Of a stretch of DNA of 64,000 nucleotides, positions 1 through 64,000 are shown in pieces. The notes beneath the pieces are model-generated. The model ran no database searches. It worked only from the letters and a program-made list of their open reading frames with translations, and was not told the origin of the DNA. Both the position numbers and the translations under genes were made by a program. How positions within the stretch are numbered: position 1 is the first letter of the stretch; each line of letters opens with the position of its first letter. Location of the stretch: positions 124,407 to 188,406 of the forward strand of contig NZ_MKIN01000024.1 in NCBI RefSeq assembly GCF_001938985.1. The letters are read 5' to 3'. This stretch comes from Gillisella taibaishanensis (GTDB lineage: Bacteria; Pseudomonadota; Alphaproteobacteria; Rhizobiales; Rhizobiaceae).

Positions 1-335
1 AAATCGGTGGAGAATAGAACGTTCGGGTTGCGCCCCTCCTTTTCACCGTATTTCTTGAAATGGAACCACGGGTTGATCCCGGCTAGTCCGACATCCGGAT
101 AGGTATCAGCGTACCAGACTTTGTCAAAGAGCTTAGGGGCAGGACCGAATCGCAGCGCGTCGATGCAGAAAAGGATCGGCTTGGCTATGCGAAAAAATAT
201 ATTTTGGTTAAGTCTTTTCCTCAGAATGCTAATATTACTTTGAATTTCATTCACTTTTGCGTTTAATTTGTTTATTTCTGATTTTGCGTTCTCTAATTCT
301 GCAAGAATAGTTTCAATATTTTCTGATTTCTTCAT
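1..335 (-). CDS. Partial surface-polysaccharide/glycosyltransferase-type protein, N-terminal part
   Basis: An open frame starts with ATG at 335 and runs off the left edge (111 codons visible). The first 45 residues are rich in Glu, Asn, Ile and Lys and look like a coiled coil. Residues about 75-107 carry a W-Y-x-x-x-Y-P-D-V-x-x-A-G-x-N-P...G-x-x-E-G-R-x-P pattern, known from N-terminal regions of large rhizobial glycosyltransferases and rhamnan-synthesis-type proteins. Bases 180-335 are strikingly A+T rich compared with the GC-rich remainder, which suggests horizontal acquisition. The start is the first Met and has only a weak GGA upstream. The catalytic domain, if any, lies outside the window, so the enzyme function is an inference from this one motif. 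Confidence 0.55.
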   Translation of the reverse strand, partial: MKKSENIETILAELENAKSEINKLNAKVNEIQSNISILRKRLNQNIFFRIAKPILFCIDALRFGPAPKLFDKVWYADTYPDVGLAGINPWFHFKKYGEKEGRNPNVLFSTD

Positions 336-858
336 AGGAATTCCGATTTTCTTGTCTTTCTTGCAGTGGACGCAAATGAGAAATTCCAATCGAGCACCGC
401 AGCTTGAGAGTTGCGAGGTAGTTTACCAGCGCTGAGCAACCTTCGCTGTCCGGCGGTAATCTGATTGGGTCCAAATGCTTCGTTCGTCTGGGGCTACTAT
501 CTAATCGTGTTTGGATTATGAGTAAATTTTTTTTTGGCAAGGCGGCTTAGATCGGCACGTCTTGTAAACAGTTATTCGGATATGTGCGAAAGAAGACGCT
601 TAATCGCACACTTCAGCCGCTCGGCGCTTTAGAAGTGTGGGACAGGTGGGCTCGAAGTTATTGTTTTTCCATAATGCGTAAATGCGCGACGTGGGACACC
701 GGCGTGCCTAATGATAAAGGCATTCTCATTAGGTTACATTCGTCTCGACTGCACCAAAGAACCCGGCTTTAGGCCGGGTCTTTTGTCATCTAGATGTGCA
801 AAGGGCAGGGAATAACGTTGTCGCTGCCTGCCTCGTTTCTAACCTTGATGTCTACATG
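336..858. other. Intergenic boundary region, no supported gene
   Basis: This 520-base stretch separates the low-GC gene on the left from the GC-rich core genes on the right. Short open frames exist (for example 584-772 +) but none has a recognisable motif or a good ribosome binding site. The segment GTGGGACA occurs twice (about 638 and 691). An intrinsic terminator near 760-785 suggests that some transcript ends here, but I cannot name it. Confidence 0.4.
761..785 (+). terminator. Intrinsic terminator
   Basis: A 7-bp GC-rich stem ACCCGGC / GCCGGGT with a short loop is followed by CTTTT on the plus strand. No plus-strand gene ends nearby, so it may close an unrecognised small RNA or a remnant transcript. 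Confidence 0.6.
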
Positions 859-1353
859 TCAATCATCGTCCGGCTGGTGAGCGTCGACGCCTACAGCTTC
901 GATTTCGTTGATGACGTGGCGTACGCCGGGGACGCTTAGCGCCAGACGCACGGCCATGCGCATTTCTTCATTGGTGTCGACCATGCCCCCGAGGGTGGCT
1001 GTGTGGCCATCTACGCTGATTTCGACGTTGTCGAGCATCAAGTCGGAGGCTTCGAATCGTTCCGCGATGCGGTTTTCCACGTCGTCGCTGTCTTCGCGAC
1101 CGATCGTGTCAGGTCCCAGTCCGTCCTTGAGAGGCTCTTCCTCGCCAGTGGCGTCAACTCCGTCAATACGGAAACCCTGATTGGGATCGCGGTCAAAGTT
1201 GCCGGCGGTTTCACCATAGGCGCGGTTTTCGGGCGCTTCGGATGCGGCGCCGGGCGTGTCCGAATAAGGCCAGCCGTCGCGCAGGTCGCGTTCTTCCAAA
1301 TCGCGCAGCTCGTCTTCAGTCGAGGTAGCATTGTCGTGTTTTGCAAAGATCAT
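859..1353 (-). CDS. BON-domain protein
   Basis: This 164-residue acidic protein has a BON domain at about residues 95-155: a D-V-E-N-R-I-A-E-R-F start, a V-D-G-H-T-A-T-L-G-G strand turn and a V-P-G-V-R-H-V segment. BON domains bind membranes or phospholipid and occur in osmotic-stress proteins such as OsmY. No signal peptide is visible; the first 90 residues are acidic and probably disordered. The open frame extends further upstream, but ATG at 1353 is preceded by a good AAGGAG and is chosen. The next gene upstream on the same strand begins at 2030, so it is probably separately transcribed. Confidence 0.75.
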   Translation of the reverse strand: MIFAKHDNATSTEDELRDLEERDLRDGWPYSDTPGAASEAPENRAYGETAGNFDRDPNQGFRIDGVDATGEEEPLKDGLGPDTIGREDSDDVENRIAERFEASDLMLDNVEISVDGHTATLGGMVDTNEEMRMAVRLALSVPGVRHVINEIEAVGVDAHQPDDD

Positions 1354-1529
1354 GGCACGTTCTCCTTGTCTCTCTGAGAAATCAACGTTCCAGGCGTGAT
1401 TTAGTTCACGCGAGGCGCGAAAGGACGTCTGCCGTACGGTTAAGTCCAAGCGGGGCAGATCCACGCGCAACAGAAAATAAGGGACAAAGTGGCTGACCGG
1501 CGGCGCCCGCCGGTCGAGCAGGAAGCGCC

Positions 1530-2030
1530 TTAGGCGCGCTCCGCCTTCTGCCATTTCTTCAGCAGTCGCTCGCGTTTGAGGCGAGACAAGCGATTGATCC
1601 AGAACTGGCCGTTCAGCTGGTCGATTTCATGCTGCATGCAAATCGCAGGGAAATCCTCGAGATCTTCCTCGCGCCATTCACCGCCCAAGGTCTGATAGCG
1701 CATCGAGATCCGGCGTGGCCGTGTGACGGTCTCGACCATGCCAGGCATGCAGACGCTGCCTTCCTGATGGTCCATGACATCGTTCGAAACGGTCAGGAGC
1801 TCCGGATTGACATAGTCGCGGCGGCCGCCGAGTTCGGGCAGATCGAGGATGACGAGACGGATAAGCCTGCCGACATGGGCAGCCGTGATGCCGACGCCGG
1901 GTGCGGCGCGCATGGTCAGGTAGAGCGCGTCGGCAAATTGCTGCAAGCCGTCGTCAAAAGACCTAACGGCCTCGCAGTGTGAGGCCAGTACCGGGTGAGG
2001 GTAGCGTAGGATCGTCAGAGTGTCGGGCAT
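1530..2030 (-). CDS. Peptide deformylase-like protein with altered metal-binding motifs
   Basis: At 166 residues this has the size and fold signature of peptide deformylase (removal of the N-formyl group from new proteins). All three motifs are recognisable but changed. Motif 1 is G-V-G-I-T-A-A-H (residues 45-52; Gln normally last). Motif 2 is E-G-S-V-C (90-94), with Ser92 where the metal-ligand Cys of EGCLS should be and a Cys two residues later. Motif 3 is H-E-I-D-Q (134-138), with Gln replacing the second His. Two of three metal ligands are therefore substituted, and normal deformylase activity is doubtful. The frame could start at a TTG at 2039; ATG at 2030 is preferred. It begins 10 bases after the fnrN stop, so the two are probably co-transcribed. 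Confidence 0.8.
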   Translation of the reverse strand: MPDTLTILRYPHPVLASHCEAVRSFDDGLQQFADALYLTMRAAPGVGITAAHVGRLIRLVILDLPELGGRRDYVNPELLTVSNDVMDHQEGSVCMPGMVETVTRPRRISMRYQTLGGEWREEDLEDFPAICMQHEIDQLNGQFWINRLSRLKRERLLKKWQKAERA

Positions 2031-2039
2031 TGGCTGCAA

Positions 2040-2771
2040 TCAATCGGCGCCAGCCGCTTCCTTCAGTTTGCGGCCGTCGGGCACGATCACATGCCGATTG
2101 TTTTCAATGATGATAACGCCATCCTTGCGCAGTTTCGTCATCTGCCGGCTGACTGTCTCGATCGTCAAGCCAAGGAAATCGGCAATGTCGGCGCGCGACA
2201 GTGGCAGGTCGAAATTCTTGCTGAATTTCTGCAGCGGGTCGATATGGGTTGCGATCAGGTATAGGAAGCTCGCGACCTTTTCCTGGGCCGTCTTGCGGCC
2301 GAGGGTCAGCATCCATTCGCGCGCCTCATCAAGCTCCTTGAGCGATTGCTCGTGAAGCTTATGCTCGAAATCGGGGAGATCGGTCACCAACCGGTCGATG
2401 ATCGCGCGGGGAAAGGCGCAAATTTCTGCGTCCGTTGCGGCTTCCGCCGTCAGGCTGCTTTCCTTCAGAAAAGGGCGACCCATGAAGTCGGGGGCAAATT
2501 GCAGGCCGACGATTTGCTGGCGACCATCGGCCATCATCTTTGAGAGCTTGACGACGCCTTTGACGATATTGCTGTAGCTGGCGATCTGCTCGCCCTGACC
2601 GATCACCTCGCCACCGGCGCTTATCTGACGCTTTGTCGATATGCGGTTGAGCTCGATCAATTGAACAACCGACAAGGAGGCGCATACTCCTCCGTGTCTT
2701 GCCTCGCATTCGCTGCAAACGGCCGGTGCTTCCGGGCCGCAATTGCTGCTCTTTCGACTATGCATATCCAT
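2040..2771 (-). CDS. fnrN: FnrN-type oxygen-sensing Crp/Fnr regulator
   Basis: A 243-residue Crp/Fnr-family activator. An N-terminal cysteine cluster (C19-x2-C22-x7-C30, plus C11) matches the [4Fe-4S] ligands of rhizobial FnrN. A cyclic-nucleotide-fold sensor follows (about 45-150), then a C-terminal helix-turn-helix (about 185-215) with E-T-V-S-R, the FNR-type recognition residues for TTGAT half-sites. It is expected to activate microaerobic genes when oxygen falls. The frame is open to 2924; ATG at 2771 is chosen because the protein then begins like known FnrN, although the ribosome binding site is weak. It is divergent from hemN, and a near-consensus anaerobox lies between them, which also allows autoregulation. 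Confidence 0.88.
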   Translation of the reverse strand: MDMHSRKSSNCGPEAPAVCSECEARHGGVCASLSVVQLIELNRISTKRQISAGGEVIGQGEQIASYSNIVKGVVKLSKMMADGRQQIVGLQFAPDFMGRPFLKESSLTAEAATDAEICAFPRAIIDRLVTDLPDFEHKLHEQSLKELDEAREWMLTLGRKTAQEKVASFLYLIATHIDPLQKFSKNFDLPLSRADIADFLGLTIETVSRQMTKLRKDGVIIIENNRHVIVPDGRKLKEAAGAD

Positions 2772-3027
2772 TGTCAGCCCCGTAGACAAAGCGCCCGCGC
2801 TTTTGATCCGCCGATTTCCGCTGGAAGTATCGATGTTTGTTCGTCCGGCCTCACCGCATCCGCTCGGCACAGGTTGGTCCCGCCAAAGACCTGATCCTGT
2901 CGGTACGTGACGTGGTGTTCGCATGACGGCGATCCCGCAGCGTTGAACATGGTTTTACCATCCTCTCCGCGCCTTCTCTCCGACTGCTCCCGTAAGGCTT
3001 TTCTACCTGAACGAGATTAGCAAGAAT

Positions 3028-3041
3028 TTGATCGAAGTCAA
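3028..3041 (+). promoter_or_regulatory. Anaerobox (FnrN/FixK site) before hemN
   Basis: TTGATCGAAGTCAA matches the FNR/FixK consensus TTGAT-N4-ATCAA with a single change in the second half (G for A). It lies about 62 bases before the chosen hemN start and about 257 bases from the divergent fnrN start, so it fits activation of hemN and possibly autoregulation of fnrN. Confidence 0.75.
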
Positions 3042-3102
3042 AGTACGCTTTCGCACGACGAATAAAATGATGGAACAAAAGCCATTCACAAGGTCATGGT
3101 CC

Positions 3103-4455
3103 ATGATTGCTCCAGCGCTTCTCACCAAATACGCCACCGCAGTTCCGCGCTATACGAGTTATCCGACCGCCCCCCATTTTCATACGGGCATTGGCTGCGG
3201 CAATTATGCGCAGTGGCTTTCCGCGCTGGGCAAGGGGCAGACAATTTCCCTTTATATTCACATTCCTTACTGTGACCGGCTCTGCTGGTTTTGCGCTTGC
3301 CACACGAAACATACACTTAAGTATGAGCCGATAACCTCTTATCTTGCCGCGCTTTTCAGCGAGGTCGAAAAGACCGCTGAGCTCGCCGGGCGTGAGGCGA
3401 AAGTCACGGCCGTGCATTTTGGCGGCGGCTCGCCCACCATGCTGCGCCCGGAAGATATCGTGGCGTTGATGGACCGGCTGCGGGCCGGCTTCAGCTTTGC
3501 TGACGATGCCGAGATCAGCGTCGAAATGGATCCGAATGATCTCGATGCGCCACGTTATGATGCGCTGGCTGCCATCGGCCTCACGCGCGCCAGCCTTGGC
3601 GTTCAGGATTTCGATCCTGATGTCCAGAAGGCGATCAACCGGATCCAGACATTTGAGCAGACAAAATCAGTGGTTGAGGAAGTACGCAAACGCGGCGCTT
3701 CTTCCGTCAATTGCGACATTCTCTATGGGCTACCTTATCAAACCACAAAGAGGCTTGAGAGAACGGTCGACAATATCCTGTCCTTGGCACCGGATCGGGT
3801 GGCGCTGTTCGGCTATGCCCACGTGCCATGGATGAAGAAGCATCAGACGATGATTCCGGATGATTCCCTGCCTGATGTGACGATGCGCTACGAACAGATG
3901 TCGATGGCCGCCGCCATGCTGGTCTCCGCCGGTTACGAGCCGATTGGTATCGACCATTTCGCTTTACCTCAGGATAGTATGGCTATTGCGGCACGGCAGG
4001 GGCGGCTCAGGCGCAATTTCCAGGGCTATACGACGGATGGTGCCGATGCCTTGATCGGGTTAGGCGCCTCTTCGATCAGCCAATTGCCGCAGGGCTATGT
4101 TCAAAACAGCGCTGCGACGGCAGAATATCAGCGGTTTGTCAGCGAGAGCGGGCTTGCCGCCGTGCGTGGCATTGAACTGTCTGCCGACGACCGGGTGCGG
4201 GCGGCCGTGATCGAGCGGATCATGTGCGATTTCGGCTTCTCCTTTGCCGGCCTGCGCCGCGACTTTTCTGGAGATGCCGAGGGTTTGATCGCCGAGGCCA
4301 AGGTCTTTGTTGCCTCTAACGGGGATGATCTCTGTCGCATCGAGCAGGACCGTTTCACGCTGACGCAGACCGGTCGTCTGTTTGCCCGCAGCGTGGCTGC
4401 GGTGTTTGATAGCTACTTTTCCAGTGGCAAAGCACGGCATTCGATCGCTGTTTGA
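3103..4455 (+). CDS. hemN: Oxygen-independent coproporphyrinogen III dehydrogenase
   Basis: A 450-residue radical-SAM enzyme that decarboxylates coproporphyrinogen III to protoporphyrinogen IX without oxygen in haem biosynthesis. The iron-sulphur motif C57-x3-C61-x2-C64-x-C66 within H-I-P-Y-C is the HemN form. The S-adenosylmethionine-binding G-G-G-S-P-T segment and the N-terminal R-Y-T-S-Y-P-T-A-P-H-F typical of HemN follow the family. The open frame begins upstream at 3028, but that would overlap the anaerobox; ATG at 3103 has AAGG nine bases upstream and gives the usual family N-terminus. An alternative ATG lies at 3067. The anaerobox at 3028-3041 implies microaerobic induction. Confidence 0.93.
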   Translation: MIAPALLTKYATAVPRYTSYPTAPHFHTGIGCGNYAQWLSALGKGQTISLYIHIPYCDRLCWFCACHTKHTLKYEPITSYLAALFSEVEKTAELAGREAKVTAVHFGGGSPTMLRPEDIVALMDRLRAGFSFADDAEISVEMDPNDLDAPRYDALAAIGLTRASLGVQDFDPDVQKAINRIQTFEQTKSVVEEVRKRGASSVNCDILYGLPYQTTKRLERTVDNILSLAPDRVALFGYAHVPWMKKHQTMIPDDSLPDVTMRYEQMSMAAAMLVSAGYEPIGIDHFALPQDSMAIAARQGRLRRNFQGYTTDGADALIGLGASSISQLPQGYVQNSAATAEYQRFVSESGLAAVRGIELSADDRVRAAVIERIMCDFGFSFAGLRRDFSGDAEGLIAEAKVFVASNGDDLCRIEQDRFTLTQTGRLFARSVAAVFDSYFSSGKARHSIAV

Positions 4456-4562
4456 GCATCCCAGCCGCAATTTTGCTGCGTGTGCACAAAACTGGCCATT
4501 GGCTTTTGCCGGAGTTTTGCCTATGTGGGACGCTGAATTGGAAATTCTGAAGGATAACTAGC

Positions 4563-4841
4563 GTGACCGCTACATTCGATAAAGTTGCCGACATCATTGC
4601 TGAGACAAGCGAGATCGACCGGGAAACCATTACACCGGAGAGCCACACCATCGACGACCTCGGCATCGACAGCCTCGACTTCCTCGACATCGTGTTTGCG
4701 ATCGACAAGGAATTCGGCATCAAGATCCCGCTCGAGCAGTGGACCCAGGATGTCAACGAAGGCAAGGTTTCCACGGAAGAGTATTTCGTGCTGAAGAACC
4801 TCTGTGCCAAGATCGACGAACTCAGGGCCGCCAAGGCTTGA
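4563..4841 (+). CDS. acpXL: Specialised acyl carrier protein AcpXL
   Basis: A 92-residue acyl carrier protein, slightly longer than housekeeping AcpP. The phosphopantetheine attachment site is D-S-L-D (Ser at about residue 37). The sequence, with L-E-Q-W-T-Q-D-V-N and a C-terminal extension, matches AcpXL, which carries the 27-hydroxyoctacosanoate chain for rhizobial lipid A. Translation starts at GTG 4563, with AAGGA about nine bases upstream; no ATG is suitable. It is the first gene of the acpXL-lpxXL block, whose order (acpXL, fabZ-like, fabF2XL, fabF1XL, adh, lpxXL) is known from rhizobia. Confidence 0.93.
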
Positions 4842-4883
4842 TTTCGACGTTGATGCCACGGGCTCTGCCGGGGGATTGCTGAC

Positions 4884-5357
4884 ATGCTGCTGGAATATTT
4901 CCAGATGATCGACAGGGTCGAGACAGTTGATCTCGGCGGCCTGAACCTGAGGGCGCGCTCAGTCGTGCCGGAAAAATCCCCGGTTTTCGAGGGACATTTC
5001 CCTGGCATGCCGCTGGTGCCGGGCGTGTTGTTGATCGAAACCATGGCTCAGGCTTCCGGACTTCTGGTGCTGGCGGCGACGAAGTTTGCCGCCATGCCTT
5101 TCCTGATGTCGGTGGACGGCGCCAAGATGCGCAGTTTCGTGGAGCCCAATGCCGTTCTCGAGATCGAGGCGCATCTGGAGCACGAAGGTTCAGGCTTTGC
5201 AGTGACCAAGGCGAAGATTACCTCCGACGGCAAGAAAGTTGCCGATTGTCAGCTGAAGCTGCGCACCATGTCTTTCGACCAGGTGCCGCTCGGCGATATC
5301 GTCCGGGACCGGGCAGAAGAGATCGGCTTGATGGCGGCAATCGCTGCTGCCGGTTAA
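4884..5357 (+). CDS. 3-hydroxyacyl-ACP dehydratase of the VLCFA pathway (FabZ-like)
   Basis: A 157-residue hot-dog-fold dehydratase that should remove water from the 3-hydroxyacyl chain on AcpXL during elongation. The active-site segment G-H-F-P-G-M-P-L-V-P-G-V with the catalytic His, followed by L-I-E-T-M-A-Q, is the FabZ signature. It lies 42 bases after acpXL, in the second position of the operon, so it is the XL-pathway enzyme (often called fabZXL) rather than the housekeeping fabZ next to lpxD. A hairpin follows the gene at 5383-5409. Confidence 0.9.
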   Translation: MLLEYFQMIDRVETVDLGGLNLRARSVVPEKSPVFEGHFPGMPLVPGVLLIETMAQASGLLVLAATKFAAMPFLMSVDGAKMRSFVEPNAVLEIEAHLEHEGSGFAVTKAKITSDGKKVADCQLKLRTMSFDQVPLGDIVRDRAEEIGLMAAIAAAG

Positions 5358-5382
5358 GTGAGATTTTAGAACTTTCATCAAT

Positions 5383-5413
5383 AAGGCCGCCGCTCTTGCG
5401 TGCGGCCTTTTGC
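5383..5413 (+). terminator. Hairpin after the FabZ-like gene, possible partial terminator
   Basis: AAGGCCGC pairs with GCGGCCTT across an 11-base loop and is followed by TTG rather than a long T run. It lies inside the acpXL block between the FabZ-like gene and fabF2XL, so it may attenuate or process the operon transcript rather than end it. Confidence 0.45.
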
Positions 5414-5469
5414 GTAATTCCTTGGGCCGCAATTGGTTCGCGGCGAAAATTATGCAACAAAAAATGCCC

Positions 5470-5510
5470 AATACAGCGGCGTTCGCCCGCATCGGGCCTG
5501 CCGCTGTATT
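5470..5510. repeat. Long inverted repeat in the acpXL operon
   Basis: AATACAGCGGC at 5470-5480 pairs exactly with GCCGCTGTATT at 5500-5510. A second nested stem (GCCCG / CGGGC) lies in the loop. It occupies the only large gap of the operon (5358-5641), which otherwise contains no supported gene. Role unknown: an RNA processing site, attenuator or mobile palindrome are possible. Confidence 0.6.
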
Positions 5511-5641
5511 GCGTAATGCCATCGGTCGGAGTAGGGCAAGGCGGCCCACGCGGACCTTTGAGCCTCTGGCTCGGTCGGCGATTGGAAGGTGTGTGCCGGC
5601 GCCGGCTGTGGCCGCCCGGCATTGCTGAAGAGGTTATGGAC

Positions 5642-6841
5642 ATGCATAAGACGCCAAACGATGTGGTGATTACCGGGATTGGCATTGTCAGCAGCCACGG
5701 AACCGGCAAGGAACCGCATCTTGCGCTTCTGTCTGCCGCGTCGGCTGTCGCGCCAAAAATCGAGGCGGAAAAATTCGCGCCTTATCCCATTCATCCCATG
5801 CCTGAGATCGACTGGTCGTCTCAGATTGCCAAGCGCGGTGATCAACGGCAGATGGAAAACTGGCAGCGGCTCGGCGTCTATGCCGCCGGTCTGGCGCTTG
5901 ACGATGCAGGGCTGAAAGACGATGCGCAGGCCTGCTCCACCATGGACATGATCGTTGCTGCCGGCGGCGGCGAGCGCGATATCAATGTCGATACGATCAT
6001 CGTCAACGAAGGCCTGAAGCGCAACGACCGTGCGCAACTCGTCAATGAGAAGCTGACCACCGAACTGCGCCCGACGCTGTTTCTTGCTCAGCTTTCCAAT
6101 CTGATGGCAGGCAATATTTCCATCGTTCATAAGGTGACGGGCTCTTCGCGCACGTTCATGGGCGAGGAAGCGGCAGGCATTTCCGCCATCGAGACCGTCT
6201 ATGCCCGCATTCGTGCCGGCCAATCGACCCATTCGCTCGTTGGTGGCGCCTTCGTGGCGGACCGTGACGATATTTTCCTGCTGGTCGAAGGCATCCAGGC
6301 CCATGCGACCGGTGAGTGGAAGCCGCTCTGGCAGCGCGAAAATGGCCAAGGTGGGGGAATGATCCTCGGCACGGTTGGAGCTTTCCTCGTGCTGGAACAG
6401 CGCGCTTACGCCGAAGCCCGTGGCGCTCATATCTATGCGGTGCTGGACGGAATTGAGGGCGATCGCGGTCGGCGAGACAATGGCGGCCTGGAAAAGCGCC
6501 TGGCTCGCATGGCTGCATCTGTCGGCAAGGACTTTGAAGGCGGCTTGGTGCTGTCAGGTGCAAGCGGCCTGCACGATATTTCTGCCCGCGAAAAGGTAGC
6601 GCTCGAAAGTGCCTTCCCAGGGGCGACAGTCCGCGGCTTTAGCGGCATAACCGGCCATGCGCTGGAAGCGCAATTTCCGCTCGGTCTGGCATTGGCCGCG
6701 CTGGCGCTCGATTCCAAGACCGTTGTGCCGGCCTTCGATCCGGCAGAGCCTGCCATGAGTGCCCCGGCGCGCCAGGCGATCGTAACCACAGTCGGTTATG
6801 TGCGCGGCGAAGGCATGGCCCATCTTTCGGCGCAGCAGTGA
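5642..6841 (+). CDS. fabF2XL: Ketosynthase-fold protein FabF2XL lacking the catalytic Cys
   Basis: A 399-residue beta-ketoacyl-ACP synthase homologue (V-V-I-T-G-I-G-I-V-S-S-H-G at the N-terminus). The nucleophile elbow normally reading T-A-C-x-S-G reads G-E-E-A-A-G here, with Glu176 in the Cys place. The H-G-T and N-K-S-x-x-G-H histidine motifs are also replaced. It therefore cannot condense by the normal mechanism and looks like the chain-length-factor partner of a type II polyketide ketosynthase. It directly precedes the intact FabF1XL, consistent with a heterodimer; that is inference. The frame is open back to 5246; ATG 5642 has AGAGG eight bases upstream (ATG 5636 would be too close). Confidence 0.88.
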   Translation: MHKTPNDVVITGIGIVSSHGTGKEPHLALLSAASAVAPKIEAEKFAPYPIHPMPEIDWSSQIAKRGDQRQMENWQRLGVYAAGLALDDAGLKDDAQACSTMDMIVAAGGGERDINVDTIIVNEGLKRNDRAQLVNEKLTTELRPTLFLAQLSNLMAGNISIVHKVTGSSRTFMGEEAAGISAIETVYARIRAGQSTHSLVGGAFVADRDDIFLLVEGIQAHATGEWKPLWQRENGQGGGMILGTVGAFLVLEQRAYAEARGAHIYAVLDGIEGDRGRRDNGGLEKRLARMAASVGKDFEGGLVLSGASGLHDISAREKVALESAFPGATVRGFSGITGHALEAQFPLGLALAALALDSKTVVPAFDPAEPAMSAPARQAIVTTVGYVRGEGMAHLSAQQ

Positions 6842-6851
6842 GGAGAGGACC

Positions 6852-8141
6852 ATGACTCAATCTCGTTTCACCGATCATTTCGGTCGCCCTATTGTCGCCG
6901 TCACTGGCATGGGTGTCATTACGTCGCTCGGCCAGGGGATCTCCGACAACTGGTCTAAGCTCACAGGCGGTATTTCCGGGATCCATAAGATCACCCGCTT
7001 TCCGACCGAGGGGCTGAACACTCGTATCAGCGGCACGGTCGATTTCATCGACATTCCCGCGATCAACGCCGTCGAGCGCTCCTATGCCATGGCGCGAGAA
7101 ACCACCATCGAGGCGCTGGCGCAGGCCGGCCTGAACGGTGATTTCGAAGGTCCGCTGTTTCTCGCCGCACCGCCGGTCGAGCCGGAATGGGACGACCGCT
7201 TTGCGCTTGCCGAGCGGGCACCCGCCGATAGCGCTGAAGGCCATGCCTATCATCGTCTGCTGGCGGCCATGCGCGAGGAGGCCGATCCGGTGTTTCTCGA
7301 AGCCGTGCAGTTCGGCTCGATTTCCGAGCGGCTCGCCGACCGGTTCGGCACCCGTGGCTTGCCAGTCACGTTGTCGACCGCCTGTGCGTCCGGTGCTACC
7401 GCGATCCAGTTGGGCGTCGAGGCAATCCGCCAGGGCCGCACCAGTCGCGCGCTGACGGTTGCGACCGACGGCTCCGTTGGTGCCGAGGCGCTGATCCGTT
7501 TTGCTCTGCTGTCGGCGCTGTCCACCCAGAACGATCCGCCGGAAAAGGCATCTAAGCCCTTCAGCAAGGACCGTGACGGTTTCGTCATCGCCGAAGGGGC
7601 TGCGACACTGGTGCTGGAATCGCTCGAAGCGGCGATTGCTCGTGGCGCCAAGATCCTCGGCATCATGAAGGGCTGCGGCGAAAAGGCCGACCATTTCCAT
7701 CGCACCCGCTCGTCCCCGGACGGCGGCCCGGCAATTGCCACGATACGCGCCGCTCTTGAAGATGCCGGTCTATCCCACGAGGAAGTCGGCTACATCAACG
7801 CCCATGGCACATCGACGCCCGAGAACGACAAGATGGAATATGGGGCGATGCTGTCGGTGTTCGGCGAGCGACTGAAGGACAAGATCCCGGTCTCGTCCAA
7901 CAAGTCGATGATCGGCCATACGCTGACGGCAGCCGGCGCGGTCGAGGCAGTGTTCTCGATCCAGACCATGCTGACCGGCACGCTGCCGCCGACCATCAAT
8001 TACAACAATCCCGATCCGACCGTGGAGCTGGACGTGGTGCCGAATGTGAAGCGTGACGCCCAGGTCTCGGCCGTGCTGTCGAACAGCTTCGGCTTTGGCG
8101 GCCAGAACGCCAGCCTGGTCATGACGCTGGAACCGGCCTGA
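6852..8141 (+). CDS. fabF1XL: Beta-ketoacyl-ACP synthase FabF1XL
   Basis: A 429-residue KAS II-type enzyme that should condense malonyl-ACP with the growing chain on AcpXL. All catalytic elements are present: Cys178 in S-T-A-C-A-S-G, His in N-A-H-G-T-S-T-P and His in N-K-S-M-I-G-H-T. It has a longer insert near residues 105-130 than E. coli FabF. ATG 6852 has a strong AGGAGAGG directly upstream, and the previous gene ends at 6841, so translation is likely coupled. It forms the active half of a pair with the Cys-less FabF2XL. Confidence 0.92.
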   Translation: MTQSRFTDHFGRPIVAVTGMGVITSLGQGISDNWSKLTGGISGIHKITRFPTEGLNTRISGTVDFIDIPAINAVERSYAMARETTIEALAQAGLNGDFEGPLFLAAPPVEPEWDDRFALAERAPADSAEGHAYHRLLAAMREEADPVFLEAVQFGSISERLADRFGTRGLPVTLSTACASGATAIQLGVEAIRQGRTSRALTVATDGSVGAEALIRFALLSALSTQNDPPEKASKPFSKDRDGFVIAEGAATLVLESLEAAIARGAKILGIMKGCGEKADHFHRTRSSPDGGPAIATIRAALEDAGLSHEEVGYINAHGTSTPENDKMEYGAMLSVFGERLKDKIPVSSNKSMIGHTLTAAGAVEAVFSIQTMLTGTLPPTINYNNPDPTVELDVVPNVKRDAQVSAVLSNSFGFGGQNASLVMTLEPA

Positions 8142-8217
8142 TTCAGGCATCACGCCCCTGGCACTGTCTGGGGGCAGGACAGACGAAATTTATGCCCTCG
8201 GGCAGAGGAAGATAGTC

Positions 8218-9246
8218 ATGCGCGCATTGCAACTGATCGAAGACCGTAAGCTTGAAATCACCGACCTGCCGGAGCCAGATGCGCCCGGCCCAGGCGAAGT
8301 GACACTGCGGGTCAAGGCAGTCGCGCTCAACCATATCGATGTCTGGGGCTGGCGCGGCATGGCTTTTGCCAAGCGCAAGATGCCGCTGGTGATCGGAGCG
8401 GAAGCCTCGGGCGTCGTCGAGGCCATCGGCCCGGGCGTCGGCAATATCCTGCCCGGCCAGCTGGCTGCCGTCTACGGCGCGCGCACCTGCGGCCTCTGCA
8501 AGCCCTGCCGTGAAGGCCGCGATAACCTCTGCGAACATGTTGGCGGCGTCCATGGCTTCCATCTCGATGGCTTCGCGCAGGAAAAGATCAACATTCCGGC
8601 CCGTTTGCTGGTGCCGGCTCCTCCTGGAGTCGACGCTATCGGCGCAGCACTGGCACCTGTGACCTTCGGCACGGTTGAGCACATGCTGTTCGACAATGCG
8701 AAGCTGGAGCCGGGTGAAACCATTCTGGTCCATGCCGGCGGTTCCGGCATCGGCACGGCGGCCATCCAGCTCGCCAAGAAGATCGGCTGCACCGTCATCA
8801 CCACCGTTGGCTCCGATGACAAGATCGAGCGCGCCAAAGCGCTCGGTGCTGATCACGTCATCAATTACCGCACTGACCGGTTTGAGGGCGTGGTGCGCAA
8901 GTTGACCAAGAAGAAGGGTGTGGACGTGGTGTTTGAGCATGTCGGCAAGGATACCTGGGCCGGCTCCATGCTCTGCATGAAGCGCGGCGGCCGCCTCGTG
9001 ACCTGCGGCTCGACCTCAGGCGTATCGACCGACATGAACCTGATGATGCTGTTCCAGCAGCAGTTGAAGCTGCTTGGCTCCTTCGGGTGCCGGATGGAAA
9101 ACATGGCAAACGCCATGCAGAAGATGGCGCGTGGCCTGGTGCATCCTGTTATCGACACCCAGGTGACCTTTGAGGATATCGATGTGGCGCTGACCCGGAT
9201 GGAAAGCCGGCAGATCTTTGGCAAGATCATCCTGAAGATGGATTGA
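8218..9246 (+). CDS. Zinc-type alcohol dehydrogenase of the VLCFA cluster
   Basis: A 342-residue medium-chain dehydrogenase/reductase. The N-terminal GroES-like domain has the structural-zinc motif C-G-L-C-K-P-C-R-E-G-R-D-N-L-C. The NAD(P)-binding fold starts with H-A-G-G-S-G-I-G-T-A-A (about 178-190). Its fixed place between fabF1XL and lpxXL in rhizobia (called adh2XL in some annotations) suggests it acts as a reductase in making the long hydroxy fatty acid, possibly an enoyl reductase or the oxidation near the chain end; the exact step is not shown by sequence. It shares one base with the next start (TGATG). Confidence 0.85.
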   Translation: MRALQLIEDRKLEITDLPEPDAPGPGEVTLRVKAVALNHIDVWGWRGMAFAKRKMPLVIGAEASGVVEAIGPGVGNILPGQLAAVYGARTCGLCKPCREGRDNLCEHVGGVHGFHLDGFAQEKINIPARLLVPAPPGVDAIGAALAPVTFGTVEHMLFDNAKLEPGETILVHAGGSGIGTAAIQLAKKIGCTVITTVGSDDKIERAKALGADHVINYRTDRFEGVVRKLTKKKGVDVVFEHVGKDTWAGSMLCMKRGGRLVTCGSTSGVSTDMNLMMLFQQQLKLLGSFGCRMENMANAMQKMARGLVHPVIDTQVTFEDIDVALTRMESRQIFGKIILKMD

Positions 9247-10181
9247 TGATGCTGCGCCGGATCCTGACACCGGTCGTACTGGCCTTGCGGAAGTTTCCGC
9301 AATGGCTGGTCGCCAAGCTCATTCTGCTGCTGCTCACCGTGCTGAAGCTGTTTCCGGCCGATGCGGCGCTTAACGGTGCCGACCGGTTGGTGCGCTGGAT
9401 TGGGCCAAAGCTGAAGCGTCACAAGCTGATGCTGACCAATCTGCGCAACGCCTTTCCGGAAAAGTCGCAGGCTGAGATCGATCGCATCGCCATGGATGCC
9501 TGGGGCCATATGGGCCGGCAGATCGCTGAATATGTGTTTCTCGACGAGCTGTTCGATTTCGATCCGGACCGTGAGGGCGAGGGCAGGGTGGAGGTGTCGG
9601 GCGTCCCAATCTTCGTCGACCTTTTGAACAATCCGCGACCGTTCATTGTCTTTACCGGCCATACCGGTAATTTCGAGATGCTGCCTGTGGCCGGTGCGGC
9701 CTTCGGTCTCTATGTGACGGTTCTGTTTCGCCCGCCGAATAATCCCTACATCGCGGACATGGTGTTCGATTTCCGCCGGGCGCGGATGGGCAACCTCGTG
9801 CCCTCGCATGCCGGTTCTTCCTTCCATTTGGCGCGGCAGTTGGAGGCTGGCAAGGGCGTGGGCGTGCTGGTCGATCAGAAGTTCAAGAAGGGCCAGCCAA
9901 CGACGTTCTTTGGCCAGGACGTGCGCACCAATCCGCTGCTTGCCAAATTGGTGCGGCAGTTCGGCTGCGACGTCTATCCTGCCCGTTGCATTCGCCTGCC
10001 CGGTAACCGCTACCGGCTCGAAATCGAGCCGAAGGTCGAGGTGCCCAAAGATGCGCAGGGGCGGGTCGATGTCCAGGCCACCGCGCAGATGCTGAACGAC
10101 AAGGTCGAAAGCTGGGTTCGCGAATATCCTGAGCAATGGCTCTGGTACCACGACCGCTGGAATATCAAGAAATCACTTTAA
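9246..10181 (+). CDS. lpxXL: Lipid A very-long-chain acyltransferase LpxXL
   Basis: A 311-residue membrane-associated acyltransferase of the LpxL/HtrB family that moves the C28-type chain from AcpXL onto lipid A. The H-x4-D/E motif is H-T-G-N-F-E near residue 140. A hydrophobic N-terminal helix (about 5-40) anchors it in the inner membrane. ATG 9246 overlaps the stop of the dehydrogenase by one base, which indicates tight coupling. It is the last gene of the acpXL block, and its 3' end overlaps the convergent gene at 10165 by 17 bases. Confidence 0.9.
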   Translation: MMLRRILTPVVLALRKFPQWLVAKLILLLLTVLKLFPADAALNGADRLVRWIGPKLKRHKLMLTNLRNAFPEKSQAEIDRIAMDAWGHMGRQIAEYVFLDELFDFDPDREGEGRVEVSGVPIFVDLLNNPRPFIVFTGHTGNFEMLPVAGAAFGLYVTVLFRPPNNPYIADMVFDFRRARMGNLVPSHAGSSFHLARQLEAGKGVGVLVDQKFKKGQPTTFFGQDVRTNPLLAKLVRQFGCDVYPARCIRLPGNRYRLEIEPKVEVPKDAQGRVDVQATAQMLNDKVESWVREYPEQWLWYHDRWNIKKSL

Positions 10182-11178
10182 GCTCGGCGCGTTCCTTGTC
10201 TGCCGCGGCCGAGCCGGAGGCCGCCGCCGTCTTTGCCGCGGCTGCAACTGGCTCTGTGACAGTGATGCCGACCCTTTCGACAGCCGTCCAGAAGCCTGTA
10301 TTGACCGCTTCGAACTTTGTCGATTGCCAATGGAAGTAATCGACCACAAAGCGCTCTGACAGCCAAAGGCTGCCGCGCCGGCGGGGCAATTCCCAGCCGA
10401 GCAGGCCATCATCCTGTGCCTTCTTAAACATTCGCTTCAGATTGGTGATCGACAGCAGATAGGCTTCGCCGAGGCTCGCCAGGCTGACAGGTCCGAGCCG
10501 ATAGACGCCATCGGTGTCGGGCTGATCGGGAATTTGGCTGATCATGCCGTGCAGGACCATGCCTCCCATGTCCGAATTGAGAAACGGTGCAATGGTATCG
10601 CGAGGATTTCGCCAATCCGGGTCGGCAACGAGCGCATGAGCGATCAGCGGCTGTGCCACTTTGAAGATTTCGGAGTTGGCATTGGCCAGCGCAACGCGGC
10701 TGCCATCGTCGAGACGGTCGAGACAATCCAGATGGCCCATAAACCAGGAAATCATCGCCGATTCACTTGCAGGCGTCGGGATCAGGATGCGCATGCGCCG
10801 ATCGGCTGGGTTCTCGATTTCCTCGATAAATTTATAGGCTGACAGTTCGGCGAGGAATGCCGATGCGGTGTTGCGGCTGGCCGCACCCAGTTGCATGGCA
10901 ACCTCCATGAACCGCGACGCCGTCAAGCCCGACGACGGATCGTCCGGCCGCCGCTGCAGTGCCAGCGCATACATGGACTGCGACATCAACCACTTGCGAT
11001 GACAGGCCTTGAGGCGCGACAGCCGTGGCGATTTCCGATGAATCGAAATCAGGTGCCAGGCAATTTCGCGCTCGATTGCCGGGAAGCGCGGATGAGCGGC
11101 AATCGCGGCGCGGGTCAGTGTATTCGGAGACGGATTTTGCGAAATAGTAGCGGAGAACATCTTCGTGAAATCCAACAA
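10165..11178 (-). CDS. MarR-like winged-helix protein of unknown role
   Basis: A 337-residue protein with no close family that I can name. Residues about 95-135 resemble a MarR recognition helix and wing: S-R-N-T-A-S-A-F-L-A-E-L, then I-E-E-I-E-N-P-A-D-R-R-M-R, where the D-R-R of the wing is typical. At 337 residues it is far longer than MarR proteins (about 150); the C-terminal half is unassigned and ends in an Ala/Thr-rich tail. It is convergent with lpxXL and overlaps it by 17 bases. A perfect 16-bp palindrome at 11435-11450, in the upstream gap, is a candidate operator. DNA binding is inferred only. Confidence 0.55.
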   Translation of the reverse strand: MLDFTKMFSATISQNPSPNTLTRAAIAAHPRFPAIEREIAWHLISIHRKSPRLSRLKACHRKWLMSQSMYALALQRRPDDPSSGLTASRFMEVAMQLGAASRNTASAFLAELSAYKFIEEIENPADRRMRILIPTPASESAMISWFMGHLDCLDRLDDGSRVALANANSEIFKVAQPLIAHALVADPDWRNPRDTIAPFLNSDMGGMVLHGMISQIPDQPDTDGVYRLGPVSLASLGEAYLLSITNLKRMFKKAQDDGLLGWELPRRRGSLWLSERFVVDYFHWQSTKFEAVNTGFWTAVERVGITVTEPVAAAAKTAAASGSAAADKERAELKVIS

Positions 11179-11608
11179 TGGTTAACCAGCAAAACGTGCC
11201 TTCGTGAAGCGGTCTGGACGACTGTTTCCGGCAACGCAGAACGGCATCGATTCTGCCACCCCTCTGGTCAATCCTTAAAAGGATCGCCGTTTTATTCTGC
11301 CTGAATGTCTTTCGGTCCCCACCGATCACCACAACGCAGTGCGAAGTCTGCGACGCAGTGAGGATTTGTTCCACGAATCGAGCGAAAACGGAAGATCTCT
11401 CAGTGGCTGAAAGCAAACTTACTGCAAAAAATGCTTACATAAATATGTAACAGTGAGCAAAGTAACATAATATTATTAATCACTAAAATAAATGAGCCTG
11501 TATTTTACTAGACGCGGCTCTTGAACGGCAGTGAGCGTTGGTGAAACAGTCGGTCATGCCTTGTGCAGGCCGTTGCAGTCGGCCGAAGGTCAGGCTAAAC
11601 CATAGTCC
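11179..11608. other. 430-base intergenic region with AT-rich segment
   Basis: This is a divergent promoter region between the MarR-like gene and nadE. Bases 11420-11510 are markedly AT rich and contain the palindrome at 11435-11450. I see no coding capacity with a plausible start and no RNA gene. Confidence 0.5.
11435..11450. promoter_or_regulatory. Perfect palindromic operator-like site
   Basis: TTACATA-AA-TATGTAA is a perfect 7-2-7 inverted repeat in a short AT-rich island. The size and symmetry fit a dimeric MarR- or TetR-type regulator. It lies 257 bases upstream of the MarR-like gene and 159 bases upstream of nadE. Which gene it serves is not shown. Confidence 0.5.
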
Positions 11609-13288
11609 ATGAGCGACATGATCCAGACCCCAGAAACGCTCCGCATCGCGGTGGCCCAGTTCAATCCTGTTGTCGGCGATGTCGCCGGCAATCTTGAAAA
11701 AGCGCGGTTGGCCCGCGAACAAGCAGCGCAGCTTGGTGCCGATCTGCTGCTGCTCAGCGAATTGTTCATCTCCGGCTATCCGCCTGAAGATCTGGTGCTG
11801 AAGCCGGCTTTTCTGAAGGCCTGTAAGGCGGCCGTCGATGCACTGGCCCAGGATTCGGCCGATGGCGGCCCGGGCGTAATCGTCGGGTTCCCCCGTCAGG
11901 GCGAAAAGGGCCGGCACAATTCCGTGGCTATCATCGATGGTGGCAGGATCTTAGCGCTGCGCGACAAGATCGACCTGCCCAACTACGGCGAATTCGACGA
12001 GAAGCGCGTGTTTGTCGAAGGAGAGATGCCGGGGCCGGTGAATTTCCGCGGCGTGCGTCTTGGCGTGCCGATCTGCGAGGAGATCTGGAACGATCTCGGC
12101 GTTTGCGAGACTTTGGCCGAAAGCGGCGCGGAGATCCTGCTGGTGCCGAATGGCTCGCCTTACTATCGAGGCAAGCTGGAGGTGCGCCACCAGGTCGTGC
12201 TGCGCCAGGTGATAGAAAGCGGCTTGCCGCTGCTGTTTGCCAATCAGCTCGGTGGCCAGGACGAGCTGGTGTTTGATGGCGCGAGCTTCTGCTTCAATGC
12301 CGACAAGACACTGGCCTTCCAGATGCCGCAATTCGAAGAAGCGATCAGGCTCAGCACCTGGACGCGCCAGGGCGATGGCTGGCGGTGCGAGCAGGGTGAA
12401 ATTGCTGCAATCCCCGAAGGCGAAGAGGCGGACTACCGCGCCTGCATGCTGGGCTTTCGCGATTACGTCAACAAGAACGGCTTCAAGAGCGTTGTGCTGG
12501 GCCTTTCCGGTGGCATCGATTCGGCGATTTGCGCCGCACTTGCCGTCGATGCGCTTGGCCATGAGCGGGTGCGCACCATCATGCTGCCCTATCACTATAC
12601 GTCGGAGGAAAGCTTCAAGGATGCCGCCGATTGCGCCAACGCGCTTGGCTGCCACTACGATATCGTGCCGATTGCCGGTCCGGTCGAAGGCTTCCTGTCC
12701 AGCCTTGGCGAAATGTTCGAAGGCACTGAAAGCGGCATTACTGAAGAAAACCTTCAGAGCCGCACGCGTGGTACGATCTTGATGGCCGTTTCCAACAAGT
12801 TCGGTTCGATGGTGGTGACCACGGGCAACAAGTCGGAAATGTCGGTGGGCTATGCCACGCTCTACGGCGACATGAACGGCGGCTTCAACCCGATCAAGGA
12901 CCTGTACAAGATGCAGGTCTATGCCATTTCGGAATGGCGCAATGCGCATGTGCCCGCGGGCGCGCTTGGGCCGGCAGGCGAGGTGATCCCCGCCAATATT
13001 ATTTCCAAGGCTCCTTCGGCTGAGCTGCGACCTGACCAGAAGGACCAGGACAGCCTGCCGCCTTACCCTGTTCTGGACGATATCCTGGAATGCCTGGTCG
13101 AAAAGGAAATGTCGGTAGAAGACATCGTGGCACGCGGCCATGACACCGCCACGGTACACCGTGTCGAACATCTGCTCTATCTCGCTGAATACAAGCGACG
13201 CCAATCGGCGCCGGGCGTAAAGATCACCAAGAAGAATTTCGGCCGCGACCGTCGCTATCCGATCACAAATCGGTTCAGAGATCGCTAG
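11609..13288 (+). CDS. nadE: Glutamine-dependent NAD+ synthetase
   Basis: A 559-residue two-domain enzyme that amidates nicotinic acid adenine dinucleotide to NAD+. The N-terminal nitrilase-type glutaminase has Glu in L-S-E-L-F-I-S-G, Lys in D-K-I-D-L-P-N-Y and Cys in V-P-I-C-E-E-I-W. The C-terminal synthetase has the pyrophosphate loop G-L-S-G-G-I-D-S at about residue 300. The length fits the glutamine-dependent form. ATG 11609 is used; a second in-frame ATG lies nine bases later, and neither has a strong ribosome binding site. Confidence 0.95.
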   Translation: MSDMIQTPETLRIAVAQFNPVVGDVAGNLEKARLAREQAAQLGADLLLLSELFISGYPPEDLVLKPAFLKACKAAVDALAQDSADGGPGVIVGFPRQGEKGRHNSVAIIDGGRILALRDKIDLPNYGEFDEKRVFVEGEMPGPVNFRGVRLGVPICEEIWNDLGVCETLAESGAEILLVPNGSPYYRGKLEVRHQVVLRQVIESGLPLLFANQLGGQDELVFDGASFCFNADKTLAFQMPQFEEAIRLSTWTRQGDGWRCEQGEIAAIPEGEEADYRACMLGFRDYVNKNGFKSVVLGLSGGIDSAICAALAVDALGHERVRTIMLPYHYTSEESFKDAADCANALGCHYDIVPIAGPVEGFLSSLGEMFEGTESGITEENLQSRTRGTILMAVSNKFGSMVVTTGNKSEMSVGYATLYGDMNGGFNPIKDLYKMQVYAISEWRNAHVPAGALGPAGEVIPANIISKAPSAELRPDQKDQDSLPPYPVLDDILECLVEKEMSVEDIVARGHDTATVHRVEHLLYLAEYKRRQSAPGVKITKKNFGRDRRYPITNRFRDR

Positions 13289-13292
13289 CCGG

Positions 13293-14126
13293 ATGCGCAG
13301 TTCGGTCGAGATCTACAATATCGAAACGCGCCAATCCCGCGTGGTTTGGCAGACAGAGCGGCTTGTCGAGGCGCCGAACTGGTCGCGAGACGGCAGCTTC
13401 CTCGTCTATAACGACGACGGGCTGATGTATCGCCTGTCTCTCACTGGCGAGCCGAAGCCTGAAAAGATCGACACCGGCTTCGCCACCCGTTGTAACAACG
13501 ATCACGGCCTGTCGCCCGATGGGCAATGGCTGGCGATCTGCGACAAGGTCGAACATGGCAAGACCTGTCTCTATATCCTGCCTTCGACCGGCGGAACGCC
13601 GATCCAGATCACCGAAAACCTACCATCCTATTGGCATGGCTGGTCGCCGGACGGGCAACGGGTCTGCTATTGCGGCATCCGCGACCAGGTTTTCGACATC
13701 TACACGATCACCGTCGATGGCCGCGACGAACAAAGGCTCACCCATGGCGAAGGCCGCAATGATGGGCCGGACTGGTCGCCGGACGGGCAGTGGATCTATT
13801 TCAACTCCAGCCGCACCGGCACCATGCAGATCTGGCGCATCCGCCCTGACGGCAGCGACGTTGAGCGCCTGACGGACGATGGGCATAGTGACTGGTTTCC
13901 GCATCCCTGTCCAAACAGCAGCAAGGTCGTGTTCATCTCCTACGATGCCGATGTTTTCGATCACCCGCGCGATCTCAATGTGCGGATGCGGATGATGGAC
14001 ATGGACGGCGGCAATGTCGAAACCCTGTTCGAATTGTTTGGCGGCCAGGGCTCGATCAACGTCCCGAGTTGGTCGCCGGACGGACGCGAATTTGCCTATG
14101 TGCGCTATTTCCCTGAAAAACCCTGA
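13293..14126 (+). CDS. PD40/TolB-like beta-propeller protein
   Basis: A 277-residue protein built of repeats with W-S-R-D-G / W-S-P-D-G (at least four copies), the PD40 blades seen in the TolB propeller. There is no signal peptide and no N-terminal TolB domain, so unlike TolB it is probably cytoplasmic. It starts four bases after the nadE stop, which points to co-transcription and coupled translation, although no link to NAD synthesis is known to me. The function is unassigned. Confidence 0.75.
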   Translation: MRSSVEIYNIETRQSRVVWQTERLVEAPNWSRDGSFLVYNDDGLMYRLSLTGEPKPEKIDTGFATRCNNDHGLSPDGQWLAICDKVEHGKTCLYILPSTGGTPIQITENLPSYWHGWSPDGQRVCYCGIRDQVFDIYTITVDGRDEQRLTHGEGRNDGPDWSPDGQWIYFNSSRTGTMQIWRIRPDGSDVERLTDDGHSDWFPHPCPNSSKVVFISYDADVFDHPRDLNVRMRMMDMDGGNVETLFELFGGQGSINVPSWSPDGREFAYVRYFPEKP

Positions 14127-14165
14127 TGCAGCCTTGGTCCCGCCTTGGCATTGGTCTATCTGACA

Positions 14166-15085
<920 letters not shown>

Positions 15086-15087
15086 AG

Positions 15088-15130
15088 TTTGTCAGGGAAA
15101 AGTGGCCCCCGATTTTCCCGAAAAGACAAA
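15088..15130. repeat. Rhizobial palindromic repeat after bluB
   Basis: A nested palindrome: TTTGTC pairs with GACAAA, and inside it GGGAAAA (15095-15101) pairs with TTTTCCC (15113-15119). It resembles the common rhizobial intergenic element with a GGGAAAAGTGG core, and may also act as the bluB terminator. Confidence 0.55.
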
Positions 15131-15179
15131 GGCTGGTTCAATCTGAACCTGACAGACTTCCAGGAGAAGATCGATCGCT

Positions 15180-15563
15180 TCACCGTTTCCACCGATAAAG
15201 CCACGCATCCGCCTGCGCTTGTGTGGCTGAGAGAAACAGTGATGCGGGATGAAATGCAGCGCGCTCAAGGCCAATCTTTTCCAGCACTTGCAAGCTGGCC
15301 TGATGTTCCGCCGCGCAGCTCGTTCGCACCTCCGCTATGTTTGACTTGGTCACGATCCAGTCCATCACGGCGCTTCCTGCTTCCGTGACGAGGCCTTGGC
15401 CCCAATGGGACGGTCCGACACCAAAGTGGATTTCCGCCACGTCGCGTTCGATAAAGAGAAGGAAGAGGCCAATGGCCGTCTCTTCCTTGTCAAAGATTGT
15501 CCAAACGAACCGGCTTGGTGCCATCCAGTTCAATTCACCCCATGCCCACCGCCACCGACGTTA
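15180..15563 (-). pseudogene. Remnant of a GNAT-family acetyltransferase
   Basis: The frame encodes the C-terminal two-thirds of a GNAT acetyltransferase: a W-T-I-F-D-K strand, then the acetyl-CoA loop H-W-G-Q-G-L-V-T-E-A, and the H-Q-A-S-L-Q-V-L-E-K-I-G-L final helix and strand. The usual first strand and helix (about 60 residues) are missing. A stop codon closes the frame at 15561-15563, and no ATG stands before the conserved part; only TTG at 15533 could start it. I read it as a 5'-truncated gene. A short active form is less likely. Confidence 0.45.
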
Positions 15564-15796
15564 GGAGCTCTCTTTCGACGGCATCTTGTCGGAGCAAATT
15601 AACCTTCCATGGAAGTTTTACGTTTGAGGACGGTCTCACCAGAGGAAATAAGGCAAAAAAGGCGCATGCTGATTGAAATGTCGCAAATGGGTTATAGATG
15701 AAATGGCATCTGCCTGATCTCGACGGCATCCAGCCGACGACGATCGCCGGACTTTTATTGATAACAATGATTTTTTCACCGATCCAGGAGACTTCA

Positions 15797-16144
15797 ATGA
15801 TTTTTGTATGGAGGGGGTGGGGGCTGCTATTTCCCTTGGGGGTATTTGTAAGCATCCTGCTGGTAGTGCTTCTGTCACAGCCATTCGAAGCGTATGTAAA
15901 CCAAGACCTGTTGATCATCCCTGCGGCTTTGGCCGCGACAGCAGGTGGTTTTTTGACGGCCCACTTTTTGGCCCTCTCGGACAAAGGGCGGGAGGTCATC
16001 GACGCAAAGACCGGTCAGCGGATCTTGCTGGTACGCGGCGATAGCCTGTTTTTCATCCCGGTCAAATACTGGAGCTATCTGGTCGCTCTAGGCTCGTTGG
16101 TCGCCATCGGCTTTGCTCTCAATCACTATTTCAACGGCGGATGA
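15797..16144 (+). CDS. Small membrane protein of unknown function
   Basis: A 115-residue protein with hydrophobic segments at about 8-27, 37-55 and 90-108, separated by a charged stretch with K-T-G-Q-R-I-L-L. It ends in H-Y-F-N-G-G. The open frame begins at 15698, but ATG 15797 is preceded by an excellent CCAGGAG seven bases away and opens with M-I-F-V-W-R-G-W-G. I cannot name a family. Its neighbours (a GNAT remnant and tyrS) give no clue. Confidence 0.65.
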   Translation: MIFVWRGWGLLFPLGVFVSILLVVLLSQPFEAYVNQDLLIIPAALAATAGGFLTAHFLALSDKGREVIDAKTGQRILLVRGDSLFFIPVKYWSYLVALGSLVAIGFALNHYFNGG

Positions 16145-16162
16145 AATTCGTCATGAATGGCG

Positions 16163-16199
16163 GATGGCGCGGTCCGTCTGAGGGGCGGGCCGCGCCATC
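16163..16199. terminator. Hairpin between the small membrane protein gene and tyrS
   Basis: GATGGCGCGG pairs with CCGCGCCATC across a 17-base loop between two convergent genes. There is no clear T run on either strand, so it may be a processing hairpin or a weak bidirectional terminator. Confidence 0.4.
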
Positions 16200-16221
16200 G
16201 AATTTCAAAACATGATCAATT

Positions 16222-17481
16222 TCAGAGCGTTGGCCGCACCAGAATGTGCTTCTTCTTGCCGAGCGACAGCTTGATCACGCCATCTGCGGTGACTTCACCA
16301 GTGCCAATCATGGCGCGTTCGTCGGACATGGGCTGATCATTGATCTTGACCGCACCGCCCTGCACATGGCGGCGGGCTTCGCCGTTGGAGGCGGCGAGGC
16401 CGGCCTTGACGATCAGGGCGAGCAGACCGATGCCGGCTTCAAGCTCTGCCTTGGCCACGTCGATGGATGGTAGGTTGTCGGCCAGCGCACCTTCCTCGAA
16501 GGTCTTGCGCGCCGTCTCGGCAGCGGCTTCCGCGTCCGTCCGTCCATGCAGGATGGCGGTGATTTCGGTTGCCAGGATCTTCTTTGCCTCGTTGATCTCA
16601 GAACCGCCAAGTGCCGCCAGCTTGGCGATCTCGTCCATCGGCAACGTCGTGTAGAGCTTCAGGAAGCGCTCGACATCGGCATCCTCAGTATTGCGCCAGT
16701 ACTGCCAGAAATCATAGGCCGAGAGCAGGTCGGCATTCAGCCAGACAGCGCCCGTGGCCGATTTGCCCATCTTGGCGCCAGAGGAGGTCGTCAGGAGCGG
16801 CGAGGTCAGGGCGTAGAGCTGCGGCGTGCCCATGCGGTGGCCGAGATCGATGCCGTTGATGATATTGCCCCACTGGTCGGAGCCACCCATCTGCAGGCGG
16901 CAGTCGTAGCGCTTGTTCAGCTCCACGAAGTCATAGGCCTGGAGAATCATGTAATTGAATTCCAGGAAGGACAGCGACTGCTCGCGGTCGAGACGCGTCT
17001 TGACGCTGTCGAAAGACAGCATGCGGTTGACCGAGAAATGGCGACCGACATCGCGCAGGAATTCGAGGTAGTTCAGCGAACGCAGCCATTCGGCATTGTT
17101 CAGCATCAATGCGCCGCCCTTCGGGCCGTTGTCGTAATCGAGGTAATGGGCGAAGGAACGCTTGATTGAGGCGATATTGTCCTCGATCTTGTCGACGGTC
17201 ATCAACTGGCGCGCCTCTTCCTTGAAGGAGGGGTCGCCGACCATGCCGGTGCCGCCGCCCATCAGCGAGATCGACTGGTGGCCGGTCTGCTGGAACCAGT
17301 GCAGCATCATGATCTGGATCAGCGAGCCGGCATGTAGGCTCGATGCCGTCGGATCAAAGCCGATATAGGCCGTCACGCTTTCCTTGGCGAGCAGATCATC
17401 GAGGCCGGTTTCATCGGAAATCTGGTGGATGAAACCCCGCTCGGACATGGTATGCAGGAAATCGGACTTGAACTTGGCCAT
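16222..17481 (-). CDS. tyrS: Tyrosyl-tRNA synthetase
   Basis: A 419-residue class I aminoacyl-tRNA synthetase. [14 protein letters not shown] contains the HIGH-equivalent site (about residue 45), G-G-S-D-Q-W-G binds tyrosine, K-M-G-K-S is the KMSKS loop (about 236), and a C-terminal S4 RNA-binding domain includes [13 protein letters not shown] 17481 is chosen over an upstream GTG at 17490. It is divergent from the anmK fusion gene. Confidence 0.96.
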
Positions 17482-17618
17482 GACGCACACGCCTTCTGGT
17501 ATCGGACTTTGAAATTCGTGGCGGCTTTACCATTGTTTTTGGAAAAGTGCACCCGGTGGGGCATGAATTTGGCCATGAATATCGTGCTTTCTGATCACCG
17601 AAGAGGGAATATCCGGCC

Positions 17619-19238
17619 ATGACCACCATTCGCACCGCAATCGGTTTGATGAGCGGCACGTCGATGGACGGAATCGATGTTGCATTGGTCAGGACCGACG
17701 GTGTGTCGCAGGTCGAGCGCGGGCCGTTCCTGGGCGTGGCCTATGATGATGATTTCCGCCGCCGGCTGCGCCAGGGGCTTGAAGACGCTAAGGCGATCAC
17801 CGAGCGAAGTGAGCGGCCGGGGAGCCTTGCGGAGCTGGAACGGGATTTGACGCTGCGCCATGCCGATGCCGTGCGGGCCTTTCTTGCGGCAAACGGGCTG
17901 CGGCCGCGCGATATCGATGTTATCGGCTTCCACGGCCAGACGGTGCTGCACCGGCCCGATCAGGCCCTGACCGTGCAGATTGGCGATGGCGCGGCTTTGG
18001 CCCGCGAAACCGGCATCGATGTGGTCTATGACATGCGCGCCAATGACATGGTGCATGGCGGGCAGGGCGCGCCGCTGGTGCCTGCCTATCATGCAGCGCT
18101 CGCCGCGGCCTTGGGGGCTGACAGCTTGCCGGCTTGCTTCGTCAATATTGGCGGCATTTCCAACCTTACCTATATCGGCACTGATGGCGAGGTCGCCGCT
18201 TTCGACAGCGGGCCGGGCAATACGTTGATCGATCAATGGGTGGAGGCGCAGGCCGGGCTTGCTTTCGATGCCGGTGGCGCCATAGCCAGCCGGGGCAGGG
18301 TGCTGAAGCCGCTTGCGGATCGCTATCTCGATCATCCCTTTTTCACCGCCAATGTCAGGCGCTCGCTGGATCGTAACGATTTTTCGCCGCCCCGGCAGGG
18401 TGAGGCGAGCCTGGAGGATGGTGCCCGCACACTGGCCCATGTTGCGGCCGCATCCATCTTTGCCTCGGCCCGGCACCTACCTGAAAAGCCGAAAACCTAC
18501 GTGATCTGCGGCGGCGGCCGGTTGAATGCCGTCATCATGGGCGACCTTGCGGCTCTGGCGGAGCGTGAAGGCGCCGCGATCGTCAATGCCGACGACCTCG
18601 CGCTCGACGGCGATGCCATGGAGGCGGAGGCCTGGGGGTATCTCGCGGTACGCTCGCTGAAAGGCCTACCCCTGACCTTTCCCGGCACAACGGGCGTCCA
18701 GATGTCGGTCTCCGGCGGTGTCAGGCGCATGCCCATCGTGCTGGAGACGGAGCGTCTGCTGCTGACACCCTGGCGGCCCGGCGATGAGGCCCTGGTCTCG
18801 GCCTTGCACGGAACACCGGAAACCAGCCGCTTCGTCAGCACACGCTTGCCCTGGAGCTCGGCCTATGCGGCTGAGCGGATTGAAGGCTGGATGGATGAGT
18901 ATGAAGCGGGCAGCCTTGGTAAGCTGAAGCTTGTGGCGCGGGAAGACGGCCGCTTCATCGGCCGTGCCGGCTTTTCCTGGTCTAAGGAGAGCGGGGCCTA
19001 TGAGCTTGGCTATTCAATTTGTCAGGCGGAGTGGGGCAAGGGCTTTGCCACCGAGATCGCCAAGGGATTGGCGGCCTGGTTTTTTGCCCGGGAACTCGGC
19101 GAGCGATTTGTCGCCTTCGCCCATGTCGACAATGCCGCCTCGCTTGCCGTGTTGCGCAAGGCCGGCTTTCGCGAGACGGAGCAGCGAGATTATAAGGGCG
19201 CACCCTTCCAATTCTTCGAATGCGACATCGCCGGCTGA
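17619..19238 (+). CDS. anmK: Anhydro-N-acetylmuramic acid kinase fused to a GNAT acetyltransferase
   Basis: A 539-residue frame. Residues 1-370 are a full AnmK, which phosphorylates anhydro-MurNAc during murein recycling: [35 protein letters not shown] and C-G-G-G-R-L-N. It ends with the usual S-G-G-V. Residues 371-539 are a complete RimJ-type GNAT domain opening [13 protein letters not shown], with the acetyl-CoA loop W-G-K-G-F-A-T-E. A Met codon sits exactly at the junction (18729), so a separate GNAT start there is also possible. AnmK is normally about 370 residues and alone. Loss of the stop between two adjacent genes is the simplest explanation. Confidence 0.85.
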
Positions 19239-19337
19239 TTTCTTGCCGCAATATGAACAGGGAAATCAGATTCCGTTCATGTGCCTTCGCTTATTCTCAC
19301 CTCATCGTTTCAGAGGAAACGTCTGAGGAGATTGAAG

Positions 19338-19601
19338 ATGAAAAAGTTTCTGGTCGCATGTCTGATCGGTATGGCAAGCATCACGGCGACGGCTGCCCCG
19401 TCTCTTGCGGACGATGTCAGGGTCATGGTCTATGACCGAGGCCACCATCCGGATCGCTACTATGGCCGCGACAATTACCGTCGCGATCACTACCGTGGTT
19501 TCGAGGGGCGCCGCCACTACCGCGAGCGTTGCCGCACCAAGCGCGTCCAGTACCGTCACCACGGCCGCTGGGTTAGCCGCACGACCACCGTCTGCCGCTA
19601 A
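19338..19601 (+). CDS. Small secreted Arg/His/Tyr-rich protein
   Basis: An 87-residue protein with a signal peptide (M-K-K-F-L-V-A-C-L-I-G..., likely cleaved after A-P-S-L-A). The mature part is very rich in Arg, His and Tyr (R-D-H-Y-R, R-R-H-Y-R-E-R) with two cysteines and a C-terminal R-T-T-T-V-C-R. ATG 19338 has GAGGAG upstream. Small periplasmic proteins of this kind are common in rhizobia, but I know no assigned function. The His richness could mean metal binding; that is speculation. Confidence 0.65.
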   Translation: MKKFLVACLIGMASITATAAPSLADDVRVMVYDRGHHPDRYYGRDNYRRDHYRGFEGRRHYRERCRTKRVQYRHHGRWVSRTTTVCR

Positions 19602-19773
19602 CAGTCCCCCCAATCGCCGCTGGCCGTCTGCAAATGGCGATGTCTGCGCTTCCGGTGCTCACGTACCTAAATACGCCCCGCTCCGGTTCTCGAAATCACC
19701 ATTTTCGCCAGGCCAGCAGCAATTCTTGAACAGACTGTAAGTGTTTGACGGAATAAACAAAGCTGAAAAGAAA

Positions 19774-19800
19774 AAAGCCGGATCAGATCGATCCGGCTTT
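19774..19800 (-). terminator. Intrinsic terminator of tRNA-Asn
   Basis: AAAGCCGGAT pairs with ATCCGGCTTT (10 bp). On the minus strand it is followed by TTTCTTTTC. It lies 28 bases past the tRNA 3' end. Confidence 0.8.
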
Positions 19801-19827
19801 GAAGTATCAGCTATTCAGCTGGAAATA

Positions 19828-19902
19828 TGGCTCCCCGGGCCGGATTCGAACCGGCGACCTGTCGATTAACAGTCGAATGCTCTACCGCTGAGCTACCAGG
19901 GA
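19828..19902 (-). tRNA. tRNA-Asn (GTT)
   Basis: The minus strand folds into a full cloverleaf of 75 bases including an encoded CCA. The acceptor stem is TCCCTGG / CCGGGGA with one T-G wobble, the D arm is GCTCAGCGGTAGAGC, the anticodon loop is CTGTTAA with anticodon GTT, and the T arm contains GGTTCGAATCC. No direct repeat of its 3' end is seen nearby, so there is no sign that it served as an integration site here. Confidence 0.97.
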
Positions 19903-20077
19903 ATGTTCCGTTCGGCGCGGTGTGAACCGCTTCCGTTGGTGTGAGTGGGCTTCTACTCAGGCTTTCGTGGTTTGCCAAGTCCCTTTTTGAAAAAAATGCG
20001 CCTCTTGTTTTGTTTTCCCCTCTTTCCCATCTGGAAGGAAGGGGAAGACTGAGCTCTGGCCCATGAAAGGTGACGAT

Positions 20078-20386
20078 ATGTCCGATAGAAAAACCAAATT
20101 CTATCATATGGATAGCGAGAATGGACGTTTGCGCCTCGGCCGCGTTAACCTGCCTATCCCGCAATCGCGCGGTGGTCGCATCGCAACCGGCGGCCTTTTG
20201 GTTGCCGGCGGCTGTCTGGGATTTTTGCCAGTGCTGGGTTTCTGGATGGTGCCGCTCGGCTTGGTCGTGCTCTCCCATGACGTCAGCTCGGTGCGACGCT
20301 TTCGCCGCAGGGCAGGCGTCAAGATCGGACGAATGCAGAAAGACGGCTGGACGCTGCGCCGCAAGCCGGGCGCCGATGCACAGTGA
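20078..20386 (+). CDS. Small membrane protein of unknown function
   Basis: A 102-residue protein with one long or two short hydrophobic segments (about 37-65: G-G-L-L-V-A-G-G-C-L-G-F-L-P-V-L-G) followed by a basic R-R-F-R-R-R tail. It is reminiscent of the PGPGW-type small transmembrane family but lacks the exact motif. ATG 20078 has GAAAGG upstream; ATG 20063 is an alternative. It is convergent with the sensor kinase. Confidence 0.65.
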   Translation: MSDRKTKFYHMDSENGRLRLGRVNLPIPQSRGGRIATGGLLVAGGCLGFLPVLGFWMVPLGLVVLSHDVSSVRRFRRRAGVKIGRMQKDGWTLRRKPGADAQ

Positions 20387-20423
20387 CGATGGATTATTTG
20401 CTTACCGGGCTCACGCCTGCAGC

Positions 20424-21971
20424 TCAGGCGAAATAGCGCCTCTTCGGCTCCACAGCCTGCGTACCTTCGACGGCCGGCAGGGTTTGCAGCACGCGCTTGG
20501 CCGGCAGGATGGCGATGACTTCAGTGCCTTCGCGCAGCTTCGACTTCAGCTTGAATTCGCCGCCATGCTTGGCGAGAATCGCCTGCACGATCGGAAGACC
20601 GAGCCCGGTGCCCTGTTCGGCGCTCTTGATGGCGATCGAGCCTTGCCCGAAAGCCGAAAGCACCACCGGGATTTCCTCCTCGGCGATGCCTGGACCATTG
20701 TCCTTGATCGATACGTATTGCCCGCCACCGACCGTCCATCCGACCTTGACGAGGATCTCTCCCCCAGGCGGTGTGAATTTCACCGCATTGGACAGAAGGT
20801 TCAGCACCACTTGCCGCAGCGCCTTTTCATCGGCCCACAGGGCGGGCAGGCTGGTTTCGGATTGCTGGCTGATGGCGATATCCTTGGCCTTGGCGCGCAA
20901 CTGCACCATGCCGACGCAATCGTCGGTGACCTCAAGCAAGGAGACCGACTCTTCGGAAAGATCGTATTTGCCAGCTTCGATTCGCGAGAGATCCAGAATT
21001 TCGTTGATCAGGTTCAGCAGATGCTGGCCGGAACGGTGGATGTCTCCGGAATATTCCTTGTAGAGCGGATTGTTGAGCGGCCCGAGCACTTCATGGGCCA
21101 TCACTTCGGAAAAGCCGAGGATCGCGTTGAGCGGTGTGCGCAACTCATGCGACATAGACGCCAGAAAGCGGGATTTGGCCATATTGGCTTCTTCCGCACG
21201 TCGCCGAGCTTCGTCCGACATGGACTTGGCAACTTCCAGTTCGGCGATCAGGTCATCCTTTTCGCTCTGATAGGAAATGAGTTTCAGGTTGGAGAGATAG
21301 AGCCGGCCGGTGATATAGATGAAAAACAGCACCGCAGCCGTGAAGGCCAGCGCAAACCCGAGCTCTTCGACCCGCTGCGACAGGATTGCCTGCGCCGACA
21401 GCGTCAGAATAACCGGCGTGAAGGCGGAGAGCACCGCCTGGCGCAGCAGAATATTGGTCATCGCCGTCGTGCACAGCACTACCAGCAGCACCGCGCCCTT
21501 GAGCAGCAGCGTATTCGTGGGACCACAGGCGTCGCAGGCCTCTATCCCAAAGGCAGCCCAGCAGCAGCCCATAGCGATGTGGCCAGCCAGCAGCGCGTGG
21601 CGCCAGCGCTCCTGACGGCTGGAGGTGGGAATGCGTTTAGCGGCCTTGCGAATCAGCAGGATGTTCATCGCATGAACGCTGAGCGTCAGCAGCGCCCAGA
21701 AGATGTAAAGCGGGTTGCCCGAGAGATAGGCGGACAGTCCGGCGCTGATGATCGTGATGAAGGGCGTTATGGCGGCGCCGTGCAGGCTCGCCTGCGCATG
21801 CATGACCAGAAGTTCTTTTTCGAAGGCAGGGGTGCCGCCATGGGAGGAATGCAGGCGTTCTCTGGTCGTGCGCACGGCTTTCGCCGCCGCATGGCTGCGG
21901 TGGCCACGCGAGAGGTCGACAACATTCTTGTCGGCAGAGTTTGAGACGCCGTTACCCATGATCGGTTGCAT
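20424..21971 (-). CDS. Membrane sensor histidine kinase (PleC/PdhS-like)
   Basis: A 515-residue kinase with several N-terminal membrane helices (about 70-255), a linker coiled coil (E-A-R-R-R-A-E-E-A-N-M-A-K-S-R-F) and an H-box S-H-E-L-R-T-P-L-N-A-I-L-G-F-S-E. The HATPase domain follows, with N-L-L-S-N-A-V-K-F-T, D-N-G-P-G-I and G-T-G-L-G-L-P. The H-box and linker are of the PleC/DivJ/PdhS type, which in rhizobia feeds the DivK-CtrA cell-cycle pathway; the specific member cannot be decided here. No response regulator is adjacent. The start is uncertain: ATG 21971 has a weak GGA, GTG 22001 and ATG 21959 are alternatives. Confidence 0.82.
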   Translation of the reverse strand: MQPIMGNGVSNSADKNVVDLSRGHRSHAAAKAVRTTRERLHSSHGGTPAFEKELLVMHAQASLHGAAITPFITIISAGLSAYLSGNPLYIFWALLTLSVHAMNILLIRKAAKRIPTSSRQERWRHALLAGHIAMGCCWAAFGIEACDACGPTNTLLLKGAVLLVVLCTTAMTNILLRQAVLSAFTPVILTLSAQAILSQRVEELGFALAFTAAVLFFIYITGRLYLSNLKLISYQSEKDDLIAELEVAKSMSDEARRRAEEANMAKSRFLASMSHELRTPLNAILGFSEVMAHEVLGPLNNPLYKEYSGDIHRSGQHLLNLINEILDLSRIEAGKYDLSEESVSLLEVTDDCVGMVQLRAKAKDIAISQQSETSLPALWADEKALRQVVLNLLSNAVKFTPPGGEILVKVGWTVGGGQYVSIKDNGPGIAEEEIPVVLSAFGQGSIAIKSAEQGTGLGLPIVQAILAKHGGEFKLKSKLREGTEVIAILPAKRVLQTLPAVEGTQAVEPKRRYFA

Positions 21972-22079
21972 TTTTTCCGCGGTCCGTCTCAGACTAGCCA
22001 CGAAGTCTTAAGAGTTACTTTCCGGAAAGGTTTTATTTGCCATTCTCGGATACCGGCTGTTATCGAAAAGGGCCAGATT

Positions 22080-22601
22080 GTGACAAGCACGCATCGGATC
22101 ATTGCCGTCGCCTTTGCCTGCCTCGTCCTGGCCGGTGCAATGGCGCTGGCTTTCTGGCCAAAAAAACAGCCGGTTTTTGACGGACCGTTCGTTATCGCCG
22201 ACGGGGAAACCCTTGTGACCAACGGCCAGCGGTTGCAATTGAAGGGGCTTGACGCACCCGAGATCGGCCAACGTTGCCGTGGCGAAGACGGCTCGGCCCG
22301 TCTGTGCGGCGCGCAGGCACGCTTCGGGCTCGCTCAGCGTATGGCACAGGCCGGCGTGGTCTGCGAAGGGGAGCAGGTTAGCGAAAGCGACCGCATTCTG
22401 GTGACCTGCAGCGCCAAGGGGCACGATGTCGGCGCCGATATGGTCCGCTCGGGCCTGGTATTGAACGCCGGTGGCTATGAAGCCGAGGAAAAGGACGCTC
22501 AAAACAACAAGCGCGGCTTATGGGCTGGTGCCTTCGACCGGCCGGAGGAGTGGCGCCGGCTGCATCCGCGCACGGATATCATGCGCAGGCAGGACGATTA
22601 A
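22080..22601 (+). CDS. Membrane-anchored or secreted thermonuclease-fold (SNase-like) protein
   Basis: A 173-residue protein with an N-terminal hydrophobic segment (about 6-24) and an SNase-type OB-fold: V-I-A-D-G-E-T-L-V, then L-K-G-L-D-A-P-E-I-G, and R-G-L-W-A-G-A-F near the end. The family cuts nucleic acids with Ca2+, but the arginine and glutamate catalytic set is only partly visible, so activity is uncertain. The start is taken as GTG 22080, which has AAGGG eight bases upstream; earlier codons would put unrelated residues before the signal. The next gene follows without a gap. Confidence 0.7.
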   Translation: MTSTHRIIAVAFACLVLAGAMALAFWPKKQPVFDGPFVIADGETLVTNGQRLQLKGLDAPEIGQRCRGEDGSARLCGAQARFGLAQRMAQAGVVCEGEQVSESDRILVTCSAKGHDVGADMVRSGLVLNAGGYEAEEKDAQNNKRGLWAGAFDRPEEWRRLHPRTDIMRRQDD

Positions 22602-23237
22602 TTGACGAAGGCGCCAATCATTGACCCACAAGTCTTGGCGGCAACCATCCGTGCCTGCCGGATCTGTCGGGACTGCCCGAGCCAGCCGCAGCCTCTGCCG
22701 CATGAGCCGCGGCCCGTGGTCGTCATGTCGTCCGTGGCGCGCATCCTGATTGCCGGGCAGGCGCCGGGCAAACGGGTGCATGAGACAGGCCTACCGTTCA
22801 ACGATGCCTCGGGCGATCGGCTGCGGCAGTGGCTGGGCGTCGATAGAGACCAGTTCTACGATAGCGACAGCTTTGCCATCCTGCCGATGGGTTTCTGCTT
22901 CCCTGGATATAATGCTGATGGCCATGATCTGCCGCCTCGTCGCGAATGCGCGCCGCAGTGGCGGGAGGCAGCCATGGCGGCCATGCCGCAGGTGGAATTG
23001 ATCCTTGCCATTGGTCAATATGCGCAGGCCTGGCATCTCGGGGAGTTCCGCAGGCCGACCCTCAACGAGACGGTGGCGAACTGGCGCGAGCAATTGCTGG
23101 CCAATCGCGAGGGGCCAAAGATCCTGCCGCTACCGCATCCAAGCTGGCGCAACAGCGGCTGGCTGCGGCGCAATCCCTGGTTTGAGGCGGAATTACTACC
23201 CGTTCTCAAAAAGGAAGTGGATCATTGTCTCAGGTGA
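22602..23237 (+). CDS. Uracil-DNA glycosylase superfamily protein
   Basis: A 211-residue protein. N-terminal cysteines in C-R-I-C-R-D-C, the G-Q-A-P-G loop (motif 1 of family 4-like glycosylases), a G-L-P-F-N-D-A-S-G-D-R-L segment and a C-terminal L-P-H-P-S-W-R-N (motif 2 with its His) place it in the UDG superfamily. The exact subfamily and base specificity are not clear. It starts at TTG 22602 directly after the preceding stop, with AGGA seven bases upstream, so it is probably coupled to the SNase-like gene. Confidence 0.78.
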   Translation: MTKAPIIDPQVLAATIRACRICRDCPSQPQPLPHEPRPVVVMSSVARILIAGQAPGKRVHETGLPFNDASGDRLRQWLGVDRDQFYDSDSFAILPMGFCFPGYNADGHDLPPRRECAPQWREAAMAAMPQVELILAIGQYAQAWHLGEFRRPTLNETVANWREQLLANREGPKILPLPHPSWRNSGWLRRNPWFEAELLPVLKKEVDHCLR

Positions 23238-23290
23238 AAGCATTTTGCTTTCGTTTGCCGAATTATGCGCTATACCGGAAAAAAATTTCA

Positions 23291-23791
23291 ATGGTGTCGC
23301 TCATGGATCGTCTGGACCGTAAAATTCTGCGAATCTTGCAGGAGGATTCCACTCTTGCCGTTGCCGACCTCGCCAAGAAGGTTGGCCTTTCCACTACGCC
23401 CTGCTGGCGGCGTATTCAGAAGATGGAAGAAGATGGCGTGATCAAGCGCCGTGTGGCGCTGCTGGATCCAGTCAAGGTCAACACCAAGGTTACGGTTTTC
23501 GTGTCCGTGCGCACAAATACGCACTCCATCGAATGGTTGAAGCGCTTTTCGGAAGTGGTTGCCGAATTTCCCGAAGTGGTTGAATTTTACCGCATGAGCG
23601 GCGATGTCGATTATCTGCTGCGGGTGGTCGTGCCTGACATCGGCGCCTATGACGCCTTCTACAAGCGGCTGATCGCCAAGATCGAGATCCGCGACGTCTC
23701 CTCGGCCTTTGCCATGGAGCAGATCAAATACACGACAGAACTGCCGCTCGACTACATGATGCTGGATAATAACAAGTCCGGCGAAGAGTGA
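23291..23791 (+). CDS. Lrp/AsnC-family transcriptional regulator
   Basis: A 166-residue regulator. The N-terminal helix-turn-helix (about residues 8-50) reads L-D-R-K-I-L-R-I-L-Q-E-D then L-A-K-K-V-G-L-S-T-T-P-C-W-R-R-I. The C-terminal RAM ligand-sensing domain has V-V-E-F-Y-R-M-S-G-D-V-D-Y-L-L. Such proteins respond to amino acids; the ligand and targets are unknown. ATG 23291 is used; a second Met lies 12 bases later. A hairpin at 23796-23820 follows. Confidence 0.9.
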   Translation: MVSLMDRLDRKILRILQEDSTLAVADLAKKVGLSTTPCWRRIQKMEEDGVIKRRVALLDPVKVNTKVTVFVSVRTNTHSIEWLKRFSEVVAEFPEVVEFYRMSGDVDYLLRVVVPDIGAYDAFYKRLIAKIEIRDVSSAFAMEQIKYTTELPLDYMMLDNNKSGEE

Positions 23792-23795
23792 TTTA

Positions 23796-23820
23796 AGGGA
23801 GCCTGAAGACCAGGCTCCCT
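23796..23820. terminator. Hairpin between convergent Lrp and dehydrogenase genes
   Basis: AGGGAGCCTG pairs perfectly with CAGGCTCCCT across a 5-base loop. There is no long T run on either strand; its location between two convergent genes suits a shared terminator. Confidence 0.6.
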
Positions 23821-23827
23821 GACGCCA

Positions 23828-24697
23828 TTACTTCTCCAGCCGCGCCAGCAGGGACGACGTATCCCAGCGATTGCCGCCAAGTTTCTGAACATCGCCGTAG
23901 AACTGGTCGACCAGTGCCGTCAGCGGCAGGGTGGCGCCATTGCTCTTGGCTTCATTGAGCACGATGCCAAGATCCTTGCGCATCCAGTCGACCGCAAAGC
24001 CGAAATCATATTTGCCCACGGCCATGGTCTTGTGGCGGTTTTCCATCTGCCAGGAGCCGGCGGCGCCCTTGGAAATCACCTCCACCACTTTTTCGATGTC
24101 GAGGCCGGCCTTTTTACCGAAATGCACGGCTTCCGCCAGGCCCTGAACGATACCGGCGATGCAGATCTGGTTCATCATCTTGGTGAGCTGGCCGGAGCCG
24201 GCGGGGCCCATCAGTCCGATCATCCGCGCATAGGCCTCAATCACCGGCCGCGCCTTTTCAAACACCGCTTCGTCGCCGCCGCACATGACCGTCAATACGC
24301 CGTTTTCGGCGCCGGCCTGGCCGCCGGACACAGGCGCGTCTACAAAGCCGAAGCCCTTTGCCTTGGCAGTCTCGTCAAGTTCGCGGGCGACATCGGCTGA
24401 GGCCGTCGTGTTGTCGATGAGCACGGCACCCGGCTTCATGCCGGCGAATACGCCATCGGCACCCATCGTGACAGAGCGCAGGTCATCGTCATTGCCGACA
24501 CAGGTGAAGACGAAATCGGCATCCTTGGCAGCTTCGGCGGGCGTCTTGCCGAAAGCGCCGCCATGTTCCGCCACCCAGGCCTCGGCCTTGGCAGTCGTTC
24601 TGTTGTAGACCGTTACGTCATGGTTGCCCTTTGCCTTCAAATGCCCGGCCATGGGATAGCCCATGACGCCCAATCCGATGAATGCAACTTTAGCCAT
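23828..24697 (-). CDS. 3-hydroxyisobutyrate dehydrogenase-type beta-hydroxyacid dehydrogenase
   Basis: A 289-residue NAD(P)-dependent dehydrogenase. The N-terminal Rossmann motif is F-I-G-L-G-V-M-G-Y-P-M-A-G-H-L. The substrate-binding D-A-P-V-S-G-G-Q-A-G-A segment (about 121-131) and the catalytic Lys in K-M-M-N-Q are those of the 3-hydroxyisobutyrate/tartronate semialdehyde reductase family. The substrate cannot be fixed from sequence. ATG 24697 has AGGAGA at the right distance; the frame is open further upstream, but only over the XRE gene in another frame. Confidence 0.85.
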   Translation of the reverse strand: MAKVAFIGLGVMGYPMAGHLKAKGNHDVTVYNRTTAKAEAWVAEHGGAFGKTPAEAAKDADFVFTCVGNDDDLRSVTMGADGVFAGMKPGAVLIDNTTASADVARELDETAKAKGFGFVDAPVSGGQAGAENGVLTVMCGGDEAVFEKARPVIEAYARMIGLMGPAGSGQLTKMMNQICIAGIVQGLAEAVHFGKKAGLDIEKVVEVISKGAAGSWQMENRHKTMAVGKYDFGFAVDWMRKDLGIVLNEAKSNGATLPLTALVDQFYGDVQKLGGNRWDTSSLLARLEK

Positions 24698-24749
24698 GCC
24701 TGTCTCCTGCTTATGTGCGTCGCTTATTGATCTGAGCCGTCGCGGGCCG

Positions 24750-25115
24750 CTAGGCCCCGGATTTCCTGTCGTCATCAGGTGGAGTAGTGGAATTTTCCCG
24801 GTGAGGAAAGCGCGGAGCGCTGCTCGCCTGTCTATTCTGCGGATCGGCCTCATCACTTTTCCGTCCGGCGGTGGCGCAAAGGCACAGGCCGGAATCGGGC
24901 ACATGCACGAATTGAGCACCGCCATCTTCCAGCGCATGCCGAAGCTGCTCGGCTGTACTGCGATGAATATCGTGCCGCTCGCCCTCGTAGTCACGGATCG
25001 TGCTGCGCGAGACATCGGAATGCGCCGCCAACTCGGTCTGAGTCCAATCGAGAAGGCCTCGCGCCGCCCGGCAGAGGGCCGGGCTTAAAATACCGCTCTT
25101 GTCGCCTTGACCCAT
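24750..25115 (-). CDS. XRE-family helix-turn-helix protein
   Basis: A 121-residue protein. Residues about 12-65 form a Cro/C1-type helix-turn-helix: R-A-A-R-G-L-L-D-W-T-Q-T-E-L-A, then S-R-S-T-I-R-D-Y-E-G. The C-terminal half is polar and looks unstructured. It ends 52 bases before the dehydrogenase start on the same strand, so the two may share a transcript and it may regulate it. It is divergent from the antiporter gene at 25199. Confidence 0.78.
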   Translation of the reverse strand: MGQGDKSGILSPALCRAARGLLDWTQTELAAHSDVSRSTIRDYEGERHDIHRSTAEQLRHALEDGGAQFVHVPDSGLCLCATAGRKSDEADPQNRQASSAPRFPHRENSTTPPDDDRKSGA

Positions 25116-25198
25116 CTTTGTATTCTGCCCATATTGGTCAACATTAGCATGTTATAGCGCCTTTGCTGACTTTTTCCAGACACCAAAAAGGAATTTTG

Positions 25199-27031
25199 AT
25201 GCCTCATGACACACCCTTGATTTCAACGATTGTCGGCGGCCTGGTGCTCGCCTTTATATTTGGTGTCGTTGCTCATCGGTTGAAGATGCCGCCTCTGGTT
25301 GGCTATCTCTTTGCAGGCATTCTGGTTGGACCGCATACCCCGGGCTACGTCGCGGACCAAAATCTTGCGCCGGAACTGGCTGAAATCGGGGTTATTCTCC
25401 TGATGTTTGGCGTCGGGCTGCATTTTTCCCTGAAGGATCTACTCTCCGTCCGCTTTATCGCCGTGCCCGGCGCCATCGTTCAGATCGGGGTCGCGACGCT
25501 GCTTGGGCTGGGTATGGGACATTTGCTGGGCTGGTCCATCGGCGGAGGTCTTGTGTTTGGCCTGGCGCTTTCGGTGGCCTCCACGGTGGTGCTGCTGAAA
25601 GCTTTGCAAGAGCGGCGTATTGTGGAGACGGATCGCGGCAAGATCGCCGTCGGCTGGCTGATTGTCGAAGATCTGGCCATGGTGCTGGCATTGGTGCTGA
25701 TCCCCGCACTTGCCAACAGCCCCGAGGGGGCCGCACATACCGATCCTGTATCGGTGACGCTTCAGAATTTGATCGGTGTGGATTTGGGCGTCAGTGGTGC
25801 CATTGGGCTGACCCTGCTCAAAGTGGCGCTGTTTGTCGGTGTTATGCTGGTGTTTGGCCGTCGGATCATTCCGTGGATCCTGCACCGCATGGCCCATACC
25901 GGTTCACGGGAGCTGTTCCGGCTCGGCGTTCTGGCTATTGCGCTTGGTGTAGCCTTTGGTGCGGCAAAGCTGTTCGGCGTTTCGCTGGCGCTGGGGGCGT
26001 TTTTCGCGGGCATGGTGCTGTCTGAAAGCGAATTGTCGAATCGTGCCGCGCAGGAAACCCTGCCGCTGCGCGATGCCTTTGCCGTGCTGTTTTTCGTATC
26101 CGTCGGCATGATGTTCGACCCGGCGATCATCCTGTCCAATCCTTGGCTCATCCTGGGTACTGTATCGATCATCATCGTCGGCAAGTCGATTGCGGCCTTC
26201 CTGATCGTGCTGGCCTTCCGCAAGAGCACGGCTACGGCCCTGACGATTTCTGCCAGTCTTGCCCAGATCGGCGAGTTTTCCTTCATCCTCGCGGAACTCG
26301 GCACGGGCCTGAACCTGCTGCCGGAACAAGGCCGTGATCTGATCCTGGCCGGCGCGATCATTTCCATCCTCTTCAATCCCGTCATGTTCTATCTCTGCGA
26401 CCGTATCCGGCCTTGGCTCGAAGCGCGGATCGATCCGCCACTGCGGGTTGTGACGCCTGACATGGCGGTGGCAGGCGAGAACGGAGAGCCCGCTGCGACG
26501 ACGGGTGCTCCTGTCTCCGATGGCAGGGTATCCACCGGGTCTGATAATCGGCAGGATGCCCATGTGGTGACATCCGCAGGCCAGGAGGGCGATGTCGTGC
26601 ACAGCAGCCTGACAGGCCACGCGGTCGTGGTCGGGTATGGACGGGTCGGCAAAATCCTGGTGTCCAATCTCAAGGCGGCGGGCATCCCGATCCTCGTCAT
26701 CGAGGATTCCGAGCAGCGGGTTGCCGCCGTGATGGAACAGGGGATCGACGTAATCGGCGGCAATGCCACCTCGGAACGAGTTCTGAAACTCGCCAATCTC
26801 GAAGCGGCAAAAAGTATCTCCGTCGCCATCCCTGATGTATTCGAGGCGGGCAATGTTATCGCCATGGCCAATGCCACCAATCCGGGCTTGCTGGTTTTGG
26901 GTCGCGCCCATTCCGACGCCGAGATCGAGCATCTGCTGAAATTGGGAGCCGACACGGTCATCATGGGCGAGAGAGAAATTGCCAATGGCATGTTGAACAG
27001 GCTCAACCAGATCCACTTCGGAACCGTCTGA
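25199..27031 (+). CDS. CPA2-family cation:proton antiporter with RCK domain (YbaL/KefB-like)
   Basis: A 610-residue protein. Residues about 5-400 form the 12-helix Na+/H+-exchanger-type membrane domain (P-P-L-V-G-Y-L-F-A-G-I-L-V-G-P-H at the start). A variable polar linker rich in Gly, Ala and Asp spans about 420-475. A TrkA-N (RCK) domain beginning V-V-V-G-Y-G-R-V-G-K-I-L binds NAD(H). It should exchange K+ or Na+ for protons across the inner membrane. ATG 25199 has AAGGA upstream. Confidence 0.88.
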   Translation: MPHDTPLISTIVGGLVLAFIFGVVAHRLKMPPLVGYLFAGILVGPHTPGYVADQNLAPELAEIGVILLMFGVGLHFSLKDLLSVRFIAVPGAIVQIGVATLLGLGMGHLLGWSIGGGLVFGLALSVASTVVLLKALQERRIVETDRGKIAVGWLIVEDLAMVLALVLIPALANSPEGAAHTDPVSVTLQNLIGVDLGVSGAIGLTLLKVALFVGVMLVFGRRIIPWILHRMAHTGSRELFRLGVLAIALGVAFGAAKLFGVSLALGAFFAGMVLSESELSNRAAQETLPLRDAFAVLFFVSVGMMFDPAIILSNPWLILGTVSIIIVGKSIAAFLIVLAFRKSTATALTISASLAQIGEFSFILAELGTGLNLLPEQGRDLILAGAIISILFNPVMFYLCDRIRPWLEARIDPPLRVVTPDMAVAGENGEPAATTGAPVSDGRVSTGSDNRQDAHVVTSAGQEGDVVHSSLTGHAVVVGYGRVGKILVSNLKAAGIPILVIEDSEQRVAAVMEQGIDVIGGNATSERVLKLANLEAAKSISVAIPDVFEAGNVIAMANATNPGLLVLGRAHSDAEIEHLLKLGADTVIMGEREIANGMLNRLNQIHFGTV

Positions 27032-27048
27032 GAGCGAGAGCGGCCGGT

Positions 27049-28038
27049 TCAACCCGCGTTTGGCTTTGGTCGCAGACGAGTTGCAAGCCTCTGGAGACCG
27101 TCGGCAATCGCTGCGGTCATGCTCACGCCAGGCATGTCGTGCTCTCCGTCTTCGACCACGATCAACTCGCTGCCGGGCCAGGCTTGGTGCAGATCATAGG
27201 CCGTCTTAAGCGGGCTGCCGAAATCGAGCCGACCGTGAATCAAAATCGCAGGAATGTCCTTCAAGCCCCTGACTCCAGAGAGGATTTTACCTTCGGCAAG
27301 CCAGGCACGGCTCGACCAATAATGGGTGACGAGCCTGGCAAAGCAGAGGCGAAAGCCTGGATCGGACCAGCGTGGATGCGGTTGATGTCCCGTTTTGACG
27401 GAGAGAATTGCATTTTCCCAATCACACCAAGCCGTTGCCGCCTTTTCATGAATCGCTTTGTCAGGATTGATCAGTAGCTTGTGATAAGCACTGGCGAGAT
27501 CGCCATCGCGCTCGGCCTCCGGGAGATGCGAGAGGAACCGGGCATGATCCTCTGGAAAGAACCGGCCCACGCCACGGGTGATCCACTCGACTTCAGCAGC
27601 ACTCGTGGTGACGACCATGGTCAGCAGCAGGGCCATAACCCGGCTGGGATGTGCAAGCGCGTAGGCGAGTGCCAGCGTCGAGCCCCAGGAGCCGCCCATG
27701 ATGAGCCATCGGTCTACGCCAAGATGGGCGCGCAGCGCCTCGATATCAGCCAGCAGATGCGCCGTCGTGTTGGTGGAGAGATCGACTTCAGGATCACCGG
27801 CATAGGGCAGGCTGCGGCCGCATTGCCGCTGATCGAACTGGATGATGTGATAAATATCAGGATCGAAAAACCGCCGGGCGGTCTCCGAGCGGCCCGAGCC
27901 TGGGCCGCCATGGAGAATTAGCGCGGCAAGACCATGAGGGTTGCCGCTACATTCGAAATAGATCTGGTGTCTGTCGCTGACCGGAAAATGGCCCGAGCGA
28001 TAAGGTGCGAGCGGCGGATGGAGCGTGGCTTTCGCCAT
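27049..28038 (-). CDS. pip: Proline iminopeptidase
   Basis: A 329-residue alpha/beta-hydrolase that removes N-terminal proline from peptides. The oxyanion-hole H-G-G-P-G-S-G and the nucleophile elbow G-G-S-W-G-S-T-L-A-L-A-Y are the proline iminopeptidase signatures; Asp in H-G-R-L-D-F and His in D-G-E-H-D complete the triad. The length is normal for the family. It is convergent with the antiporter gene, 17 bases apart. Confidence 0.9.
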   Translation of the reverse strand: MAKATLHPPLAPYRSGHFPVSDRHQIYFECSGNPHGLAALILHGGPGSGRSETARRFFDPDIYHIIQFDQRQCGRSLPYAGDPEVDLSTNTTAHLLADIEALRAHLGVDRWLIMGGSWGSTLALAYALAHPSRVMALLLTMVVTTSAAEVEWITRGVGRFFPEDHARFLSHLPEAERDGDLASAYHKLLINPDKAIHEKAATAWCDWENAILSVKTGHQPHPRWSDPGFRLCFARLVTHYWSSRAWLAEGKILSGVRGLKDIPAILIHGRLDFGSPLKTAYDLHQAWPGSELIVVEDGEHDMPGVSMTAAIADGLQRLATRLRPKPNAG

Positions 28039-28060
28039 GACAACCTCCGCCCGGTCAGGA

Positions 28061-28870
28061 TCAGTTCAGGGTTCGCAGACGCGCGATCACCAAATGGCCG
28101 GGCGAGGGCTCGCCATCCTGCATGCGGACATTGATGTCGCTCACTTCGACCACTTCGAAGCCGGTCGCCGCCAGCCGCTCGCGGATATAGCTCTGGGCAT
28201 GAACGAAGCGCTGGTGCGGCCCAACCTTATAGGGCACGTCTTCGCCCATCGTCTCCGACGAGAAGATGAAATAGCCGCCAAGGATCAGATTTTCCGAAAC
28301 GCCGAAGAACAGCGGCTCGAGCGCGCCGAGATAGGGCAGTACGTCAGTGGCGGTGATTACGTCGAACAATTCCTCGTCATTGTCCTCGAGAAAATCCTCG
28401 ACTTCGGCAACGTAGAGTGTGTCGTAGAGGTCTTTTTCATGGGCGATTTCGACCATGTTTTCCGAGAGGTCGATGCCGGTGATGTCATCGACCATGTCGC
28501 GCAGCGTGCCGCCGGTCAGGCCGGTGCCGCAGCCCAGATCGAGCATGCGCTTGAAGGGGCCGATATTCAGCTCCTGCAGCCGCTGGCGTACGATGACAGG
28601 AACGGCATAACCGAGCTGCTCGACAAGAATGTCTTCGAAATCTTCGGCATGCTGGTCAAACAGCGTCTCGACATAGGCGTCGGACGCGCGTGGCGGCGTC
28701 TCGCCCCGGCCAAGCGAAGCGATGCGCACCGCAGCGCCGCCATGGTCCTCAGGGTCGATTTCCAGTACCTCATGATAGGCCTTGACCGCCGCGTCGATAT
28801 CGCCGGCCTTTTCCAGCGCCAATGCGCGATTATAGGCCTCGGACAGTTTTTCTTCGTCGATCTTCGCCAT
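28061..28870 (-). CDS. TPR-containing SAM-dependent methyltransferase
   Basis: A 269-residue protein. N-terminal residues about 8-42 form one TPR-like helical pair (A-L-A-L-E-K-A-G-D-I-D-A-A-V-K-A-Y). A class I methyltransferase domain follows, with M-L-D-L-G-C-G-T-G-L-T-G (about 110-121) and G-I-D-L-S-E-N-M. The substrate is unknown. ATG 28870 has GAGGG upstream. It ends 22 bases before pip, so the two are probably co-transcribed. Confidence 0.85.
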   Translation of the reverse strand: MAKIDEEKLSEAYNRALALEKAGDIDAAVKAYHEVLEIDPEDHGGAAVRIASLGRGETPPRASDAYVETLFDQHAEDFEDILVEQLGYAVPVIVRQRLQELNIGPFKRMLDLGCGTGLTGGTLRDMVDDITGIDLSENMVEIAHEKDLYDTLYVAEVEDFLEDNDEELFDVITATDVLPYLGALEPLFFGVSENLILGGYFIFSSETMGEDVPYKVGPHQRFVHAQSYIRERLAATGFEVVEVSDINVRMQDGEPSPGHLVIARLRTLN

Positions 28871-29064
28871 TGCCGAACCCTCACGTGACGGAGCCACGGC
28901 GCTTAGATACGCCGGCCATGGCAGCCGTTGCAAACCTGGCATTCGCCCGTTTTCCATTGCTGTTGCAGGAAACGGACGAAGCCTCTCTTTGCGTCACGGT
29001 CTATCGGCTCATACCAGTTTTGGCAACCATGGCCGCTGCCGGCAGGTCTGCCACGATGGTCTGT

Positions 29065-29343
29065 TCAATGGATGATGAATTCGCCCTTCAGAGCGCGCCA
29101 CTCGTTGGCGGCGATCAGCTTGCGGTGGACGTAGCGCACCGAATGCAGCGGACCGTCGAGCTTTTCCTCCCAGAATTTCAGAAAACTGCGCATCTCGGGA
29201 AAATCGGGGGCGAGATCGTAATTCTGCCAGACGAAAGTCTGCAGCAGGGTCTTGTGATCAGGCATGCGGTAGAGAATTTGTGCGGTCGTCAGGCCGTAGC
29301 CTTTCAGCATCATTTCCATGTCGGACGTCATCTCAGCTTTCAT
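29065..29343 (-). CDS. Usg family protein
   Basis: A 92-residue protein of the small alphaproteobacterial Usg family: L-L-K-G-Y-G-L-T-T-A-Q-I-L-Y-R-M-P-D-H, Y-D-L-A-P-D-F-P and L-H-S-V-R-Y-V-H. The family has no established function; the name comes from a gene upstream of an aminoacyl or Trp-related locus. ATG 29343 has GAGG six bases away and is preferred to ATG 29385, which lacks a binding site. Confidence 0.85.
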   Translation of the reverse strand: MKAEMTSDMEMMLKGYGLTTAQILYRMPDHKTLLQTFVWQNYDLAPDFPEMRSFLKFWEEKLDGPLHSVRYVHRKLIAANEWRALKGEFIIH

Positions 29344-29545
29344 GGCAACCTCGTGTTGTTCCCACTCTGATTGCAGCGCCGACATGGGGCGTCTGCGCCG
29401 CCCATCGGTTGTATCCGATAAGGCGATGGTTCCATGAGAGGCTTAAGCGAGGCTTAATAAAACTGTCACGAACGATTTTTCACAATAAAAATCATCATGT
29501 TGGCAGCATCTTGGTGAGAGTGCTACCAATGTATGATCACTGGAT

Positions 29546-30376
29546 TTACCGCTTGAGATGGCGCGTCAACCGACGTTCGATGGCAGCCCAGGTGTGGCGC
29601 AGGATCTCGACGATGGCGAGGTAGAAGATCGCTGCCCAGAGATAGGCCTGATAATCGAAGGTGCGCGAAAAGGCGTAGCGGGTCTCGCCCATCATGTCGA
29701 GCACGGTGATGATCGACAGGATCGCCGAGCCCTTGACCATCAGGATGATTTCATTGCCATAGGGCCGGAGCGCCACGATCAGCGCCTGCGGCAGGATGAT
29801 TTTCCAGAAGGTGACGCTGCGCGACAGGCCGAGCGACGCCGCACCCTCATGCTGGCCGCGACCGACGCTGCGGATGGCGCCGCGCAGGATTTCCGCCTGA
29901 TAGGCGGCAGTGTTCAGCGACAGCGCCAGAAGGCCGCAATACCAGGCGTCGCGGAAGAACCACCAGAGATCGACGGTTTCGAACGCGTTCCTGAAACTGC
30001 CGAGCCCGTAATAGATCAGGAAGACCTGTGCCAGCAGCGGTGTGCCACGAAACACGTAGACATAGACATAGGTCAGCGTATTGGCGATCCGGTTCTTCGA
30101 CATCCGTCCGGTCGCGATCGGAATGGATAAAACCGCGCCGCAGCTGATCGAAACCACGACGATACCGACAGTGGTGGCGAGGCCCGAGAGAAAGCGTGGG
30201 CCGTATTTGACAAATTTGTCCTGGTCCCAATTGCCGATCATCATCGACAGCAAGCCGAAGCCCAGGAGCGCCCAGAGAAGCAGCAGCAGGAAGCCAAGTA
30301 CGCGCGCAGAGTTGATCTTGCTTTCCCGCTTCGGGGGGGCTGCACGCGGCGGGATCATCTCGATCACATGGGTCAT
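29546..30376 (-). CDS. Polar amino acid ABC transporter permease (HisM-like)
   Basis: A 276-residue inner-membrane permease with about five helices and the EAA-loop segment E-G-A-A-S-L-G-L-S-R-S-V-T-F-W. It belongs to the His/Glu/Arg/opine permease family and pairs with the preceding permease as a heterodimer. Its ATG overlaps the stop of that gene in ATGA, so they are translationally coupled. It is the last gene of the operon. Confidence 0.9.
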   Translation of the reverse strand: MTHVIEMIPPRAAPPKRESKINSARVLGFLLLLLWALLGFGLLSMMIGNWDQDKFVKYGPRFLSGLATTVGIVVVSISCGAVLSIPIATGRMSKNRIANTLTYVYVYVFRGTPLLAQVFLIYYGLGSFRNAFETVDLWWFFRDAWYCGLLALSLNTAAYQAEILRGAIRSVGRGQHEGAASLGLSRSVTFWKIILPQALIVALRPYGNEIILMVKGSAILSIITVLDMMGETRYAFSRTFDYQAYLWAAIFYLAIVEILRHTWAAIERRLTRHLKR

Positions 30377-31200
30377 CGGTTGGCCCCCGCGTTGCTGGTG
30401 CGACGTTCAATATAGCCGATGGCGATGGAAGACAGAACTGCCAGGATCAGATAGAGCGCGCAGGCAATCGCGTAAAACAGGAATGCTTCCTTGGTCACGC
30501 GAGCGGCGACGCCGGTCTGGCGGATGATGTCGGTCAGTCCGACAACGGAAACCAGCGCAGTGTCCTTCAGCAGGTTCATCCAGAGATTGACGATGCCGGG
30601 CAGTGCGATGCGGATCAATTGGGGCAGGATGACGAAGATCATCGTCTTCGGTCGCGACAGGCCAATGGCGAAGCCCGCCTCATACTGGCCGTTGGGAATG
30701 GCTTTGAATGCCGATTGCAGCACTTCGGCGCAATAAGACGAAAACACCACTGACAGAGCGATCATGCCGGCGAAGAAGGCGTTGATTTCCACCCTCTCGT
30801 CGATACCCACGGCAGAGAACGCCGTTTGGATCAGGATCTGCATGCCATAGTAGACGATGAACAGCGTCAGAAGCTCGGGCAGGCCGCGAAAGATCGTGGT
30901 GTAGATGGCTGCTGCCCTGCGCAGCATCCGCTCCTGGCTCTGAGCGGCAAGCGAGATCAGGAAGCCGATCAGCAGGCCGAAGGGCAGGGTAACCGTTGCC
31001 AATGTGACAGTAACTTTGAAACCAAACCCGATTTCGTCGCCCCAGCCGGCGTCTCCGCAGGCAAGATTGGTGCCTGGCCCAAACCAGGTGAAGATCCCGG
31101 CGCTGCCGCAAAAGGGATCGAAAATCTGCGAAACGAACGCCCAGAGAGCGCCGAGCGCGGAATCCAGTCCGCCCATTGAGCCAATTCCCCTCGCGGTCAT
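30373..31200 (-). CDS. Polar amino acid ABC transporter permease (HisQ-like)
   Basis: A 275-residue permease with E-A-G-F-A-I-G-L-S-R-P-K-T as EAA loop. It has a longer N-terminal segment than HisQ, with G-S-A-G-I-F-T-W-F-G-P-G-T-N and two extra cysteines (about residues 31 and 48), which is seen in a subset of rhizobial opine or amino acid permeases. It is the second gene of the binding protein-HisQ-HisM operon, 88 bases after the binding protein. No ATPase gene is present. Confidence 0.9.
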   Translation of the reverse strand: MTARGIGSMGGLDSALGALWAFVSQIFDPFCGSAGIFTWFGPGTNLACGDAGWGDEIGFGFKVTVTLATVTLPFGLLIGFLISLAAQSQERMLRRAAAIYTTIFRGLPELLTLFIVYYGMQILIQTAFSAVGIDERVEINAFFAGMIALSVVFSSYCAEVLQSAFKAIPNGQYEAGFAIGLSRPKTMIFVILPQLIRIALPGIVNLWMNLLKDTALVSVVGLTDIIRQTGVAARVTKEAFLFYAIACALYLILAVLSSIAIGYIERRTSNAGANR

Positions 31201-31288
31201 TGCCGCTTGTCTTGTTCTTTATGTCTTATCGTCACGCTGTCTTGTCGAGTGGCCCGGACTGCGCCGGGCCACTCGCTTTTAAACTGGT

Positions 31289-32065
31289 TTATTTATCGCC
31301 GTAAACGTCAAAGTCGAAATATTTGGCGTTGATCTTCTGGTAGGTGCCATTGGCGCGGATGGCTTCGATGGCCTTGGAGAAGCGGTCCGCCAGAGCTGTT
31401 TCGCCCTTGCGCACGGCAATGCCGGCGCCAACGCCGTTGATCTCAGGGTCGATCGGCAGCGGCGTCAGGATCTTGCAGCAGGAGCCGGCATCGCTCTTCA
31501 CCCACTGGGTCAGAACGACGATGTCGTCGATTACGCCGTCGATGCGGCCATTGCTCATGTCCAGCTTGTATTCGTCAGCCGTCGGATAGAGCTTCAACTG
31601 CGAACCAGCCATGTGCTTTTCGGCATAGTTGGCGTGGCTGGTGGAGACCTGGGCGCCAAGGGTCTTGCCCTTGAGGTCGTCGACGCTCTTGATCGACGAA
31701 TCCTTGGCAACGGCGATGGCCGGCGGCGTGTTGTAGTACTTCTTGGAGAAGTCGACCTTCTGCAGCCGCTCCGGCGTGATCGACATGGAGGCGACGATTG
31801 CGTCGAACTTCTTGGCCTGCAGGGCCGGGATGATGCCGTCCCAGTCATTAGTCTTGAAGGTGCAGGTGACCTTCATTTCCGCGCACAGCGCCTTTGCAAT
31901 GTCGATGTCGAAGCCGGTCAGGGAGCCATCGGCTTCAAGGCTGTTGAAGGGGGGATAGGCGCCTTCCGTGCCGATGACGAGCTTCTCTTCGGCCATGGCA
32001 GTCCCTGAAAACAACGACAGGGCGGCGATGGAGGCGGCGGCGAGAAAACGGGTCGAGATACGCAT
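31289..32065 (-). CDS. Periplasmic polar amino acid-binding protein (HisJ/ArgT-like)
   Basis: A 258-residue binding protein. The signal peptide ends at about residue 25 (S-G-T-A-M-A). The ligand-binding fold shows G-T-E-G-A-Y-P-P-F-N, F-D-I-D-I-A-K-A-L and the family segment F-D-A-I-V-A-S-M-S-I-T-P-E-R. These point to basic or polar amino acids or opines; the specific ligand is unknown. ATG 32065 has GAGAGG upstream. It is the first gene of the import operon and is divergent from the OmpA-like gene. Confidence 0.9.
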   Translation of the reverse strand: MRISTRFLAAASIAALSLFSGTAMAEEKLVIGTEGAYPPFNSLEADGSLTGFDIDIAKALCAEMKVTCTFKTNDWDGIIPALQAKKFDAIVASMSITPERLQKVDFSKKYYNTPPAIAVAKDSSIKSVDDLKGKTLGAQVSTSHANYAEKHMAGSQLKLYPTADEYKLDMSNGRIDGVIDDIVVLTQWVKSDAGSCCKILTPLPIDPEINGVGAGIAVRKGETALADRFSKAIEAIRANGTYQKINAKYFDFDVYGDK

Positions 32066-32355
32066 GAGATCCTCTCTGTTGGTTGCCAGCGTTTGGTTGC
32101 AATTTTTTCGCTGGCGGTAGTGCCGGCATTTTTCGCATTTTAGCCGGAACGTTTTGCTAGCTTTTTCCGTTTTCGCGCAAATTGCAACCGATAAACACCG
32201 GCATCCCCCGGCTCTTCGTGTGAACACATCATTCAGGCATCGTTCAGTGTTCTGTGGCCATCTTCCTGCCCAGAATCCAACGTGTAAAAGCGAGCCGCTG
32301 AAGAACCGGCTTGAAGAACAACGAGGCGCAATGCCTCTTCTGCGAGGAACACTTA

Positions 32356-35004
32356 ATGGCAGGACCATTTAGGACTACTGCATCCCTTCTGGTTGCACTT
32401 GCAAATCTTGCGGCTGCACCGTCTTTTGCCGCGACCAATACTGTTGGTAGTGCTGCAGAGGTGCAGGATTTGGCCGGCAGAACGCGCGCGATGGCAGCGG
32501 GCACCGCGCTCGATATTCACGGCACTGTCGAACTCGCCCAAGCCGAACCGCCACAGGAAGAATTGCCGAAGCAGAAGAAGAAGGACCATCAGCAGGAGGA
32601 AGGTCAGCCGGGCGAAGCCAGGCCGCCGCAAGGTGAGAAGCCACAGCACGAAAACAAGCGTCCTGAACCGCCGGCTGAGGCTCGGTCGCCGGCCCGCGAG
32701 GAAGCGCCTGCCCAACCGGCTCGGCCAAAGCCTCCGGCTGCCATGGAAGCACCAGTCGAGCCGCCGCAGCCTCCCAAGCACGAGAAGGCGCCTGAACAGC
32801 CGCCCCGTGAACCTGCCCAGAAAGAGCCGGCTCAGAAAGAGCCAATGACCGAGCCGCAAAAGGCGCCACAACCGCCGAAAATGGCCGAGCCGCCAGCTGC
32901 CCCGGCTCCCAAACCAAAGAAGCAGGATGCAGAACCGCCGATGCAACCGGCCGGCGAGCCGAAAGCCGTTCCGCCTGCTGCAGGCACTCGTCCTGCGGCC
33001 CCTGCCCAGGTAGAGCCCCAGGCTCAGCCTCCCAAGGGTGCTGCACCCAAGGGAAACCCTGCAGCCATGCCCGAGGGCCAAGCTCAGCCGGGTGAACAAC
33101 TAAATCAGCGGCCGGCCGGCAAGAAGCCGGGCACTCCTCCACCTGCAGAAGCGCCTGCGCCGCAAGGCCAGCCAGTTCAGGGGCAAGCACCTCAGGGCCA
33201 GGCACCTCAAGGTCAACCTCCGAAGGGTCAGCCACCTAAGAATCAGGCACCTCAGAATCAAGCACCTCCAGGCCAGCCGCCTGAAGCACAAAAGCCGCAG
33301 GCTCCCAAGCCCGGCGAGCCGCCGCGTGCGCCCGATGGCAAATCCGTGCCCGAACAGACGCCGGGTGCGCCAGCCACACCAGCACCAACTGGCAAGGCGC
33401 CTGTCTCGGAACCCGCCTTGCCCGGCCAGGCCGCTCCTGCACCAATTCCAGGGCAAGTTCCTGGCCAGCCAGCTCCGGCGCAGACCGCACCCGGTCAAGG
33501 CAAGCCTCCCGCACCGGGCACACCGCCTGCGCCGCATGCCGATGCACCCGTGCCGCCGCCACCGCCAGGTCCTGGCAATGCCGAAGCCGGCAAGCCGCGC
33601 CCGCCGCTGTTGCCACCGATGAACGCCAACCAATCGCGCGAGCAGGGCGGTCTTCCAGGCCAAGGCGGGCAGGGCGGCCAGGGTGGTCAGCCAGGGAAGG
33701 GCGGCCAACCGGGGCAGCCTGGGCAGCCAGGCCGTCCGGGCATGCCCGGTGATGCTGCCGTCAACCAGGACCTGCGTCCGCAGTTGTCACCGCAGGATCA
33801 GCAGCCGCTGACGCCCAAGGAATTGCAGCGCCTGAAGGCTCTTGCTGACAGGCCGGACCAGACCAACGACACGATCATCCTGCCGATCGATCGCGGCGCG
33901 CCCGTGCTCGATAGCGACAAGGACAACAACTGGCGTCGTGGCATGAACGAGGACCAGCTGCGCCGGCTGCGCCAGCAGGCCTACGGCCAGGACAATTACG
34001 TCATGCCGCAAAGCGATGCAGAGGCTCAGCGCGAGTATTACGCCAATCGGCCCCGTCGGGACGAGCGCATCGAATCGATCGATCACTATGAGGGCCGAAA
34101 GCTGCGCGACGAGCCGCAGTTCATCTATCCGAGCGATGTCCGGGTTGAGCGTAGCTTCGACGACGACCGAGAAGTCATGGATTACGGTGGCCAGATCGTC
34201 ATCCGCAGCGACGATAACAGACGTTTTGCGGAATACGGTCGTCCTCCGGTTTACGAACAGGTCGATCATCAGCGCGTCCGCATTACTGTCTTCAAGGAAA
34301 ACGGCGACCGGATCGTCAGCCTGCGCAACCGCTACGGCCAGTTGATCCAGCGCTCGCGCATCGATGCCCGCGGCAATGAATATGTGCTGTTCTATTCGCC
34401 GGATCTTTACGACGCCAATGACGACCAGCCGGTCGTCTACCGCGATCCCGGCGCGGAACTGCCGCCTATGCGCCTGCGGGTGCCGCTCAACGACTACATC
34501 ATCGACGTCGGCAGCCAGCCGGACCGCGACTACTATCGCTTTATCGAGCAGCCGCCCGTCGAACCTGTCGAGCGTGTCTATACGATCGATGAAGTGCGCA
34601 ATTCGGCCCGTATCCGTGACAAGATGCGCCGTATCGACTTGGATACGATCACCTTTGCCACAGCTAGCGCCGATATCTCGATGAACCAAGCGGGAACGCT
34701 GAAGCGGGTGGCCGATGCCATTACGCGGGTGCTGAAGGACGATCCGGGCGAAACCTTCCTGATCGAAGGCCATACCGATGCCGTCGGCTCGGCCGAATCG
34801 AACCTCGTCTTGTCCGACCGTCGTGCCGAATCGGTGGCGAATGTCCTGACCCAGGTCTACGGCATCCCGCCGGAAAACATGGTCACCCAGGGCTATGGCG
34901 AACAGTTCCTGAAGGTCATGACTTACGGTCCGGAACAGCAGAACCGTCGCGTCACCATTCGCCGCGTCACGCCTCTGGTGCGGCCGGTGCAGGCTAACCG
35001 CTGA
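32356..35004 (+). CDS. OmpA-like protein with large Pro/Gln-rich and collagen-like tract
   Basis: An 882-residue secreted protein. A signal peptide ends near A-A-P-S-F-A. Residues about 60-430 are low-complexity, dominated by Pro, Gln, Ala, Lys and Glu, including near-repeats of G-Q-A-P-Q / G-Q-P-P-K. Residues about 432-465 form a collagen-like Gly-x-x run (G-Q-G-G-Q-G, G-Q-P-G-Q-P-G-R-P-G-M-P). Residues about 540-740 are an unnamed folded region rich in Asp, Arg and Tyr. The C-terminus (about 767-878) is an OmpA peptidoglycan-binding domain with E-G-H-T-D-A-V-G and L-S-D-R-R-A. It probably tethers an extended periplasmic rod to the cell wall. ATG 32356 has GAGGA upstream. Confidence 0.82.
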   Translation: MAGPFRTTASLLVALANLAAAPSFAATNTVGSAAEVQDLAGRTRAMAAGTALDIHGTVELAQAEPPQEELPKQKKKDHQQEEGQPGEARPPQGEKPQHENKRPEPPAEARSPAREEAPAQPARPKPPAAMEAPVEPPQPPKHEKAPEQPPREPAQKEPAQKEPMTEPQKAPQPPKMAEPPAAPAPKPKKQDAEPPMQPAGEPKAVPPAAGTRPAAPAQVEPQAQPPKGAAPKGNPAAMPEGQAQPGEQLNQRPAGKKPGTPPPAEAPAPQGQPVQGQAPQGQAPQGQPPKGQPPKNQAPQNQAPPGQPPEAQKPQAPKPGEPPRAPDGKSVPEQTPGAPATPAPTGKAPVSEPALPGQAAPAPIPGQVPGQPAPAQTAPGQGKPPAPGTPPAPHADAPVPPPPPGPGNAEAGKPRPPLLPPMNANQSREQGGLPGQGGQGGQGGQPGKGGQPGQPGQPGRPGMPGDAAVNQDLRPQLSPQDQQPLTPKELQRLKALADRPDQTNDTIILPIDRGAPVLDSDKDNNWRRGMNEDQLRRLRQQAYGQDNYVMPQSDAEAQREYYANRPRRDERIESIDHYEGRKLRDEPQFIYPSDVRVERSFDDDREVMDYGGQIVIRSDDNRRFAEYGRPPVYEQVDHQRVRITVFKENGDRIVSLRNRYGQLIQRSRIDARGNEYVLFYSPDLYDANDDQPVVYRDPGAELPPMRLRVPLNDYIIDVGSQPDRDYYRFIEQPPVEPVERVYTIDEVRNSARIRDKMRRIDLDTITFATASADISMNQAGTLKRVADAITRVLKDDPGETFLIEGHTDAVGSAESNLVLSDRRAESVANVLTQVYGIPPENMVTQGYGEQFLKVMTYGPEQQNRRVTIRRVTPLVRPVQANR

Positions 35005-35027
35005 TCGTCGGCAATATGAACGGAAAT

Positions 35028-35061
35028 AGGCCGTCGGATCGCTCCGGCGGCCTCTTTTTTT
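35028..35061 (+). terminator. Intrinsic terminator after the OmpA-like gene
   Basis: AGGCCGTCGGA pairs with TCCGGCGGCCT (one T-G wobble) around a TCGC loop, followed by C and eight Ts. The T run overlaps the stop of the convergent mobB gene. Confidence 0.88.
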
Positions 35062-35587
35062 ATGCTTGAAGGTTTGTTGTCGTGATGATGAAATCTGCGA
35101 TGGCTTTGGTATCGTCGAGGTCGAAGACCGGCAGGGCCGTATCGCTGATCCCATGGTCGGCAGCGATTGCCACGACATTGGGATCGCCAAGTGCAAGCGG
35201 GGCGCCGCCCTTGGCCTCCAGCCGGCGCACTTCCAGCTTGGGGATTGCCTCGCGCTTGTAGCCCTCGATCAGAACCAGATCGCAAGGCGCAAGGCGCGCC
35301 AGGACCTCCTCCAGCCGTGGCTCCGCTTGGCCGCGCAACTCATGCATGATGGCATAGCGGGCGCCTGAGACGATCGCGACTTCGCCAGCGCCGGCTTGAC
35401 GGTGCCGGTAGCTGTCGGCGCCCGGCTTGTCGATGTCGAAATCGTGGTGGGCGTGCTTGATCGTCGAGATCCCGTAGCCTCGCCCGGTCAACTCGGTCAC
35501 CAGCCGCTCGACAAGGCCTGTCTTGCCGGAATTTTTCCAGCCGGAAATGCCAAAGACCTTTTGTTGATGGGGGCTATCGGTTGTCAT
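35060..35587 (-). CDS. mobB: Molybdopterin-guanine dinucleotide biosynthesis adaptor MobB
   Basis: A 175-residue GTP-binding protein with P-loop G-W-K-N-S-G-K-T near the N-terminus, and I-K-H-A-H-H-D-F-D and L-I-E-G-Y-K typical of MobB. It assists MobA in attaching GMP to molybdenum cofactor. ATG 35587 has GGAG upstream and overlaps the end of mobA by 14 bases. It is convergent with the OmpA-like gene. Confidence 0.93.
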   Translation of the reverse strand: MTTDSPHQQKVFGISGWKNSGKTGLVERLVTELTGRGYGISTIKHAHHDFDIDKPGADSYRHRQAGAGEVAIVSGARYAIMHELRGQAEPRLEEVLARLAPCDLVLIEGYKREAIPKLEVRRLEAKGGAPLALGDPNVVAIAADHGISDTALPVFDLDDTKAIADFIITTTNLQA

Positions 35588-36254
35588 CGCGTTCAAGCTC
35601 CAGATGGGTTTCCGCCTGATGCAGGTCGTCGGGGGTGTTGACGTTGAAGAACGGGTCGAGCGGGCCGACCCTGGTTTCAACAGGTGCGAAATCCACGGCC
35701 ACCACAGGCTTGTCTTCCAGGAAGACCATCAGTTTGCGGTTGTCGGGCTTAACCAGCCAATCTTCGATGATTTCTGCCAGACCGACAGGCCATAGACCGA
35801 TGACCGGATGCAGCCGGCCGAGTGAGCGAGCGAGCACGAGGCTATCGCGGTCCGGCAACTCGGTGAGCAGCTTTTGCGCGAGATCGGTCGGCAGGAAGGG
35901 CGTGTCGATTGGGACGATCAGGACATGCGAATGAGTAGATGCTCGCTGCGCAAAGTCCATGGCGCCTGCAATGCCCGCCAATGGGCCGGGGCGGCCGGAA
36001 AGCCTGTCGATGATAACGGGCAGGGGCGTCGCAATACCCGGTATGGTGACACTATGCTCATCCGATGGATCGCCGTTTCTCTGATCACTATTGGCGTTGA
36101 CGGCGAGTTGCCCAACCTGCGGTGCCAGCCGCTTCGCAATATGCTCCAGCATCGACCGGCCAGCGAGAAGCGTCGAGGCCTTGTCAGCACCCATGCGCCG
36201 CGACAGGCCGCCGGCAAGGATCACCCCGCAGAGGTCCGTTGCCGCAGATATCAT
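35574..36254 (-). CDS. mobA: Molybdenum cofactor guanylyltransferase MobA
   Basis: A 226-residue nucleotidyltransferase that links GMP to Mo-molybdopterin. The N-terminal G-V-I-L-A-G-G-L-S-R-R-M-G-A-D-K is the MobA GTP-binding signature; P-I-D-T-P-F-L-P contains the metal-binding Asp. Its ATG overlaps the stop of the upstream transporter gene (ATGA) and its end overlaps mobB by 14 bases, so the three genes form one operon. Confidence 0.94.
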   Translation of the reverse strand: MISAATDLCGVILAGGLSRRMGADKASTLLAGRSMLEHIAKRLAPQVGQLAVNANSDQRNGDPSDEHSVTIPGIATPLPVIIDRLSGRPGPLAGIAGAMDFAQRASTHSHVLIVPIDTPFLPTDLAQKLLTELPDRDSLVLARSLGRLHPVIGLWPVGLAEIIEDWLVKPDNRKLMVFLEDKPVVAVDFAPVETRVGPLDPFFNVNTPDDLHQAETHLELERDDNR

Positions 36255-37165
36255 GGCGTGACGACCGTGGCAGTGGCCGCCGCCTGAGATGCAATGGCAC
36301 TTTTGAGCACCCGCTCGCGGTGAAAGGCATATAGGCCGGAGCCGACGACAACAGTCATGCCGACGAGTATCCAAGGATCGGGCCAATCGCCAAATACGAC
36401 GATGCTGAGTCCGATAGCCCAGAGCAGGCCGGAATAGCGAAACGGCGCGATGAACGAGATTTCGGCCGTCCGCATGGCCATGATGATGCACTGATAGCCC
36501 ACGAACATCAGCACGGCCGCGCAGACCAGAATGCTGAAATTACCTGATGAGACGGGCTGCCAACCGCCTTCCATCGGGATGAGTAAAGCACCTGCCAAAG
36601 CATTACCGGCGGCGGTCATCCAGGTGACGACGATGGATGGGGTCGATCTGTCGATGCGTGTGGTAACAAGATCGCGTGTCGCGGCGAAGAACACGCTGCC
36701 AAGCACGTAGAGTGACGAGAGCGTAAAGCCTTCCGGGCCGGGCCGGATGATGATCATCACCCCGACAAAGCCGGCGAGAATCGCAATCCAGCGGCGCCAA
36801 CCGACTGGCTCGCGAAGAAACAGCGCCGCTCCGAGTGTGACCGCCAGCGGCAGCGACTGCAGGATCGACGCTGCATTGGCCAGCGGAATGTAAGAGAGTG
36901 CGGTGAGATAAGTGATCGAGGCAAAAACCTCGCAAAGCACCCGGGTCATAATGAAGGGATTGCGCAGCAGCCGGGGCGAAATGACCGCCCGGGCCTGAAC
37001 CGCGATGACGCTGACCAGCAAAGTGGTCAGGGCGCCGCGCAGCAGCATGATCTGCCCGACAGGCATCACCGTCGTGAGCGATTTGGTCAAGGCGTCGTTG
37101 ATGGTGAAGCCCGCCATGGCCGCGGCCATGAACAGGGCACCTTTCATATTGGTCGTCAGCACCAT
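36251..37165 (-). CDS. EamA/DMT-family transporter
   Basis: A 304-residue protein with ten predicted membrane helices and the two EamA halves of the drug/metabolite transporter superfamily. The first half carries L-R-G-A-L-T-T-L and A-A-S-I-L-Q-S-L-P-L-A-V-T-L-G, the second G-L-L-W-A-I-G-L-S-I-V-V-F-G. The substrate is unknown. It is translationally coupled to mobA, which may be chance or may mean export of a related metabolite. The start is uncertain: ATG 37165 is chosen, GTG 37237 and ATG 37147 are alternatives. Confidence 0.85.
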   Translation of the reverse strand: MVLTTNMKGALFMAAAMAGFTINDALTKSLTTVMPVGQIMLLRGALTTLLVSVIAVQARAVISPRLLRNPFIMTRVLCEVFASITYLTALSYIPLANAASILQSLPLAVTLGAALFLREPVGWRRWIAILAGFVGVMIIIRPGPEGFTLSSLYVLGSVFFAATRDLVTTRIDRSTPSIVVTWMTAAGNALAGALLIPMEGGWQPVSSGNFSILVCAAVLMFVGYQCIIMAMRTAEISFIAPFRYSGLLWAIGLSIVVFGDWPDPWILVGMTVVVGSGLYAFHRERVLKSAIASQAAATATVVTP

Positions 37166-37271
37166 CGGATCGCTACTTTCGGAAGGCCGCGTTCGGCTCG
37201 CAAACAGCCGCCGCTTGAAAGCGGTTGTTCTATCCACAAACCCGGTAGATGCAAAGACTGGAAAACACGTC

Positions 37272-38375
37272 CTAGCCGCCGGTCACGCTCATGTGGCGCG
37301 ATACGGCCGGACGCTTCGTGGTGCGGTCGATGATGAAATCATGGCCCTTAGGCTTTCGGGTGATCGCTTCATCGATGGCCGCTGACAACAGGGCATCGTC
37401 AGGACTGGCGCGCAGTGCTGCCCGCAAGTCTGCCGCATCATTCTGGCCGAGGCACATATAGAGCGTTCCGGTGCAGGTCAGGCGGACCCGATTGCAACTC
37501 TCGCAAAAATTATGGGTCATTGGCGTGATCAGGCCGAGCCGCCCACCGGTTTCTGCAACCCTGACGTAACGTGCCGGGCCGCCGGTCTGGTAGTCGAGGT
37601 CTTCCAGCGTGAACTGCTCGGCAAGCTTCTGCCTGACCTCTGACAGTGGCAGGTATTGGTCGGTACGGTCCTCGTCGATCTCGCCCATCGGCATGGTCTC
37701 GATAAGCGTCAGATCCATGTCCCTGCCATGGGCAAAGCGCATGAGATCAGGGATCTCGTCTTCGTTGAAGCCCTTGAGAGCCACGGCATTGATCTTTATC
37801 TTCAGCCCGGCCGCCTGGGCCGCATCGATACCCTTCATCACCTGAGCAAGGTCGCCCCAGCGTGTGATGGTCCGGAATTTTTGTGCGTCGAGCGTATCGA
37901 GCGAGACGTTGATGCGCCGGACTCCGGCATTGGCCAGATCCGTCGCATGTCGGGCAAGCTGTGAGCCATTGGTCGTGAGGGTCAGCTCTTCGAGAGCGCC
38001 CGAAGCGAGGTGTCGCGACAGGCTGTCGATCAGGAACATGATGTTCTTGCGCACCAGCGGTTCGCCGCCGGTCAGCCGCAGCTTGCGCACGCCCTTGGCG
38101 ATGAACGCAGAACAGAGCCGATCCAATTCTTCCAGCGTCAGCAGATCCTTCTTCGGCAGAAAGGTCATATTTTCTGCCATGCAATAGGTGCAGCGAAAGT
38201 CGCAACGATCTGTGACGGAGACCCTGAGATAGCTGACTGCGCGGCCGAACGGGTCGACCATCGGCGAGTCGAAAAGCTGCGCCAAGTCGGCCCGCGGGCC
38301 TGCGGCGTCGGCAAGGGCTGGCGCCGGCTGCTGCGGGCGGGATGTATAATCCAAACGAACCTCCATGATTGCCAT
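37272..38375 (-). CDS. moaA: GTP 3',8-cyclase MoaA
   Basis: A 367-residue radical-SAM enzyme that starts molybdenum cofactor synthesis by rearranging GTP. The N-terminal cluster is C-D-F-R-C-T-Y-C (x3, x2 spacing), the SAM site is L-T-G-G-E-P-L-V-R, and the C-terminal second cluster has [11 protein letters not shown]. The protein ends with the required Gly-Gly. It has about 35 residues before the usual family start. It lies upstream of the transporter-mobA-mobB operon on the same strand, separated by 106 bases. Confidence 0.94.
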
Positions 38376-38461
38376 CTAATTTGGTGCGCGCATGGCGTTC
38401 CGTCAAGCAAAGCCACACCGATCACCGGAAAGAGTTGGATCGGGCAGACGCGGGTGATACA

Positions 38462-38547
38462 GCATCGGACCGAAAAGTGCGAAGCGGTTTTCGGATCATC
38501 CGATGCGCAAAGGGAATTATCGGACCGAAAATAACGAGGCGGTTTTC
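38462..38547. repeat. Two tandem copies of a rhizobial palindromic repeat
   Basis: Copy one (38462-38506) is a nested palindrome: GCATCGGA pairs with TCCGATGC, and CCGAAAA with TTTTCGG. Copy two (38520-38547) repeats TCGGACCGAAAA and GCGGTTTTC but is incomplete. The core GACCGAAAAGT resembles the intergenic element common in rhizobia. It lies between the divergent moaA and DUF971 genes. Confidence 0.65.
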
Positions 38548-38597
38548 TTCAAGCCGCACTGGTCAAGGCACGATAGAGTGACAGCAGGGAGAATGTG

Positions 38598-38957
38598 ATG
38601 AGCGATGTATGGCCGCAGGAAATCAGGGTGTCGCCGGACCGGCGCCTGCTGAAGCTGGTCTTCGATAATGGCGAAAGCATCGCTTTGCCGGCGGAAATGC
38701 TGCGGGTACTGTCGCCATCGGCCGAGGTGCAGGGGCATGGCCCAGGCCAGAAAATCACGGTGCCGGGAAAGCGCAACGTCACGATTGCCAAGCTCATTCC
38801 TACCGGCAATTACGCCGTGAGAATCGGCTTTGACGATGGCCATGACACCGGCATCTTCACCTGGACCTATCTGCGGGAACTGGGGCAGAAGGGCGAGGCG
38901 ATGTTTGGCGACTATCTCGCCGATCTCGAAACGAAGGGCCTGTCGCGCGACCGCTGA
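38598..38957 (+). CDS. DUF971 family protein
   Basis: A 119-residue protein matching the DUF971 fold, which is related to the N-terminal domain of gamma-butyrobetaine hydroxylase: W-P-Q-E-I-R-V-S-P-D-R-R-L-L, L-P-A-E-M-L-R-V and Y-A-V-R-I-G-F-D-D-G-H-D-T-G-I-F-T-W. No enzyme activity is assigned to stand-alone forms. ATG 38598 has GGGAG upstream. It is divergent from moaA. Confidence 0.85.
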   Translation: MSDVWPQEIRVSPDRRLLKLVFDNGESIALPAEMLRVLSPSAEVQGHGPGQKITVPGKRNVTIAKLIPTGNYAVRIGFDDGHDTGIFTWTYLRELGQKGEAMFGDYLADLETKGLSRDR

Positions 38958-38982
38958 CGGCGAAGGAAGGGATACGGCGAGG

Positions 38983-39576
38983 ATGAATAAGGCGCGGTTG
39001 GAAGCCTTTAGCGACGGTGTTCTTGCGATCGTCATCACCATCATGGTGCTTGAGTTGAAAGTGCCGGCCGGAGGGGACTTTGCGTCACTGTTGCCGCTCG
39101 TGCCTATCCTGCTCGGCTACGTTCTGAGCTTCGTCTATGTCGCGATCTACTGGAACAACCATCATCATTTGCTGAGCGTGCTGAACCGGCTGACGCCAGG
39201 CGTGATGTGGGCGAATATGCACTTTCTGTTTTGGTTGACGTTGACGCCTTTCGTGACCGAGTGGGTCGGCCGGCAAAGCACCATGCCACAGCCTGCCATC
39301 GCCTATGGTCTGGTTTTTACCATGGCGGCAATTGCCTATAAGATTCTTCAGCACCAGATTTGTGCGACCACGGCCAATCCTGAAAGATTCCGCTCTATCT
39401 TCGGACGCGACCTCAAGGGCATCGCGTCGCCGATCCTCTATCTCCTTGCGATAGGGTTGGCCTTCGTCTCGCCTTGGATCTCATACGGGCTTTACGCCAT
39501 GGTGGCGCTGCTTTGGATCGTTCCCGACAAGCGGCTGGCAAGCTTGGTCGAAACCTTGGAGAGCAGCGCTCGGTGA
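38983..39576 (+). CDS. TMEM175-family potassium channel-like protein
   Basis: A 197-residue membrane protein with about six helices, opening with R-L-E-A-F-S-D-G-V-L-A-I, the R-x3-F-S-D signature of the TMEM175/DUF1211 family. Bacterial members form tetrameric K+ leak channels. ATG 38983 gives this canonical N-terminus; it starts 25 bases after the DUF971 gene, so the two may be co-transcribed. Confidence 0.88.
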   Translation: MNKARLEAFSDGVLAIVITIMVLELKVPAGGDFASLLPLVPILLGYVLSFVYVAIYWNNHHHLLSVLNRLTPGVMWANMHFLFWLTLTPFVTEWVGRQSTMPQPAIAYGLVFTMAAIAYKILQHQICATTANPERFRSIFGRDLKGIASPILYLLAIGLAFVSPWISYGLYAMVALLWIVPDKRLASLVETLESSAR

Positions 39577-39594
39577 CGTGCTACACGGGCGCGA

Positions 39595-40662
39595 TCACCC
39601 CTTGTAGATAAGCCACCCCTTGGCGAAATCCTTGCGCATGCCGGGCTCGAATGGCCGGCAGCAATTGCGACCGCCATTTTTTGCGCAGTAGAGGGCGATG
39701 TCGCTACGGCTATAAAGCTCGCCGGCATCCTGGCAACTCGCAGCGAGCGCAAAGCCGACCGATACCGTGACAGGGCCGTAATTGACGCCGGTGCGGGAAT
39801 TGCGGAACAGTGTGCCTTCAAGGCTGGTGCGGATCCGTTCGCAGAGCGCAAATACCTCTGTGTCGGACATGCCTTCGACGATGACTGCGAATTCCTCGCC
39901 GCCGGCCCGGGCCACGAAGGCGTCGCGCGGTGCGCTGGCGCGAATGACGCCGGCCACAGTGGCGAGGATCTTGTCTCCCACCGGATGACCGAAGGTGTCG
40001 TTGATCTTCTTGAAGTGGTCGATATCGATCAAGACGAGCGATGTGCTCGAAAGGGTCGAGGGGTAGTTGAACAGCGCCGCCATCCGCTCGTCGAAAGCGC
40101 GACGGTTGGCGAGCCTGGTGAGTGAATCGGTATTGGCGATGCGTTTATATTCATCCAGTTCGCGACGTACCGCGTCCATTTCCACGGATTTCTGAATAAA
40201 GCTTTCGGCGGTCTTTTCGCCATGGGCAAGTGTATCGTCGGTTGCCCGTGTCAGAAGCGCAATAGCGTTGCGCAGAAGATCGACGCTGCCGCTGCTTTTG
40301 GCATTGATGCGCGAGCAGGTCTCGTCCAGCAGCTTGTTGTAGGTCTCAAGCGAACTCTGCTCCTGCTTCATCAACCGCAGCAGATTATCGAGTTCCGTGA
40401 CCAGCCGCGAATGGGCGTTTTCGATGATCCGGTTGGAATTATGTCCAAAAAATTCTTCAGCGATCTGGTCGAGGTCGTCTTGGGTGGCGCGGTTGCCCAG
40501 CGCAGTAACCCGGCGCGTAAGTGCCGGATTGGAGCCGATATAGGCTTCGTAAAACAGCTCGTAATTGCGAGGAAGCGGCGAAACACCCATCGAACGCATT
40601 GCAAAAGAAATCTGCGTCGCGATATCGATCCCCTGGGGCCGCGCCGTCGTTGCGGTATTCAT
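39595..40662 (-). CDS. GGDEF diguanylate cyclase
   Basis: A 355-residue protein. The N-terminal 170 residues are helical with no membrane segment, and N-Y-E-L-F-Y-E-A-Y at the start recurs in a family of alphaproteobacterial cyclases. A linker leads to a GGDEF domain from about 183 (N-T-D-S-L-T-R-L-A-N-R-R-A-F) with the active A-R-A-G-G-E-E-F. The inhibitory R-x-x-D site is not at its normal place before the motif. It should make c-di-GMP from GTP in the cytoplasm. Confidence 0.87.
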   Translation of the reverse strand: MNTATTARPQGIDIATQISFAMRSMGVSPLPRNYELFYEAYIGSNPALTRRVTALGNRATQDDLDQIAEEFFGHNSNRIIENAHSRLVTELDNLLRLMKQEQSSLETYNKLLDETCSRINAKSSGSVDLLRNAIALLTRATDDTLAHGEKTAESFIQKSVEMDAVRRELDEYKRIANTDSLTRLANRRAFDERMAALFNYPSTLSSTSLVLIDIDHFKKINDTFGHPVGDKILATVAGVIRASAPRDAFVARAGGEEFAVIVEGMSDTEVFALCERIRTSLEGTLFRNSRTGVNYGPVTVSVGFALAASCQDAGELYSRSDIALYCAKNGGRNCCRPFEPGMRKDFAKGWLIYKG

Positions 40663-40850
40663 TTTGTGTGTGTCCCATCCCGTGTGCCGCAGTAAGGATT
40701 AGGCCCCAATGGTGATCAAATATTTAATACGATAAGTAAAGAATTCCGTAGGTTGTATGAAATTGGTTGATGACACGGAAAAAACGTCGGTACTGCTTGC
40801 AATACTGGCGCGGATGTAGATCGGATGCATCCGCGCCATGTCGTCTTCGA

Positions 40851-42455
40851 TCAGAGGTTGAATTCCTGGAAGAAGTCATTGCCCTTGTCGTCGGTGACGA
40901 TAAAGGCAGGAAAATTCTCGACTTCGATCTTCCAGACGGCTTCCATGCCGAGTTCCGGATATTCGAGAACGTCGACCTTACGGATGCAATCCTGCGCGAG
41001 GCGGGCTGCCGGCCCGCCGATGGACCCGAGGTAGAAACCGCCATGGGTCTTGCAGGCCTCGCGCACGGCGCGCGAGCGGTTGCCTTTGGCAAGCATGACC
41101 ATCGAACCGCCGAAAGACTGGAACTGGTCGACGTAGCTGTCCATGCGCCCAGCCGTGGTCGGGCCGAAGGAGCCGGACGCAAAGCCTTCCGGCGTCTTGG
41201 CAGGTCCAGCATAATAAACCGGATGGTTCTTCATGTATTCGGGCATGCCTTCACCGTTTTCCAGCCGCTCGCGGATCTTGGAATGGGCGAGGTCGCGGGC
41301 AACGATGATTGTGCCGGTCAGCGACAGCCGGGTCTTGACCGGGTGCCTGCTCAGCTCTGCCAGGATAGCGCTCATCGGCTGATTGAGGTCGATCTTGACG
41401 ACGGAGGACGACAGCGCCGCTTCGTCGATGTCGGGCATGTATTTCGACGGATCGGTTTCAAGCTGCTCGATGAAAATGCCGTCCTTGGTGATTTTGCCCT
41501 TGGCCTGGCGGTCGGCGGAACAGGAGACGCCAAGGCCGATCGGCAGAGAGGCGCCGTGGCGCGGCAGGCGGATAATCCGCACATCATGACAGAAATACTT
41601 GCCGCCAAATTGCGCGCCGACGCCGAGCGACTGAGTCAGCTTGTGAATTTCCTGCTCCATCTCGAGATCGCGGAAGGCGTGGCCGGATTCTGACCCTTCG
41701 GTAGGAAGTTCGTCCAGGTAACGGGCGGAGGCGAGCTTCACCGTCTTCAGGTTCATTTCCGCCGACAGACCGCCGATGACGATCGCCAGATGATAAGGGG
41801 GACAGGCAGCCGTGCCGAGCGACAGGATCTTGTCTTTGAGGAAGTCGATCATCCGGTCATGGGTCAGCAGCGATGGCGTACCCTGGTAGAGGAAGGTCTT
41901 GTTGGCCGAGCCGCCGCCCTTGGCCATGAACAGGAACTTGTAGGTGTCCTCGCCCTCTTCATAGAGGTCGATCTGGGCGGGAAGGTTGGTCTTGGTGTTT
42001 TTTTCCTCGAACATCTTCAGCGGTGCCAGCTGCGAATAACGCAGATTGCGTTTCTCATAGGCATCGCGTACGCCATGGGCCAAGGCCTCGTAGTCGCCGC
42101 CTTCTGTCCAGACGCGACGGCCCTTCTTGCCCATCACGATGGCGGTGCCAGTATCCTGGCACATCGGCAACACGCCGCCGGCGGCAATATTGGCATTCTT
42201 CAGCAGGTCGTAGGCCACGAACCGGTCATTATCGGTCGCTTCCGGGTCGGCCAGGATCGAGGCCAACTGCTTGAGATGGCCGGGGCGCAGCAGGTGGTTG
42301 ATATCGGAGAGCGCGGTCTCGGCCAGAAGCCGCAGGCCTTCCGCCTCGACAGTCAGAATTTCCTGACCCTTGAATGTCTCAACCGAAACATAATCAGATG
42401 TGAGCTTGCGGTAAGGCGTCGTATCTGCGCCGAGAGGAAAGAGATCATCAGCCAT
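40851..42455 (-). CDS. Class I (iron-sulphur) fumarate hydratase
   Basis: A 534-residue [4Fe-4S] hydro-lyase that interconverts fumarate and malate. The alpha-type half contains P-M-C-Q-D-T-G-T-A with a cluster Cys, the beta-type half G-P-T-T-A-G-R-M-D. Length and fused arrangement fit FumA/FumB. This form is oxygen sensitive. ATG 42455 has AAAGG upstream. It lies next to a class II fumarase on the same strand. Confidence 0.92.
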
Positions 42456-42665
42456 CGCGGGACCTTTCATGCCGGAAGGAAATGCGTTCCGGATTTCGTT
42501 AGTCCCGCAAACGGCTATTTGCAAATGATTCTAAAGTGGAGTGTGCGATGCAACATTTAGTGCGTGAGTAGGTATTATCTATTAGTCTATTATGCTGTTT
42601 TTTAATCTGGTGACAAAGGAGACGGCAAGCGAATGCCCTTGGTGTCTTGCCTGTCTCGGAAAACA

Positions 42666-42699
42666 AAGTGCCCTCAGACGATAAGATCTGAGAGCACTT
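42666..42699 (-). terminator. Intrinsic terminator of fumC
   Basis: AAGTGC and CTCAGA pair with TCTGAG and GCACTT with one mismatch between the halves. On the minus strand the stem is followed by TGTTTTCC. Confidence 0.65.
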
Positions 42700-42735
42700 G
42701 CGGATCTAGTTGGATTTAAAGGAGGCCGTGACGGA

Positions 42736-44127
42736 TCACTTCGGTCCGATCATCAGTTCCGGCCGGACATATTGATCGAATTCCTCGTTGGTGAGATAGC
42801 CGCCGCCGACTGCTTCTTCGCGCAGTGTTGTGCCATTCTTATGGGCGGTCTTGGCGATCTTGGCGCAGATGTCGTAACCGAGCTTGCTGTTCAGCGCCGT
42901 TACCAGCATCAGCGAATTTTCGACGCCCTTTTTGATGTTGTCCTGGCGGGCTTCGATGCCGACAACGCAATTGTCGGTGAAGGACACGCTGGCATCGCCG
43001 AGCAATTGCACCGACTGCAGGAAGTTGTACGCCATCATCGGATTATAGACGTTGAGCTCGAAATGGCCCTGGCTGCCCGCGAAGGTAATGGCTGCCTGAT
43101 TGCCGAAGATATGAGCGCAGACCTGGGTCATGGCTTCCGATTGCGTCGGATTGACCTTGCCGGGCATGATCGAGGAGCCGGGTTCATTTTCCGGCAGGGC
43201 GAGTTCGCCGAGACCTGCGCGCGGGCCGGAGCCGAGGAAGCGGATGTCGTTGGCGATCTTGAAGCAGGCGGCGGCAGCGGCATTGATGGCGCCATGGGCA
43301 AAGACCATGGCGTCATGGGCGGCGAGTGCCTCGAACTTGTTCGGCGCGGTCACGAAGGGCAGGCCGGTGATCTCGGCAATCTCTTTCGCAACCTTTTCAG
43401 CAAATCCAACAGGCGCATTCAGCCCGGTGCCGACGGCGGTTCCGCCTTGTGCCAGTTCGTAGAGGCCTGGCAGCGTCAGTTCGATCCGCTTGATGGCAGA
43501 GGCGACTTGCGCGGCATAGCCTGAAAACTCCTGGCCGAGCGTCAGTGGCGTGGCATCCTGCGTATGAGTGCGACCGATCTTGATGATGGAGGCAAAGGCT
43601 TTTGCCTTGGTATCAAGGGCTTGGTGCAGATGCTTCAGACCGGGAATGAGGTGGTGGACCACATATTCTGCCGCCGCGATATGCATGGCGGTGGGGTAGG
43701 TGTCGTTGGAAGACTGGCTCATGTTGACGTGATCGTTCGGATGGACAGGCTTTTTCGAGCCCATAACGCCGCCGAGCATCTCGATTGCCCGGTTGGAAAT
43801 CACTTCATTGGCATTCATGTTCGATTGGGTGCCGGAGCCGGTCTGCCAGACCACCAGCGGAAAATGCTCGTTGAGCTTGCCGTCGATCACTTCCTGGGCG
43901 GCCTTGACAATGACGTCACCGAGGGCAGGATCGAGCACGCCGAGCGCCATGTTGGCGCGCGCTGCCGCCTGCTTGACGATGCCGAGCGCACGCACCACCG
44001 GCAGAGGCTGCTTTTCCCAGCCTATCTTGAAATTGCCGAGCGAGCGCTGCGCCTGAGCGCCCCAGTAGCGGTCGCTGGCTACGTCGATAGGGCCAAAAGT
44101 ATCGGTTTCGGTGCGGGTGGCGGTCAT
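42736..44127 (-). CDS. fumC: Class II fumarate hydratase FumC
   Basis: A 463-residue iron-free fumarase of the aspartase/fumarase superfamily. The signature [13 protein letters not shown] carries the catalytic Ser; [11 protein letters not shown] and [10 protein letters not shown] contain the other active-site residues. The reaction is the same as that of the class I enzyme downstream but with oxygen-stable chemistry. It is separated from that gene by 280 bases and its own terminator. Confidence 0.96.
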
Positions 44128-44511
44128 GATCGATCTCCGAAAGGTTGTCGTATTTATGTAAAGGCGCCGCAGGCGACATCAAGCGGGGGTGTCGAGAGAG
44201 GCGTCGTTAAAATATGAGTTTTTGATACATGTTTTTGGCGCGGCGTCAAAGCTGTCTGCTCGCGCAATTGTCATCGAACCATGTTGATGTGAGATGATAT
44301 GGTTACTGAATCTTAACCAAATCACGGCTTAACCTTGATGCAGTGTTAACCATGGTTCTGTGGTGAGCGGTCACACGAAGTTGACCCTTCGCAATTTAAG
44401 CATTTCGACATGGTAAACTTTCCAAAGCCGTCGTAATCGGCTAGGGAACCGGCTCAAGAACCGGGGACCGTTGCCGAGTCCCGACTTTGACCTTCTGAAT
44501 GGGGAAAGCAG
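44128..44511. promoter_or_regulatory. Divergent promoter region with three TTAACC elements
   Basis: A 384-base gap between fumC and the L,D-transpeptidase gene. Three TTAACC copies at 44313-44318, 44329-44334 and 44346-44351 are spaced 16 and 17 bases apart. TTAACC is the half-site of the alphaproteobacterial cell-cycle regulator CtrA, but the spacing is not the normal N7. No coding or RNA gene is seen. Confidence 0.35.
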
Positions 44512-46359
44512 TTGCACAAACCTTCGCTGAACCGGGCGCTTTTCGCAGTCCTCCTGACCACATCGACGGTTCTAGCCGGCCTGCCGCAAACGGCAGGGGC
44601 TACAACCTTGATGGACCTCCTGCGCGGCCGGTCGGAAGAGCGCCGCCAGCCAGCCCCAGCCGCTGAAATCATTCCGCCAGCTCAGCTGCGCGATCCCGAG
44701 CCGATCCAGAAGGTCGCCGCTCCTCGCTATTACACATATAAGGCCGATAGCCGCCGTACGATTGGCATCAAGCCGCCGGAAATGCCCATTCCTGTCCTTG
44801 GCACCGACCATGACCTCGCCGTCGCGCATCTCGCGATGTCGCAGGTCAAGGTGGAAGCAACGCCGGACATCGCCCAGGCAGTTGAAAACTACTATAACAA
44901 CAAGGGCGCCCTGATCTGGACGACCGATACCGCCGTCACCGACAAGGCGAAATCCGCTGTCGCTGCCCTGGCAACCGCCGATACCGCAGGTCTCGAGCCA
45001 GCCGACTACGCCGTGAAGATGCCCGAGGGCCTCGACACCATGCCTGAGGATGCACGCCGCCAGGCGCTGATGGCGTTCGAGCTTTCGTTGTCGGCGAAGA
45101 TCCTGACCTATGTACAGGACACCGTGCGCGGACGTCTCGATCCGAACCGTATTTCCGGCTATCATGATTTCAAGCGTAAAACCGTCAATCTTGATCCGGT
45201 CCTCGATCTGGTGCGCACCAGCCCCGATATCGGCGCTTACCTGCATGGCCGCGACCCGGCTAATCCGCAGTTCATGGCGCTGAAAGCCGAGCTTGCCAAG
45301 CTGACGGCGGAAGGCAGCCAGCAACAGGTCAAGCCAGTCAAGATTAACCTGACCGGCGTGCTGAAGCCGGGCGGCAGCAATCCACAGCTCGCCAATATCG
45401 TCGAAGGCATCAAGGCCTATGGCAGCGATGCGCTGAAGACCACGCATGCCCTGACGCTGACCAATTACACCGGTACGCCCGATTATACGCCGGAACTGGT
45501 GGCTTTGGTCGAGGATTATCAGAAAGAACGCGGCCTGAAGCCGGATGGCGTCATTGGCCAGGGTACCGTGCGCACCATGGTCGGTCATTCCAACGCCGAC
45601 AAGATCGAAAAGCTGGTCGTCGCCATGGAGCAGATGCGCTGGCTGCCTGCTGATCTCGGTCCGCGCTATGTCTTCATCAACCAGCCGGCGTTTGAGGCCT
45701 ATTACTTCAACGATCGCCAGCAGCAGATCGCGATGAAGGTCGTGGTTGGTGCGCCTCAGCACCAGACCTTCTTCTTCCAGAACATGATTCAGACGGTGGA
45801 ATTCAACCCTTACTGGGGTGTGCCACGCTCGATCATCGTCAATGAAATGCTGCCGAAGCTGCGCCAGGACCCGAGCTATCTCGACCGTCAGGGCTATGAG
45901 GTCAGCTACAAGGGCCGCAAGATGCCATCGTCGTCGATCGACTGGAGCACCAATCCCGATGTGGATGTGCGCCAGCCGCCGAGCAGCGACAATGCGCTGG
46001 GCGATCTGAAGATCCTGTTCCCGAACGCTCATGCCATTTACATGCATGACACGCCGGCAAAGAGCTTCTTCAAGCGTGACATGCGCGCGCTGAGCCACGG
46101 CTGCGTTCGTCTGGCCGAGCCGCGCGTCATGGCTGCCGCCGTTATGGGCACGACTGTTGACGATATCGACGCCCAGATCGCCTCCGGCCAGAACCGTGCC
46201 GTTCAGGTGCCGCAGAAATTCCCAGTGTATGTCGCCTATTTCACGGCCTGGCCAGACAAGGATGGCGTCATTCGTTACTATGACGATGTCTACAGCCGTG
46301 ACGAAGCCACGCGCAAAGCCTTCGACGTCACCTCTACATCGCGCGGCGTCCAGAGCTGA
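44512..46359 (+). CDS. L,D-transpeptidase (YcbB-like)
   Basis: A 615-residue periplasmic enzyme that forms 3-3 crosslinks in peptidoglycan. A signal peptide ends at about G-A (residue 30). A peptidoglycan-binding helical domain follows (E-D-Y-Q-K-E-R-G-L-K-P-D-G-V-I-G-Q-G-T-V). The YkuD catalytic domain has His in I-Y-M-H-D-T-P and Cys531 in S-H-G-C-V-R-L. Domain order and length match YcbB/LdtD. Translation appears to start at TTG 44512, six bases after GGGGA; no ATG fits before the signal. Confidence 0.9.
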   Translation: MHKPSLNRALFAVLLTTSTVLAGLPQTAGATTLMDLLRGRSEERRQPAPAAEIIPPAQLRDPEPIQKVAAPRYYTYKADSRRTIGIKPPEMPIPVLGTDHDLAVAHLAMSQVKVEATPDIAQAVENYYNNKGALIWTTDTAVTDKAKSAVAALATADTAGLEPADYAVKMPEGLDTMPEDARRQALMAFELSLSAKILTYVQDTVRGRLDPNRISGYHDFKRKTVNLDPVLDLVRTSPDIGAYLHGRDPANPQFMALKAELAKLTAEGSQQQVKPVKINLTGVLKPGGSNPQLANIVEGIKAYGSDALKTTHALTLTNYTGTPDYTPELVALVEDYQKERGLKPDGVIGQGTVRTMVGHSNADKIEKLVVAMEQMRWLPADLGPRYVFINQPAFEAYYFNDRQQQIAMKVVVGAPQHQTFFFQNMIQTVEFNPYWGVPRSIIVNEMLPKLRQDPSYLDRQGYEVSYKGRKMPSSSIDWSTNPDVDVRQPPSSDNALGDLKILFPNAHAIYMHDTPAKSFFKRDMRALSHGCVRLAEPRVMAAAVMGTTVDDIDAQIASGQNRAVQVPQKFPVYVAYFTAWPDKDGVIRYYDDVYSRDEATRKAFDVTSTSRGVQS

Positions 46360-46387
46360 ACCGACCAAGTTATGTCAATGTGCAAGC

Positions 46388-46419
46388 AAAAGGCCCGGAA
46401 CAATCGTTCCGGGCCTTTT
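46388..46419. terminator. Strong bidirectional terminator
   Basis: AAAAGGCCCGGAAC pairs perfectly with GTTCCGGGCCTTTT around a 4-base loop. The plus strand continues TTTTGTGTTT and the minus strand TTTTGC, so it can serve both the L,D-transpeptidase gene and gph. Confidence 0.92.
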
Positions 46420-46478
46420 GTGTTTATCCGTCATAAGGACGTGGCTGGCTGGTTCCCATCCTGAACACGGTGCGGGAA

Positions 46479-47168
46479 CTACTTGAGCAGGCGCTCGATC
46501 AGTTCCGCGGTCAGCGCGTCGAAGTGGTCGATGACCACGTCAGGCTTGAGATCGGCGACCGGTACATCGGAATAGCCGAAGGGGACGGCGATGGAAGCGA
46601 TTCGAGCGTTTTGGGCAACGAGGATATCGTTACGGCTGTCGCCGACCATGACGGCGCGTTTGGGATCGCCTCCCGCTTTCTCGATCGTGCCGAGGAGATG
46701 TCCGGCATCCGGCTTGCGGACCTCGAACGTATCGCCGCCGGTAATGGCGGCGAACCGGCGCGTCAGATCGAGACCGTCGAGCAGCGGCCGCGCCAGACCT
46801 TCCATTTTGTTGGTGCAGACCGCCAACAGATATCCGGCGTTCTCCAGCCGTGTCAGCGCTCCGTCAAGGCCCGGATACGACTGGCTTTGGCCCGGCATTT
46901 GGCTCTTGTAGTGGTCGATGAAGCGTTCCAGGAGCGGTTGGAATTCTTCCTCAGAGATCGACCGACCCCGCAGGCTGAAGGCGCGTTCGATCATCACTTT
47001 CGCGCCATGACCGACGAGATGGTTGAGATCGTCTGCCTCAACCGGAGCGAGATCGGCGGCGGCAATGGTGTGGTTGAGACTGGCGACGAGGTCGGCAGCG
47101 GTATCGATCAGGGTTCCGTCCAGATCGAAAACCACGATCGGGCGCAGGCTTTTGGAAGATGAAGACAA
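46479..47168 (-). CDS. gph: Phosphoglycolate phosphatase
   Basis: A 229-residue HAD-family phosphatase that removes phosphate from 2-phosphoglycolate. V-F-D-L-D-G-T-L-I-D is motif I, T-N-K motif II, and V-G-D-S-R-N-D motif III. The start is unclear: TTG 47168 gives the usual family length, but its ribosome binding site is weak; the frame remains open to 47450. It is divergent from rpiA. Confidence 0.88.
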   Translation of the reverse strand: MSSSSKSLRPIVVFDLDGTLIDTAADLVASLNHTIAAADLAPVEADDLNHLVGHGAKVMIERAFSLRGRSISEEEFQPLLERFIDHYKSQMPGQSQSYPGLDGALTRLENAGYLLAVCTNKMEGLARPLLDGLDLTRRFAAITGGDTFEVRKPDAGHLLGTIEKAGGDPKRAVMVGDSRNDILVAQNARIASIAVPFGYSDVPVADLKPDVVIDHFDALTAELIERLLK

Positions 47169-47424
47169 GGGCGTGCACGCTTTCCACGGTTGGGTGTTCA
47201 AAACCGGAGTTTCGAAAGCCACGGCTAAGGTTTTTTGCGGCGTAACGCAACATGGGACGGACACGAAAGGGGCTTTCGTTTGGGAGGCGACCCGTGTAAA
47301 CAGCAAGCACTTTCTGCGGAAGGGATGAGGCGTTGCTAGCCGTTTGCGTTGCGTCGCAGGCTCTTCGACACACCCTGCCAAGTGTTGCGCAAGAACAGGT
47401 ATTGCAAGAGGAGCTGCCGGCAGC

Positions 47425-48123
47425 ATGGACACTCGCCAAATGAAGATCAAGGCCGCCGAACTGGCTTTGTCTTATGTCGAAGATGGAATGCGGCTTGGCA
47501 TCGGCACCGGCTCGACCGCCGAGGAATTCGTCCGTTTGCTGGCGGAAAAAGTGGCCGGTGGCTTCAAGGTTCAGGGCGTTCCGACGTCCGAGCGAACCGC
47601 TCGCTTGTGTGTCGAGCTTGGTGTGCCACTGATGTCGCTCGACGAGATGCCGGAACTGGATCTGACGATCGACGGCGCCGACGAACTGGACCGGCGGCTG
47701 ACCCTGATCAAGGGCGGTGGCGGTGCCCTGCTGCGCGAAAAGATCGTGGCCGCGGCATCGAGCCGGATGATCGTCATTGCCGACGAGACCAAGCTGGTAG
47801 AGACCCTTGGCGCCTATCCGCTGCCTATCGAAATCAACGTCTTCGGCGGTGTTGCGACCCGCATCAGCATTGAGAAGGCGGCAGTAAAGCTCGGCTTGAC
47901 GGGAACCATGGCGCTGCGCATGAGCGGCGACGACCTGTTCATGACCGATGGTGGGCATTATATCCTTGATGCTTCTTTTGGCCGCATTCCTGATGCAGAG
48001 GCCCTTTCACGTGCCTTGCATGGAATACCCGGTGTGGTCGAACATGGGCTTTTCATCGGCTTGGCCTCCCTTGCCGTTGTCGCAGGTGAAGACGGCGCGC
48101 GGGTGATCGAGCCGTCGGCCTGA
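47425..48123 (+). CDS. rpiA: Ribose-5-phosphate isomerase A
   Basis: A 232-residue enzyme of the pentose phosphate pathway. [11 protein letters not shown] binds phosphate, D-G-A-D-E-L carries catalytic Asp, and [11 protein letters not shown] contains catalytic Lys and Glu; all are intact. ATG 47425 is used, with AGGAG about 12 bases upstream. The gene order gph / rpiA / DUF2059 / gor recurs in rhizobia. Confidence 0.95.
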
Positions 48124-48279
48124 TGGCATGCAAGGGGTGTTTGCCGGGCCCGGGGAATGTCGTGCGGACTTTGATTGGATGCATGACAGCGGGCAGGGCA
48201 GGCAGACCAAAGATTTAGTGACAGTTCAGTGCGGCCGTGGAGGCAATGTGCTGGGGACAATAACAGGAGCATGAGTTTT

Positions 48280-48879
48280 ATGAGCAAGTTTCAAGCTATC
48301 GGTCGCCTTCGTTTCGGTCGCTTGACCGCCGGTGCGGTCATCGCAGCTTCGCTTCTGGCTGGTGCGTCCGCGCAGGCGCAGGACGTGACCGAGGCGCAGA
48401 TCAATGTTGCCCGCCAGGCGATCACGGCGCTCGGCGTCACCAATGTGTTCGACAACATCCTGCCCAACGTTGCCGCCCGGTTGAAGGTTCAGTTGATCCA
48501 GGCCTATCCGAACCTGGAAGACCAGATCGACAAGACGGTCGACCAACAGGCAATCGCGCTGGCGGCTCGCCGCGGCGATCTGGAAAAGGAAGCAGCTACC
48601 GTTTACGCGAAGTCCTTTACTCAGGACGAGTTGAAGCAGATCGCGGCCTTCTTCTCGAGCCCGGCCGGCCAGAAGCTGATCAAGGATCAGCCGGTCGCAA
48701 ATCGTGAGCTTGGCAAGTCTGCCGATATCTGGGCAGCCGGCGTCGCTCGGGATCTGGAAAAGAATACCAACGATGCTTTGGTGAAGACAGCCGGCGCCCA
48801 GTTGAAGGCCCAGATGCCAGCTGCCGATCCGGCCCCTGCGCCGGCAGCACCTGCGCCTGCTCCGGCACCCAAGCCTTGA
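48280..48879 (+). CDS. DUF2059 family secreted protein
   Basis: A 199-residue protein with a signal peptide ending near G-A-S-A-Q-A and a helical DUF2059 domain (about residues 60-165) with Y-A-K-S-F-T-Q-D-E-L-K-Q-I-A-A-F-F-S-S-P-A-G-Q-K, the family signature. It ends in an Ala-Pro tail (P-A-P-A-P-A). The function of the family is unknown. ATG 48280 is chosen because the AGGAG at 48265-48269 is too near ATG 48271. Confidence 0.85.
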   Translation: MSKFQAIGRLRFGRLTAGAVIAASLLAGASAQAQDVTEAQINVARQAITALGVTNVFDNILPNVAARLKVQLIQAYPNLEDQIDKTVDQQAIALAARRGDLEKEAATVYAKSFTQDELKQIAAFFSSPAGQKLIKDQPVANRELGKSADIWAAGVARDLEKNTNDALVKTAGAQLKAQMPAADPAPAPAAPAPAPAPKP

Positions 48880-48892
48880 TTTAACCGCTTGC

Positions 48893-48930
48893 AACGAGAA
48901 GGCCCTGAGATCGATCTGGGCCTTCTCGTT
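48893..48930 (+). terminator. Intrinsic terminator after the DUF2059 gene
   Basis: AACGAGAAGGCCC pairs perfectly with GGGCCTTCTCGTT (13 bp) around a 12-base loop that itself holds AGATCGATCT. CATTTCTTG follows. Confidence 0.85.
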
Positions 48931-49258
48931 CATTTCTTGCATGAGATCAGGCCTGACCTGTCGCCCCGGGTGACGTGGTGTTGCGCCGCCAGCGTAATCA
49001 GGCAACTTCCGGCTTGTCACTCTTCTGGTGTCGGGCAATTTCATCCTTATATAGAGCGTGTCCATTCCAGTCGTCCTTCGGGCTGGAGGCCATTTGTCCT
49101 GTCGGACGATGTGCTGGAAGCTGCCGAAGGTCTTCGGTGTTTCGGCGTTTTGCGGAAACACCAACCGCTCTAAGTCACTTTATACGCATTTCCGGACGAG
49201 AAATCGGTTCGCGCTCTCTCTGGAAATGCTCTGGTCGTCCGTCTTGCGGGAGTTTTCC
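48931..49258. other. Intergenic region before gor
   Basis: A 328-base stretch with no coding frame that has a ribosome binding site and no recognisable motif. It is the presumed promoter region of gor; the last 14 bases hold its GGGAG ribosome binding site. Confidence 0.5.
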
Positions 49259-50647
49259 ATGTCATCATTCGATTATGATCTGTTCGTTATCGGCGGCGGC
49301 TCTGGCGGCGTGCGCAGCGCGCGCCTTGCTGCCTCCATGGGCAAGCGGGTGGCGATTGCCGAGGAATACCGTTTCGGCGGCACCTGCGTCATCAGGGGCT
49401 GCGTGCCGAAGAAACTTTTTGTCTACGCCTCGCAGTTTCACGAGCATTTCGAAGATGCGGCAGGTTTTGGCTGGACGGTCGGCGAAAGCCGTTTTGACTG
49501 GAAGAAGTTGATCGCGGCAAAGGACCAGGAAATTGCCCGTCTGGAAGGCCTCTATCGCAAGGGGCTGAACAATGCTGGCGCCGAACTGATCGAGAGCCGC
49601 GCAGAGTTGACCGGCCCCAACAGCGTTCGTCTTCTTGCGACCGGCCGCGAAGTCACGGCGGAGCGGATCGTGATTGCTGTCGGTGGCTCCGCCAACGGGC
49701 ACCAGTCACTGCCGGGCCATGAATTCTGCATTACCTCGAATGAAGCGTTCCATCTCGACGAATTGCCGCGCTCTATCGTTATCGCTGGCGGCGGCTATAT
49801 CGCGGTCGAATTTGCCAATATCTTTCATGGTCTCGGCGTAGATACGACGCTGATTTATCGCGGCAAGGAAATCCTGTCCCGCTTCGATCAAGACGTACGT
49901 CGTGGCCTGCATCAGGCGATGGAAGCCAAGGGCATCCGCATCCTGTGCACCGACGTGATCGAGGAGGTCACCAAGACCGCTGCCGGTGGGCTATCTTTGC
50001 GCACGCTGCAAAACGGCATGCTTTCCGCCGATACTGTCATGCTGGCGCTTGGCCGCGATCCCTATACCAAGGGCCTTGGCCTGGAAACGGCTGGCGTTGC
50101 CGTCAACGACCGTGGAGCGATCATCGTCGATGCGTATTCTCGAACCAATGTGCCCAGCATCTTTGCCCTTGGCGACGTCACGGATCGGGTGCAGCTGACC
50201 CCGGTCGCTATTCACGAAGCCATGTGCTTCATCGAGACGGAATATAAGAATAACCCCACTTCGCCGGATCACGACCTAATCGCCACCGCCGTCTTCTCTC
50301 AGCCGGAAATCGGCACCGTCGGTCTGACGGAAGAAGAGGCTGCGCGCCGCTTCGCCGAGATCGAGGTCTACAAGGCCGAATTCCGGCCAATGAAGGCGAC
50401 GTTGTCCGGCCGGGCGGAAAAAACCATCATGAAGCTGATCGTCAATTCCGGGGATCGCAAGGTAATCGGCGTTCATATCCTTGGTCATGAGGCTGGCGAA
50501 ATGGCGCAACTGCTCGGAATCACCCTGAAGGCTGGTTGCACCAAGGATGACTTCGATCGGACAATGGCTGTGCATCCGACCGCGTCAGAGGAACTGGTGA
50601 CAATGTACAGCCCGAGCTATCGGATCAGGAACGGCGAGCGGATCTGA
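49259..50647 (+). CDS. gor: Glutathione reductase
   Basis: A 462-residue flavoprotein that reduces oxidised glutathione with NADPH. FAD site G-G-G-S-G-G-V-R-S-A-R near the N-terminus; redox pair in G-G-T-C-V-I-R-G-C-V-P-K-K (C-x4-C); NADPH site G-G-G-Y-I-A-V-E-F with a following Arg-containing strand; C-terminal His in V-H-P-T-A-S-E-E. The redox segment is the form shared with plant and cyanobacterial enzymes. ATG 49259 has GGGAG upstream; the frame is open to 49058. Confidence 0.93.
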   Translation: MSSFDYDLFVIGGGSGGVRSARLAASMGKRVAIAEEYRFGGTCVIRGCVPKKLFVYASQFHEHFEDAAGFGWTVGESRFDWKKLIAAKDQEIARLEGLYRKGLNNAGAELIESRAELTGPNSVRLLATGREVTAERIVIAVGGSANGHQSLPGHEFCITSNEAFHLDELPRSIVIAGGGYIAVEFANIFHGLGVDTTLIYRGKEILSRFDQDVRRGLHQAMEAKGIRILCTDVIEEVTKTAAGGLSLRTLQNGMLSADTVMLALGRDPYTKGLGLETAGVAVNDRGAIIVDAYSRTNVPSIFALGDVTDRVQLTPVAIHEAMCFIETEYKNNPTSPDHDLIATAVFSQPEIGTVGLTEEEAARRFAEIEVYKAEFRPMKATLSGRAEKTIMKLIVNSGDRKVIGVHILGHEAGEMAQLLGITLKAGCTKDDFDRTMAVHPTASEELVTMYSPSYRIRNGERI

Positions 50648-50820
50648 CACGAAGCGAAATGGAGTAAGGCTGTAGGGTACAGTGCCGCCCTGCAGCCATT
50701 TCATTTAGACCGAGGCGGGTTTGCAGCAATCTATTGCTTTTCAAGCTTCCATTAAGAGTTTATAAGCCGCCGATCTCGAGCGGCCTTAAGTCTTGGCCGC
50801 GTTTTGTGTAGGTGAAGACG

Positions 50821-52206
50821 ATGGCGCAGAATTGGACCCCGACGAGCTGGAGGCAGAAGCCGATCAAGCAGGCTCCGGCCTATCCGGATAAGGCCGCTTT
50901 GGCCGCAGCAGAGGAAAAGCTTGCCTCTTATCCGCCTCTGGTCTTTGCCGGTGAGGCCCGCCGTTTGAAAAAGTCGCTTGCCAATGTAGCCGAAGGCAAC
51001 GGCTTCCTGCTGCAGGGCGGCGATTGCGCCGAAAGCTTCGCCGAACACGGTGCAGACACGATCCGCGACTTCTTCCGCGCCTTCCTCCAGATGGCTGTTG
51101 TCCTGACTTTTGGTGCCCAGCTTCCGGTCGTGAAGATCGGCCGCATTGCAGGTCAGTTCGCCAAGCCCCGTTCGTCCGATTTCGAGCGGCAGGGTGATGT
51201 CGAGCTGCCGAGCTACCGCGGCGATATCGTCAATGGCATCGACTTCACCGAAGAAGCTCGTGTTCCGGATCCGCATCGCCAGCTGATGGCTTACCGCCAG
51301 TCGGCCGCGACGCTGAATCTGCTGCGCGCGTTCGCCATGGGTGGTTATGCCAATCTCGAAAACGTGCATCAGTGGATGCTCGGCTTCGTCAAGGACAGCC
51401 CGCAGGCGGACCGCTACCGCAAGCTGGCCGACCGCATTTCCGAAACGATGGACTTCATGAAGGCCATTGGCATCAACGCGGAAAGCAATCCGAGCCTGCG
51501 CGAGACCGATTTCTTCACCAGCCATGAAGCCTTGCTTCTCGGCTACGAGGAAGCGCTGACGCGCGTCGACTCGACCTCTGGTGACTGGTATGCGACCTCG
51601 GGTCACATGATCTGGATTGGCGATCGCACGCGCCAGGCCGACCACGCCCATATCGAATACTGCCGTGGCATCAAGAACCCGATCGGTCTGAAATGCGGTC
51701 CTTCGCTGCAGGCGGACGATCTGTTGAACCTGATCGACATTCTCAACCCGCAGAACGAGGCAGGCCGTCTGACGTTGATCTGCCGGTTTGGCCACGACAA
51801 GGTTGCCGATCACCTGCCTCGCCTGATCCGTGCTGTAGAGCGGGAAGGCCGCAAGGTCGTTTGGTCCTGCGATCCGATGCATGGCAACACGATCACGCTC
51901 AACCACTACAAGACCCGGCCGTTTGAGCGGATTCTGTCGGAAGTCGAAAGCTTCTTCCAGATCCACCGCGCCGAAGGTTCGCATCCCGGCGGCATCCATA
52001 TCGAGATGACCGGCAATGACGTGACCGAATGCACCGGCGGCGCTCGCGCGGTTCTGGCCGAAGACCTGCAGGATCGCTACCATACCCATTGCGATCCGCG
52101 TCTCAACGCCGATCAGGCGCTGGAGCTGGCTTTCCTGTTGGCCGAGCGCATGAAGGGCGGTCGAGACGAAAAGCGATTGAAGACGGCTTCTGGCCTCATG
52201 CTCTGA
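50821..52206 (+). CDS. Class II 3-deoxy-7-phosphoheptulonate (DAHP) synthase
   Basis: A 461-residue enzyme of the plant-like class II family that joins phosphoenolpyruvate and erythrose 4-phosphate, the first step of the shikimate pathway. Signatures include [21 protein letters not shown], and C-D-P-M-H-G-N-T, with metal-binding Cys, His and Glu. ATG 50821 has AGGTGA upstream. It ends before a strong terminator. Confidence 0.95.
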
Positions 52207-52290
52207 CAACAAATAGCGGGCGTATCTGTTTCGATAACGCCCGCCTTCGCTGGTTCAGTCTCTTCAACGGCCGAGCCAGTGACAGACGGA

Positions 52291-52331
52291 AACGACGAAA
52301 CCCGCCATCCATGATGGCGGGTTTCGTCGTT
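52291..52331. terminator. Very strong bidirectional terminator
   Basis: A perfect 19-bp stem runs from 52291-52309 to 52313-52331 around a 3-base loop, with TTTC after it on the plus strand. It separates the convergent DAHP synthase and hemerythrin-domain genes. Confidence 0.9.
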
Positions 52332-52347
52332 TTCACATGCTATTGCG

Positions 52348-52854
52348 TCAGGCCGTGTGGTGGCTGTCGATCTGGGTCAAGATATGCTCACGCTCGAAGG
52401 CAATGTGGCGCCTGAGACCTTCGAAAAATCCGCGCAGCATATAGCCGACGGCTTCCATGTTGACTTCGGCGCCGCTGCCGAGTTTCAGCAGCGCATCGGT
52501 CAGCTCCTCGGCAAAGCACTCATCCTCGCAATGCTCGAATCGCAACCGATTGAGCGTGTCGCTCATAGCGGAACTGCGTAAAGCAGAGGCTTCTAGCCAT
52601 GGAAACAGTATGGTTTCCTCGTAGTGGTGAACGCCCTTGATCAAGGGGATCAATGCCTTGGCTGCGTAAATACATTTTTGTTTATTGATATTGGTCGGCA
52701 GGGAGTCTGCGACTTCTTCCAGTTCGTTGCAGAGCGCCAGCTGTTCCCGGTGCGCGCGATGCAGCCAGTCCACGCTTGTGTCGCAGGGCGGCAAAGCGAG
52801 GCCCTTGGCCCGACTGGCTGTCCGCAACCCTGTCTTGTCGACATTGCCTTGCAT
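52348..52854 (-). CDS. Hemerythrin HHE-domain protein
   Basis: A 168-residue protein with a hemerythrin-like cation-binding domain: H-x3-L in H-R-E-Q-L-A-L-C, H-H-Y-E-E-T-I-L-F-P-W-L with the HHExxLFP motif, and a late H-I-A-F-E-R-E-H. Such proteins bind a di-iron centre and may carry or sense oxygen or NO. ATG 52854 has AAGGAG upstream. It is divergent from ccoNOQP, so it may be linked with low-oxygen physiology. Confidence 0.85.
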   Translation of the reverse strand: MQGNVDKTGLRTASRAKGLALPPCDTSVDWLHRAHREQLALCNELEEVADSLPTNINKQKCIYAAKALIPLIKGVHHYEETILFPWLEASALRSSAMSDTLNRLRFEHCEDECFAEELTDALLKLGSGAEVNMEAVGYMLRGFFEGLRRHIAFEREHILTQIDSHHTA

Positions 52855-53378
52855 TCCGCTTCTCCTTTGTTCCCGGCCCGAATTGAAACGGGCGTGAGGC
52901 CGCAGCGCAGGGCATACGCAAATCCTGGCGGAGCGGGATCGAGGGTTTGGCAAACTCTCGTCTCGAGCCAAAACGGATTCCAGATGCGCTTGAGGCGCGA
53001 GGAATTCCCCAATGGCAAGAGAGCCGGTGGACCCGGGCCCACCAACGTCACGCTACATGTGCCGGTTTGCCGTGCCGAAACCCGGACGCCGTTGTCCGAA
53101 GCCTGCGACACAATGCCATTGCCGTTCTCTATCTATCGCTGCCGTGGCTCGGCCCGCCTTGATTTGAATCAAGGCTATTGGCGCTTGGCAGTGGCAAACA
53201 GACGGTAACGCAGAAGTCGATCCGTCTGGCGGACGGCATGGCGACTGGTATCGTCGGGAAAATCGGCCTGTCGAATACGGGCTTTTTCATTGAACGACTG
53301 CGCACACCGCAAATCAGGGCGGAGCCCTTCCGAGAAGGAAGGACCGTGCCGACACGAAGCCGTTGGGGGATGCCAACA
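52855..53378. promoter_or_regulatory. Divergent control region between the hemerythrin-domain gene and ccoN
   Basis: This 524-base gap holds the anaerobox at 53159-53172 and the presumed promoters and leaders of both genes. Short open frames in it lack ribosome binding sites. The ccoN leader after the box is about 200 bases and contains no recognised RNA element. Confidence 0.5.
53159..53172 (+). promoter_or_regulatory. Perfect anaerobox upstream of ccoN
   Basis: TTGATTTGAATCAA matches the FNR/FixK/FnrN consensus TTGAT-N4-ATCAA exactly. It lies 207 bases before the ccoN start and 305 bases from the divergent hemerythrin-domain gene. The fnrN gene at 2040-2771 encodes a regulator that should bind it. 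Confidence 0.88.
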
Positions 53379-55019
53379 ATGAACTATACTTTCGAAACCA
53401 TGGTTCTGGCCATTTTGGCCTTTACCGCGCTGCTCGGGGCGGGTTTCGCCTATGACAGCCTATTCGCTGCCCATATGTGGGTGGCGTTTGTCCTATTTCT
53501 TGCCGGCACGGTATTGATGCTGCGCCGCGCCAAGTTTGCACCGGCAGGGGCCGGCGCGATCACTCGGGCGGCGGCACAGCCGAAGACCGAATATTTCGAC
53601 GAGGTCGTGCGCTACGGTGTCGTTGCCACCGTATTTTGGGGCATCGTCGGCTTCCTGGTCGGCTTGATCATCGCCCTGCAGCTCGCCTTTCCCGACCTCA
53701 ATATCGGCCCCTGGTTCAACTTCGGCCGGCTGCGCCCGGTGCATACGTCGGGCGTGGTTTTCGCCTTCGGCGGCAATGCGCTGATCGCCACCTCCTTCTA
53801 TGTCGTGCAGCGCACCTGCCGCAGCCGGCTGTTTGGTGGCACGCTCGGCTGGTTCGTCTTCTGGGGCTATAACTTCTTCATCGTCATGGCGGCCAGCGGC
53901 TATCTGCTCGGCATCACCCAGGGCCGCGAATATGCGGAGCCGGAATGGTATCTCGACCTGTGGCTGACGGTGGTCTGGGTTGGCTATCTTCTCGCCTTCC
54001 TCGGCACGATCCTGACCCGCAAGGAGCCGCATATCTATGTGGCGAACTGGTTCTACCTTGCCTTCATCGTCACCGTTGCCATGCTGCATATCGTCAACAA
54101 CCTGGCGATCCCTGTCTCCTTCCTCGGCGTCAAGAGCTATTCCGCCTTCTCCGGCGTGCAGGATGCACTGACGCAATGGTGGTACGGCCATAACGCGGTC
54201 GGCTTCTTCCTGACGGCAGGCTTCCTCGGCATGATGTATTATTTCGTGCCCAAGCAGGCCGGACGTCCGGTCTATTCCTACCGTCTGTCGATCATCCACT
54301 TCTGGGCCCTGATCTTCCTCTATATCTGGGCTGGCCCGCACCACCTGCACTACACGGCACTGCCCGACTGGGCGCAGACGCTGGGCATGGTGTTCTCGAT
54401 CATGTTGTGGATGCCTTCCTGGGGCGGGATGATCAACGGCCTGATGACGCTCTCGGGCGCCTGGGACAAGATCCGCACCGATCCAATCATCCGCATGATG
54501 GTCATCGCCATCGCCTTCTACGGCATGTCGACCTTCGAAGGCCCGATGATGTCGATCAAGACGGTCAATTCGCTAAGCCACTATACCGAATGGACCATCG
54601 GTCACGTTCACTCCGGCGCACTCGGCTGGGTCGGCATGATCACCTTCGGCGCGATCTACTACCTGACGCCCAAGCTCTGGCACCGCGACCGCCTCTATTC
54701 GATGCGGATGGTCAACTGGCACTTCTGGCTCGCCACGCTCGGCATCGTTGTTTATGCCGCCGTGCTCTGGGTTGCCGGTATCCAGCAGGGCCTGATGTGG
54801 CGTGAATATGATGCACAGGGCTTCCTGGTCTATTCCTTCGCGGAAACCGTCAAGGCCATGTTCCCCTACTACGTGATGCGCGCCGTTGGCGGCGGGCTCT
54901 ATCTCGCAGGCGGCCTGGTCATGGCCTGGAACGTCACCATGACCATTCTCGGCCATCAGCGCAATGAAGCACCTCTTGCAGGCTCGGCCATGCCGCCTGT
55001 CTTGCAACCGGCGGAGTAA
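53379..55019 (+). CDS. ccoN: cbb3-type cytochrome c oxidase subunit I
   Basis: A 546-residue catalytic subunit with about 14 membrane helices. Haem and copper ligands are visible: [25 protein letters not shown] and [11 protein letters not shown]. It reduces oxygen at very low concentration in the inner membrane. ATG 53379 has GGGGGA upstream; the open frame extends to 53178, but those residues are not oxidase-like. It is the first gene of ccoNOQP. Confidence 0.97.
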
Positions 55020-55029
55020 GGAGGGCACC

Positions 55030-55761
55030 ATGTCCATTCTCGACAAACATAAGATCATCGAAAAGAATGCCAGCCTCCTGCTCGTGGGATCGCTGCTGGT
55101 GGTCGCAATCGGCGGCATCGTCGAAATCGCTCCGCTGTTCTACCTGCAGAACACCATCGAGAAGGTGGAGGGCATGCGGCCCTACTCACCGCTCGAACTG
55201 GCCGGCCGCGACATCTATATCCGTGAAGGATGTTATCTCTGCCACAGCCAGATGATCCGTCCGTTCCGCGACGAAGTGGAGCGTTACGGCCATTACAGCC
55301 TGGCGGCGGAATCGATGTATGACCATCCGTTCCAGTGGGGCTCCAAGCGCACCGGGCCCGATCTGGCCCGGGTGGGGGACCGTTATTCCAACGACTGGCA
55401 CGTCCAGCATCTGAGCGATCCGCGCTCGGTGGTGCCTGAGTCGATCATGCCGAAATATGCGTTCCTCAAGGAAACGCCGCTGAAGATCACCAATGTCTCC
55501 ATGGACCTGAAGGTGAACAGCGAAGTCGGCGTGCCCTATACCCAGGACATGATCGACAACGCCAAGGCGGACCTTGCCGCCCAGGCCGATCCCAATGCCG
55601 ATACGAAGGCGCTGCTGGCGCGCTATCCCAAGGCCAAGACCGGCGATTTCGACGGCAATCCGGCGGTCGTGTCCGAAATGGATGCGCTGATCGCCTATCT
55701 GCAGATGATCGGCACCTTGGTGGACTTCACCAAGTATGACGACGCAACCGGCTATCGCTGA
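55030..55761 (+). CDS. ccoO: cbb3-type oxidase subunit II (monohaem cytochrome c)
   Basis: A 243-residue membrane-anchored cytochrome with an N-terminal helix (about 15-40) and the haem motif C-Y-L-C-H (about 75), with a distal Met in S-I-M-P-K-Y. It passes electrons to CcoN. It starts 10 bases after ccoN with a strong AAGGAGG. Confidence 0.96.
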
Positions 55762-55771
55762 GGAGGGTGTC

Positions 55772-55933
55772 ATGGAAGGAACCGAAATCTATACGGCCAT
55801 GCGCCATTTCGCAGACAGTTGGGGCATGCTGGGCATGCTGCTGTTTTTCGCGGGCGCTATCCTCTTCGTCTTTCGGCCGGGCGCCAAGCAACATGCCGAA
55901 GACGCTGCCTCTATCCCCTTGCGGGAGGACTAA
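55772..55933 (+). CDS. ccoQ: cbb3-type oxidase small subunit CcoQ
   Basis: A 53-residue single-helix membrane protein (L-G-M-L-L-F-F-A-G-A-I-L-F-V-F-R-P-G) that stabilises the oxidase. ATG 55772 has GAGGAGG upstream. Its position between ccoO and ccoP is the standard order. Confidence 0.93.
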   Translation: MEGTEIYTAMRHFADSWGMLGMLLFFAGAILFVFRPGAKQHAEDAASIPLRED

Positions 55934-55935
55934 TC

Positions 55936-56799
55936 ATGTCTGACAAACACATTGACGAAATCAGTGGTGTCGAAACCACGGGCCACGAGTGGGACGGTAT
56001 CCGCGAACTCAACAATCCCATGCCGCGTTGGTGGGTCCTGACCTTCTACGCCACCATCATCTGGGCGATCGGCTATACCGTCTTCTATCCGGCCTGGCCG
56101 ATGCTGACCTCGAATACAAAGGGTCTGTTCGGTTATACCAACCGGGCGGCCGTGACAGCGGAGCTGGCTGACGCCAAGGCGGCGCAATCCGTCTTTACCG
56201 ACAAGATCGCGGCCCTGCCGGTCAAGGATATCCTGGCCGACAAAACCCTGACACAGTTTGCCGTCGCCGGCGGTGCTGCTGCCTTCAAGGTCAACTGCAC
56301 GCCCTGCCATGGCTCCGGCGCCGCCGGTGGTCCCGGCTATCCGAACCTGAACGACGACGACTGGCTGTGGGGCGGCGACATCGACGCCATCTATACGACA
56401 CTGCAGCACGGCATCCGCTATACCAGCGACCCGGATACCCGCGTTTCTGAAATGCCGGCTTTCGCCGATATCCTCAAGCCCGAGGAAATCCGTCAGGTCG
56501 CCGCCTATGTCGTCAGCCTGACGGGCAAGCCCTCCAACGAGGCGCTTGTCGCCCCTGGCAAGAAGGTGTTCGCGGACAATTGCGTCGCCTGCCATGGCGA
56601 CAAGGCTGAAGGAAATCGCGATGTCGGCGCACCCAATCTGTCAGACGCCATCTGGCTGAAGGTGAACGGCGAACAGGAAATCGCCCAGCAGGTTGCGCAT
56701 CCCAAGCATGGTGTCATGCCGGCCTGGTCAGTCCGTCTTGGCGATACCACGGTCAAGGAACTGGCCGTCTACGTCCATTCGCTCGGCGGCGGCGAGTGA
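55936..56799 (+). CDS. ccoP: cbb3-type oxidase subunit III (dihaem cytochrome c)
   Basis: A 287-residue protein with an N-terminal helix (R-W-W-V-L-T-F-Y-A-T-I-I-W-A-I-G-Y) and two haem motifs, C-T-P-C-H (about 120) and C-V-A-C-H (about 216). It accepts electrons from soluble cytochromes. It starts two bases after ccoQ. The maturation genes ccoGHIS that often follow in rhizobia are not here. Confidence 0.96.
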   Translation: MSDKHIDEISGVETTGHEWDGIRELNNPMPRWWVLTFYATIIWAIGYTVFYPAWPMLTSNTKGLFGYTNRAAVTAELADAKAAQSVFTDKIAALPVKDILADKTLTQFAVAGGAAAFKVNCTPCHGSGAAGGPGYPNLNDDDWLWGGDIDAIYTTLQHGIRYTSDPDTRVSEMPAFADILKPEEIRQVAAYVVSLTGKPSNEALVAPGKKVFADNCVACHGDKAEGNRDVGAPNLSDAIWLKVNGEQEIAQQVAHPKHGVMPAWSVRLGDTTVKELAVYVHSLGGGE

Positions 56800-56805
56800 C
56801 GAAAA

Positions 56806-56834
56806 GCCCACCGGGTCGAACAGATCCGGTGGGC
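56806..56834. terminator. Hairpin between ccoP and the glyoxalase-fold gene
   Basis: GCCCACCGG pairs with CCGGTGGGC around an 11-base loop. On the minus strand it is followed by TTTTCG, on the plus strand by GTTCG, so it mainly suits the minus-strand gene, with possible use for ccoP. Confidence 0.65.
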
Positions 56835-56859
56835 GTTCGATTGAGTCGACGGGGAGGGA

Positions 56860-57216
56860 TCAGGCGCCCTTGTCCGACCACACTGCCAGCTCATAGCCAT
56901 CGGGGTCGCGGAAATGAAACCGCCTGCCGCCCGGAAATGAGAATATCGCGCGGCTGACCGTGCCGCCTGCCTGCTCCACCTTGCTCTGAGCCTGTTCAAG
57001 ATCCTCTGCAAACAGGATGACCAATGGCCCGCCGGCTACTGAGACCGGTGCCGTTGTGGTAAAGCCGCCCTTCAGCCGACCATCGTCGAACTCGCAATAA
57101 TCGGGTCCGTAGTCGGTAAAGCGCCAGCCGAAGGCCGCTCCATAGAAATGCTTTGCCCTGGCAATTTCCCGGACATTGAACTCGATATAGTCGATCTTGC
57201 TATCACTGTGCGCCAT
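56860..57216 (-). CDS. Glyoxalase/bleomycin-resistance fold (VOC) protein
   Basis: A 118-residue VOC-superfamily protein with a single beta-alpha-beta-beta-beta repeat pair: I-E-F-N-V-R-E-I-A-R-A-K-H-F-Y at the start and F-R-D-P-D-G-Y-E-L-A-V-W at the end. Metal ligands of glyoxalase I are only partly present, so the substrate is unknown. ATG 57216 is chosen over 57240. It is convergent with ccoP. Confidence 0.82.
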   Translation of the reverse strand: MAHSDSKIDYIEFNVREIARAKHFYGAAFGWRFTDYGPDYCEFDDGRLKGGFTTTAPVSVAGGPLVILFAEDLEQAQSKVEQAGGTVSRAIFSFPGGRRFHFRDPDGYELAVWSDKGA

Positions 57217-57601
57217 CGCGTGCCTGCCTCTCATCCGCATCGGTCCTGCAGCCGACTATAGGGCATATCAGCTAGGCCGCACCAACGCTTTTCCCAAAGC
57301 CGGAGCATAGCCCGCGTTACCTGGCCGCAAAGACATTCTGCCTTTGCGCAATGTCCGTATTCTCACGCTTTGAAACCTTGGTGCGCAATCACAGGCACTT
57401 ACGGATCGCCCGGCCCGAATTCGAGGCGTCTCCCACGCTGTCAGGTACATTCTTTTCCCGTCCAAGATGGTGGCTGCGGCGATAATTGGGTCTCTCTGCG
57501 ATTTTAAGTTCAGTGTTCACTCTTTCTTTCCACAAAGTCGTGATCCTCACGTAGCTTCATGTCACTGCAATTATTGCGCTTAATATTTAGATGAGACTGT
57601 T
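57217..57601. other. Intergenic region before the GGDEF-EAL gene
   Basis: A 385-base stretch. A minus-strand frame at 57268-57465 has no motif or good binding site and I do not support it. The last 100 bases are AT rich and may hold the promoter of the GGDEF-EAL gene. Confidence 0.45.
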
Positions 57602-57631
57602 TTGTTTTCAGAAACATTAGAACAAAAGGAA

Positions 57632-59608
57632 ATGCTTTTATTGTCCGTGCGTCAGGCTCGGGCAGCTCTTGCGGTGCGTAGCAGCCTTTTGGCTGCTGGA
57701 TATAATATTCTGGCTGCCACGATGATCGTCGGTTTACTTCTGCTGGAAGCAAAAGGCGGTGACAGGCTTGTCTTGTGGCTTGTTGTCCTGGCTCTGGTCA
57801 CCGTGTTTCGGGTTGGTCTTTCGTTTCGTCTGCGCAGATTTGTCCAGAGCTCAGGGGTTCCGGAAGATATCGTCAGGCTCGCCTGTATTACGGCGATCCT
57901 CCATGGTCTGACCTGGGCTGCCTTGCCGACCTTAGTCGTCGATGTCGACATGCTGGGCGCCGACCCATCGGTTCTACTGATCATGGGTGGATTGATCGCT
58001 ATGACGATCTTGCGCCAGGCCGGAATGAGCCATATCGCCTTCTGTTTCTGCATACCGATTATCGTGGCGATGATCTGGAATTTTGCCAATCACGGCGGAA
58101 TCGTCGGTATCGTTTCATCATTCAATTTTATGGTGCTGACTGCCTGGATGTCGCATCTGCTATTGCAGGCTGACAAGGCTTTCGTCGACAGTGAGACTGC
58201 AAAGCTGCGCAATCAAGCCGCGACGCAGAACCTGACCATCGCCAACGAAGACATCAAACACAAGAATTTGCGCCTTGAGGTGCTCGCCAACGGCGACCCC
58301 GTGACCGGTTTATACAATCGTACTTATTTCAACGGACGTCTCGCCGGCGAAATTGCCGCAGCAAAGATCGGAAACCGTCAGGTCGGGCTCGTTCTGGTCA
58401 ATGTCAACCGCTTCAAGCTGATCAACGACGCGTTCGGCCATCGCGGTGGCGACCAGTTCCTGGCAATCCTTGGCCAGAGGCTTAAAAACCTAGTTGGTCC
58501 CGATGCAATTATGGCGCGGATCGGCGGTGACGAATTTGCCATTCTCTTGTTGGACGGTAACGTGAGTGAGAATTCGCGGATCGTTGCACTCAATATGATC
58601 GCGCCGTCATTGGCGCCCGTGACGATCCAGGGCGTGAAGGTCAATTCCGGCCTCAGTACCGGCATGGCGATCTTCCCCGACCACGCCGAGGACGCAGAAG
58701 GCCTATTTACCTGCGCGAGCATGGCGCTTTCAGAGGCCAAGCGCGCCGGGCCGCGGCAGGTGCGTGAATTCGACCTGGCGATCAAGAAACGCATCGATCG
58801 CCAGCGTGATATTGAACAGGACCTTGGAGAAGCGCTGGCCAAGGGAGAGCTGGAAACCCGGTTCCAGCCGCAGATCGATCTCGCGACCGGTGACGTGGTC
58901 GGTTTCGAGGCATTGTTGCGCTGGTTCCATCCGCGTTTCGGCGCCATCTCTCCGCCAGAAATCGTCGATGCAGCCCAAGCAATGCAGCTCAGCGAAGCCC
59001 TGACCGCCTTCGTGACCGAACAGATCTGCTGTCTCTTGCAAAGACTGGCATCGCTTGGCCTGCCGGATGCGGTCGTCGCTCTCAATGTCTCGCCGCGGGA
59101 ATTCGCTCTCTACGACGTCTCCGTCATGCTGGACCGAATCACTGAAGCGCATGGCGTCGACCGCCGGCTGCTCGAGGTCGAGATAACCGAAGAAACAATT
59201 TTGGATCCCGTGGTTGCCGGCGAGCAATTGAGCCGCCTGGAAGCAGGCGGCTATAAACTGACCGTAGACGATTTCGGCATGGGCTATTCCTCACTGGCCT
59301 ATTTGATCAGCCTGAAAATCGCCCGGTTGAAAATCGATCGCAGTTTTGTCAGCGATATCGACAACTCTCACAAGAACAAGGCGATGATCGTGGCACTGGT
59401 TGGCCTTGGCCGGGCGATCGGCGTCGATATCGTGGTGGAAGGCGTCGAAACAGCTGCGGATGCCGCAACCCTGCGAGATATCGGCTGCAACATCGGCCAA
59501 GGCTACTACTTCGCCAGGCCAATGCCCGTCGAAATGCTGCCCAAATGGATCGAACGCCAAAAAAAAAGCGCTCACGATGACGATATAAGCCAGGTTGCTG
59601 TGGCGTGA
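57632..59608 (+). CDS. Membrane GGDEF-EAL c-di-GMP signalling protein
   Basis: A 658-residue protein. Five or so membrane helices (about 15-190) form the N-terminal sensor. The GGDEF domain has an intact A-R-I-G-G-D-E-F. The EAL domain has F-E-A-L-L-R-W, N-V-S-P-R-E-F, V-E-I-T-E-E, V-D-D-F-G-M-G-Y-S-S, L-K-I-D-R-S-F and V-E-G-V-E-T, so both synthesis and breakdown of c-di-GMP look possible. The start is uncertain: ATG 57632 has AAAGGA very close; TTG 57602 and TTG 57638 are alternatives. Confidence 0.88.
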   Translation: MLLLSVRQARAALAVRSSLLAAGYNILAATMIVGLLLLEAKGGDRLVLWLVVLALVTVFRVGLSFRLRRFVQSSGVPEDIVRLACITAILHGLTWAALPTLVVDVDMLGADPSVLLIMGGLIAMTILRQAGMSHIAFCFCIPIIVAMIWNFANHGGIVGIVSSFNFMVLTAWMSHLLLQADKAFVDSETAKLRNQAATQNLTIANEDIKHKNLRLEVLANGDPVTGLYNRTYFNGRLAGEIAAAKIGNRQVGLVLVNVNRFKLINDAFGHRGGDQFLAILGQRLKNLVGPDAIMARIGGDEFAILLLDGNVSENSRIVALNMIAPSLAPVTIQGVKVNSGLSTGMAIFPDHAEDAEGLFTCASMALSEAKRAGPRQVREFDLAIKKRIDRQRDIEQDLGEALAKGELETRFQPQIDLATGDVVGFEALLRWFHPRFGAISPPEIVDAAQAMQLSEALTAFVTEQICCLLQRLASLGLPDAVVALNVSPREFALYDVSVMLDRITEAHGVDRRLLEVEITEETILDPVVAGEQLSRLEAGGYKLTVDDFGMGYSSLAYLISLKIARLKIDRSFVSDIDNSHKNKAMIVALVGLGRAIGVDIVVEGVETAADAATLRDIGCNIGQGYYFARPMPVEMLPKWIERQKKSAHDDDISQVAVA

Positions 59609-59619
59609 TTACCAGAACT

Positions 59620-59634
59620 GTTGCTTTTTTGTTC
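59620..59634 (+). promoter_or_regulatory. Possible LexA (SOS) box before uvrB
   Basis: GTTG-N7-GTTC differs by one base from the alphaproteobacterial LexA consensus GTTC-N7-GTTC. It lies 54 bases before the uvrB start. A single near-match in a T-rich region may be chance. Confidence 0.35.
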
Positions 59635-59688
59635 TGATTGCGTCGCTTCACACTTCACTTTGGCCTCGGTCTTATCCATATTTGAGCC

Positions 59689-62667
59689 ATGGCCAGATCT
59701 CCGAATAAAACCTCCGCCCGCAATCCTGCTTCCGCATCACGTGACGAAGACGGTTCGCCGCACGCTTCCGGCTTCGAAGAAGCGCCGCAGGCTGCCTTCG
59801 AAGGTGCGCCTTTAAGCGGAAGCGTTGCCGATTGGGTCAAACAGCTGGAGGCGGAGGCCGAGTCGGCTGGCGTTGAAAGCCAGCGCGAACTGGCGTCCAA
59901 GGCCGGCAAGCACCGCAAGAAGATCGAAATCGAAGCCCGCAAGCACGCCGAAAAGGTCGCGCTGGAAAAGACCGCTGGCCGCAAGGCTGCCGCTGAGCCG
60001 ACAAAGCCGGCGCGCAAGGCCAAGGGCGAAGATGGTGGTAGCGCCATGCGCACCTCGCGTGGCGTGTCGATCGGGGCATCCTCCGATCCCGCTACGCGCG
60101 CCGCTGCCGGCCTCAATCCAGTCTCGGGCATGGATGTATCATTGGAGGAAGCTCAGACGCTTGCCCCCGGCGCCGTCACGGCAACGGTCGAGGCGTTGTC
60201 TGCGCTGATCGAAAGCGGCAATCCGCTGTTCAAGGACGGCAAGATCTGGGCGCCGCACCGGCCGTCCCGGCCGGAAAAATCCGAGGGCGGCATTCCGATC
60301 CGCATGGTCTCCGACTATAAGCCGGCCGGCGACCAGCCCACGGCGATCCGTGATCTCGTGGAAGGCATTAACTCCGGCGAGCGTAGTCAGGTTCTGCTCG
60401 GCGTGACCGGCTCGGGCAAGACTTTCACCATGGCCAAGGTGATCGAGGAAACCCAGCGACCGGCGGTGATTCTCGCCCCGAACAAGACGCTTGCCGCCCA
60501 GCTTTATTCGGAGTTCAAGAATTTCTTCCCCGACAACGCGGTTGAATATTTCGTCTCCTATTACGACTATTACCAGCCGGAAGCCTATGTGCCGCGCTCG
60601 GATACCTTCATCGAGAAGGAAAGCTCGATCAACGAGCAGATCGACCGGATGCGCCATGCCGCCACCCGCGCCATACTGGAGCGGGACGACTGCATCATCG
60701 TCGCCTCGGTCTCCTGCATCTATGGTATCGGGTCGGTCGAAACCTATACGGCCATGACATTCCAGATGTCGGTAGGCGATCGGATCGACCAGCGGCAGTT
60801 GCTGGCCGACCTCGTTGCCCAGCAGTACAAGCGGCAGGACATCAATTTCATACGCGGCTCCTTCCGGGTGCGCGGCGACACTATCGAAATTTTCCCGGCC
60901 CACTTGGACGACGCTGCCTGGCGCATATCGATGTTTGGCGACGAGATCGACGCGATCACCGAATTCGACCCGCTGACCGGCCAGAAGACCGGCGATATGA
61001 AGTCGGTGAAGATCTACGCAAACTCGCACTATGTCACGCCGCGCCCTACGCTGAACGGCGCGATCAAGGCGATCAAGGAAGAGTTGAAGCAGCGGCTGGC
61101 TGAGTTGGAAAAGGGCGGCCGATTGCTTGAGGCCCAACGGCTGGAGCAACGCACCCGCTATGATATCGAAATGCTGGAAGCAACGGGCTCCTGCGCCGGC
61201 ATCGAAAACTATTCGCGCTACCTGACTGGCCGTACGCCCGGTGAACCGCCGCCGACCTTGTTCGAATATATCCCTGATAATGCCTTGCTTTTCATCGACG
61301 AAAGCCATGTCTCCGTCAGCCAGATCGGCGGCATGTATCGGGGCGACTTCCGGCGGAAGGCGACGCTTGCCGAATACGGCTTCCGCCTGCCGTCCTGCAT
61401 GGACAACCGACCGCTGCGGTTTGAGGAATGGGATGCGATGCGCCCGCCGACCGTCGCTGTTTCGGCAACGCCCGGTTCATGGGAACTGGAACAGTCCGGC
61501 GGCGTGTTTGCCGAGCAGGTGATCCGCCCCACCGGCCTGATCGATCCGCCTGTCGAGGTCCGCTCCGCCAAGACTCAGGTCGACGACGTGCTGGGCGAGA
61601 TCAAGGAAACCTCGCTGAAGGGTTATCGTACGCTGGTGACGGTTCTGACCAAGCGCATGGCCGAGGACCTGACGGAGTACCTGCATGAGCAGGGCGTGCG
61701 GGTGCGCTACATGCATTCCGATATCGATACGCTGGAGCGGATCGAGATTCTGCGCGATCTCCGGCTCGGCGCCTTTGACGTTCTCGTCGGCATCAACCTG
61801 CTGCGCGAAGGCCTCGACATTCCCGAATGCGGCTTCGTTGCCATTCTCGATGCCGACAAGGAAGGCTTCCTGCGTTCTGAGACATCGTTGATCCAGACCA
61901 TCGGTCGTGCAGCGCGTAACGTGGACGGCAAGGTCATTCTCTACGCTGACCAGATCACCGGCTCGATGCAGCGGGCGATGGATGAAACCTCGCGACGCCG
62001 TGAAAAGCAGGTGGCCTATAACCTGGAGCATGGCATCACGCCTGAGTCGGTCAAGGCGAAGATTTCCGACATTCTCGACTCGGTCTACGAGCGCGACCAC
62101 GTCCGCGCCGATATTTCCGGCGCCAGCGGAAAGGGCTTTGCGGCGGGCGGCCATCTCGTCGGTAACAATCTTCAGGCGCATCTCTCGGCGCTGGAAAAGC
62201 AGATGCGGGATGCCGCCGCCGATCTCGACTTCGAGACGGCTGCCCGCCTGCGAGACGAGATCAAACGCCTGAAAGAGGTGGAACTGGCCAGCATGGGCGA
62301 TCCGGGCGAGAAGGAAACCGCCCGTGCCCAGGAGCAGGGCAGAAGCCCGCAGCCCGGCGGCCAGCCGGGGGCGGTCACGTCCTCCAGCTATTTCGCCAAA
62401 CCGTCGCTCGATGACATGGGTCCAGGCACCGACACGGCTAAACCGCTGTTTCGCAAAAACACGCTGGATGAAATGACTGTCGGCCGTACTGAGAAGCCGA
62501 TGCCAGGAAAGTTGCCCGAAAAGCCGGACTCGTCGGCGGCAAGCACATCAGCAGACGATCCGCGCCCGATCGTAAGGGCACGTGCCGGCCATGGCTCCTA
62601 CGAAGAGCCTGGCGATCAAAAGCGCAAGAGTCGCACCAAGGGGAAGACTGGCCGGCCCGGTCGGTGA
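59689..62667 (+). CDS. uvrB: Excinuclease ABC subunit UvrB with long N- and C-terminal extensions
   Basis: A 992-residue UvrB (E. coli 673) of nucleotide excision repair. The canonical part starts at about residue 205 ([12 protein letters not shown]). The Walker A is G-V-T-G-S-G-K-T, the damage-probing beta-hairpin [10 protein letters not shown], and a C-terminal UVR motif for UvrC/UvrA contact lies at about 835-866. The first 200 residues are Lys/Ala/Glu-rich, with an ordered-looking segment at about 130-190; the last 126 are Pro/Gly/Lys-rich and probably disordered. Extended UvrBs are known in rhizobia. ATG 59689 is used. Confidence 0.94.
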
Positions 62668-63157
62668 CCGGGGCAGCCGGGGAGGGCTCTGCGTCCTGCT
62701 TGCCCTGGTGCTTGCCAACGAAATGAGCAGGTTGAGCCTTGTTGCAAGACACTGGCCAGCACTCTCACATCGCCAGGTCTGCCGGTGGACATTGCACAAA
62801 GTGCGGGTTGCAGGCTCGTGACTTCGGTCATGGCGTGGTTTTGCCCATGTTTTCAGCGCTTACCATTGCGCAATTTTTTCATGGAAGCTGCTTTAGCTTG
62901 GCCGATAATTGGCTCGTATCAGGGCATGATGTTGCCTGCGGTTCACCAAAAATAATTATATGAACCACTTAAACATTAGTTCTCACTAATTGTTAGGATT
63001 TATTGGCTACTTTTCGTGCAAATCGCCGTGACAAGTTTGTTGCGGACACGCGAGGCTGATTTGGTGTGACCGATAAGCGGCACTCAGAGCGGCTCAAGCC
63101 ACAATCTGCTTCCGTCCGCTCGCCGGCAGGGATGCATTGGGAACACGAGGAGACGAT
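62668..63157. other. 490-base intergenic region before the chemoreceptor gene
   Basis: Short overlapping frames are present, none with a motif. The second half is AT rich and contains the inverted repeat ATTAGT-TCTC-ACTAAT (62975-62990), probably within the promoter region of the downstream gene. No RNA gene is recognised. Confidence 0.45.
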
Positions 63158-64000
63158 ATGAAAAACCTGCCAATTATCGGAAAGTTCCTTTCGATCATGG
63201 CGCTGTTCGGCTTATTTGCCATTGGCGTCGCGGGCTATGCGGGCATGCAGCTGAAATCCATCGATACAGAATATAGCGACTTGCTTGATGGTGAAAGCAC
63301 TGCGTCCCTAATGTTGGCGCGAGCGAACCGATCAATGCAGTTAGCTCGTGCATCCCTTGGGGATTTGATGATGTCTCCGGACACCAAAACGATTGAGGCG
63401 GCCAATAAAGATTTCGAAGCGGCTAAGAAATCGTTCGTCGGCTTTATCGATAAGGCGCAAGAGGCGATGCCGGCCAAGTCCGAGATTCCAGCGTTGAAGG
63501 CAGATGTGCTGAAACTCTTTGATGAGACCTGCAACAACGCAAAAAATCTTGGTTTGTCGTCTTTGACTGATGAAGGGATCTTGGCCTCTCAGAAAGTCTA
63601 TTTGAAGGAATGCCAGCCGCAATTCGCTGCGATAGCGCCTCGTTTTACGCAGTTGACGACGGCTTTCGTTGAGGAGACGAACAAGCGAAGCGAGGAACTT
63701 TCAAACATCACGAATAGCACTATCCTGACGACAGTCGGCGGTGTTCTCGGTGGCCTGGTTGTTGTTCTCGCCATCGGCTTCCTTGGAATTCGCTCCTGGC
63801 TGGTCGTCCCGATCCGGGCCCTGGCCGAAAAGATGGGTGTTCTCGCCGGTGGCGATCTGTCGGTTCCTGTCGATGGCACCGAGCGTCGTGACGAGGTCGG
63901 TATCATGGCCCGCGCCGTGCAGGTGTTCAAGGACAATGGTCTGAGAGCGCGCGAACTGGAAAAGCAGGCGGACGATGCTCGCAACATGAGCGAATCCGAG
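63158..64000 (+). CDS. Partial HAMP-domain chemoreceptor (methyl-accepting chemotaxis protein)
   Basis: The frame opens at ATG 63158 with GAGGAG upstream and runs off the right edge (281 codons). Residues about 8-30 are a first membrane helix, about 31-185 a helical periplasmic sensor domain, and about 190-212 a second membrane helix. A HAMP domain follows: V-V-P-I-R-A-L-A-E-K-M, G-G-D-L-S-V-P-V, E-R-R-D-E-V-G-I-M-A-R-A-V-Q-V-F-K. The signalling domain lies outside the window. A chemoreceptor is most likely by this arrangement; a GGDEF or kinase output cannot be excluded. Confidence 0.8.
   Translation, partial: MKNLPIIGKFLSIMALFGLFAIGVAGYAGMQLKSIDTEYSDLLDGESTASLMLARANRSMQLARASLGDLMMSPDTKTIEAANKDFEAAKKSFVGFIDKAQEAMPAKSEIPALKADVLKLFDETCNNAKNLGLSSLTDEGILASQKVYLKECQPQFAAIAPRFTQLTTAFVEETNKRSEELSNITNSTILTTVGGVLGGLVVVLAIGFLGIRSWLVVPIRALAEKMGVLAGGDLSVPVDGTERRDEVGIMARAVQVFKDNGLRARELEKQADDARNMSESE

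Follow-up and report, generated by a model that had tools for sequence, protein, structure and literature searches.

We wondered whether the AnmK kinase and the GNAT acetyltransferase that share one reading frame in Gillisella taibaishanensis form a genuine two-enzyme fusion, how such a fusion might have arisen and what its acetyltransferase might do. The window, that is the whole stretch of DNA that we analyzed, comprises 64,000 nucleotides, and the gene in question occupies positions 17619-19238 on the plus strand as a single uninterrupted ATG-to-TGA frame, stop included, encoding 539 amino acids. In profile searches, residues 7-367 (17637-18719, +) were recognized as an AnmK kinase domain: PF03702 matched over the whole domain with 282 bits (curated cut-off 24) and NCBIfam NF007141 with 577 bits (cut-off 352). 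Residues 379-518 (18753-19172, +) matched the RimJ/RimL-like GNAT family Acetyltransf_3 (PF13302) with 95 bits against a cut-off of 25.4. As both profiles score far above their curated cut-offs within one frame, the description given in an earlier note on this DNA, an AnmK fused to a complete GNAT domain, proved to be correct.

The predicted structure agrees with this two-domain layout. An AlphaFold2 model of the whole chain reached a pLDDT of 93.1 and a pTM of 0.91, with 2 of the 539 residues below 70 and no segment below 50, and the join is ordered in the model, without a flexible linker. Solved AnmK enzymes were the top structural matches of the chain, and for its C-terminal part PA3944-like GNATs. 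The kinase half resembles known AnmK enzymes (PF03702; Pseudomonas aeruginosa 3qbx and 8cp9; Agrobacterium tumefaciens Atu1827) over the entire kinase domain and in its aligned motifs, and it shares 32-34% identity with the solved AnmK chains in the Foldseek list. Unlike these enzymes, it is joined without a linker to a C-terminal GNAT. Alignment with P. aeruginosa AnmK (3qbw) revealed the conserved Asp of the FD(C/S)GPGN motif as well as the GTS-DG motif, which here reads GTSMDG. The residue concerned, Asp196 (18204-18206, +), is aligned to the Asp in the 3qbw motif FDCGPGN, which we take to be the catalytic Asp182. Because the aligned Asp and GTSMDG are both present, the kinase half should carry out the ordinary AnmK reaction.

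The predicted fold of the GNAT domain (pLDDT 92.4) is closest to that of PA3944 (7kyj) among solved structures (VIA-align Z 22.7, rmsd 2.0 over 168 residues), and the nearest solved relatives found with Foldseek and VIA-align also include bleomycin acetyltransferase and RimL. It is like RimJ/RimL-like GNATs such as PA3944 in its fold over the whole domain and in the motif WGKG (residues 472-475; 19032-19043, +), presumably the acetyl-CoA loop, but its identity to PA3944 is 23%, it has a signature of its own and it is fused to, or encoded after, anmK. That signature consists of an invariant P-W, R, K and GRAG in an alignment of 23 rows, in which the Trp and the second Gly of WGKG are likewise invariant (23/23) and the first Gly is kept in at least 90%. 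Glu462 aligns with Glu102 of PA3944. As the acetyl-CoA loop and this Glu are kept, the GNAT half is probably active as an acetyltransferase. Five of the 23 rows, all from the Peteryoungia group (L099-L102 and L104), have Gln in place of the Glu, and because of this exchange the activity of the GNAT may have changed in that group. In one of the five, L104, the acetyl-CoA loop also reads WDQG and not WGKG.

Relatives might carry either the fused gene or separate anmK and GNAT genes, an alternative raised by the earlier note, and both forms were found. Of the 63 genomes of the genus, 19 encode the fusion in one frame, this one included, the 18 others having the same uninterrupted architecture at 62-82% identity. 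Two genomes of another genus (g85; loci L064 and L077) encode it as well, whereas anmK and the GNAT gene are separate neighbors in Rhizobium and some other Rhizobiaceae genera. Twelve of the 19 fused genomes correspond to named records: Agrobacterium vitis (4), Rhizobium oryziradicis, Allorhizobium terrae, A. sonneratiae, R. wuzhouense, a Rhizobium MAG, R. rosettiformans, Peteryoungia aggregata and A. albertimagni. The fused form thus occurs in the clade of the window (Allorhizobium / Agrobacterium vitis), in a clade of Peteryoungia, R. rosettiformans and R. wuzhouense, and in one further genus. Because the same uninterrupted architecture recurs in 18 other genomes of the genus and two of another one, sequencing error is excluded on the strength of these comparisons, as is chance, and the fusion is an inherited trait. 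Most of the remaining genomes of the genus encode AnmK without the GNAT, as a rule in an open frame of about 380-430 codons, and one, G250, has anmK and GNAT as separate neighbors. AnmK without GNAT was found at 59 of the 124 distinct loci fetched, a sample that is not random.

In a class-wide sample, 260 of 337 genomes had a match to the fusion protein; among the matches listed, with at most four candidates scored per genome, none besides the window's own passes query residue 429. At 16 loci from other families of the order that gave the strongest GNAT matches (L267-L275 and L277-L283), no AnmK match lay within about 1.5 kb. The fusion joins two known families in an arrangement that none of the titles and abstract beginnings listed by our searches of the open-licence literature mentions.

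We then considered the join itself (18714-18755, +), which begins with the conserved GG of AnmK and stops short of the GNAT's first conserved Arg. The distance from GG to Arg is 11 codons (33 nt) in all 21 distinct fused genes, the length for L104 being taken from its printed codons. As the lone AnmK of relatives stops 4 to 23 residues past the conserved GGV/GGI, the AnmK part of the fusion ends at about residue 368-372, essentially without a linker. The Met codon that the earlier note had placed at the join is there: codon 371 is ATG (18729-18731). Internal initiation at 18729, a further suggestion of that note, could still occur in this strain but did not emerge as a conserved feature, since only 6 of the 21 distinct fused proteins have Met at this position, the remaining 15 having Ile, Val, Pro, Arg, Lys, Gly or Gln. 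With Met in so few of them, Met371 is, on this comparison, not an ancestral start retained by the clade.

An ATG exactly at the join would be in keeping with a sequencing or assembly error, or with a recent loss of the stop in this strain, and with two proteins produced via internal initiation at Met371. We find this hardly credible, given that the same frame is open in 18 other genomes of the genus, that Met is found at the join in so few fused proteins and that in 42 of the 44 distinct pairs of separate neighbors anmK and the GNAT gene are read in different frames. The last figure also speaks against the earlier note's suggestion that a stop codon was simply lost: because nearly all separate pairs are out of frame with each other, a frame-changing indel was needed. 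One of the two same-frame pairs (L006/L276, genome G128) has a GNAT gene that is split over two frames behind anmK and looks broken.

In 39 of the 44 distinct separate pairs, the stop of anmK and the start of the GNAT gene overlap by 4 nt (37 ATGA, 2 GTGA). The distance from GG to Arg was measured in 29 of the 44 (14 had no anchor motif and one gave no Arg) and amounts to 44-50 nt in 28 of these, 47 nt in 23 of them, and to 74 nt in L105. We infer that the separate pair represents the older state, because the linked loci whose AnmK diverges most (L067 and L076, 60% identity) have it, in trees that are unrooted. If so, the simplest route would be a single event with a net loss of about 14 nt, in which the overlapping anmK stop and GNAT start were removed. 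The locus would then be a clear case of an overlapping stop/start pair turning into a fused enzyme, even if the guess at the substrate that is discussed below fails.

Both halves of the protein are under purifying selection as judged from substitution rates. Within four groups, which hold 17 of the 21 fused genes, the AnmK half gave pairwise dN/dS values of about 0.10-0.12 and the GNAT half values of about 0.09-0.21, with synonymous sites close to saturation in some pairs. The identical join speaks for a single fusion event. For the GNAT halves, one clade of all fused forms was not rejected (p-AU 0.673) in a quick, unrooted tree of 83 rows that included 42 of the 44 separate pairs and 20 unlinked GNATs. 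A quick, unrooted AnmK tree was made from 98 of the 124 distinct loci, with 18 hand-picked separate pairs of the 44. The fused forms from the clade of the window, 13 in number, were compatible with one clade in it (p-AU 0.859), and one clade of all fused forms was strongly rejected (p-AU 5.6e-35), the AnmK halves of fused forms being scattered across the tree. Because of this rejection, the history cannot be simple descent of the whole gene.

The scatter of the AnmK halves is what one would see if the coupled pair had been fused several times independently. We regard repeated fusion as rather improbable, as it would have to arrive at a join of identical length in 21 of 21 genes, and as one clade of the GNAT halves is not rejected. 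In addition, a comparison of four Peteryoungia-group genes gave a lower dS for the GNAT than for the AnmK half, both in each of the 6 pairs and in 1000 of 1000 bootstraps of the mean, a pattern that recombination of the 3' part would produce. In some Peteryoungia-group pairs the tyrS protein is nearly identical and anmK is not. We favor one fusion, after which the 3' part would have spread by descent and recombination, with clean loss in some lineages. Some lone anmK genes are nested among fused ones, and behind lone anmK no remnant of a GNAT gene was found at any of the 59 distinct loci, neither in an unfiltered search of the coding strand, where the weakest profile match had an E value of 2.2, nor with filters on both strands. 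The fused or separate GNATs that served as controls were all detected (65 of 65). As no remnant was found, the losses, if losses they were, were clean. That the architecture and this origin are right and that both enzymes work within a single chain, taken as a joint claim, has in our estimate a probability of about 0.6.

What might the acetyltransferase do? The surroundings of the gene are conserved. The divergent neighbor tyrS (tyrosyl-tRNA synthetase, named by eye; 16222-17490, -) marks the locus, a tyrS match adjoining anmK in 22 of 22 anmK loci examined. Many of these 22 loci also have a conserved hydrolase gene downstream on the opposite strand, and the block of divergent tyrS, anmK, GNAT and converging hydrolase is spread over Rhizobiaceae genera. 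A patatin-like gene intervenes before the hydrolase in the Peteryoungia group and in L105. The hydrolase gene is absent from the 64-kb window and from 4 kb around the locus in the close relatives L093, L095, L097 and L098. Directly 3' of the fusion, the window encodes a small, secreted-looking protein rich in His and Arg (19281-19601, +), where some relatives have the hydrolase or the patatin-like gene.

The GNAT also occurs on its own. At 12 loci of the family without a local anmK (L066, L068-L075, L078, L079 and L082), it lies beside tyrS with anmK missing from the site in eight (L070-L075, L078 and L079) and beside the hydrolase in three more. Of those eight genomes, four were also searched with the fusion (G051, G147, G081 and G161), and the best match in each is only a weaker one (E 1e-65 to 1e-74). 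In another family of the order (f6), it adjoins an ispH-like gene at the six loci examined (L267-L269, L272, L274 and L275), with a 4-nt overlap in L267, and an rnhA-like gene is nearby. In family f41, related GNATs lie near miaA-like genes (L278 and L280; ispH, rnhA and miaA all named by eye). As the GNAT is kept beside tyrS or an ispH-like gene without anmK, it does not need an adjacent anmK.

These data bear in both directions on the idea, raised by the earlier note, that the fusion could link an acetyltransferase with murein recycling. Conservation of the neighborhood and the fusion itself point towards such coupling; the persistence of the GNAT where anmK is gone, and the lack of a kinship-corrected link to the deacetylase MdaA described below, point the other way. 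The GNAT might instead have a job unrelated to murein recycling, acting on the N-terminal amine of proteins or peptides or on a toxic amine, and might have been fused through adjacency, the fusion being tolerated and not functional. Its retention beside tyrS after loss of anmK, its relatives beside or near ispH-, rnhA- and miaA-like genes, the frequency of AnmK without GNAT in our non-random sample and the nature of its nearest solved relatives (PA3944, bleomycin acetyltransferase and RimL) all suit this explanation. It fits less well with the translational coupling of most linked pairs (39 of 44) and with the retention of the fusion, under constraint on both halves, by 19 of the 63 genomes in the genus. 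We consider an unrelated job a serious possibility, at somewhat less than even odds.

In the reading that we favor, the protein is made as a single chain in the cytoplasm; its N-terminal half opens and phosphorylates 1,6-anhydro-MurNAc like an ordinary AnmK, yielding MurNAc-6-phosphate, and its C-terminal half is an active acetyl-CoA N-acetyltransferase. Our preferred guess is that this half acts on a free amino group, either that of de-N-acetylated anhydromuramic acid or that of MurN-6-phosphate, a guess with weak support that is probably wrong. A parallel is GlmA of Clostridium acetobutylicum, a glucosamine N-acetyltransferase of the GNAT type for which re-acetylation of amino sugars during wall recycling has been proposed. 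GlmA is not known to occur fused to AnmK. In A. tumefaciens, MurNAc is recycled by AnmK and then MupP, AmgK and MurU (PMC9790009). A report on the same species describes deacetylated anhydromuropeptides made with MdaA, an anhMurNAc N-deacetylase, and its authors suggest that A. tumefaciens may preferentially recycle normal and not de-N-acetylated anhydromuropeptides (PMC10838918). The main text of that report nowhere mentions an acetyltransferase, reacetylation or AnmK.

The work on MdaA leaves the question of how de-N-acetylated anhydromuropeptides get reused. For a re-acetylating enzyme, the GNAT is a concrete candidate, being coupled to anmK in Rhizobium and part of the same protein as AnmK in Allorhizobium and A. 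vitis. MdaA (PMC10838918) would produce the substrate that the guess needs; it is a different enzyme and is unlinked to the fusion locus. On this proposal, MdaA would deacetylate the anhydro-MurNAc ends of chains, the imported deacetylated sugar could not become UDP-MurNAc unaided, and re-acetylation would make such wall-deacetylated sugars fit for reuse as UDP-MurNAc. In its full form, in which the fusion supplies the re-acetylation step that is missing from the wall recycling of polar-growing rhizobia and restores the acetyl group stripped by MdaA while phosphorylating the sugar, one active site handing over to the other, we hold the proposal to be decidedly doubtful. In favor of the guess, a search of the window's genome for MurQ (TIGR00274), which would mark another route for MurNAc-6-phosphate, gave nothing above the cut-off of 302 bits, the best match scoring 28.3. 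Among 14 control genomes, 12 gave matches, five of them over the cut-off.

The genome of the window does encode an MdaA-like polysaccharide deacetylase (L174; G000:C27:460331-461239) with the Asp-to-Cys motif TLDACMG. Such genes were named MdaA-like by this motif, present in 56 of 57 loci, and not by comparison with the sequence of Atu0900, and neither dapA nor ada was recognized by eye beside them in the eight loci inspected. An MdaA-like match was found in 30 of the 63 genomes of the genus. Among the 60 used for the association (G232, G235 and G247, which have no usable anmK, were left out), 15 of 20 GNAT-positive and 15 of 40 GNAT-negative genomes had an MdaA-like gene, a difference that is uncorrected for kinship (Fisher p 0.013). 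On independent pairs, co-occurrence gave no signal (median p 1), the five pairs being too few to reach 0.05.

In the sample of the family, where 21 genomes have a GNAT match with E <1e-30, 13 of these 21 had an MdaA-like match, against 141 of 394 overall. One of nine f6 genomes with a strong GNAT match had one, and two of the 18 genomes queried from f6 and f41 together, one of the two (G505) having only a weak GNAT match. The five fused genomes without an MdaA-like match (G199, G200, G216, G223 and G237, the last of which is 76% complete) all belong to the Peteryoungia group, in which the Glu to Gln exchange is found. L099, the locus of G259, has the Gln, yet an MdaA-like gene is present in that genome, so that the two features do not fully coincide.

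Elsewhere in the window, tRNA-Asn (gtt; 19828-19902, -) is the sole tRNA found. As it lies under the listed ORF 19811-20278 (-), that ORF is at least partly not a gene. Opposite an ORF that by eye resembles a histidine kinase (20424-22001, -) runs a 624-codon open frame (20070-21944, +), probably a by-product of codon use.
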